IMG/VR virus record: IMGVR_UViG_3300043449_001310
Coordinates: 1 to 26,268 of that record
Source of the DNA: a virus
DNA: 26,268 bases
Reading direction: 5' to 3' (one strand)
The notes under the pieces were generated by a model. It ran no database searches. It saw only the letters and a program-made list of their open reading frames with translations, and was not told the origin of the DNA. This document shows positions 1 to 26,268 of the stretch, one piece after another. Made by a program: the position numbers and the translations under genes. Each line of letters starts with the position of its first letter. Within the stretch, counting starts at the first letter, position 1.

Positions 1-1405
1 CGACGCCGGGATTGCCCGTGGCGCCGACAGTACTGCCGCCAACGCCGCCGGCCCCGCCCGCGCCGACGACCACAGTCTCGGTCGAGTTCAGTTGGTTCGC
101 GTCAATGATGCCGAACCAGAAGGTCGAGCCAGCGCCGCCAGCCCCGCCACTGCGGGTAGAGCCTGAAGTGTTGAAGCAGCCAGCACCACCGCCACCGCCC
201 CCGCCCCACAAGTAGACGAAGACCACCTTGGCGCCCGCAGGCTTCGTCCAGGTAAACGTACCTGAGGTCGAGGACGATCCGAAGGCTTGGATGTCGCAAC
301 CGCCACCGCCGCCACCGCCGCCAGATGTGGCCCACGTCAAATCCCATGAGGTCGCGCTTGCCTTGGCTAGCACCTGGCCCGTAGTCCCGCCGGCGGGGAC
401 GAGCTTCGACGCCGGCTCCACGGCCGCCGTGCCAAGCCCGAGGTTCGTGCGGGCCGTCGAGGCGCTGGCGAGGTCGGACAGGTTCGAGGCCTTGGCGAGG
501 TAGGTCGAGGCCGCCGTCGCCGAGGTCAGCAGCCCGAGGGTCGACGCGCTCTTGTTCTTCCAGAGGTCGGTCGCCGACTCGTAGGCCAGCAAGTCGTTGT
601 TCGCCTCGCTGGCGAGGGCCACGTCGTGCAGTTCCTCGAGCTCGAAGCCGTTCTGGATGGCGACCTCAACGCTGCCCTGGGTGGCGTGCGAGCGGACGAC
701 GATGCCGACGTAGACCAGATGGTCTGGGGCCGAGGGCTTCGTGGTCGTCCACGCCCCTGCGGTCGTCGGGGAAAGGTAGAGTTGCGCGCCCGCGGAATAG
801 GCCGAGGTGTCGAGGCTCTCGAGCAGACCGCGAACCGTGACCGTCCCGTTCTGGTTCGTCAGGATGTCGGCGGTCACGACGCCAAAGGTCTGGGCCGAAG
901 TCGCGTCCCCGGTGGCGAGCGCCTTCGACAGGGTCGGCTTGTTTCCGGACGCGCCGGAGATGTAGACCACCGTCCCCTTGCTCAGGGTCGCCCCGGTCTC
1001 GTTGCGGGCGTTGACCCGCAGCATCGTCGCGAAGTTATCCTGCCAGGACGTATCGTAATCGGTCTCCGAGTCCTTGACGATGATCTGTCCCTCGAGACCC
1101 CCGGCAGGGACGCCCGGGCCGGTGGCACCCGTCGCGCCAGTCGTGCCCTGAGGGATGCCGAAATTAAAGACCGCCGCCGAGGACGTGCCCGCGTTCGTGA
1201 CCGTGGCAGCGGAGCCCGGGCTGAGGGTCGTCGTCGTGCCGACGGCGATGGTCGCCGCGTTGCCCTGGGCGCCCGGGGTGCCGAGCTCGATGGTCAGGCT
1301 GGCCGGCGCCGTGCCGAGGACGGACAGCGCAAGGGAGGCGTCAGACCCGTCGACCTCCACGGTCAGCGAGCCAAGAACCAGCGAGGAGACGGTGATGCTG
1401 CTCAT
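1..1405 (-). CDS. Tail fibre / receptor-binding protein, partial (3' end outside window)
   Basis: This frame opens with ATG six bases after the TAA of the preceding gene and stays open for 468 codons until it leaves the window at position 1, so the C-terminus is missing. Seen in order: a beta-rich Thr/Ala/Gly N-terminus, a short collagen-like Gly-X-Y stretch at about residues 83-103, a mixed central region, a typical fibre repeat (NLSDLASASTARTNLGLG, about 310-330), and a C-terminal part starting with a run of nine glycines. After that comes GTFTWTKPAGAK followed by several Gly clusters (WGGGGGGG, GGAGGAG, VGAGGAGG). Gly-rich modules of this kind are common at the tips of phage fibres and are thought to form polyglycine-II-like folds that bind host receptors. 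Its place at the end of the tail operon fits a receptor-binding fibre. The role is inferred from domain style and position. Confidence 0.8.
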   Translation of the reverse strand, partial: MSSITVSSLVLGSLTVEVDGSDASLALSVLGTAPASLTIELGTPGAQGNAATIAVGTTTTLSPGSAATVTNAGTSSAAVFNFGIPQGTTGATGATGPGVPAGGLEGQIIVKDSETDYDTSWQDNFATMLRVNARNETGATLSKGTVVYISGASGNKPTLSKALATGDATSAQTFGVVTADILTNQNGTVTVRGLLESLDTSAYSAGAQLYLSPTTAGAWTTTKPSAPDHLVYVGIVVRSHATQGSVEVAIQNGFELEELHDVALASEANNDLLAYESATDLWKNKSASTLGLLTSATAASTYLAKASNLSDLASASTARTNLGLGTAAVEPASKLVPAGGTTGQVLAKASATSWDLTWATSGGGGGGGGCDIQAFGSSSTSGTFTWTKPAGAKVVFVYLWGGGGGGGAGCFNTSGSTRSGGAGGAGSTFWFGIIDANQLNSTETVVVGAGGAGGVGGSTVGATGNPGV

Positions 1406-1408
1406 CGG

Positions 1409-1723
1409 TTATTCCGTGACCTGGTCGATGACGGTCAGGCGGAAGGTGTCGGAGAAGAAGGTCGTGCCGCCGTAGACGAACTTGATGTCGCTGCGGGCGC
1501 TGCCGAGGGAGAAGTCAGCCGTCGAGGACGCGGGCAGGGAGGCCACGAAGGACAGGCCGTTGACCGCCATCGTGATCGTGCAGGGGTAGACCGTGCCGCC
1601 CGAATCGATGATGTCGCTGGTGACCGTGGTCGTCAGGAGGTTGGCAGGGCCGCCGACCGCCGGGGTGTAGGTGACGGTCGCCGAGTAGGTCGTGCCGCGC
1701 TTGAAGGTGACGGTAGTGCTCAT
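1409..1723 (-). CDS. Small beta-sandwich tail-tip/baseplate protein
   Basis: This 104-residue protein is rich in Thr, Val and Ser. Its alternating beta pattern (TVTFKRGTTYSATVTYT near the N-terminus, FRLTVIDQVTE at the C-terminus) is the style of small Ig-like proteins encoded beside phage fibre genes. It starts at an ATG in the context CAAATG with no Shine-Dalgarno, just after the TTGC/GCAA inverted element at 1736-1750. It lies 28 bases after the upstream tail gene and 3 bases before the fibre gene, so it is probably co-expressed with both. No enzymatic motif is visible. A baseplate or fibre-attachment role is inferred from position. Confidence 0.65.
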   Translation of the reverse strand: MSTTVTFKRGTTYSATVTYTPAVGGPANLLTTTVTSDIIDSGGTVYPCTITMAVNGLSFVASLPASSTADFSLGSARSDIKFVYGGTTFFSDTFRLTVIDQVTE

Positions 1724-1735
1724 TTGGCCTTAACC

Positions 1736-1750
1736 TTGCCCCCTAGGCAA
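1736..1750 (-). promoter_or_regulatory. TTGC/GCAA element upstream of the 1409-1723 start
   Basis: TTGC, seven bases, GCAA; 12 bases before an ATG without Shine-Dalgarno. One of six full copies noted in the window. Confidence 0.5.
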
Positions 1751-1751
1751 C

Positions 1752-2570
1752 TTAGACGTCCACCGTCGCCCCGGTGCTGTCCTTCGTGTAGCCTGTCCAG
1801 GCGCCGATCCAGTCGGTCAGCTCGGTATCGTAGGCGGGCGGGGAAGGCGCCGGGTCGTTCGCCGTGTAAAGGCCTTGGTAGTTCACCGGGTAGGGAATCT
1901 TCATCGGCCCGAGGAACTTCTGGACGACCTTGAACGTGCCGTCCTCGAAGGTCAGGCTCGCGACCTTGTAGCGGATGCAATTGTAATTAATCACGGCCAG
2001 CGACCCGATGCCCTGGATGGTCAGGAAGGTCGACCCCGTCGGGGTCTCGACCTCCACCAGTTCCTGCGTCTGGATGTGCTTGAAGATGACCTGGTCGTTC
2101 GACCCGTTGAAGTAGTCGCTCTTGTCGTCGGCGTCGGAGCCGTCCGCGAAGATCGCAAGGTAAGGGCGGATGCCTTCCTCGACGTCCGCGCAGCCGATGA
2201 TGTAGACGCCCCAGGAGTCGGAGCCGCCCTCGACGCTCGCGGGCTGGATGGTGATGTAGCCGCCGAGGTCGACAAAGGGGCTGTCGTCCGCCGTCGCCGC
2301 CTCGCCGTCCGTCTTCGAGCCGGTGGGGAAACAGTAGAACTTCTGCACCTCGGCCTTATATCCGCCATGCGCCCAAGGGGACGAGGCGTAATAACTGTTC
2401 CAGAGCACGAAGCCCTTGCGGCATTGGACTTGGTAGCCGTCCGCCGCCTTCGCCGCGGTCACTTGGAACTGGTCGTCCTCGCCCCAGTACTGCCAGACCG
2501 GGTCGATGGTCAGCGCCGTCGCCCCGCCGCTGTCGACGAAAGTGTATCCCGCTCCTGGCTGGATGCTCAT
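1752..2570 (-). CDS. Putative tail-tip structural protein
   Basis: This 272-residue acidic, aromatic-rich protein has no predicted membrane segment or catalytic motif that I recognise. It is rich in Gly, Asp and Tyr and has the beta-rich look of virion proteins. The N-terminus reads MSIQPGAGYTFVDSGG. It follows the gene at 2573-3418 after a two-base gap and precedes the small beta-sandwich gene, so it lies where distal-tail or baseplate proteins are encoded in siphovirus operons. I do not recognise a named family. The structural call rests on context. Confidence 0.6.
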   Translation of the reverse strand: MSIQPGAGYTFVDSGGATALTIDPVWQYWGEDDQFQVTAAKAADGYQVQCRKGFVLWNSYYASSPWAHGGYKAEVQKFYCFPTGSKTDGEAATADDSPFVDLGGYITIQPASVEGGSDSWGVYIIGCADVEEGIRPYLAIFADGSDADDKSDYFNGSNDQVIFKHIQTQELVEVETPTGSTFLTIQGIGSLAVINYNCIRYKVASLTFEDGTFKVVQKFLGPMKIPYPVNYQGLYTANDPAPSPPAYDTELTDWIGAWTGYTKDSTGATVDV

Positions 2571-2572
2571 CG

Positions 2573-3418
2573 TCAGACGTTGGTCGTGTCGTAGACCTCG
2601 AGCGGGTAGCCCTCGCGGTTGAAGCGCAGCTCGTAGACGAACTTGAAGATCGTCCCGTAATCCTCGACGCTGACCGAGGAAATCAGGAGCTGGTCGGTCT
2701 CGTCGGCGGCCTCGAAGTCGTCCCCGTAATAGGACGGCAGCAGGGCGGTCAGGCTGTCGGGGCTGCGCGTCTTCATCGTCTTCCCGACCATGCCCAGGAA
2801 CGTCGGGACGTTGGTCGAGTCGTTCGTGTAGATGACGCCGCGGAAGGTCGAGGTCGGGGCGAGGTAGGACGTGCGTCCGTATAGTTTCGTCGCCGTGCTG
2901 TTCGCCCGGGAGTAGAACCCGAGGAACTTGCCGCCGTTCTTCAGCTCGAAAATAGCCCCGTTGTCGCCTTCCCAGATGCCGGACTTGGAGTAGGGCAGGA
3001 GCGTCGTGATGCTGAACGCCGGTGCGTAGATCGGCGCCGTGTTCGTTCCCGTGCCGACCCCTGCGATGGAGAGGGCGTCGGTCGTCATGAACCGAGGGTG
3101 CGTCGTGATGGTCTCGGTCGTCAGGCTCGTCGAGGCGCCGACCTCGGGGGAACTCCAGCCGGTCTCCCCGGTGATGCCGATGTAGTCCGCCGTGATCGTG
3201 GCGACGTCGAGGGCGCCATAGGAGACGCTGACCTTGTGGCAGAATAGGCGATTGTCCTCGCTGAAGACGTCGCTCCGGGAGATGGCGTCAGCCGCCGTCG
3301 AGGCGTCGCACTTATAGACCGCCTTGCACGTCAGGACGCCGTAGCCGTTGTCCTCGATGGTGTAGCCCGCTTGCAGTTGCGGAACCGTCAGGGCGTTGCC
3401 TTGGGAAATCTTAGCCAT
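2573..3418 (-). CDS. Putative distal tail / tail-tip protein
   Basis: This 281-residue protein is Thr/Ser/Gly-rich and beta-rich throughout, with no signal peptide or membrane helix. It starts at ATG (MAKISQGNAL), three bases after the TAA of the tape-measure candidate, and stops two bases before the next tail gene. The first gene after the tape measure usually encodes the distal tail protein or a tail-tip protein, and this one occupies that slot. The C-terminal part (YELRFNREGYPLEVYDTT) resembles no motif I can name. Structural role by context only. Confidence 0.6.
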   Translation of the reverse strand: MAKISQGNALTVPQLQAGYTIEDNGYGVLTCKAVYKCDASTAADAISRSDVFSEDNRLFCHKVSVSYGALDVATITADYIGITGETGWSSPEVGASTSLTTETITTHPRFMTTDALSIAGVGTGTNTAPIYAPAFSITTLLPYSKSGIWEGDNGAIFELKNGGKFLGFYSRANSTATKLYGRTSYLAPTSTFRGVIYTNDSTNVPTFLGMVGKTMKTRSPDSLTALLPSYYGDDFEAADETDQLLISSVSVEDYGTIFKFVYELRFNREGYPLEVYDTTNV

Positions 3419-3421
3419 AGG

Positions 3422-4282
3422 TTAGCGGGGGAAAACGGTGCGACCGGAGGAACCCATGCCGCCAAGGTCGAAGCCCTTCTCGGGGCGGAAGCCCTGTTGA
3501 CGCTGGTCGGCCTCGACGAGGGAGCGGAGGCTGTTCGCCATGTCCTCCTGGAGGACGATCTGTTGGCGCATCGCGTCGAGCTGCGGGCTCTGCCCGACGC
3601 CGATGACGTTTCCGGATACCTCCGCGATCTTCTGGGCGGTCGGGCCTTCGGTCTTGGCGGCGTCCTGAGCGGCCTTCGCCGCGCGGTCGGCGGCCTCCTT
3701 GGCGAGCAGGGCCTCAATCTTGGCCTGGACGTCAGGCCGGGTCGCCATGCCCGTCGCGGTCGCCATCGCCGTAGGGTCGGCAACCTTGAACGCCGTCGCC
3801 GCGCTTCGGCCAAGGAACATCTCAATCAGGCTCGTGGTTGCGGGGGTCTTGACGGGCATCTCCTGCTCGACCATCTTGCGGCCTCGCGGGTCGTTGATGA
3901 GGAAATCTCGGTAGCCTTGGTATTCACCGAAGGCACGCTTGCGCTGCTCATCGCCTCGCCTTGCCCGTTCGTCCGCCTGAAGGATGGCCTCCCGGGCGCC
4001 GGCGGCGACCTTGCCGGAGTTCTCGGCGTCCTTCGCGAACTCGCGGGACTCCTGGGCGAACTGCTGGAGTTTCTGGAACTGATCGGTGATGAAGCCGATG
4101 GCCTTCTGGACGAGCACCATCGGGGCGACGAAGCCGACCGCGATGTCCTTGAAGGCCTCCTTGAACTTCTTCGACAGGGCGTTGGCCGCGCCGTCGAGGC
4201 CTTCCATCGAAGCCTTGGCCTTCGCCATCTTCTCCGGCACGTCGGACTTGCCCGACAACTCCCATTCAAGTTTGCGTCCCAT
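3422..4282 (-). CDS. Short tape-measure-like tail protein (candidate)
   Basis: This 286-residue, mostly alpha-helical protein has a hydrophobic segment at about residues 45-66 (DIAVGFVAPMVLVQKAIGFI) flanked by long charged helices rich in Ala, Lys, Glu and Gln. Tape-measure proteins have this composition, with a long helical rod and an internal hydrophobic segment. The gene lies between the tail-chaperone candidate and the tail-tip genes, the usual tape-measure slot. It is very short for the family: at the commonly quoted 1.5 angstrom per residue it would span only about 43 nm, implying a short tail. It starts at ATG with no Shine-Dalgarno, nine bases after the inverted element at 4292-4306. 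A tail-assembly factor is the main alternative. Confidence 0.5.
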   Translation of the reverse strand: MGRKLEWELSGKSDVPEKMAKAKASMEGLDGAANALSKKFKEAFKDIAVGFVAPMVLVQKAIGFITDQFQKLQQFAQESREFAKDAENSGKVAAGAREAILQADERARRGDEQRKRAFGEYQGYRDFLINDPRGRKMVEQEMPVKTPATTSLIEMFLGRSAATAFKVADPTAMATATGMATRPDVQAKIEALLAKEAADRAAKAAQDAAKTEGPTAQKIAEVSGNVIGVGQSPQLDAMRQQIVLQEDMANSLRSLVEADQRQQGFRPEKGFDLGGMGSSGRTVFPR

Positions 4283-4285
4283 CGT

Positions 4286-4846
4286 TTAACCTTGCTGGGT
4301 AGGCAACTCCCCCGCCCGCAGGGTTTCCATGAACGCCTCCTCCTCCGTCGTCAGGAGGTTGACCTTCGCCCCGCCCCGCAGCGCGAACGCCGTCGACAGC
4401 CAGATGGCCTGCGCCTCGGGCATCTCCCAAGCCCGGGCCTCCTCGATGCCGTTGGCGATGAGGTTCGTGACGATCATCAGCGGCCAAGGGCAGCCGACCC
4501 CATCGGCTGAGTCGCTGGTCTTAGCCCCATCCCAGTACTTCGGCCACGCGTCGAGGTGGCAATAGTCCACGAACCGGGCGACTTCGCCGGCGAACTTCTC
4601 GGGGCGGTACTCGAGCTCGCGGATGCGGGCCTGCTCCCAGAAGCCGAACTCCAGACCGCCCTCCTCGGCGCATACCTTGACCGCCATCATCAGGTCGGCG
4701 GGCGTGATGCCGCGGCCAGCCGTGACCAGGGGCGACTCGATGGCGAGCAGCCGCACCCTGAACTTCAGGCAAAAAGGAAAGACCCGCTTCCCGAAAAACA
4801 CCCGGGAGGACGGGTCTGAAAACGCCCGCAGGAAACGATTGTCCAC
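4286..4846 (-). CDS. Tail assembly chaperone candidate
   Basis: This 186-residue protein uses a GTG start (MDNRFLRAFSDPSSR). It contains no signal peptide and is a soluble, mixed alpha/beta protein rich in Glu, Ala and Trp. It sits between the tail tube gene and the tape-measure candidate, where siphoviruses encode tail assembly chaperones that coat the tape measure during tube assembly. I looked for a gpG/gpGT-type frameshift. The neighbouring frames stop after a few residues, so an extended second product is not supported here. A short hairpin (4860-4874) lies 13 bases before the start. The function is inferred from position. Confidence 0.5.
   Translation of the reverse strand: MDNRFLRAFSDPSSRVFFGKRVFPFCLKFRVRLLAIESPLVTAGRGITPADLMMAVKVCAEEGGLEFGFWEQARIRELEYRPEKFAGEVARFVDYCHLDAWPKYWDGAKTSDSADGVGCPWPLMIVTNLIANGIEEARAWEMPEAQAIWLSTAFALRGGAKVNLLTTEEEAFMETLRAGELPTQQG
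4292..4306 (-). promoter_or_regulatory. TTGC/GCAA element upstream of tape-measure-like gene
   Basis: TTGC, seven bases, GCAA, then GGTTAA; nine bases before the ATG at 4282. The flanks (GTTGCCTA and GCAAGGTTAA) also match the 1736-1750 copy. Confidence 0.5.
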
Positions 4847-4859
4847 GGGGTCGAGTCAA

Positions 4860-4874
4860 AGCCCTTGCAGGGCT
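4860..4874 (-). promoter_or_regulatory. Short hairpin upstream of tail-chaperone start
   Basis: A perfect 6-bp stem (AGCCCT / AGGGCT) with a 3-base loop sits in the 36-base gap between the tail tube stop and the GTG start at 4846. Only three Ts follow it on the transcribed strand, so it is too weak for a confident terminator. It could attenuate transcription or modulate translation to lower the chaperone level relative to the tube protein. Confidence 0.4.
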
Positions 4875-4882
4875 CGCGTCAA

Positions 4883-5266
4883 TTAGGCGGGCGTGACGCC
4901 TTCGTAGTCGACCGCGGTGATCGCGTACTTCACGAAGTCCTTATTCGAACCCTTCTCCTCGACCTTCGTGATTACGCCGACGAAGGAGTTGCTCGCCGAG
5001 CCCGAGGGGTAAGCACCCTTCGCGGCCACGGTGAACGAAAGGGTCGCGCCCAGGGCAGGGGCGTCGCCGCTCGACTTGACCACGCCCTCGACGCTCAACT
5101 CCGTCTTGCGGTCGTCGTAGCGCATGGTCTTCGTCAGGCCGGTCTCGTCCTGCACCATGTTCTCGTTGTTGAACGAGGCGGACACGGTGTAGGACTGGAC
5201 AAAGAGGTTCGTGATCGTGCCCGCGACCCCGTAGGTGCAGGTGGTTCCTTGAGCGACGGCGGCCAT
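4883..5266 (-). CDS. Major tail (tube) protein candidate
   Basis: This 127-residue protein is small and almost wholly beta in character: TYGVAGTITNLFVQSYTVSASFNNEN near the N-terminus, KTELSVEGVVKSS and TLSFTVAAKGAYPSG in the middle, and FVKYAITAVDYEGVTPA at the end. This matches small tail tube subunits, which are beta-barrel proteins stacked as rings. It lies after the tail terminator candidate and before the chaperone and tape measure, the normal tube slot. It starts at ATG in the context CAAATG with no Shine-Dalgarno, six bases after the TTGC/GCAA element at 5273-5288. The call comes from composition and synteny. Confidence 0.6.
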   Translation of the reverse strand: MAAVAQGTTCTYGVAGTITNLFVQSYTVSASFNNENMVQDETGLTKTMRYDDRKTELSVEGVVKSSGDAPALGATLSFTVAAKGAYPSGSASNSFVGVITKVEEKGSNKDFVKYAITAVDYEGVTPA

Positions 5267-5272
5267 TTGTCT

Positions 5273-5288
5273 TTGCGGGCGGGGGCAA
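5273..5288 (-). promoter_or_regulatory. TTGC/GCAA element upstream of tail tube gene
   Basis: TTGC, eight bases, GCAA, six bases before the ATG at 5266. The extended element matches 8481-8496 with the same loop length and start distance. Confidence 0.55.
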
Positions 5289-5290
5289 CC

Positions 5291-5722
5291 TTACGCCGGC
5301 AGGACGGTCAACAGGCCGAAGGTGAAGGCCGTCGCGTAGCTGCGCTCATCCTTGCCCTCGTCCTCGGTGTTCGGGGTGACGTCGTAGAGGGTCGCATCCC
5401 CCGAGGCCACGAAGACCGCCTTCAGGCCGGCAAGGTCTTGCATCGACCCAGCCAGGGCGGCGCACCGGGCACGGTGGTCGGCGAGGGTCGTGTCGTCGGC
5501 GTTCGAGAAGATCGTGACGCGGACGGAACAGTCGTAGTTCCCAGCCCCCTCGGGGAGGTCGGCGGGCGTCCGGGCCGAGTCGCAGAGGACGATGGCCTTC
5601 GGCAGGACGTTGATGTCCCCGTCGTCGCCGGTGTAGATGTTGACCCCCGTCAGGCCGGACTCGGCTGCGAGGTGCGAGGCGACGTTGGCCTCGACGATGT
5701 GGCGAATAGATTTGGTGCCCAT
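5291..5722 (-). CDS. Tail terminator-like / minor tail protein
   Basis: This 143-residue protein begins MGTKSIRHIVEANVASHL and continues with LPKAIVLCDSAR and CSVRVTIFSNADD. An amphipathic N-terminal helix followed by beta strands and a central helix is the layout of tail terminator proteins (lambda gpU type), which cap the tube and join it to the head. It lies directly upstream of the tube gene and downstream of the tail-completion candidate, as expected. There is no Shine-Dalgarno, and the ATG follows the previous stop by five bases. The assignment is inferential, but the synteny is good. Confidence 0.55.
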   Translation of the reverse strand: MGTKSIRHIVEANVASHLAAESGLTGVNIYTGDDGDINVLPKAIVLCDSARTPADLPEGAGNYDCSVRVTIFSNADDTTLADHRARCAALAGSMQDLAGLKAVFVASGDATLYDVTPNTEDEGKDERSYATAFTFGLLTVLPA

Positions 5723-5727
5723 AAAGT

Positions 5728-6669
5728 TTAGGAGCCGTTGAACTTGGCGGCTTGGCGCGCCTGGTACTGCTCAAGGTCTTTGAACATACGCTCAATCGCA
5801 ATCGAGCGCGCAATGTCAGGCACGCCGTTCTTGCTGGCCTGTCCATCGTTGTCGCCGATGGTGTTTCCGATGATCATGGTCAGGCCGTAGGCATTGCGGA
5901 ACGAGGTCACGTAGCCGTTGCCCTTATGGCGCTTAATCCAGACAGGGATGTCCTTTGCCTTGTACAGGGCTTTATTGTTCAGCTTCGGAAGTTTGGTAAG
6001 CACGTCATACCAGCCAGCCTTCAGGTAGCCGACATGGCTCTGAGTAAGTTTGATGTATGATTCCAAGGCGGCCTTGCTCTCGGCGACGTACTTGCCCAGA
6101 TAACTGCCGGTCTGCTTCCAGATGCGGACGCGGCCTTGGCGGTCGATTTTGCGGCGGGCGAGGTGCTCCTTGCGGAGGTCTTTAGTCGTCTCCTGGTTGT
6201 CCATCGTCAGCACCGGGTTGGACTTGTTGAAAAGGTTCTGAGCCTTGGAGAAGGCACGGGCTGGGTCGGCGTCGTGAATAATCGCCGCGGTGATGTGGTT
6301 GGTCAGGTTCGTCTTCTGAAGCGTCGCCCGCTGCCGGATGCGCTCGAACTTGCCGCGGTCGCCCGCCTTGATGGCCTCGCGCAGCCGATTAAGTTGAACG
6401 CCGACAGCCGCCGCCTTCGTGTCGTCCTTTGCCGTGAACAGGCTACGAATGTCCCGAGAGACCGCATTATAGCCCGCGAGCTTCGCCCCGTGGCTAAGGC
6501 CGCCACCGCCAGAGTCTAGGATCGGGGGAGTCAACTCCATCGCCGCAATGCAAAGCCTGGAGGCCGCCACGTTCGCCGCGTCTTCCATAGACAGGCGCAT
6601 TCCCTGGGCGTATTCGTCTAGGGCGTTCTTGAACTCCTGCTGGCTGGTCTTGGGGAGGACGACGCCCAC
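5728..6669 (-). CDS. Putative tail completion / head-tail protein
   Basis: I chose the GTG at 6669, four bases after the previous stop, giving 313 residues; an upstream extension would overlap the preceding gene heavily and is Ser/Arg-rich in a shadow-like way. The N-terminal helical region (QEFKNALDEYAQGMRLSMEDAANVAASRLCIAAMELTPPI) resembles the start of HK97 gp10-like tail-completion proteins, in which a helix leads to a conserved TP. At 313 residues it is about twice the length of that family, with a Lys/Arg-rich central part (about 110-230) that I do not recognise. The gene sits between the head-closure candidate and the tail terminator. Its local GC is visibly lower than the flanking genes, so part of it may have been acquired separately. 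Confidence 0.5.
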   Translation of the reverse strand: MGVVLPKTSQQEFKNALDEYAQGMRLSMEDAANVAASRLCIAAMELTPPILDSGGGGLSHGAKLAGYNAVSRDIRSLFTAKDDTKAAAVGVQLNRLREAIKAGDRGKFERIRQRATLQKTNLTNHITAAIIHDADPARAFSKAQNLFNKSNPVLTMDNQETTKDLRKEHLARRKIDRQGRVRIWKQTGSYLGKYVAESKAALESYIKLTQSHVGYLKAGWYDVLTKLPKLNNKALYKAKDIPVWIKRHKGNGYVTSFRNAYGLTMIIGNTIGDNDGQASKNGVPDIARSIAIERMFKDLEQYQARQAAKFNGS

Positions 6670-6673
6670 GGCT

Positions 6674-7051
6674 TTATTGGTTGTCGTCGATGACCACCAG
6701 CGTGATCCAAGCCGAACCGGGCTTGTAGGTCTGCCCGCTGATGCGCAGGGTCTTCCCCCCGGCGACAATTTTCTTGCCGATGGCGAGGGAGGCGATGGGC
6801 GCCCCGCCGCTGATGACCGCCGCCGATGCCCCATTAGACCCGTCTGGAAGGCTCCAGGAGGCCGTTGCAGCCGCGAGGCGGACGGTGTGCTGGGTCTGCT
6901 CCTTGAAGCCCCCAGCCTCGAAGACCTGAGTCATCGCCGGGTCGGACAGCATACAGACGAACGTGATGGCCCCGTTGTTGCACGAACCCGCCACCCCTAG
7001 GTCGGCGAGGATCTCCTTGGCGTCGGGCAGGAACTCAGAGTAGAGGCTCAC
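6674..7051 (-). CDS. Putative head-tail joining (head closure) protein
   Basis: I place the start at the GTG of VSLYSEFLPDAKEILADLG (125 residues). A TTG at 7081 would add ten residues but overlaps the terminator U-tract, which makes it less likely. The protein is beta-rich, with a C-terminal part reading KKIVAGGKTLRISGQTYKPGSAWITLVVID. A strand-G-x-x-Y pattern followed by a final strand is typical of small head-closure and attachment proteins (lambda FII style). It is the first gene after the capsid terminator and precedes the tail-completion candidate, in line with a neck role. The family match is impressionistic. Confidence 0.5.
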   Translation of the reverse strand: MSLYSEFLPDAKEILADLGVAGSCNNGAITFVCMLSDPAMTQVFEAGGFKEQTQHTVRLAAATASWSLPDGSNGASAAVISGGAPIASLAIGKKIVAGGKTLRISGQTYKPGSAWITLVVIDDNQ

Positions 7052-7079
7052 ATCCTTGCGAGCCTTGGCAAAGGGGCAC

Positions 7080-7105
7080 AAAAAAGGGGCCCCCGTAGGG
7101 GCCCC
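7080..7105 (-). terminator. Rho-independent terminator after capsid gene
   Basis: On the transcribed strand an 8-bp all-GC stem (GGGGCCCC on both arms) closes a four- to five-base loop and is followed at once by six Ts. It starts 26 bases after the capsid stop at 7132. This is the clearest intrinsic terminator in the window and should limit read-through into the neck and tail genes, giving excess capsid transcript. Confidence 0.9.
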
Positions 7106-7131
7106 GATTGGAGCGGCTCAGGCCGCAATCA

Positions 7132-8001
7132 TCAGGCGGTCTTGAGGCGGACGAGCGAGGTCGCGCGGCCCACGGCGGCACCGGCGAGCAGGGTCGCGGT
7201 GACGTTCATGTAGCCGGACTGCTCCTGGCCCATGATGACCTGGACGCCGAGGCCGGTGTCCGGGTCGATGGCGTTGGCGACTTCCCAGCCCGGGATTTCG
7301 GTCTCCGGCAGGGCGGAGGCGAAGGCGATGGCGTCCGGGCCAGCGACCCAGCCAGCGAGGTTTTCGCTGTTGTTCGCGAGGTTGGCGAACTGGTAGACGC
7401 GGGCGCCGGCGATGATGCCGAGGTCGCCGTCGCGGATGATGTTCGCGCCGAGGACGTTGTTGCCGACGATCGTGGTGTCCTTGCGGAGGTCGGAGACGTA
7501 GGTGCTGTTGAGCACGGCGTAGCGGGGGCTCGGGGCCTTCGCGTCGTCGAGGGTCTTCTGCACGGCAACGAGCTCGGCGTAGGACAGGTCAGCGCCGGAG
7601 GTCGAGGACGTGGCGTAGTTGGCGTTCGTGACCTGGGCGTTGATGACGTCCATGACCTTCTGGGCGAGGGCGATGGAGGCGGTCTGCACGAAGTTGTTCA
7701 CGAAGAACTGGGCGCCGTATTCCTTGAGGTTCGACGGGCTGAAGCGGCTCGAGACCTTGTAGTGCACCAGGGTGACGGTGGCCGAGGTGACGGTCGCGTC
7801 GTCCTGCGTCAGGTAGCCGGAGGCACCGAACGTGGTGGCGGTGGAGGTGCCGATCAGGGGCACCTGGATGGAGAGACCGGACACGCCCGGGCGGGACGAG
7901 AAGACGGTCGAGATGCCCGAGAGGACGGGCAGCTTGTTCTTGAGGGAGCCGATGACGCCTTCGGCGAGGACGGCGGGAGCGGCGGTGATGGAGTTAGCCA
8001 T
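7132..8001 (-). CDS. Major capsid protein
   Basis: This 289-residue protein lies directly after the scaffold-like gene and before a strong terminator, where lambdoid phages encode the major head subunit. The N-terminus (MANSITAAPAVLAEGVIGSLKNKLPVLSGISTVFSS) leads into a Thr/Ser-rich strand region, a long helix (KEYGAQFFVNNFVQTASIALAQKVMDVINAQ, about 95-125) resembling the HK97-fold spine helix, and YAVLNSTYVSDLRKD followed by IIRDGDLGIIAGARVYQF, which resembles the P-domain to A-domain part of P22/HK97-like coat proteins. The last part is Gly/Ala/Val-rich. There is no Shine-Dalgarno; the context is TAACCATGG. Capsid identity is well supported by position, length and composition, but the exact family is not resolved. 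Confidence 0.85.
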   Translation of the reverse strand: MANSITAAPAVLAEGVIGSLKNKLPVLSGISTVFSSRPGVSGLSIQVPLIGTSTATTFGASGYLTQDDATVTSATVTLVHYKVSSRFSPSNLKEYGAQFFVNNFVQTASIALAQKVMDVINAQVTNANYATSSTSGADLSYAELVAVQKTLDDAKAPSPRYAVLNSTYVSDLRKDTTIVGNNVLGANIIRDGDLGIIAGARVYQFANLANNSENLAGWVAGPDAIAFASALPETEIPGWEVANAIDPDTGLGVQVIMGQEQSGYMNVTATLLAGAAVGRATSLVRLKTA

Positions 8002-8030
8002 GGTTAGGAATGATTAGGGATTAGGGAAAA

Positions 8031-8474
8031 TTAGAAGATGCCGCGGACGATGGCGGCCTTGTGGGCGACGAAGTACTCGCCGCGCTCCTTCGAGCCGACC
8101 GGCAGGGCGAGGAAGGCGGCGACGTGGTCGACGGCCTCAGGCTCGGCCTTGGCGTTGTCAGCGGGGGACATCTGGACGGGGGACACGCCGACGCTCGCGG
8201 CGATCTTGGCGGCCTCCTTGGAGGCGGTGACCTTCTCGGCCTCGAAGGCGGCGAGGGCGGCCTTCAGCGCCACGACCTCGGCGGAGAGACCATCGACCGC
8301 CACGGTCAGTTCGCCCAGGCGGGCGTCCTTGGCGGCGATGTCAGCCTTGGCGGCGGTGAGCTCGTCGGCGGCGCCGACGGTCAACTTTTCGACGGTGGCG
8401 CGGAGGTCGTCACGCTCGACGGCGAGGGCGACGCTGGCGGCAAGGGCTTCGTGAAGCTGCTCTTCGATGGTCAT
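8031..8474 (-). CDS. Possible nested in-frame scaffold (Nu3-like)
   Basis: An in-frame ATG (MTIEEQLHEALAASVAL) within the 8031-8855 gene would yield a 147-residue coiled-coil protein lacking the N-terminal domain. The upstream 27 bases match those before the tail tube start at 5266: the TTGC-N8-GCAA element followed by six bases and a CCAAATG context. In lambda, the scaffold Nu3 is made from a nested in-frame start inside the protease gene C, so a nested scaffold at this point in the operon has a precedent. The nested start is inferred from the shared upstream element, not demonstrated. Confidence 0.45.
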   Translation of the reverse strand: MTIEEQLHEALAASVALAVERDDLRATVEKLTVGAADELTAAKADIAAKDARLGELTVAVDGLSAEVVALKAALAAFEAEKVTASKEAAKIAASVGVSPVQMSPADNAKAEPEAVDHVAAFLALPVGSKERGEYFVAHKAAIVRGIF

Positions 8475-8855
8475 TTGGATTTGCGGAAGGTGGCAACCAG
8501 CGAGGGCGTTTTTCTCGGCGTCCAATCGCTCGACCGTGCGCTCGGCCCACTCGGCCGCCCGCATGATATCGCCCGAGGTAGGCCCGCCCCACAAGGCCCA
8601 CGCGACCGCACCGGCCCCGGGGAAGTCCTTGCTCGACGGCTTGTTCGCGGGGGCGTCCATGTCCGCCCGATGCCGACGGAACCAAGGCCCCATGCGGCGC
8701 ACCTTGTCCTCGCTGATGGAGCCCTCGACCATGTCCCGCGCTTCGCGGACGGTCTGCTCCTTGACCCCGTCGCCGGACTTCCCTTCGCGATGCCACTCCA
8801 GCCCGCGGCGGGCAGCCTCGCTGACGTAGTCGGGGACGGGGACGGTCTGGGGCAT
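8031..8855 (-). CDS. Two-part head protein: N-terminal phage domain plus scaffold-like C-terminus
   Basis: The 274-residue frame begins in a TGATG overlap with the protease stop. Residues about 5-100 (VPDYVSEAARRGLEWHREGK, then MVEGSISEDKVRRMGPWFRRHRADMD and FPGAGAVAWALWGGPTSGD) match a domain I know from phage head-protease and capsid-assembly genes, where a helix pair ends in a GxxAWxLWGG motif; its function is unknown. Residues about 128-215 form an Ala/Glu/Lys/Leu-rich coiled coil, and the C-terminus is acidic and then helical. Together with its position between protease and capsid, this suggests a scaffolding protein. An internal ATG at 8474 may give a shorter scaffold. Confidence 0.7.
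   Translation of the reverse strand: MPQTVPVPDYVSEAARRGLEWHREGKSGDGVKEQTVREARDMVEGSISEDKVRRMGPWFRRHRADMDAPANKPSSKDFPGAGAVAWALWGGPTSGDIMRAAEWAERTVERLDAEKNALAGCHLPQIQMTIEEQLHEALAASVALAVERDDLRATVEKLTVGAADELTAAKADIAAKDARLGELTVAVDGLSAEVVALKAALAAFEAEKVTASKEAAKIAASVGVSPVQMSPADNAKAEPEAVDHVAAFLALPVGSKERGEYFVAHKAAIVRGIF
8481..8496 (-). promoter_or_regulatory. TTGC/GCAA element upstream of nested scaffold start
   Basis: TTGC, eight bases, GCAA, six bases before the internal ATG at 8474. It lies within the coding sequence of the larger head protein. Confidence 0.55.
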
Positions 8856-9643
8856 CAGAAGGTCGCGAGGGCGGCGTTGAAGGAGTCGGCCAGCCCGGTC
8901 ACGAGACCAGCCTGGGCGGCTTGCTTCCCGTTGAAGGTCTGGCCTTCCATGGTCTCGGCCTTGACCATCTTGCGCTTCATTTGGACGGCGGCCTTGAAGT
9001 CGGCGTGGATGCCGTCGACCGAGGCCTGAAGGTTCTCGACCTGATCAGCGGAGAGGGACGTGCCCTCGATGCCAGCGCCCTTGAACTTGCCGGACTTGAT
9101 GACGACCATTTTAATACCCTGCATCTCGGCGGCCTTGGAGAAGTCAGGGATTGCCATGTAGACGCCAATCGAGCCGACGGTGGCGGACGGGGCCGCGAGG
9201 ACGCGGTCGGCAGCCGAGCCAATCCAGTAGGCGGCGGAGGCCATCTCGCTGTCGGAGTAGGCCATCGTCGGAACCTTCAGGCCGCGAATCTTGTTCGCCA
9301 GTTCCTCGACGCCCGTGACCGTGCCGCCCGGGCTCGAGATGTGGAAGGCGATACGCTGGACGCTCGGGTTCGCGACCATCTTTTCGATAGCCTCAGAAAC
9401 CGCGTCGACGTCCGACGAGCCCATCATCTTTTCCAGAGGAGAGAGACCTTTGCCGATCACTCCGACGACGGGGATGACGCCCGTCCCGTTCTCCAGGACA
9501 TAGGGCTCGGGGGCGGCGCCGAACAACTGCGCCAGCATATCGGTAAAGCCGAACTTCTCAGCCAGGGCGGCGTGGTCGCTGGCCTTGGAAGGGTCGATGA
9601 GCAGGGGCTCGCGGCCCTTGAGTCCGTTGATGAGGAAGCGCAT
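8855..9643 (-). CDS. S49-family head maturation protease (lambda gpC-like)
   Basis: This 262-residue protein has the SppA/ClpP-crotonase fold motifs: IPVVGVIGKGL (about 57-67), FHISSPGGTVTGVEEL (about 100-115), the nucleophile region YSDSEMASAAYWIGSAAD with the probable catalytic Ser at about 136, SATVGSIGVYMAIPD (153-167), and a lysine-rich KSGKFKGAG (183-191) that should supply the general-base Lys. S49 peptidases in phage head operons cleave the scaffold and portal during prohead maturation. It follows the portal gene by four bases and overlaps the scaffold-like gene by one. No signal peptide is present, which fits a phage head protease rather than host SppA. Confidence 0.88.
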   Translation of the reverse strand: MRFLINGLKGREPLLIDPSKASDHAALAEKFGFTDMLAQLFGAAPEPYVLENGTGVIPVVGVIGKGLSPLEKMMGSSDVDAVSEAIEKMVANPSVQRIAFHISSPGGTVTGVEELANKIRGLKVPTMAYSDSEMASAAYWIGSAADRVLAAPSATVGSIGVYMAIPDFSKAAEMQGIKMVVIKSGKFKGAGIEGTSLSADQVENLQASVDGIHADFKAAVQMKRKMVKAETMEGQTFNGKQAAQAGLVTGLADSFNAALATF

Positions 9644-9647
9644 TGGT

Positions 9648-11168
9648 TTAGGAATTGGTTTCGTCTTCGCCCTCGGGCTCCTCCTCGGAGGCCGGCTCGT
9701 CTTCCATCTCGGGGCCTTCGGCGGCCTCCTGCTTCTCGACGTTGTAGACGGTGCCGAGCGGGGTGTTCGTCGGACGGAATAGAAGCTCGAAGGGGATGCC
9801 GTACTCGGCGGCGAGGTTCTGGATATGAACCATGTCGGCGGCCCGCTTCTTCATCTCGGTGCGGAAGTCGAGGCCGCGCTGGGCGTAGAGTTCCGACATG
9901 GACAGGAGACCCATCTCGACGTCAGCCCGGTCGTTCGTGGCGTCGCGGCCACCATCGACCGTCACGCTCTTAGGGGTCGTCCAGGACACGGTCGCCCAGG
10001 TCGGGTCGTCGGGAAGTTCGCCGGCGGCGATGCCCTGCCCGATGATGTAGCCCCAAGTCGGCTGGCAAAGTTGCTCGATGAGGATCTGCTGGTACTTGCC
10101 GAACACGCGGCCAGCCTTCGCCGTGATAAGGCGGACGGACGCCCCGCCAATCTTGGACGGGTCGTTGACGAACTCGTAGGGCAGGACGCCCTGGCTAATG
10201 TCGCGCTCCAGCGCCGCAAGGAAGCCGGTGAAGGTCGGGCTCGGGCGGTTCGAGGTGAAGGATTGAAACTCCTCGCCGGGCTCAAGGGCGAGCAACTTGC
10301 CACCCATGCGGGCCGCGATGTTCTCGTAGGACGTGCCGGCCCCGAGCTCCGAGGCCATGTCGCCGTCGATGAAACCACCCGTCTTCTTGATGACGCGGGT
10401 CACGTCGGCGTTATCCTTCACCGCCAACTTCTCGAGCTCGAGGATATCCATCTCGTCCTGGATGGAGTTGATGCTATGCTGGAGCAGGGGGACGCCACGG
10501 GCGCCGGAGGCATACTCGTGGTCTACGACGTGCATCATGGACTGCGCCAGAATCTGGCGGTTCGAGCCGTCCGAGCGGTAGACGTTAAAGGCGATCAGTT
10601 CGCCATACTCGCCGAAGATGCACCCGTCGTGCATACCATCGGGAGGCGGCACGTCCATCGGGTCGCCCACGCGGTGGGCTTCGATTAGCTGCAACTTCGG
10701 GTCGCCGAGGCCGTTCCGCACCTTCGCAGCGAACGAGTCGCCGTCCCGGGCCATCGCCCGCATCAGGATTTGCTGAACCTGGGCGAAGGAGAAGCGGTTC
10801 GTGATGTCGATGCGCTTGGACTTCTCCGCGAAGTATTCCTCGTAGCGGTCAGCCAGCGCCGGGTCGGTCGCGTGGGACTGCGGCTTGATGCCGTCGCCCA
10901 CGGTGTAGAGGACGAGGTCGTTTAGGATCTGCTTGAACAGGCCGCTGTTGCGCTCGGCCCAGCGGCAGCGCTTGACCATCGTCAGGCGGTCGCTCGGCTT
11001 CATGTCCCGGCGCAAGTCCTGGGCGGGGCCGTTGTAGATGCCGCGGCGGAGGCGGGTCTGCCCGACGCTCTGCCAGCCACCGAAGGAGGCCTGAGGCGTA
11101 GGAGCGCTCGCCGGCTGGGCGGCGGTCACTACCTTCTTTTTGCGGGGGGTCGTCTTCCGGGGGGGCAT
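9648..11168 (-). CDS. Portal protein (lambda gpB family)
   Basis: This 506-residue protein forms the dodecameric channel through which DNA enters and leaves the head. The N-terminus is basic and Pro-rich (MPPRKTTPRKKK). The region KPSDRLTMVKRCRWAERNSGLFKQILNDLVLYTVGDGIKPQS (about 55-98), then LQLIEAHRVGDP and NRQILAQSMMHVVDHEYASGARGVPLL (about 155-230) match the conserved pattern of lambda-type portals, including the I-x-A-x-R turn and the RxGQ-like segment. Residues about 330-345 (LPYEFVNDPSKIGGASVR) resemble the conserved portal loop before the C-terminal helices. The C-terminus is highly acidic (EMEDEPASEEEPEGEDE). It starts at ATG, three bases after the connector stop. Confidence 0.92.
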   Translation of the reverse strand: MPPRKTTPRKKKVVTAAQPASAPTPQASFGGWQSVGQTRLRRGIYNGPAQDLRRDMKPSDRLTMVKRCRWAERNSGLFKQILNDLVLYTVGDGIKPQSHATDPALADRYEEYFAEKSKRIDITNRFSFAQVQQILMRAMARDGDSFAAKVRNGLGDPKLQLIEAHRVGDPMDVPPPDGMHDGCIFGEYGELIAFNVYRSDGSNRQILAQSMMHVVDHEYASGARGVPLLQHSINSIQDEMDILELEKLAVKDNADVTRVIKKTGGFIDGDMASELGAGTSYENIAARMGGKLLALEPGEEFQSFTSNRPSPTFTGFLAALERDISQGVLPYEFVNDPSKIGGASVRLITAKAGRVFGKYQQILIEQLCQPTWGYIIGQGIAAGELPDDPTWATVSWTTPKSVTVDGGRDATNDRADVEMGLLSMSELYAQRGLDFRTEMKKRAADMVHIQNLAAEYGIPFELLFRPTNTPLGTVYNVEKQEAAEGPEMEDEPASEEEPEGEDETNS

Positions 11169-11171
11169 AAG

Positions 11172-11429
11172 TTATTCGTCAATTGGGTTGTTCCAATTGG
11201 TAGAGACAACCGTCTTTCGGACGCCGTAGGTCTGCGGGTCGAGGCGGCTCAGGGCGAACATCGCCTCCGACAGGCGCTCCTTCGCCGGCATGGTCACGGC
11301 CTTCGAGGCGGACGAGCCGCTGTCAGAGTAGCTCGTAAGCACCTTGCCCGAGGTGATGTCCGCCAAGGCCTGCGCCTTGATCGCCAGAAGTTCGTCCTCG
11401 GTCAGGCCGATAAAGATGCCAGATGCCAT
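11172..11429 (-). CDS. Head-tail connector, gpW-like
   Basis: This 85-residue protein starts at MASGIFIGLTEDELLAIKAQALADITSGKVLTSYSDSGSS. A small protein with a helix, the L-x-x-x-x-x-x-A-L-x-x-x-x-x-G pattern and a following beta hairpin is the layout of gpW, the lambda neck protein that seals the filled head. It lies between the large terminase and the portal, exactly where W lies in lambda. I prefer this ATG over one four codons upstream because its CAAATG context matches other starts here, and a TTGC/GCA(A) element (11438-11451) lies directly upstream. A small DNA-packaging accessory protein is the alternative. Confidence 0.7.
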   Translation of the reverse strand: MASGIFIGLTEDELLAIKAQALADITSGKVLTSYSDSGSSASKAVTMPAKERLSEAMFALSRLDPQTYGVRKTVVSTNWNNPIDE

Positions 11430-11437
11430 TTGACTCT

Positions 11438-11451
11438 GCACCGCAAGGCAA
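11438..11451 (-). promoter_or_regulatory. Variant TTGC/GCA element upstream of gpW-like gene
   Basis: Transcribed-strand TTGC, eight bases, GCA; imperfect by one base. Eight bases before the ATG at 11429. Confidence 0.35.
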
Positions 11452-11457
11452 CGGGGA

Positions 11458-11513
11458 GCCGCTGACCCGGTTGTTCCAACCCACGCCCCACGCGCAGATC
11501 CCGAGTCAGCGGC
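11458..11513 (-). repeat. Inverted repeat between terL and gpW-like gene
   Basis: A perfect 9-bp inverted repeat (GCCGCTGAC at 11458-11466, GTCAGCGGC at 11505-11513) brackets 38 bases in the 116-base gap after the terminase stop. No T-tract follows. It may form a long-loop hairpin in the transcript. The rest of the gap holds the 12-mer shared with 16419-16430 and a TTGC/GCA element. Confidence 0.5.
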
Positions 11514-11538
11514 CTATGAACACACAAGCACCCGACAA

Positions 11539-11550
11539 CCTTGCGTCAAG
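11539..11550 (-). repeat. 12-mer shared with 16419-16430, spanning the terL stop
   Basis: CTTGACGCAAGG on the transcribed strand contains the TGA stop of terL. The identical 12-mer contains the TGA stop of the gene at 16426-16719, in the same phase relative to the stop. Confidence 0.5.
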
Positions 11551-13351
11551 CGGCATCCACGGGTTCCGCCGGCCCGGACTCCCCGCGGCTTCCGATGCCC
11601 CACCGCACCGCCCCCAGAAGGCAGAGAAGTTCGCAGTCCCAGGCGTGGTTATCCTTCTTGCCCTGAGGGAGAATCCACATCGGCTTGCCCGTGCGCTTGT
11701 CCTTCACGCGAACCTCCGCCGCCATCATCTCGATGTAAAACGGGTCTGCGTTCCGGGGGAACGTGTGCAGCCGCTTAACCCTCATGCCGTGCAGCAAGTC
11801 CTTCCCTGCCAAGTTCGACCAGGACACGAGCACGGCGGGCTGACCCTGAAGGCCCGGGACTTGGATGCGCTGACGCTCGGAATAAAAGCGGCGGGTCGTC
11901 TTCCCGTCCCGATCGGTAACCGCGAAGTCCTCGTTGCCCGAACCTCGGGCACACTTCCAGCCTCGCCGCGCCGTCTCGGCGTAGACCATCGACGTCTGGT
12001 CGCCAGCGTCGACGAAGACCATCGCCTTATGCACGCTCGCCTTGCGGAGCATATCCTCGACGCCGCCCCACGTCTCGACCTTCCCGAAGGCATAGAGGCG
12101 GCTGTGCCCTGACTTCGCCCAGCTGCGGACGACCACCCAGAAGTGGCCGCGCTGGACGTCGACGCCCGCCGTGCGGAACGGGATGCTCCCCGTCGGCGCA
12201 TCCTTAGCGTCGACCACCTTGCCCTTGCCGGTGATGAAGGCCTCCGCCTCCCACGCGTCGCCGAGGTTGTACTCGCTCGCCGATGCGTCCGCGACAATCT
12301 CGCCGCCCTCCTCCTGCCATGCCATCGCCAGCCGCTTCTGCTTGAAGATGCGCCTTGGCTCGTTGTCGCCGTAGACGTCCGCCGCCTCCTTGGCCTTGAG
12401 CATCATCACGCCCAACTCGCCCCAGGACATCGTCGCGAGGCTGTTCCAATGCAGGCCGACCTTGCCGTGATAAGCCATCGGATTTGTGGCTACAAACTCC
12501 CCGCGGGCGTTCGCCTCGGCCCGCGTCCCGGCGTTGTCGTCGAGCAGGGCGTGGCATCCAGCGCACTCGTATTTCGTGCCGTCTGCCACCGCGTTCAAAT
12601 CCCACGTCCCGCTCGCCTTCGCCTCCTCGGGGAAGCGGATGAACTCCCACAGCCAGGGCTGAAGATGGTCGCACTTCGGGCATCGGAAGTTCCAATCCCG
12701 TTGGTCGGTCGTCTCGTGCAGCGCATGGAACTCGCCGCCCTTTCCGCCAAGCGTTCCGCCCTGCGTCATGAACACCCGCTTGCCCATCCAGCCGAACGCC
12801 GTCACGCGCGCGCTCGCCTCCTGCAAATGCCCGGGCGGCCAGAGCCAACACTCGTCGCCGATGATGTAGCGAATGGACAGGCGCTGAAGGTTCGCCTCGT
12901 TCCACGCCCCGCGGCAGTACAGAGGGAAGCGGTCGAAGTCGATGGTCGTCGAGCGCTCCATGTCGTCCTCCTTCATGCGGGCCAGCACCGGCGGGCAGTT
13001 CTTGAACACGGGCCGAAGGTAACGCAGGGCGAAGTCCTTCGCCTCGGGGTCGGTAGCCTGGAGCAACAGCGTCGGGCCGGGAGCGTGTTCCGCGATCCAA
13101 CAGGCGAACAGTCGGGCGAACAGGGATTTGCCGGACTGGATGCTGGCGAGGACGGTCAGCAGCTGAACCTCGGGGTCGGCCGCAATGCGCAGAGCGTCCC
13201 GCACCCACGGCGTCCGGTCAGCCCTAAACGGCCCGGGCATCGGCGAGTCGGGGATGGCCCGCACGTTCGCCTCCAGCCACGCGACGATATCGCCCTCGCT
13301 CGACGGCCTGAGCACGTCCCGACCAAGACCGACCAGATCAGCCCGCCGCAC
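11546..13351 (-). CDS. terL: Terminase large subunit (GpA family)
   Basis: This 601-residue ATPase-nuclease packages DNA into proheads. The ATPase domain shows a deviant Walker A SIQSGKS at about 70-76 and a Walker B YIIGDE at about 162-167. A zinc-ribbon-like insert follows (CPKC at about 224, CAGC at about 263), as in GpA-type terminases. The nuclease domain has the acidic clusters GVDVQRGHFWVVVRSW (about 396-411), VFVDAGDQ (about 445-452) and DNHAWDCELLCL (about 565-577). It starts at GTG with a good Shine-Dalgarno (GGGAGG, nine bases upstream) and overlaps the small subunit by 14 bases. GpA-type terminases usually make cohesive ends, so a cos site may exist nearby, but I could not place one. 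Confidence 0.95.
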   Translation of the reverse strand: MRRADLVGLGRDVLRPSSEGDIVAWLEANVRAIPDSPMPGPFRADRTPWVRDALRIAADPEVQLLTVLASIQSGKSLFARLFACWIAEHAPGPTLLLQATDPEAKDFALRYLRPVFKNCPPVLARMKEDDMERSTTIDFDRFPLYCRGAWNEANLQRLSIRYIIGDECWLWPPGHLQEASARVTAFGWMGKRVFMTQGGTLGGKGGEFHALHETTDQRDWNFRCPKCDHLQPWLWEFIRFPEEAKASGTWDLNAVADGTKYECAGCHALLDDNAGTRAEANARGEFVATNPMAYHGKVGLHWNSLATMSWGELGVMMLKAKEAADVYGDNEPRRIFKQKRLAMAWQEEGGEIVADASASEYNLGDAWEAEAFITGKGKVVDAKDAPTGSIPFRTAGVDVQRGHFWVVVRSWAKSGHSRLYAFGKVETWGGVEDMLRKASVHKAMVFVDAGDQTSMVYAETARRGWKCARGSGNEDFAVTDRDGKTTRRFYSERQRIQVPGLQGQPAVLVSWSNLAGKDLLHGMRVKRLHTFPRNADPFYIEMMAAEVRVKDKRTGKPMWILPQGKKDNHAWDCELLCLLGAVRWGIGSRGESGPAEPVDAA

Positions 13352-13883
13352 GGCTCAAGTCCTCCCTCGTCTTGCGAACCCAAGCCTCCAGAACCTTCAC
13401 GGCTTTCGCCGGAGTCTCGGGGTTGCAGCCCTCCGCGCAATCGAGCGCCAACTTGTCCAGGCGGTTCACGACCTCCGCCATCAGGTCGCGCATCGCCGCC
13501 GTCGCCTCCTTCGCGGAGATGAACTCGGCGTTCGCCACCCGGCGCCGCTCAAGTTCGGCCTCGAGGTCGATCAGGGTCTTGAAGGCCGCGTTGTAGGAGG
13601 ACTGGAACTTGCCCTGGTTGACGTCGCCGCCACGCATCGCCGCGTCCCAAATCTCGCCGGCGTGTTCGACGCGGGCCTTGTGCGTCGCGATGTTCGCCTC
13701 GAGGGAAAGGTCGGTCAGCGTCTCGAGCTCGACGACCGGAGCCGTCCGCCGCGACGCGTCCCGGGCTTCCCGCCACGCGAGCGCCGCCTCGACGCTTTCC
13801 ATCGGCATACCTTCCCTTTTCAACTGACCGACGCGTTGCGCCGAGATGCCCAGGGCTTGGGCCATCGCCCCGTTAGTCAGCAC
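13338..13883 (-). CDS. terS: Terminase small subunit, Nu1-like
   Basis: This 181-residue protein starts at GTG (VLTNGAMAQALGISAQRVGQLKREGMPM), where a GGAGG Shine-Dalgarno lies nine bases upstream. An earlier GTG at 13943 would begin within the terminator stem, so I reject it. The first 30 residues form a winged helix-turn-helix ending in KREGMPM, very like the Nu1 N-terminal DNA-recognition motif. A Glu/Ala/Arg-rich coiled coil follows (about 45-130) for oligomerisation, and the C-terminal part presumably binds the large subunit. It recognises the packaging site and hands DNA to TerL, whose gene overlaps its 3' end. Synteny and motif agree. Confidence 0.85.
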   Translation of the reverse strand: MLTNGAMAQALGISAQRVGQLKREGMPMESVEAALAWREARDASRRTAPVVELETLTDLSLEANIATHKARVEHAGEIWDAAMRGGDVNQGKFQSSYNAAFKTLIDLEAELERRRVANAEFISAKEATAAMRDLMAEVVNRLDKLALDCAEGCNPETPAKAVKVLEAWVRKTREDLSRAAG

Positions 13884-13917
13884 GGGGCAAGCCCTCCGTG
13901 GCTTTTTTGTTTCCCCC

Positions 13918-13944
13918 AAAAAACCCCCGTGGTGTCCAACCACG
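13918..13944 (-). terminator. Intrinsic terminator between replication and packaging genes
   Basis: On the transcribed strand a 6-bp stem (CGTGGT / ACCACG, loop TGGAC) is followed by GGGGG and six Ts. A C-run at 13954-13961 could extend the stem by pairing with the GGGGG before the T-tract. It lies between the stop at 13998 and the terS start. A second small palindrome (AAGGAG-A-CTCCTT, 13963-13975) precedes it. It probably ends the early transcript, so late genes would need their own promoter or antitermination. Confidence 0.65.
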
Positions 13945-13997
13945 CGTGAAACCGGGGGGGGTAAGGAGACTCCTTAGAGGGTGGGTTTGCCCTGTTT

Positions 13998-14471
13998 TCA
14001 TCGCTTGCTCGGTTTGAACCTCGCGGCGTCGCCGACGGGCAGGGCGTTGCGGATCGCGGCGGCCCGCTTGTGCAGCGCTTGCTTCGTGATGCCGTACATC
14101 TTGGCGATGACAGGCGCCGACAGACAACCGGGCAAGGCCAGCGCCCAGCGCGTGAGCTCGACGTGGCGACGGAAGCGGAAGTTGTCGGTATAGGCCAGCG
14201 CGTCGACGAATGACTTGAGCATCAGGCCGACGTGCTCGCGGGAGATGAATGCGTCGGTCTCGACACGCGGCTCCTCGGGCTTCGTCGCCCAGGCTTGGTG
14301 GTTCGGGTTGATCTCGAAGACGTGGCGAGGCTGAACCATCTCGCGGTAAGGCACGACATTCGCGTCCCTCAGTTGTTCCTGCTGCCGCTTGGGCAGGGAA
14401 TAGAACCAGCGGTCGAAGGAGCGAGCGTCGGCGCGTGGAGCCGATAGGTCGTTCAGTTGATGCCTGGACAC
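13998..14471 (-). CDS. HTH-containing DNA-binding protein, possible late regulator
   Basis: This 157-residue protein starts at GTG (MSRHQLNDLSAPRADARSFDRWFYSLPKRQQEQLRDANVVPYREM). Near the C-terminus, SAPVIAKMYGITKQALHKRAAAIRNAL (about 117-143) is a convincing helix-turn-helix, resembling the sigma-like or terminase-type pattern in which a recognition helix follows YGITKQAL. The C-terminus is basic (ARFKPSKR). It lies just before the terminator and the packaging genes, where lambdoid phages place a late regulator, so control of late genes is possible but not shown. An unrecognised packaging accessory protein is the alternative. Confidence 0.6.
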   Translation of the reverse strand: MSRHQLNDLSAPRADARSFDRWFYSLPKRQQEQLRDANVVPYREMVQPRHVFEINPNHQAWATKPEEPRVETDAFISREHVGLMLKSFVDALAYTDNFRFRRHVELTRWALALPGCLSAPVIAKMYGITKQALHKRAAAIRNALPVGDAARFKPSKR

Positions 14472-14474
14472 GCG

Positions 14475-14858
14475 TCATAGGTTCAAGGGATTTGCGGGCG
14501 GTGCAACCCTGCAAAGGTTTTGCCAATGCCCCGTCGTCGCGTCGTAGGCGAGGAGGGCGTGACGCTTGACGCGTCGGAAGAAGGATGCCCTGGTCACCTT
14601 GCGTTGGGCGGCGTACTCGGTGACGATCAGGTCGTCGAGCTCGGGGCCGGTCATGCGCTCGGGGAGGTCGGCGAGGTAGACGCGGAGCAGACCGATCTGC
14701 TCGTCTCTCTTTTCCTTTGCCCTGGTTGTGGCCCGTTGGCGGATAGCCTCCATGTGCTCGGGTCGGTCTCGCCAAGCCTTTTGACGCCACCGGGTCATTT
14801 GGAGTTTCGCGAGGACGGCGGCCTGTCGACCTAGCGGGGCGCGTTTTCTGCTCGGCAT
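14475..14858 (-). CDS. Basic hypothetical protein with HTH-like segment
   Basis: This 127-residue protein is very basic in its first half (MPSRKRAPLGRQAAVLAKLQMTRWRQKAWRDRPEHME). It continues with a charged helix (IRQRATTRAKEKRDEQIGLLRVYLADL) and a segment LDDLIVTEYAAQRKVTRASFFRRVKRHALL (about 75-104), in which helix-turn-helix geometry is plausible. The first half looks like a DNA- or RNA-binding helical protein related to phage HNH-adjacent or terminase-like basic proteins, but I recognise no family. Its last codons carry a TTGC/GCAA element (14492-14506) that precedes the next gene. Confidence 0.6.
   Translation of the reverse strand: MPSRKRAPLGRQAAVLAKLQMTRWRQKAWRDRPEHMEAIRQRATTRAKEKRDEQIGLLRVYLADLPERMTGPELDDLIVTEYAAQRKVTRASFFRRVKRHALLAYDATTGHWQNLCRVAPPANPLNL
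14492..14506 (-). promoter_or_regulatory. TTGC/GCAA element near 14471 start
   Basis: TTGC, seven bases, GCAA inside the last codons of the 14475-14858 gene, 20 bases before the GTG at 14471. Confidence 0.45.
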
Positions 14859-15046
14859 GGTCAGCGCTGGGGGGCTTGGGGGTGGGCCAAGGTTGCGACC
14901 CTAGCGACCGTCAAGGGAGCGTAGGGGGAGTAACCTACCTCTCGAACGGAGTGAGAGGGACGGAGTGTCAGTCGGATTGTCACAGGGTAAGGGAAGGCGA
15001 TTTAAGACGGGGGTGGGGGTGGGGTGGCGGGGGTGGTAGCCCCCTA
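14859..15046 (-). other. Intergenic region next to helicase; possible origin or control region
   Basis: This is a 188-base stretch with no gene on either strand that I can support. It holds a 6-bp hairpin (CCTCTC / GAGAGG, 14938-14958), the guanine-rich tract at 15009-15036, a GGGGG/CCCCC hairpin (15029-15044) right after the helicase stop, and two TGTCA direct repeats near 14966 and 14979. Its position beside a replicative helicase makes a replication origin or a regulatory region possible, but no AT-rich unwinding element or iteron array is visible. Confidence 0.4.
15009..15036 (+). repeat. G-quadruplex-capable tract
   Basis: Plus-strand runs of five, five, four and five guanines are separated by single T or short TGGC linkers. 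This satisfies the usual four-run G-quadruplex pattern. It is on the non-transcribed strand just downstream of the helicase gene. Confidence 0.6.
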
Positions 15047-16387
15047 TCAGATAAAACGCCTCCCAGACCCCTTAGCGGGGCTAGGATTGGCGTCTGGCTG
15101 GGCGTCCTCGGTCGTCGCGGCGTACTCCCAGCGGACTCGGCCGCCCTCGGCGTGCTGGAGGAGGACGTGCCCGGAGAAGGCGGGCTGACCTAGGGCGTTG
15201 ACGAGGCCGGCGCGGAACTGGCGTTTTGAGAAGCCGAACTTGTAGACCGGGCGACCGTTGGCGGTGGCGGCGGTGCGGAACAGGAAGCCCGAGTCGCGGG
15301 CGAAGTTGACCCACTCGGCGCAGCCGGCCCCGAGGTAGGCGAGTTGCTGGGGGGTCATCGTGTCCAGATCGTCGGCGGACTTGGGCTTGGTCGTATGGTG
15401 CATATACAGCAAGGCGGCCTTGGTCTGCTGGAGCATCTCCTGGACTCCGCCCGGGCCGCGGAGGAAGGCGGACGTGGCGGCTTGGTCGGCGATATCGAAG
15501 CCCGCGTAGGAGAGCAGCGGGTCGACGATCACGAGGTCGATGCCGTGCTTTCGGATCATGTCGCCGAGGTAGGCCACGAACTCGAAGCCGACCTTGGTGG
15601 ACTGGCGGACGAAGATGAGGTTCTGGCGGAGCAGCGCCTTCTCGGGTTCGACTAGCTTCTCGGTGGCGCCCATCAGGGACTCGCTCGCGTCGCCGATATC
15701 GTTCTCGCCCTGGACGACGAGCACCTTGAGCGGGCGGATGGGCTTGAGGCCGAAGGGGGACTTGCCCAGGGCCCAATGGACGGCGAGGTGGACGGCGAGG
15801 GATGACTTGCCGGTGCCCGAGAAGCCGACGATCTGGAACGGGTAGCCTTGGCAAATCCAGCGACGCTCGGCGCCGATGAGCACGGTCGGGTCGGCGGCGG
15901 GGTCGAAGTTGAGCATCGCGTCGAGGTCGAAATACTCGGTCGTCTTGTCCTCGGGGGCCTCCTTCGGTTTGCCAGCGAGGGCCTTGAGTTGCTGCTCGGC
16001 GTAGGCGGCGAGGGCGGCGGGGTCGGTGCCCGGGTCGGCGACGGCCTTGGCGATGCGTAGATTAAGGGCGGCTATTCTCCGCAAACTTGCGGAGGTTGCG
16101 ACCTGTTCGGCCCACGCGGCGTTGTAGGCGGAGAAGCCGACGTCGTTCGTCAGCCCGTTGACGGCCTCGCGGGTGACTGGCGACCCGGCCTTGGTCAGGG
16201 CGTCGAGGACGGTCAGTTCGTCGAGATCGGTGCCGTCGACCTTGAGGGCGTTGATGGCATAGGCTACGTCTTGCAGCCAAGGCTCGCCGAAGTCCTCGGG
16301 GGCGAGGGTCGCGGGGAGCGGGCGGTTGTCGCGGATGACGGCGCCGAGGAGGAACCGCTCGGCGTCGGAGGTGCTTGAAAGGTTCAT
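15047..16387 (-). CDS. Replicative helicase, DnaB N-domain plus RepA/RecA-like ATPase
   Basis: This 446-residue protein begins with a DnaB-type N-terminal helical domain (MNLSSTSDAERFLLGAVIRD, then DVAYAINALKVDGTDLDELTVLDAL to about residue 115). It is followed by a RecA-like ATPase with Walker A GFSGTGKSS (about 188-196), QGENDIGD (226-233), Walker B DLVIVDPLLSY (284-294) and LLYMHHTTKP (about 325-335) as motif 3/4. The layout of a short DnaB N-domain with a RepA/AAA_25 core suits phage hexameric DNA helicases. It would unwind the fork at phage replication. The start is an ATG without a Shine-Dalgarno. A primase-like activity is not visible. The call as helicase is strong; the exact subfamily is not. 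Confidence 0.88.
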   Translation of the reverse strand: MNLSSTSDAERFLLGAVIRDNRPLPATLAPEDFGEPWLQDVAYAINALKVDGTDLDELTVLDALTKAGSPVTREAVNGLTNDVGFSAYNAAWAEQVATSASLRRIAALNLRIAKAVADPGTDPAALAAYAEQQLKALAGKPKEAPEDKTTEYFDLDAMLNFDPAADPTVLIGAERRWICQGYPFQIVGFSGTGKSSLAVHLAVHWALGKSPFGLKPIRPLKVLVVQGENDIGDASESLMGATEKLVEPEKALLRQNLIFVRQSTKVGFEFVAYLGDMIRKHGIDLVIVDPLLSYAGFDIADQAATSAFLRGPGGVQEMLQQTKAALLYMHHTTKPKSADDLDTMTPQQLAYLGAGCAEWVNFARDSGFLFRTAATANGRPVYKFGFSKRQFRAGLVNALGQPAFSGHVLLQHAEGGRVRWEYAATTEDAQPDANPSPAKGSGRRFI

Positions 16388-16418
16388 GTGGGGGAGGGTG
16401 GGAATGACCTTCCCCTAC

Positions 16419-16430
16419 CCTTGCGTCAAG
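16419..16430 (-). repeat. 12-mer shared with 11539-11550, spanning a stop codon
   Basis: The sequence CTTGACGCAAGG recurs here with the TGA of the 16426-16719 gene in the same position as in the terL copy. The 38-base gap to the helicase start holds nothing else but a GGGGAAGG tract. Confidence 0.5.
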
Positions 16431-16719
16431 ACCTTTGCTTTTTGGGGGCCTTGCGGGCAGGGCCGTAGTAGGGAGCGCGGCGGACGTACTTCCCGGTATA
16501 GCGGCGCAGCTCGATGCGCTCCAGGATGCCAGCCTTGACGCCCTCGCCGAGATAGCGCTTGGCGCACGAGCGTTTGCACTTCCAGCGCTTTTCCCAGTAG
16601 TCAATGGGGTGAAAGCCAGGAGGAGCCTTCTCGGCTTGTTTCTGGATCTCGGAGACGATGGCGTCGAGGATGGCGTCGCGGACGCGGTGGTTGGCGACGA
16701 TGCTGTTGCCTTGGCTCAT
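16426..16719 (-). CDS. Small basic protein, possible winged-helix DNA-binding protein
   Basis: This 97-residue protein starts in an ATGA overlap with the DUF551 gene. It reads as a helical N-terminus (VRDAILDAIVSEIQKQAEKAPPGFHPIDYWEKRWKCKRSCAKRYLGEGVKAGILERIELRR) followed by a basic Tyr/Arg/Lys tail (YTGKYVRRAPYYGPARKAPKKQRS). The pattern in which a helix with KCKRSCAKRYL leads to VKAGILERIELRR then YTGKYVRRAPYY resembles a winged helix, with a beta-wing near the end. It lies directly before the helicase, so a helicase loader or replication initiator accessory is a reasonable guess, not a finding. Confidence 0.6.
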   Translation of the reverse strand: MSQGNSIVANHRVRDAILDAIVSEIQKQAEKAPPGFHPIDYWEKRWKCKRSCAKRYLGEGVKAGILERIELRRYTGKYVRRAPYYGPARKAPKKQRS

Positions 16720-16973
16720 TTGGCGGGGGGTTTAGGAAGGGGCATCCAATGCGTTGGATGTACAACCGCATCCCAACCAGTGCTCCAACGCTCTTCTCCA
16801 AAATAACGACAAACGACATCAATCATGTATTTCTTTTCACATTCAAAGTATGCCAAAATCATAGTATCGTCGTCCTTGGGAGCACTATCCATTGACCTCC
16901 AGATGCCAATCGTTTCGCAAGGGTCGTAAGGCCCTAGTTTAATGATGCGTCCGGGCTTGTTGCGTTTGCTCAT
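16716..16973 (-). CDS. DUF551 family protein
   Basis: This 85-residue protein contains WRSMDSAPKDDDTMILAYF (about 25-43) and ends in THWMPLPKPPAK. Both ends match the DUF551 signature (W-x-x-M-D-x-A-P-x-D followed by T-H-W-M-P-L-P-x-P-P), which is common in phage early regions and has no established function. It is somewhat longer than the minimal domain, with a 20-residue basic lead. It overlaps its neighbours by four bases on both sides. The local sequence is noticeably lower in GC than the flanking genes, which suggests acquisition from another phage. Confidence 0.85.
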   Translation of the reverse strand: MSKRNKPGRIIKLGPYDPCETIGIWRSMDSAPKDDDTMILAYFECEKKYMIDVVCRYFGEERWSTGWDAVVHPTHWMPLPKPPAK

Positions 16974-17737
16974 TTGGTCTTGGGGGTGAAGAAGCGCAGG
17001 CCTGTGTTCCAGACCCATTTGCGGCCGACCTTGTGGACCAGCCAAGCCTTGTAGTTGTCGCCGTCCACCCAGCCGGCCACGAAGCCAGAGCCCCAGCGGG
17101 CGGTTGCTAGGCGGTGGGAGGCGTAGCTCATCTCGTCCTTGAGGCAGAGGCATCCGGCGCTGAAGGCGTTCCCGCTGCCGTGTTGGGTCAGGGCGATGCT
17201 GGCGAGGTTGTGTGTGTGGCCGTGTACCAGGGCGCCGCCGTGTACGGCGTAGTGCAGCCCCTGCTTTACTGTCGCGTTCTCGCCGTGGGCGTAGCCATGG
17301 ACGAAGGCCACGGGGCCTAGGCGGTGGACGCCCTTGTCGGCGTGGTAGGGCAGCATGACCTTGCAACCTGATGCCCTAGCGTTGGCGCAGATCTCGGACT
17401 TCACGTCATGGCAGTAGTCGCGGACCATCGCCGAGCTGGCCGTCGAGATCAGGCTGTCGAGGCGGTGCTCGTGGTTGCCCCAGAGCCAGACAGTGGGCGA
17501 GAAGCGGCGGATGAAGGCGTTGCCGGCCATGATGTCGGCCTTGAGGGACTCGCCTGACTCGGCGTCATTGGAGCCGACGCCACGGCGGAGGGCGCGGAAG
17601 TCGTAGTGGTCCCCGCCGGCGATGCGGACGTGGGGCTTGTAGTCCTTGCAGAACTCCCAGAGGGCGGCGAGGGCCTCCGTGTCGGCCATGTCGCCGTGGG
17701 AGTCGGAGGCGAAGACGAAGCGGATGGGCTCGCTCAT
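16970..17737 (-). CDS. Calcineurin-like metallophosphoesterase
   Basis: This 255-residue protein has the full set of dinuclear-metal motifs: DSHGD (12-16, Asp and His ligands), GGDHYD (41-46), GNHEH (87-91), a downstream His in FVHGY (145-149) and GHTH (173-176). It is therefore probably active on phosphoesters, such as nucleotides, DNA or RNA ends, or cyclic nucleotides; the substrate cannot be read from sequence. The ATG start is chosen because the AAGGGAGG Shine-Dalgarno is six bases upstream, inside the end of the preceding coiled-coil gene; the frame continues further upstream but that part duplicates the coupling cassette. It ends in ATGA overlap with the DUF551 gene. Confidence 0.85.
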   Translation of the reverse strand: MSEPIRFVFASDSHGDMADTEALAALWEFCKDYKPHVRIAGGDHYDFRALRRGVGSNDAESGESLKADIMAGNAFIRRFSPTVWLWGNHEHRLDSLISTASSAMVRDYCHDVKSEICANARASGCKVMLPYHADKGVHRLGPVAFVHGYAHGENATVKQGLHYAVHGGALVHGHTHNLASIALTQHGSGNAFSAGCLCLKDEMSYASHRLATARWGSGFVAGWVDGDNYKAWLVHKVGRKWVWNTGLRFFTPKTK

Positions 17738-17757
17738 GGCTGGCCTCCCTTCTTTGC
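17731..17757 (-). repeat. Coupling cassette copy 1
   Basis: This copy encodes the C-terminal KKGGQP of the coiled-coil gene at 17734-18144 and, in the overlapping frame, the Shine-Dalgarno (GGGAGG) plus ATGAGC start of the metallophosphoesterase. It nearly matches the copies at 18138-18165 and 24450-24477. Confidence 0.85.
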
Positions 17758-18144
17758 TTCCTGCCAGTTGTCCCACTCGCCATCCCATTCGCCCGGGCCG
17801 TGGGCAGGACCTTTGATAATTTTCGCCATCGCATCACCGGCTTTAGTCAGCCGCTCGACCTCGGCTTTGAGGCGGTTATAGTCGGAGGCAGTTAGTAGGT
17901 TTCCCTTCTCGTCCTGCCAACGCATAGCCATAAGGCCATCGTTGAAATCTTCCAGCCGCTCGACCTCGGCCTTGAGGCTATCGCACTCGACTGCCAGCAC
18001 GCTGTTCTCCGCTTGGCGGGCTTGGCACTCGGCCTTGAGGCGGGCGTAGTCCTCGTATTTAACCCAGCATCCATCGTCAGTTTGCATAGTGCAATCATCA
18101 GTGCTGAACTCTGGACTAAAGGCGTATCGCTTCGGCTCGCTCAC
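17734..18144 (-). CDS. Coiled-coil protein with KKGGQP tail (paralogue 1)
   Basis: This 136-residue protein starts at GTG (VSEPKRYAFSPEF), with a Shine-Dalgarno inside the upstream paralogue. It contains two coiled-coil blocks with the near-identical motif RLKAEVERL (about 93-101; a SLKAEVERLED variant at about 56-66) and ends in a Trp-rich segment WDGEWDNWQEAKKGGQP. The same motif and C-terminus occur in the genes at 18141-18425 and 24453-24812. No catalytic motif is visible. Similar small coiled-coil proteins abound in phage early regions with unknown roles. The tail codons contain the Shine-Dalgarno for the metallophosphoesterase, so translation of the two is probably coupled. Confidence 0.7.
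   Translation of the reverse strand: MSEPKRYAFSPEFSTDDCTMQTDDGCWVKYEDYARLKAECQARQAENSVLAVECDSLKAEVERLEDFNDGLMAMRWQDEKGNLLTASDYNRLKAEVERLTKAGDAMAKIIKGPAHGPGEWDGEWDNWQEAKKGGQP
17848..17874 (-). repeat. 27-bp coiled-coil repeat copy
   Basis: Plus-strand unit starting CAGCCGCTCGACCTCGG, encoding RLKAEVERL in paralogue 1. It matches the copies at 17953, 18264, 24570 and 24654 with only one or two substitutions in most. Confidence 0.75.
17953..17979 (-). repeat. 27-bp coiled-coil repeat copy
   Basis: Same unit in paralogue 1, encoding SLKAEVERL; slightly diverged at its GAGGCT end. Confidence 0.7.
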
Positions 18145-18165
18145 GGCTGGCCTCCCTTCTTGGCG
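18138..18165 (-). repeat. Coupling cassette copy 2
   Basis: Identical over 28 bases to the copy at 24450-24477. It encodes KKGGQP then stop in one frame and the ribosome-binding site plus GTGAGC start in the other. Confidence 0.85.
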
Positions 18166-18425
18166 GCGTTCCAATTATCAATCATATCGCAATCTTTTGG
18201 GTCATATCCTTCTGCTCGATAACAAGCCTCAAGATGGATAACCAAACAATCCCCCGCATTGGTCAGCCGCTCCACCTCGGCTTTGAGGCGGGTGTTCTCA
18301 ACTTGTAGTTCGCCGATTCTAACCATCAGTTGCGCCTCGACCTTAACTGCCTTCATGCGTTCTAGCTGCGCCATCTCTTCGATGCGGGCTTCTAGGGCTT
18401 TGATGCGGCTTTCGTAATAACTCAC
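18141..18425 (-). CDS. Coiled-coil protein with KKGGQP tail (paralogue 2)
   Basis: This 94-residue protein starts at GTG (VSYYESRIKALEARIEEMAQLERMK) in a GTGA overlap with the HTH-like gene. Heptad-like Leu/Ile spacing runs to RLKAEVERLTNAGD (about 52-65), followed by a Cys/Tyr-containing segment and DNWNAAKKGGQP at the C-terminus. It is a shorter sibling of the two other coiled-coil genes and lies immediately upstream of paralogue 1, so the pair looks like a tandem duplication. Function unknown. Confidence 0.7.
   Translation of the reverse strand: MSYYESRIKALEARIEEMAQLERMKAVKVEAQLMVRIGELQVENTRLKAEVERLTNAGDCLVIHLEACYRAEGYDPKDCDMIDNWNAAKKGGQP
18264..18290 (-). repeat. 27-bp coiled-coil repeat copy
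   Basis: Same unit in paralogue 2, encoding RLKAEVERL. Confidence 0.75.
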
Positions 18426-18724
18426 GAGGCGGCTCCCTTCATCAGCCCGAGCTCGACGAGGCGGCGGTCGCGGTATGCCCGGGCTTGGGCGATATCCTGG
18501 GGCGCGCGTTCCCAGAGGGCGACGCGGCGGCGGTTGATGCGGAAGTACAGGACGCCGTTGATGCGGGACAGGTAGCAGTCCGGGTTGGTCGGCTTCTCGA
18601 AGGGCGTCTCCTCGCGGAGGCGGCCAACGGTATGCTTGGGGCATTGGAGCAGCCAAGCGGCCCGCTCGATGCTCAGCCCCATGCCGACGGCCCAGGCGGC
18701 CTGCTCGCGGGTCAGAGTTTCCAT
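18422..18724 (-). CDS. Small HTH-like protein
   Basis: This 100-residue protein starts at METLTREQAAWAVGMGLSIERAAWLLQCPKHTVGRLREETPF. Residues about 5-35 fit a helix-turn-helix in which AWLLQCPKHTVGRL is the recognition part, followed by a beta-like YLSRINGVLYFRINRRRVALWERAPQDIAQARAYRDRRL, which resembles the C-terminal DNA-contact region seen in small phage proteins. The start overlaps the kinase gene by 13 bases. It may be a regulator or AlpA-like protein, but I could not fix a family. Confidence 0.6.
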   Translation of the reverse strand: METLTREQAAWAVGMGLSIERAAWLLQCPKHTVGRLREETPFEKPTNPDCYLSRINGVLYFRINRRRVALWERAPQDIAQARAYRDRRLVELGLMKGAAS

Positions 18725-19293
18725 GCGCGGGCCATGCGGCGCCCCTCCGCCATGATTTCGTTGCGGCTGTTCTGCTTGAAGCAGAGTTCGACGTCGAAGT
18801 CGACCTCGGCCCGGAGATCCATCAGCGACCAAGCCTCCTCGTCGTTCGCGGGGAGGATGCCCGCGGTCGAGATGTGGACGGTGCGGAGGTTCCAATTGTA
18901 TTCGTCCATGATGCGGCTGACGACCTTGTACTCGTTCAGGTAACGCCAATCCGAGCAGACGACGGTCTCATGCGGGAGGCCATCGGCGGAGACGAAGGGT
19001 AGGTAGCGGGCGAGGTGCTCGGCGAAGACGTCCTGGTTCAGCGAGCGGGCGAACTTCCCGGTGCTCACGAGGAAGTCGCGGTGCTTGACCTTGAACTCCT
19101 CGTTGAAGAAGTCGCCCTCGAGGTGCAGATAGGACAGCATGGCGTTGGCGCACTCCTTGAGGGGGTCGGCGAAGTTGACCTTTGAGGCCCGGCGCTCAGA
19201 CCATTCGAGCAGCCCGTTGGCGAGGGTGTCCTTCCCGGCCCTTGAGAAGCCTGCGATCAGGACGAGGGTGGGTCGGCCTTCGATGATGGTCAT
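18712..19293 (-). CDS. Deoxynucleotide monophosphate kinase-like P-loop protein
   Basis: This 193-residue protein opens with TLVLIAGFSRAGKDTLANGLLE, a Walker A GFSRAGKD typical of phage dNMP kinases and adenylate-kinase-like proteins. It continues with KVNFADPLKECANAMLSYLH (about 36-55), the F-A-D-P-L-K motif found in phage dNMP kinase-like proteins, and FLVSTGKFARSLNQDVFAEHLARYL, then VVCSDWRYLNEYKVV, matching the D-x-R-x-x-x-E segment of that group. It would phosphorylate dNMPs for phage DNA synthesis. The ATG overlaps the preceding stop (ATGA), which settles the start; an upstream extension would be a Pro/Ser shadow of the next gene. Good confidence for the family, not for substrate. Confidence 0.82.
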   Translation of the reverse strand: MTIIEGRPTLVLIAGFSRAGKDTLANGLLEWSERRASKVNFADPLKECANAMLSYLHLEGDFFNEEFKVKHRDFLVSTGKFARSLNQDVFAEHLARYLPFVSADGLPHETVVCSDWRYLNEYKVVSRIMDEYNWNLRTVHISTAGILPANDEEAWSLMDLRAEVDFDVELCFKQNSRNEIMAEGRRMARAWKL

Positions 19294-19487
19294 GAGGCGG
19301 TGGCGTCGTATTGACGGAGGAGGCGGGACAGGCGCAGCGCCTTGCGGAACTGGCGGCCCGAGACCTTGAGCGCCTTGCGGAGGTGCCGGTGCTTGACGGT
19401 CGGGTCGGTGCGGAGGGCCTCGAGGCAGATCAGGGTGCGGGTCTGGCGGTCGCCCTGGCGGGCCTCGGCGATGAAATCTCGGTTCAT
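19290..19487 (-). CDS. Small basic helical protein, unknown
   Basis: This 65-residue protein starts at MNRDFIAEARQGDRQTRTLICLEALRTDPTVKHRHLRKALKVSGRQFRKALRLSRLLRQYD. It is basic and helical. The segment VKHRHLRKALKVSGRQFRKALRLSRLL could form a helix-turn-helix. It is sandwiched between the ssDNA-binding candidate and the kinase with one- and four-base overlaps, so it belongs to the recombination/replication operon. No function assigned. Confidence 0.6.
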   Translation of the reverse strand: MNRDFIAEARQGDRQTRTLICLEALRTDPTVKHRHLRKALKVSGRQFRKALRLSRLLRQYDATAS

Positions 19488-19927
19488 CAGAAGGGCGGAG
19501 CCTCCATGTTGGAGTCGGGGGCGGGGCTGGCCTTCGTGGAGCCCTTCGCGAAGCCGAGTTTGTATTTGAACTGCGGCTTGCCCTGCCATTCGCCGTTGGG
19601 CTCGACGGTAACGGCGACGTCGATGGTCTGGCCCGCGGCTGGCTTGAGGTACTCGAGGAACTCGGCGGGGGTGGCGTCGAGGCGCAGCTCGGCGGTGTAC
19701 TTGCCGGAGAACTTGCCGACGAGCATGGCGAGGGCCTTGCCGTATTTGGCGGAGTAGTTCTTCGACAGGCAGTTGCCTTCGACGTCGACGAAGAAGATGC
19801 GGGCGGACACGGTGCCGTCATCCCACGTCTTGACCTTCTCGAACTTGGGGGCGATGAGCTTCAGGCGGTAGTTGCCGGACTGCTCGATGGTCTTCAGCGG
19901 GGGGCGGTCGTTTGCGGGTTGGGTCAT
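19487..19927 (-). CDS. Probable ssDNA-binding protein
   Basis: This 146-residue protein has a beta-rich body (NYRLKLIAPKFEKVKTWDDGTVSARIFFVDVEGNCLSKNY, then KYTAELRLDATPAEFLEYLKPAAGQTIDVAVTVEPNGEWQGKPQFKYKLGFA) consistent with an OB fold, and a linker rich in Ser, Ala and Pro. The C-terminus ends NMEAPPF, a Pro-Pro-Phe tip like the D-D-I-P-F tail by which SSB proteins contact partners. It lies between the exonuclease and the kinase, where phages often encode an SSB. The OB fold is inferred from pattern, not alignment, so SSB is likely but not certain. Confidence 0.65.
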   Translation of the reverse strand: MTQPANDRPPLKTIEQSGNYRLKLIAPKFEKVKTWDDGTVSARIFFVDVEGNCLSKNYSAKYGKALAMLVGKFSGKYTAELRLDATPAEFLEYLKPAAGQTIDVAVTVEPNGEWQGKPQFKYKLGFAKGSTKASPAPDSNMEAPPF

Positions 19928-19934
19928 GTTGGTA

Positions 19935-20753
19935 TTAGGCGAAGGTGATGGGGGCGGGGGCGTCGGTCGGCGCCTTGTTCAGGTCGAGCGTCTGGATCTC
20001 CTGGGAGTAGCCGGGCCAGTCGTTCGACGCGAGGCAGGCCTTGTAGGTCTCGACGGCCTTGACGAAGTCGCTGTAGCCGTAGGCCATCAGGTCGGGGCCG
20101 AGCTCGTAGACGGCGGTCTGGAGGGTTTCCTTCTCGACGCAGATGAAGCGGAAGCCTTGGACGTGTTCCTTGAAGCCCGCGGTGTAGGCGGCCTTGTAGA
20201 AGTTAGCCTGGAGGTTGTAGCGGTAGGCGCGGACGGCCTTGAGGAAGCCCGAGGGGGACGCGTCCTCGCACGTCTTGAGGTCGTAGAGATAGCCGTCCTC
20301 CCCGACGGCGTCGATGGCGGCCTTGATGTTGGCATCCATGAAGGTCGTCATGAACATGAACTCGGTCGCCTTGAACTTGAAGCCGTGCCGGTCAATGCAG
20401 CCGAGGGCGGCGGCAGCGATCTTGAGGGACTCCTCCGCCTCGTCGGCGCTGAGGACGGTCGTCCCGGGCTGGAGGGCGGCGGTGAAGGCCTCGTAGGCGG
20501 CCTTGCCGTCCTTGGTGCGGCGGTCGACGACCGGGGCCACGGCGAAGGCGGTCTCGGCCTTGGGCTTGTCCAGGACGAGGGCGTGGACGTAGGAGCCGAC
20601 GCGGAGGGCCTTGGTCGCCTCGCGCTCGGCCGTCATGTACTGGCGGTAGTGGGCCGGGGACTTGAGGATTTCCTTCGAGCCGGAGTAGTTCAGCGCCTCG
20701 ATGCAATCGTATTGGACGCGGTGGGGGATGATGTGGGGGGGGATGTGTTGCAT
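19935..20753 (-). CDS. RecE-like PDDEXK exonuclease
   Basis: This 272-residue protein fits the exonuclease VIII/RecE-type nuclease domain. The N-terminal motif LNYSGSKEILKSPAHYRQYM (about 21-40) is the S-x-S-x-x-x-x-x-x-x-S-P substrate loop of the family. RVGSYVHALVL (51-61) gives the conserved G-x-x-x-H, then T-E-F (130-132), AAIDAVGEDGYLYDLKT (145-161) supplies the D-x(n)-D-x-K core, and YNLQANFYKAAY (179-190) is the Q-x-x-x-Y motif. It would resect double-stranded ends for strand annealing. The ERF-type annealing gene sits about 700 bases upstream, so both belong to one recombination system. Confidence 0.88.
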   Translation of the reverse strand: MQHIPPHIIPHRVQYDCIEALNYSGSKEILKSPAHYRQYMTAEREATKALRVGSYVHALVLDKPKAETAFAVAPVVDRRTKDGKAAYEAFTAALQPGTTVLSADEAEESLKIAAAALGCIDRHGFKFKATEFMFMTTFMDANIKAAIDAVGEDGYLYDLKTCEDASPSGFLKAVRAYRYNLQANFYKAAYTAGFKEHVQGFRFICVEKETLQTAVYELGPDLMAYGYSDFVKAVETYKACLASNDWPGYSQEIQTLDLNKAPTDAPAPITFA

Positions 20754-20771
20754 GGGTGTGTGTGGGAAAGG

Positions 20772-21116
20772 TTAGAGGGCGTCGTCCTCGGCGGTGCTGT
20801 CCTCGAGGGCGAAGGTCACGGCCTTGGCGTGTTGCAGGGCCTCCTCGGCGAGGCGCTCGCATTCCTCGAGCTGATTGCGGAGGCAGCGCAGGGAGACGAC
20901 GGCGGCGTGTGCCCGGTCGTAGTAGGCCTTAACGTCGTAGGCCTCGGCGAGGGTATCAGGGTTGAGGCGGTCAATCTCCTCGCGGGCGAGGTCGGCGCAT
21001 TGGCTGACCCGGGTGTAGTCGCCGATCGTGTCGGCCCGGGCGGCGCGGTCGGACAACTTGCCCAGGGCGTCGGCGGACTGCATGAGGAGGCCGCGGATGT
21101 ATTCGTGGTTCGTCAT
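20772..21116 (-). CDS. Hypothetical helical protein
   Basis: This 114-residue protein is highly helical and acidic, starting MTNHEYIRGLLMQSADALGKLSDRAARADTIGD and ending HAKAVTFALEDSTAEDDAL, with an acidic C-terminal tail. It lies between the exonuclease and an unknown gene in the recombination module, two bases after the previous stop. No motif recognised; an accessory to the exonuclease is conceivable. Confidence 0.6.
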   Translation of the reverse strand: MTNHEYIRGLLMQSADALGKLSDRAARADTIGDYTRVSQCADLAREEIDRLNPDTLAEAYDVKAYYDRAHAAVVSLRCLRNQLEECERLAEEALQHAKAVTFALEDSTAEDDAL

Positions 21117-21118
21117 AG

Positions 21119-21367
21119 TCAGAAGGCGACCTCGCTGATGGTCTTCCCGTCGGTGAAGAAGAAGCGCACGTTCGAACGGGCGAGGCTGGGCAGGGTGTTG
21201 CGCTTCCAGTCGGCGAGGTTCGCGTCGAAGACCTTGCGGGACTTGGCGAAGACCTCGGCGTAGGGGATGCCGTCCAGGAGGAGCAGCAGGACGAACGGGT
21301 AGCCGGAGGAGGCGGCGGCCTTGACGACGCCGGAGGGGACGAGGATGGGCTTCTTGATCGGCTTCAC
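21119..21367 (-). CDS. Hypothetical small protein, recombination module
   Basis: This 82-residue protein uses a GTG start in a GTGA overlap with the small membrane protein gene. The sequence (KPILVPSGVVKAAASSGYPFVLLLLLDGIPYAEVF) contains a short hydrophobic stretch too weak for a confident membrane helix, and ends in a basic/aromatic segment SLARSNVRFFFTDGKTISEVAF. I recognise no family. Confidence 0.55.
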   Translation of the reverse strand: MKPIKKPILVPSGVVKAAASSGYPFVLLLLLDGIPYAEVFAKSRKVFDANLADWKRNTLPSLARSNVRFFFTDGKTISEVAF

Positions 21368-21471
21368 GGGATGAATGCGATGTGACGGTCGCAGAAGCGG
21401 ACGAGCTCGACGACCATCAGGGCGGTCAGGATGCCGATGCAGACGCCCAGCCAGAAGCGGTCGACGTTCAC
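21364..21471 (-). CDS. 35-residue single-pass membrane protein
   Basis: A GTG start four bases inside the end of the ERF gene (GTGA overlap) opens 35 codons: VNVDRFWLGVCIGILTALMVVELVRFCDRHIAFIP. Residues about 7-23 form one hydrophobic helix with a short C-terminal polar tail. Overlaps with both neighbours argue that it is translated. Function unknown. Confidence 0.6.
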   Translation of the reverse strand: MNVDRFWLGVCIGILTALMVVELVRFCDRHIAFIP

Positions 21472-21911
21472 TTGGTCAGGGGGCGGGTGCCCGGTTGGGT
21501 GGACGCCGGTGCCGAGAAGGCGGTCGGCTTGGAGGAGGAGGCGCCGTCGTCGTCGAGGTCGGTGGCGATGCCGCAAGCGGTCTGGATGGACTGGCGGCGG
21601 AGGTAGGTGATGGCGCTGCCGATCTGCTGCGGGGTCAGTCCTTCGGCCTTCACGGACAGGCGGCCTGCCGGGAAGACGGTGCCGTCGATATGGCGGAAGG
21701 ACGTGAAGACCGTGACCTTGCCTTCCTCGCTGTCCAGGGTTTGGACGATGGCGAGGCAGTGCTTGGCGGCGACGGACTTGACGGTCTCGAGCACTTCCGC
21801 GAGGGAAGCGTAGCGGGACTTGAAGGCCGGGTTGACGCGGTCGGCGTGGACGTTGCTGACGTCGTTCAAGAAGTTCACGATGTCAGTATTGGGAGTGTGG
21901 GGGTGGCTCAT
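21468..21911 (-). CDS. erf: ERF-family ssDNA-annealing protein
   Basis: This 147-residue protein carries two ERF signatures: NPAFKSRYASLAEVLETVKSVAAKHCLAIVQTL (about 27-59), the N-x-x-F-K-S-x-Y-A-S-L-x-x-V-L motif, and IGSAITYLRRQSIQTACGIATDLDDDG (about 97-123), the G-x-A-I-T-Y-x-R-R-x-x-x-x-x-x-x-G-I-x-x-D-x-D-D-D-G motif. ERF proteins form rings that anneal complementary strands during phage recombination. The C-terminal 25 residues are Ser/Thr/Pro-rich and likely flexible. The protein pairs with the RecE-like exonuclease downstream. Start is ATG; the Shine-Dalgarno is weak. Confidence 0.92.
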   Translation of the reverse strand: MSHPHTPNTDIVNFLNDVSNVHADRVNPAFKSRYASLAEVLETVKSVAAKHCLAIVQTLDSEEGKVTVFTSFRHIDGTVFPAGRLSVKAEGLTPQQIGSAITYLRRQSIQTACGIATDLDDDGASSSKPTAFSAPASTQPGTRPLTK

Positions 21912-21916
21912 GGGAA

Positions 21917-22147
21917 TTAGTCGGCCTTCGGCTTGTCGACGAGGGTCATCAGGTCTTCGCGGGCGATGCGCTGGAGGTCGCCGTTGATGATCGGGTTGTA
22001 GTATTCCTTGCCGTTGTAGACGGAGACCTTGAGGAGGCGGGCCAGACGGTTGTCGGGCAGGATGACGTACGACGTGCCCGGGACGGGGATGGGCGGGACG
22101 ACGAGATGTTTCGTCGTTTGTTCGTTAGCGGGAATGCGTTGTTTCAT
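21917..22147 (-). CDS. Hypothetical small protein upstream of erf
   Basis: This 76-residue protein (MKQRIPANEQTTKHLVVPPIPVPGTSYVILPDNRLARLLKVS) has a Pro-rich N-terminus and a beta-like centre with YNGKEYYNPIINGD. It ends five bases before the ERF gene and begins 16 bases after an inverted-repeat region, so it may be the first gene of a sub-operon. No recognised family. Confidence 0.6.
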   Translation of the reverse strand: MKQRIPANEQTTKHLVVPPIPVPGTSYVILPDNRLARLLKVSVYNGKEYYNPIINGDLQRIAREDLMTLVDKPKAD

Positions 22148-22163
22148 TAGGGGGAGAAAGGGA

Positions 22164-22228
22164 GGGGGCTGGCGGCGGAGTTATTTGGGGTGGATGAATC
22201 CCAAAATGTGTCCTATGTGCCAGCCCCC
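22164..22228 (-). repeat. 10-bp inverted repeat between ruvC-like gene and recombination genes
   Basis: GGGGGCTGGC (22164-22173) and GCCAGCCCCC (22219-22228) are a perfect 10-bp inverted repeat separated by 45 bases. It fills most of the 86-base gap between the RuvC-like stop and the next start. No U-tract follows, so a long-loop RNA structure or protein-binding site is more likely than a terminator. Confidence 0.55.
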
Positions 22229-22233
22229 AAAGT

Positions 22234-22695
22234 TTAGTTGATGGCGCCGCGGCGGGCGGCGTCCAGGATGAGGAGGGCGTCGGCGTTCCAGAGGGTGACG
22301 TCGACGGTGGGAAAGAGCTCGGCGGCCCGAGACTTGAGTTTGTTCTTCCACGCGGTCGTGGTCAGGTCGCCCTTGGTGCCGCAAGTGTGCGCCTTCTGCC
22401 AGATGGCCGGACGTACGCGGTGCATCTTCCAGCCGAGCGTGACCGCGGCGCCGTAGAGGACGCCCGTGTTCCACATCAGTTTCCCGATGGCGGAGCCCGG
22501 GATGTTCTTGCCCGCGAAGAGGGGCGGCTCCTCAAGGTAGCAGTCGATTTCCTTCGCGGTGTTGGAGACCTCGACGAGGAAGGAAACAACCTCGAAGTCA
22601 GTCGCCGGCATCTTCTGCACCGTGACGAGCCCGTCCCGATCCAATAGGGCGAGCCCGCCGTTCACGCCTGGGTCGATTGCTACGATGAGGGCCAC
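22234..22695 (-). CDS. RuvC-like Holliday junction resolvase
   Basis: This 153-residue protein, read from the GTG at 22695, opens with ALIVAIDPGVNGG, the RuvC first-strand motif with the catalytic Asp at 8. It continues with CYLEEPPLF (Glu at 55-56), the helical GKLMWNTGVLYGAAVTLGW, RPAIWQK (95-101), and the C-terminal DALLILDAARRG with catalytic Asp residues at 139/145. This set is typical of phage RuvC-type resolvases, which debranch recombination intermediates before packaging. The GTG is preferred because upstream sequence is Pro/Arg shadow. An inverted TTGC/GCAA element (22707-22720) lies 12 bases before it. Confidence 0.85.
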   Translation of the reverse strand: MALIVAIDPGVNGGLALLDRDGLVTVQKMPATDFEVVSFLVEVSNTAKEIDCYLEEPPLFAGKNIPGSAIGKLMWNTGVLYGAAVTLGWKMHRVRPAIWQKAHTCGTKGDLTTTAWKNKLKSRAAELFPTVDVTLWNADALLILDAARRGAIN

Positions 22696-22706
22696 GGACA
22701 AGACCC

Positions 22707-22720
22707 TTGCAGTCGTGCAA
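22707..22720 (-). promoter_or_regulatory. TTGC/GCAA element upstream of RuvC-like gene
   Basis: TTGC, six bases, GCAA (TTGCA-CGAC-TGCAA on the transcribed strand), 11 bases before the GTG at 22695. Confidence 0.45.
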
Positions 22721-22739
22721 ACTCCTTGCCAGAAATAAA

Positions 22740-23186
22740 CTAGCGGCGGACGAGATTGCCGACGCGGATGGCGTACGATGCCCGGGCGGGCGGGGCGTTC
22801 GACAGGCGGAACCCGATGCTCGCGGCGCCGGTGAAGCCGAGGTTCCAGCAGAGGGCCAGACACTCGGGGGAAGGGTTAGGTATGCCTCGGGCGGTCAAAC
22901 GGCCTCTGAGGGCCCGCAGATAGGCAAGGGCGACCATGTCCTGGGCGAGCGGGGAACGCCATTGCCAGCGGGGGAAGGTCGGTTGGCCTTCGCGGAGAAG
23001 CTGCGCGTTGCCGTCGGCCCATGCCTCGGGGTGCATTTGGTAGAGCCCGAGGGCCGCCCCGCCGTCGCCACGCTGGAGGCGCTCGCCGCCCTCGACCTGA
23101 CCGATCGCGTGGAGGATGCGGGCGTCGGACTGGGCGTTGGCAGCGCAACCGAGCAGGAGCAGGGCGACGAGGGGGACGGGGCTCAT
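22740..23186 (-). CDS. Secreted lysozyme-like / lytic transglycosylase protein
   Basis: This 148-residue protein begins MSPVPLVALLLLGCAANAQSD, a short signal peptide with a near-lipobox LLGC. The mature part contains ILHAIGQVEGGERL with a probable catalytic Glu at 32, GAALGLYQMHPEAW (43-56), the G-L-Y-Q-M motif of SLT-type lysozymes, and LALCWNLGFTG (110-120). This is the lysozyme-like superfamily fold. It may act as an endolysin that is exported by the host Sec system, or as a virion-free murein enzyme during infection. ATGA overlap with the methyltransferase fixes the start; the extension upstream is shadow of that gene. An export-dependent endolysin is an inference from the signal sequence. 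Confidence 0.78.
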   Translation of the reverse strand: MSPVPLVALLLLGCAANAQSDARILHAIGQVEGGERLQRGDGGAALGLYQMHPEAWADGNAQLLREGQPTFPRWQWRSPLAQDMVALAYLRALRGRLTARGIPNPSPECLALCWNLGFTGAASIGFRLSNAPPARASYAIRVGNLVRR

Positions 23187-24172
23187 TGTTGGGAAGCGAT
23201 GCGGGTGCCAATCCATCGAACGACCGGAACGGCAAAGGAGTTTCCCGCGCATTTATATTGCGGGCCGTCGGGGGCGGTAGGCTTGCCCTTCCAAGGGATG
23301 TTCGTCCAGTTGTCAGGGAATCCTTGGAGGCGGAGGCATTCGTTAGGGGTAAGTCGGCGGACGGCTACAGAAGTTGCCACCGCGTGGCAATGGGCAGCTT
23401 GAAGCGTAAATTGTGGGTCGCCGTTGTTTCCGATTCCAATCGTCATGCGCGCATCGTTTATAGGGTCTGGCCTTCCGCCAAGCGTTAGGGTGTTAATTGG
23501 ATATGCTTGTTCAGCGCCTCCTCCAGCATCGGGGGCAACGCCTTGCTTCTTTTTTCCGCCCGCCGCAAGATGCCGCTGCAGGCCCTCGCGGAGAGATAGA
23601 ACCTCGGCGGCAGAGGCCCAGCCTCCAGCACCTCGGCGAGCAACGACAAAGACCCGCCGGCGGCGTTGGGGCACGGCTGACCAGCCGCGTCGATGTGGGT
23701 GCAACCTACACTCTCCGACGTGTTGAGCGTCCAAGACTCGGTAGGCCCACCCATACCCGAGTTGCCCCAGGGCGTGGAGGAAGGTTCCGAAGGTGCGCCC
23801 TCCGTCCACCGACAGGAGACCCGGCACGTTTTCATAAACGACCCACTCGGGTCGCAGTCGGTCAACCAAGCCGAGATAGGTGAGGGTGAGGTTTCCGCGT
23901 GGATCGGCAAGTCCTCGCCGGAGGCCGGAAAAGCTGAATGCCTGGCATGGAGGGCCGCCGATAATGATGTCCACATCTCCAGTTGAGAAGGGCCATTGTT
24001 TGTATTTTGTGAGGTCGCCATAGTTGGGGGTGTTGGGAAAGCGGTGGGCCAGCACGGCGGAAGCGAATGGGTCAATCTCGCAGAAGCCGACGGCTTTCCA
24101 GCCAAGCGGCTCCCACGCGATGGACGCGGCCTCCATGCCAGAGCAGACGGATAGGAAGCGCAGTTGCTTCAC
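23183..24172 (-). CDS. dcm-like: C5-cytosine DNA methyltransferase
   Basis: This 329-residue enzyme has the canonical motifs: I (FLSVCSGMEA, 6-15), IV with the catalytic Cys (GGPPCQAFS, Cys76), VI (ENV, 114-116), VIII (QRRRRVF, 169-175), IX (RRLTPNECLRLQGFPDNW, 272-289) and X (YKCAGNSFAVPVVRWIG, 306-322). It transfers methyl groups from S-adenosylmethionine to cytosine C5 in duplex DNA. In phages this usually protects the genome from host restriction. Between DAQHVG and VPQRRRR there is a 13-residue stretch (ECRLHPHRRGWSA) that I do not expect in the family. The GTG start overlaps the previous stop (GTGA). The gene also holds a second long ORF in another frame. Confidence 0.95.
   Translation of the reverse strand: MKQLRFLSVCSGMEAASIAWEPLGWKAVGFCEIDPFASAVLAHRFPNTPNYGDLTKYKQWPFSTGDVDIIIGGPPCQAFSFSGLRRGLADPRGNLTLTYLGLVDRLRPEWVVYENVPGLLSVDGGRTFGTFLHALGQLGYGWAYRVLDAQHVGECRLHPHRRGWSAVPQRRRRVFVVARRGAGGWASAAEVLSLREGLQRHLAAGGKKKQGVAPDAGGGAEQAYPINTLTLGGRPDPINDARMTIGIGNNGDPQFTLQAAHCHAVATSVAVRRLTPNECLRLQGFPDNWTNIPWKGKPTAPDGPQYKCAGNSFAVPVVRWIGTRIASQQ
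23485..24105 (-). CDS. Alternate-frame ORF inside the methyltransferase gene (possible overprinted protein)
   Basis: On the same strand but in a different frame, an ATG-initiated ORF of 206 codons lies wholly within the methyltransferase. Most of it is Ser/Thr/Pro-rich, but the C-terminal part reads LAEVLEAGPLPPRFYLS then LSARACSGILRRAEKR and a closing S-K-A-L-P-P-M-L-E-E-A-L. I recall this arrangement (S-L-x-x-x-L-E then L-S-x-x-A-C-x-G-I-L-R-R-A-x-K-R-G-K-x-L-P) from phage proteins annotated beside cytosine methyltransferases. By hand count over 60 codons (about 23521-23700), GC at the third position is 51/60 in this frame against 35/60 in the methyltransferase frame. Dual coding is inferred; the ORF may still be a by-product of conserved methyltransferase residues. 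Confidence 0.35.
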   Translation of the reverse strand: MAGKPSASARLTHSLPPCWPTAFPTPPTMATSQNTNNGPSQLEMWTSLSAALHARHSAFPASGEDLPIHAETSPSPISAWLTDCDPSGSFMKTCRVSCRWTEGAPSEPSSTPWGNSGMGGPTESWTLNTSESVGCTHIDAAGQPCPNAAGGSLSLLAEVLEAGPLPPRFYLSARACSGILRRAEKRSKALPPMLEEALNKHIQLTP

Positions 24173-24456
24173 GGCCTACGGGGGATGAAGGAGCCCTCGA
24201 TGGTGACCTCGGCGATGCGGTAGGAGAAGGTCAGCCCGATGCAGTCACCGGCCCCGACGTAGGGCTTGATTGAGACCTCGTCGGCACCCTGCTTGCGCAT
24301 GATCTCCGAGTAGTCCAGGATGTGCCGCTCGACGTGGGGCAGGGCGAACTTGGCCCTGGCGTAGTCGCCGGTTATGATGCGCTCGTTGATGTGGTAGACC
24401 TCGCCCGCGAGGGCCGCGAAGGCGGGGAGGTGGCGGAAGTGGCCGACGTCGCTCAC
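24169..24456 (-). CDS. Hypothetical protein coupled to coiled-coil gene
   Basis: This 95-residue protein starts at GTG (VSDVGHFRHLPAFAALAGEVYHINERIITGDYARAKFALPHVERHILDYSE), with its Shine-Dalgarno inside the coiled-coil gene upstream. The first two-thirds is helical; the last third is beta-rich (KPYVGAGDCIGLTFSYRIAEVTIEGSFIPRRP). The stop overlaps the methyltransferase start. I know no family for it. Its proximity suggests a link to methylation or to the coiled-coil protein, which is only inference. Confidence 0.65.
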   Translation of the reverse strand: MSDVGHFRHLPAFAALAGEVYHINERIITGDYARAKFALPHVERHILDYSEIMRKQGADEVSIKPYVGAGDCIGLTFSYRIAEVTIEGSFIPRRP

Positions 24457-24477
24457 GGCTGGCCTCCCTTCTTGGCG
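24450..24477 (-). repeat. Coupling cassette copy 3
   Basis: Identical over 28 bases to 18138-18165 although about 6.3 kb away. It encodes the KKGGQP tail and stop in one frame and the Shine-Dalgarno plus GTGAGC start in the overlapping frame. Confidence 0.85.
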
Positions 24478-24812
24478 ACAGTCCAAACCCAGATTGCTTC
24501 CTTGAAGTTATCTGCGTCAGTTTCGTCGCCACTTGACCATAGACTGAACGCCTTATCCCCGGCCTTGGTCAGCCGCTCGATCTCGGCCTTGAGGCGTTCA
24601 ATGCGGTTTTTCTGATGTTCACAGCATTTCTGAAGAATGTCGCTTTCGTTATTCAGCCGCTCGACCTCGGCCTTGAGGCGGCGGCACTCCGCTTGGGATG
24701 CGTTGATGGTCTTATCCATCTCGGAGGTCAAAGCCTCGAGGCGGGCGACCTCCGCCTGAGCCTTGACCATCTCGGCCCACTTCTCGGGCTCGACCGGGAT
24801 GTACTTACCCAC
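24453..24812 (-). CDS. Coiled-coil protein with KKGGQP tail (paralogue 3)
   Basis: This 119-residue protein starts at GTG (MGKYIPVEPEKWAEMVKAQAEVARLEAL). Long heptad repeats cover about residues 15-85 and include RRLKAEVERLNNESD and ERLKAEIERLTKAGDKAF. The C-terminus is IWVWTVAKKGGQP. It is the longest coiled coil of the three paralogues, and the DNA encoding RLKAEVERL is nearly identical among them. It overlaps the preceding gene by eight bases and provides the ribosome-binding site for the next. Function unknown; oligomerisation is likely. Confidence 0.7.
   Translation of the reverse strand: MGKYIPVEPEKWAEMVKAQAEVARLEALTSEMDKTINASQAECRRLKAEVERLNNESDILQKCCEHQKNRIERLKAEIERLTKAGDKAFSLWSSGDETDADNFKEAIWVWTVAKKGGQP
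24570..24596 (-). repeat. 27-bp coiled-coil repeat copy
   Basis: Same unit in paralogue 3, encoding RLKAEIERL. Confidence 0.75.
24654..24680 (-). repeat. 27-bp coiled-coil repeat copy
   Basis: Same unit in paralogue 3, encoding RLKAEVERL; the two copies here are 84 bases apart. Confidence 0.75.
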
Positions 24813-25095
24813 GGGCGCGCTTCTCCATGTCGAGGATGACGCGCTCGTTGTGCATGGCGACGGCGTGGGCCCGCTCGGCCTTCGCGATCCAATGCTCGCG
24901 GGACTGCTTGGCGGCGATGGTCTCGAGCTGAGAGGCCTTGAGCGCCGCGTCGGCCCGGTCGGCGTAGGCCTTCAGGGCGGCCACGGTGGACGCGAGGGAG
25001 CGGGCGGTAGACCAGGGCGTGAGCCACCAGAGCCGCGGGAGGGTGTTGCCTTTGACGATGAGCATATCCGGGGAGTGTGCGAGGGGGTCGGGCAT
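24805..25095 (-). CDS. Hypothetical protein, possibly coiled-coil
   Basis: The start is the ATG at 25095 (MPDPLAHSPDMLIVKGNTLPRLWWLTPWSTARSLAS), forming a TGATG overlap with the HTH-like gene; an upstream extension is Arg/Pro-rich shadow. The 96-residue product has a Trp-rich segment around residues 18-30 and a long helix after it (TVAALKAYADRADAALKASQLETIAAKQSREHWIAKAERAHAVAMHNERVILDMEKRARG). No family recognised. Confidence 0.6.
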   Translation of the reverse strand: MPDPLAHSPDMLIVKGNTLPRLWWLTPWSTARSLASTVAALKAYADRADAALKASQLETIAAKQSREHWIAKAERAHAVAMHNERVILDMEKRARG

Positions 25096-25364
25096 CAGGA
25101 GCGGGAGTAGGGGGCGCGGGGCTGGACGTTCGTCCACTTGATGCGGAGGACGTCGAGCCACGTCCGCAAGAGCGGGACGGACACGCCGAGGGCGAGGGCC
25201 GCGTCGGCTTGGGTCTTGCCGGCGGTGTTGAGCGCCGTCAGCTGCGGGTGGATCGCGGCGAGGCGCTGGGCGAACGCGGGCTGGACGGGCCGCTTGAGGG
25301 TGAGCGGGCGGGAGGCGACGATGATGGTCGTCTCGGTGGCGGAGGACTTGCGGGGGGTGTTCAT
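25095..25364 (-). CDS. Small HTH-like DNA-binding protein
   Basis: This 89-residue protein has a Thr/Arg-rich N-terminus followed by QRLAAIHPQLTALNTAGKTQADAALALGVSVPLLRTWLDVLRIKW (about 33-77). TQADAALALGVSVPLLRTWLDVL fits a helix-turn-helix in which ALGVS is the turn. It is near the head of the leftward early operon and next to a regulatory-looking gap, so a transcription regulator is plausible. No Shine-Dalgarno; the ATG follows CCCACACC. Confidence 0.65.
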   Translation of the reverse strand: MNTPRKSSATETTIIVASRPLTLKRPVQPAFAQRLAAIHPQLTALNTAGKTQADAALALGVSVPLLRTWLDVLRIKWTNVQPRAPYSRS

Positions 25365-25382
25365 GGTGTGGGTGGGTGGGAA

Positions 25383-25490
25383 TTAGAACTTCGGGTTATC
25401 GATGATCTCCAGAAGGCCGGGGCCGTCCGCGAGGAAGAAGATGACAGCCGCCAGCAGGATGCCAAGGGCGAGGAGGGTGAGGAGTTTCAT
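25383..25490 (-). CDS. 35-residue membrane peptide
   Basis: Sequence: MKLLTLLALGILLAAVIFFL followed by ADGPGLLEIIDNPKF. One hydrophobic helix (residues 3-20) follows a single Lys, and an acidic tail is at the C-terminus. The ATG sits in the context ACACACCATG, similar to the following gene. It is the first gene after the 200-base intergenic region, so it may be the first product of the early transcript. Small phage membrane peptides of this kind often have unknown or host-directed roles. Short length keeps confidence moderate. Confidence 0.6.
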   Translation of the reverse strand: MKLLTLLALGILLAAVIFFLADGPGLLEIIDNPKF

Positions 25491-25515
25491 GGTGTGTTGG
25501 TTGGAACGTCCCCAC

Positions 25516-25552
25516 CTTGACCATCTCGTTTTATTCCGTCAAGCCTTTTGAC
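25516..25552 (-). promoter_or_regulatory. TTGAC/GTCAA half-site cluster
   Basis: CTTGAC (25516-25521), GTCAAG (25538-25543) and TTGAC (25548-25552) alternate in orientation, forming overlapping inverted repeats with 16- and 5-base spacers. This looks like an operator, or a -35 element embedded in an operator. Confidence 0.45.
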
Positions 25553-25556
25553 TGAC

Positions 25557-25581
25557 CTTCCCGCTCGGGCACATTTGGAAC
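25557..25581 (-). repeat. Direct repeat copy 1 in intergenic region
   Basis: The 25-base unit begins CTTCCCGCTCGG and ends TTGGAAC on the plus strand. It matches copy 2 except for one substitution and one added T, 50 bases away start to start. Confidence 0.8.
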
Positions 25582-25606
25582 GTTCAAGGGGGTAAAGTTT
25601 CCATAT

Positions 25607-25632
25607 CTTCCCGCTCGGTCACATTTTGGAAC
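25607..25632 (-). repeat. Direct repeat copy 2 in intergenic region
   Basis: The 26-base unit has the same CTTCCCGCTCGG start and TTGGAAC end as copy 1. The 50-base spacing, about five helical turns, places both on the same face of the DNA. Confidence 0.8.
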
Positions 25633-25689
25633 CATAGGCCGCCGTCGACATATGCCCGGGGATACGTCGATAGACCCCTCTCCGTGCCC

Positions 25690-26016
25690 TCAGGAGGCGT
25701 TTTCCCGCCTCAGACGCAAGAATACCGCCACCCCCACCCCTAGGCACCCCACAGACAGCGCCCAGCCTAGGTCGCGGCAGGTCTTCAGGGCCAGCGTCGC
25801 GGCGCTCAGGCTCCTCTCAAGGTTCTTGTCGTCCGACTTCGTGCCGGCATCGGTGATTAGGAGCACCATCGCCTGAGAGTCCTGGAACGACCGCAGGACA
25901 AAGTCGCAGATGAACGCCGAGGCCGCAGCTGAGAGCAGGGCCGCCGTGACCAGCAGGCCGACCGCGAGCAGCAGGTTGTTATCGGCGGGCTTTGGGCTTT
26001 GCTTTGCCGGCGGCAC
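25690..26016 (-). CDS. Two-helix membrane protein
   Basis: This 108-residue protein starts at GTG with an AAAGGAG Shine-Dalgarno six bases upstream and overlaps the holin-like gene by 38 bases. It has two hydrophobic segments, at about 14-38 (NNLLLAVGLLVTAALLSAAASAFIC) and 85-102 (LGWALSVGCLGVGVAVFL), separated by a polar, Asp/Lys-rich loop, with a basic C-terminus. Its location after a holin candidate suggests a second holin or antiholin, but I know no matching family. Confidence 0.65.
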   Translation of the reverse strand: MPPAKQSPKPADNNLLLAVGLLVTAALLSAAASAFICDFVLRSFQDSQAMVLLITDAGTKSDDKNLERSLSAATLALKTCRDLGWALSVGCLGVGVAVFLRLRRENAS

Positions 26017-26266
26017 GTTTGACTCCTTTCGATACTTTGGCGACCTCGGCCTCGCCCTTGGCCTTGATGTATTTCAGAAGGTAGTCGAGACACTCGGGGG
26101 CCGCGTAGCCAGCCGCACCGACGGCGGCCATCCTCAGCCCGGTGCTTTGGATATGGTCTTGGACGCCGTACCCGACGAGGGCCGCCGTGATCGCCGCGGC
26201 GAAGACCCGACGCACGACCCAGCCCACGGTCACCGGCTCGGTCGACAGGAGGAGGCGGGCCGTCAT
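25979..26266 (-). CDS. Holin-like membrane protein
   Basis: This 95-residue protein has two predicted membrane segments at about 13-34 (GWVVRRVFAAAITAALVGYGV) and 44-62 (RMAAVGAAGYAAPECLDYLL), followed by a very basic C-terminal tail rich in Lys and Ala. The size, two hydrophobic helices, the segment GYAAPECLDYLLKYIKAK and the charged tail match class II/LydA-like holins, which make membrane lesions for lysis. The start lies two bases from the window edge, so a longer N-terminus cannot be excluded. It overlaps the next membrane protein gene. Confidence 0.6.
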   Translation of the reverse strand: MTARLLLSTEPVTVGWVVRRVFAAAITAALVGYGVQDHIQSTGLRMAAVGAAGYAAPECLDYLLKYIKAKGEAEVAKVSKGVKRAAGKAKPKARR

Positions 26267-26268
26267 CG

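Follow-up and report, generated by a model that had tools for sequence, protein, structure and literature searches.

Evolutionary evidence for a conserved gene overprinted on phage-type C5-cytosine DNA methyltransferases

Introduction

Does the long open frame hidden within a viral cytosine methyltransferase gene encode a second protein, or does it merely follow the conservation of the enzyme? Overprinted viral genes, nested on the same strand as an older gene, are a known kind (PMC8227390), and a preliminary description of the DNA analysed here proposed genuine dual coding at such a locus. The window, that is, the whole stretch of DNA that was analysed, is a 26,268-base virus record (IMG/VR record IMGVR_UViG_3300043449_001310, positions 1 to 26,268). 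We conclude that its hidden ORF is very probably a copy of a conserved nested gene, here called ALT, overprinted in the +1 frame on phage-type C5 methyltransferases. Conservation, selection, and the internal start signals computed for the family establish dual coding at the level of evolution, and we infer from the sequences that ALT is translated.

Results

The hidden frame of the window lies within a methyltransferase gene that retains all of its motifs. The C5-cytosine DNA methyltransferase (MTase) that serves as the host gene is encoded on the minus strand at 23183-24172 (329 aa, GTG start) and matches Pfam PF00145 (E = 1.4e-49) and phrog_116 (E = 1.5e-84). A string search placed motifs I (24122-24151), IV (23942-23959), VI (23819-23833), VIII (23648-23668), IX (23315-23359), and X (23225-23245), all on the minus strand and in one common frame. 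Inside this gene, the +1 frame is uninterrupted over 23485-24168 on the minus strand (227 codons and the stop codon TAA). Synonymous shuffles of the MTase had a mean open run of 120 +/- 31 codons, and 18 of 2000 were as long as the window's. The preliminary description had identified a 206-codon, ATG-initiated ORF at 23485-24105; it does lie on the minus strand inside the MTase, in the +1 frame, and its translation does end in ...FYLSARACSGILRRAEKRSKALPPMLEEALNKHIQLTP, but its first codon is TTG and not ATG. The nested gene that we propose occupies 23485-24021 on the minus strand (178 aa), with an ATG at 24019-24021 (MATSQNTNNG...). An alternative, shorter form (23485-23976, minus strand, 163 aa) would begin with the ATG at 23974-23976 (MWTSLSAAL...), which is near the usual start position of the family, where starts immediately precede the MTase sequence DLLVGGTPCQ.

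The conserved C-terminal domain of ALT, here termed the tail, is encoded at 23488-23652 on the minus strand (SLSLLAEVLEAGPLPPRFYLSARACSGILRRAEKRSKALPPMLEEALNKHIQLTP). It scored 74.9 bits against a window-free profile, compared to a shuffle maximum of 36.9, and is basic (pI 9.6), while the ALT body is acidic. GC content by codon position over the tail was 0.59/0.49/0.80 in the hidden frame and 0.80/0.59/0.49 in the MTase frame; the other genes of the window have about 0.63/0.45/0.88, and the tail therefore fits the hidden frame and not the MTase frame. A hand count of GC3 in the preliminary description (51/60 hidden, 35/60 MTase) was close to our recount of the last 60 codons, which gave 49/60 for the hidden frame and 31/60 for the MTase frame. 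The substitutions counted between the window and its three nearest relatives were too few to be informative on their own.

Two other features of the window were observed. The part of the MTase gene 3' of the hidden gene (23183-23485, minus strand) has a GC3 of 0.59, versus 0.82 at the MTase N-terminus and 0.86-0.95 in other window genes, and this low value suggests that the 3' part was acquired separately. An exact 14-base repeat, AAGGGAGGCCAGCC, is present at 17738-17751, 18145-18158, and 24457-24470 (minus strand), with a chance expectation of 0. Its copies lie at three gene junctions, at which small proteins ending in KKGGQP are followed by the next ORF (AVSEP/AVSDV).

The tail has a common pattern across phage C5 MTases, LSxKACxGILRRAxKRGKxLPxxLxxAL, read in the +1 frame. 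With the hidden C-terminal 93 aa as the tblastn query, 131 phage records were matched (best E = 1e-16), mostly under annotated MTases. Ten of the first 12 loci opened had the match in the +1 frame of the annotated MTase, namely those of Pseudanabaena phage Pan4, Roseobacter phage CRP-821, Vibrio phage K461, Akkermansia phage Chantilly, P1 (dmt), CobraSix, Caulobacter phage BL94, Pseudomonas phage D14E, a Monoglobales phage, and mycobacteriophage Hannaconda. Of the other two loci, that of the P1-like phage 813R1 has a broken MTase frame and its hidden ORF is annotated as a gene, with the same internal ATG start, and that of FP_Toutatis (L011) has its MTase N-terminus joined to the ALT tail via an indel. 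Loci with the ALT tail were then compiled from phages and from IMG/VR and GTDB genomes, the latter two searched with a profile and represented by the best 80 loci of each scan. Among the matches listed, 179 of 181 were in the +1 frame of an MTase ORF and the other two were frame-disturbed MTases; none of the 181 (phages, IMG/VR, and GTDB) was a stand-alone tail. Stand-alone copies were likewise absent among the matches listed for 131 + 164 phage and 528 plasmid records, which were methylases, hypothetical, or unannotated, and all five "hypothetical" cases later opened were MTases with ALT in the +1 frame. The proteins with this motif that the preliminary description places next to MTases were found to sit within the MTase genes, in the +1 frame.

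Frames were disturbed at several loci. In L031, L154, and L011 one frame contains both the MTase N-terminus and the ALT tail, and in L031 the MTase C-terminus as well. In two Omega-type mycobacteriophages, Hannaconda (L013) and Phoebus (L375), the MTase C-terminal motifs are in another frame than the annotated N-terminal part. The displacement is identical in both phages, the ALT tail is intact, and either a shared break or a frameshift would account for it.

In order that loci not be chosen by the hidden frame, a further MTase collection used as its query just the N-terminal 53 residues, encoded upstream of the hidden gene (best 80 per scan, sufficiently long ORFs kept). This MTase-first sample comprised two classes, proteobacterial-type (A2) and Firmicutes-type (A3). 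The tail was present in the +1 frame of 149/149 MTases, with median scores of 84 bits (A2) and 76 bits (A3); the +2 frame reached a maximum of 2.3 bits, shuffles averaged about 1 bit, and every locus scored above all 50 of its own synonymous shuffles. The motif is widely co-encoded with MTases, as the preliminary description had supposed, and its proposal of genuine dual coding is strongly supported by homologues that were selected by the MTase N-terminus and keep the hidden frame far above codon-shuffled nulls.

ALT has a narrower distribution than its host gene, being found only in phage/prophage-type MTases and not in the other C5 MTases sampled. Among 30 C5-MTase loci fetched from 15 whole genomes, ALT was present at 12/12 loci with phage-type MTases (scoring at least 225 bits with the phage MTase profile) and at 0/18 loci with other C5 MTases (at most 140 bits). 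ALT-bearing MTases largely form one clade: 54 tail-bearing sequences grouped together in a 71-sequence MTase tree (support 0.976), with the Omega-phage MTases and the L360 branch just outside this 54-tip clade. The hosts include Pseudomonadota, Bacillota, Actinomycetota, Verrucomicrobiota, Cyanobacteria, and others, and the carriers are temperate phages, lytic phages, and prophages, including the laboratory phage P1 (dmt).

A second variant of the nested gene was found in class II MTases. The sister-branch MTase L360 lacks the tail and was first scored as ALT-negative, yet it carries a +1 ORF whose body is related (SWKTxQxSxLxP...WPRSGMM) and whose C-terminus differs (...NPxxxEWLMGFPxGWTxLxPxET). 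Overprinted +1 ORFs with the C-terminus WPTPTASD...NPTWVEWLMGFPxGWTDLxPxET were observed in the class II phage C5 MTases L360, L385-L463, and L464-L543, and the class II host MTases read VADGxPxRVDRLxALGNAVVPQI. The variant was sampled as at least 79 viral loci by the hidden frame and as 74 MTases by the MTase N-terminus, with a class II N-terminal query that extended slightly into the start of the hidden body. The open run was about 220 versus 100 codons, the variant tail scored above every shuffle in 74/74 MTases, and omega_ALT was 0.45-0.72 versus 1.05 upstream. Start signals were weaker in this variant (38% vs 17%).

Conservation over the tail follows the hidden frame. Across 174 unique tail loci, residue entropy was 1.13 bits per residue in the hidden frame versus 1.88 in the MTase frame. 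By ALT codon position, entropy was 0.77/0.68/1.28 bits; that is, the MTase wobble base (ALT position 2, 0.68) is more conserved than MTase position 1 (ALT position 3, 1.28). Leucine, proline, alanine, and arginine positions of ALT outside the search pattern (e.g., L39, P40, L43, A46, and L47) are invariant or nearly so, and the MTase residue varies. Wobble constraint relative to synonymous shuffles was approximately at baseline before ALT, rose at the ALT N-terminus, was extreme in the tail, and was back to zero past the ALT stop. Hidden-frame stops were frequent on both sides of ALT and essentially absent inside it.

Selection was compared between the two frames along the gene. Omega values, which like the other statistics were computed with custom scripts, come from pairwise counts by class of change and are descriptive, since the sequences are related, as in all counts here, and the pairs non-independent; they were 0.24 (A2) and 0.15 (A3) for the hidden frame of the tail (omega_ALT) and 0.82 in both classes for its MTase frame (omega_MT). 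In the ALT body, omega_ALT was 0.84 (A2) and 0.49 (A3) and omega_MT 0.16 and 0.20, and control regions of the same genes had omega_ALT of 0.61-1.01 and omega_MT of 0.05-0.09. In the tail the hidden frame is thus under strong purifying selection and the MTase frame is nearly neutral, while the ALT body is weakly constrained in the window's class (omega_ALT 0.84). This pattern of tail, body, and control regions indicates that, along the gene, the hidden frame takes over the burden from the MTase frame. The preliminary description had named synonymous-site constraint, hidden-frame nonsynonymous change, and alternate-frame stops as checks on dual coding. All three turned out as dual coding predicts: MTase-synonymous sites are constrained exactly across the hidden gene, omega in the tail is 0.15-0.24, and no stops occur between the hidden start and the end of the tail.

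These data bear on whether the hidden frame could be a by-product, conserved merely because the MTase protein and its codon usage are conserved, with no second protein. Upstream of the tail the strong conservation of the MTase motifs (omega_MT 0.16-0.20) accounts in part for the hidden frame, and the long open frame of the window, taken alone, has about a 1% chance. However, synonymous shuffles that preserve the MTase protein destroy the motif, the tail is constrained in the hidden frame and close to neutral in the MTase frame, internal start signals are more frequent than in the shuffled null, and recombinants of P1-like phages alter MTase residues and retain the hidden motif. The pure by-product reading is refuted by the codon shuffles, the entropy pattern, and omega, and we give it almost no credence.

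The P1-like dmt genes (L006 and L376-L384) have exchanged target-recognition regions, with breakpoints within the hidden tail. In these recombinants the new DNA encodes unrelated MTase residues (APRRKKKEIASA, APSRGEGKETTRY, and APSRGEGKEVAGN), and the hidden pattern RxRKLPxxLxxxL or RRKSLPPLLQMAL survives each swap. Because P1-like phages swap the downstream region with breaks in this very stretch, conserved DNA there could aid recombination, and the conserved unit might then be DNA or RNA, either a recombination site for target-recognition swaps or an RNA structure. The conservation, however, shows a period of three bases in phase with the hidden frame, its third positions being free (1.28 vs 0.68-0.77 bits). 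It is also seen in the amino acid sequence between distant hosts, and it goes together with start signals and the absence of stops. The three-base period leads us to reject conservation of a DNA or RNA element only, a reading that we regard as highly improbable.

Overprinting of a protein-coding gene is also indicated by internal start signals, defined as an in-frame start codon preceded by a Shine-Dalgarno match of at least 4 nt. Such signals were present in 86% of A2 genes versus 24% of shuffled sequences, and in 97% of A3 genes versus 28%. The typical form is AAGGAG-N7-ATG or TTG in A2, over the MTase codons K-E-W, and GAGGTG-N8-ATG in A3, over the codons for T-N-G; phage P1 ALT, located in dmt at about 66728-67201 of AF234172.1, has GGAG-N7-ATG. 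In the family, constraint sets in near the internal ribosome-binding site and start codon and ends at the hidden stop codon. The window clade differs in that its MTase reads GDLT instead of GDMT, and the usual upstream hidden stop is lost as a result. An ATG with MATS/METS is kept in the window's close relatives L174-L178 and L180. No convincing Shine-Dalgarno sequence was present at the candidate ALT starts of the window copy, so that its putative start (24019-24021 or 23974-23976) is ambiguous.

The start signals also bear on a programmed +1 frameshift near motif VIII, which would produce a truncated MTase carrying the ALT tail. The +1 relation of the frames is compatible with such an event, and some annotated proteins fuse the MTase N-terminus and the tail in one frame (FP_Toutatis L011 and L154), but these joined forms are few and resemble single indels. 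Constraint and the absence of stops reach about 80-120 codons upstream of the tail, to the internal Shine-Dalgarno sequence and start codon, and no conserved slip site was found at the start of the tail. Expression by frameshifting only is rejected on the internal start signals and on constraint that does not begin at a shift site, and we consider it improbable.

ALT proteins are typically 130-190 aa long. AF2 gave low confidence over the first two thirds of ALT and a C-terminal helical hairpin with pLDDT 90-97; the hairpin was predicted alike for a canonical member and for the window copy, whose tail core had pLDDT 94-97. Only the last ~45 residues, the helical hairpin, are thus confidently predicted, and the N-terminal part is probably disordered. 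ALT had no significant match to Pfam, NCBIfam, PADLOC, or PDB sequences. A Foldseek search of the AF2 model against the PDB returned non-significant short helical matches, the best being sigma-A domain 2 (E = 3.5), and the best match in BFVD was a protein named methyltransferase (E = 3.9e-3). Hidden-frame proteins are now and then annotated as hypothetical or as methyltransferase. Two PHROG families match the hidden-frame proteins themselves, phrog_16143 the tail variant (E down to 6.7e-10) and phrog_1008 the second variant (E down to 2.5e-16), yet both are labelled DNA methyltransferase, a label that presumably stems from position, and no mention of nested coding was found for them in the open-access literature.

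Discussion

Taken as a nested gene, ALT would be expressed by ribosomes that start on the MTase mRNA at the internal Shine-Dalgarno sequence and start codon, just before the motif-IV segment; in the Firmicutes-type class, internal initiation would occur before motif VI. The predicted product is a protein of 130-190 aa that would terminate within the MTase. Its N-terminal part would be encoded by DNA common to conserved MTase motifs, and its basic C-terminal helical hairpin of ~45 residues overlies the tolerant linker that joins motif VIII to the target-recognition domain, where the sequence is dictated by ALT and not by the MTase. Such a small protein may consist of a disordered arm and a basic helical hairpin.

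What this protein does is a matter of tentative ranking. Our leading guess, which we hold as possible, is a joint role with the MTase, in which ALT would bind the enzyme as a partner or regulate its activity or DNA targeting, because ALT is in essentially all members of the clade and no lone copy was among the matches listed. This linkage, on which a joint role would be based, cannot decide the matter, since a gene overprinted on another is hardly free to move away from it and would be linked to it in any case. Next, and somewhat unlikely in our estimate, ALT may have a function of its own apart from the MTase, such as counter-defence or host takeover, with the MTase gene as its carrier. Overprinted viral genes often target hosts (PMC8227390), the C-terminal domains differ between the two MTase classes, and ALT is carried by temperate and lytic phages and prophages alike. 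A separate function is not favoured by the lack of a stand-alone or relocated ALT among the matches listed, nor by the lack of a match in PADLOC, Pfam, NCBIfam, or PDB.

A more far-reaching proposal, which we consider rather unlikely, is that the overprinting of ALT on phage C5 MTases is ancient and preceded the divergence of their two large classes, that the nested gene later received a different C-terminal domain in each, and that it encodes an obligatory partner of these enzymes. If true, much of the phage-borne 5-methylcytosine machinery would be two proteins in one stretch of DNA.

ALT has the features of a nested gene: an ORF inside an older gene, selection beyond that on the host gene, family start signals, and a narrower distribution. 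It resembles described overprinted viral genes (PMC8227390) in its position, as a different-frame coding sequence entirely within an older gene, in its asymmetric constraint, and in a predicted product that is unusual, partly disordered, and without homologues. Unlike most studied cases, which are in small viruses, ALT is in an enzyme gene of dsDNA phages, its hosts range over proteobacteria, firmicutes, actinobacteria, cyanobacteria, and Akkermansia, and it lies within many annotated MTase genes while itself unannotated.

Two other kinds of methylase locus are comparable. The beta chain of EcoHK31I is reportedly encoded in another frame, in work attributed to Lee, Kam and Shaw in 1995. M.EcoHK31I and M.AquI are two-polypeptide C5 MTases whose motifs are divided between the chains (PMC3404938), and they resemble the present case in that a C5 MTase locus yields a second, smaller polypeptide, which for ALT is predicted. 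The small chain of EcoHK31I has motif IX, whereas ALT has no MTase motif and the MTase frame here retains all motifs, including IX and X. The two-polypeptide type was rejected for ALT, which has no Pfam match; the MTase frame itself contains motifs I, IV, VI, VIII, IX, and X. The ShiLan domain, a hidden out-of-frame HNH endonuclease in actinophage methylase insertions with sporadic homing (PMC11855218), is likewise an out-of-frame ORF within a phage DNA methylase gene. ALT differs from ShiLan in not being an insertion, in lacking an HNH match, and in its occurrence in every sampled member of the clade. A hidden HNH homing element was rejected on the lack of an endonuclease match in Pfam, PHROG, and PADLOC and on an occurrence (149/149 MTases) that is not sporadic.

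No prior description of ALT was found in the open-access literature. ALT would add a conserved, unannotated protein family, mislabelled or omitted by automated pipelines, within the methylase genes of phages and prophages of many bacterial phyla, including P1. Synonymous recoding or truncation of such MTases would silently alter or delete the second protein. Among same-strand nested genes of dsDNA phages, ALT would be one of the most widespread, and together with its MTase it would be a clean natural case of two proteins encoded by one sequence, with the burden shifting between frames along the gene.
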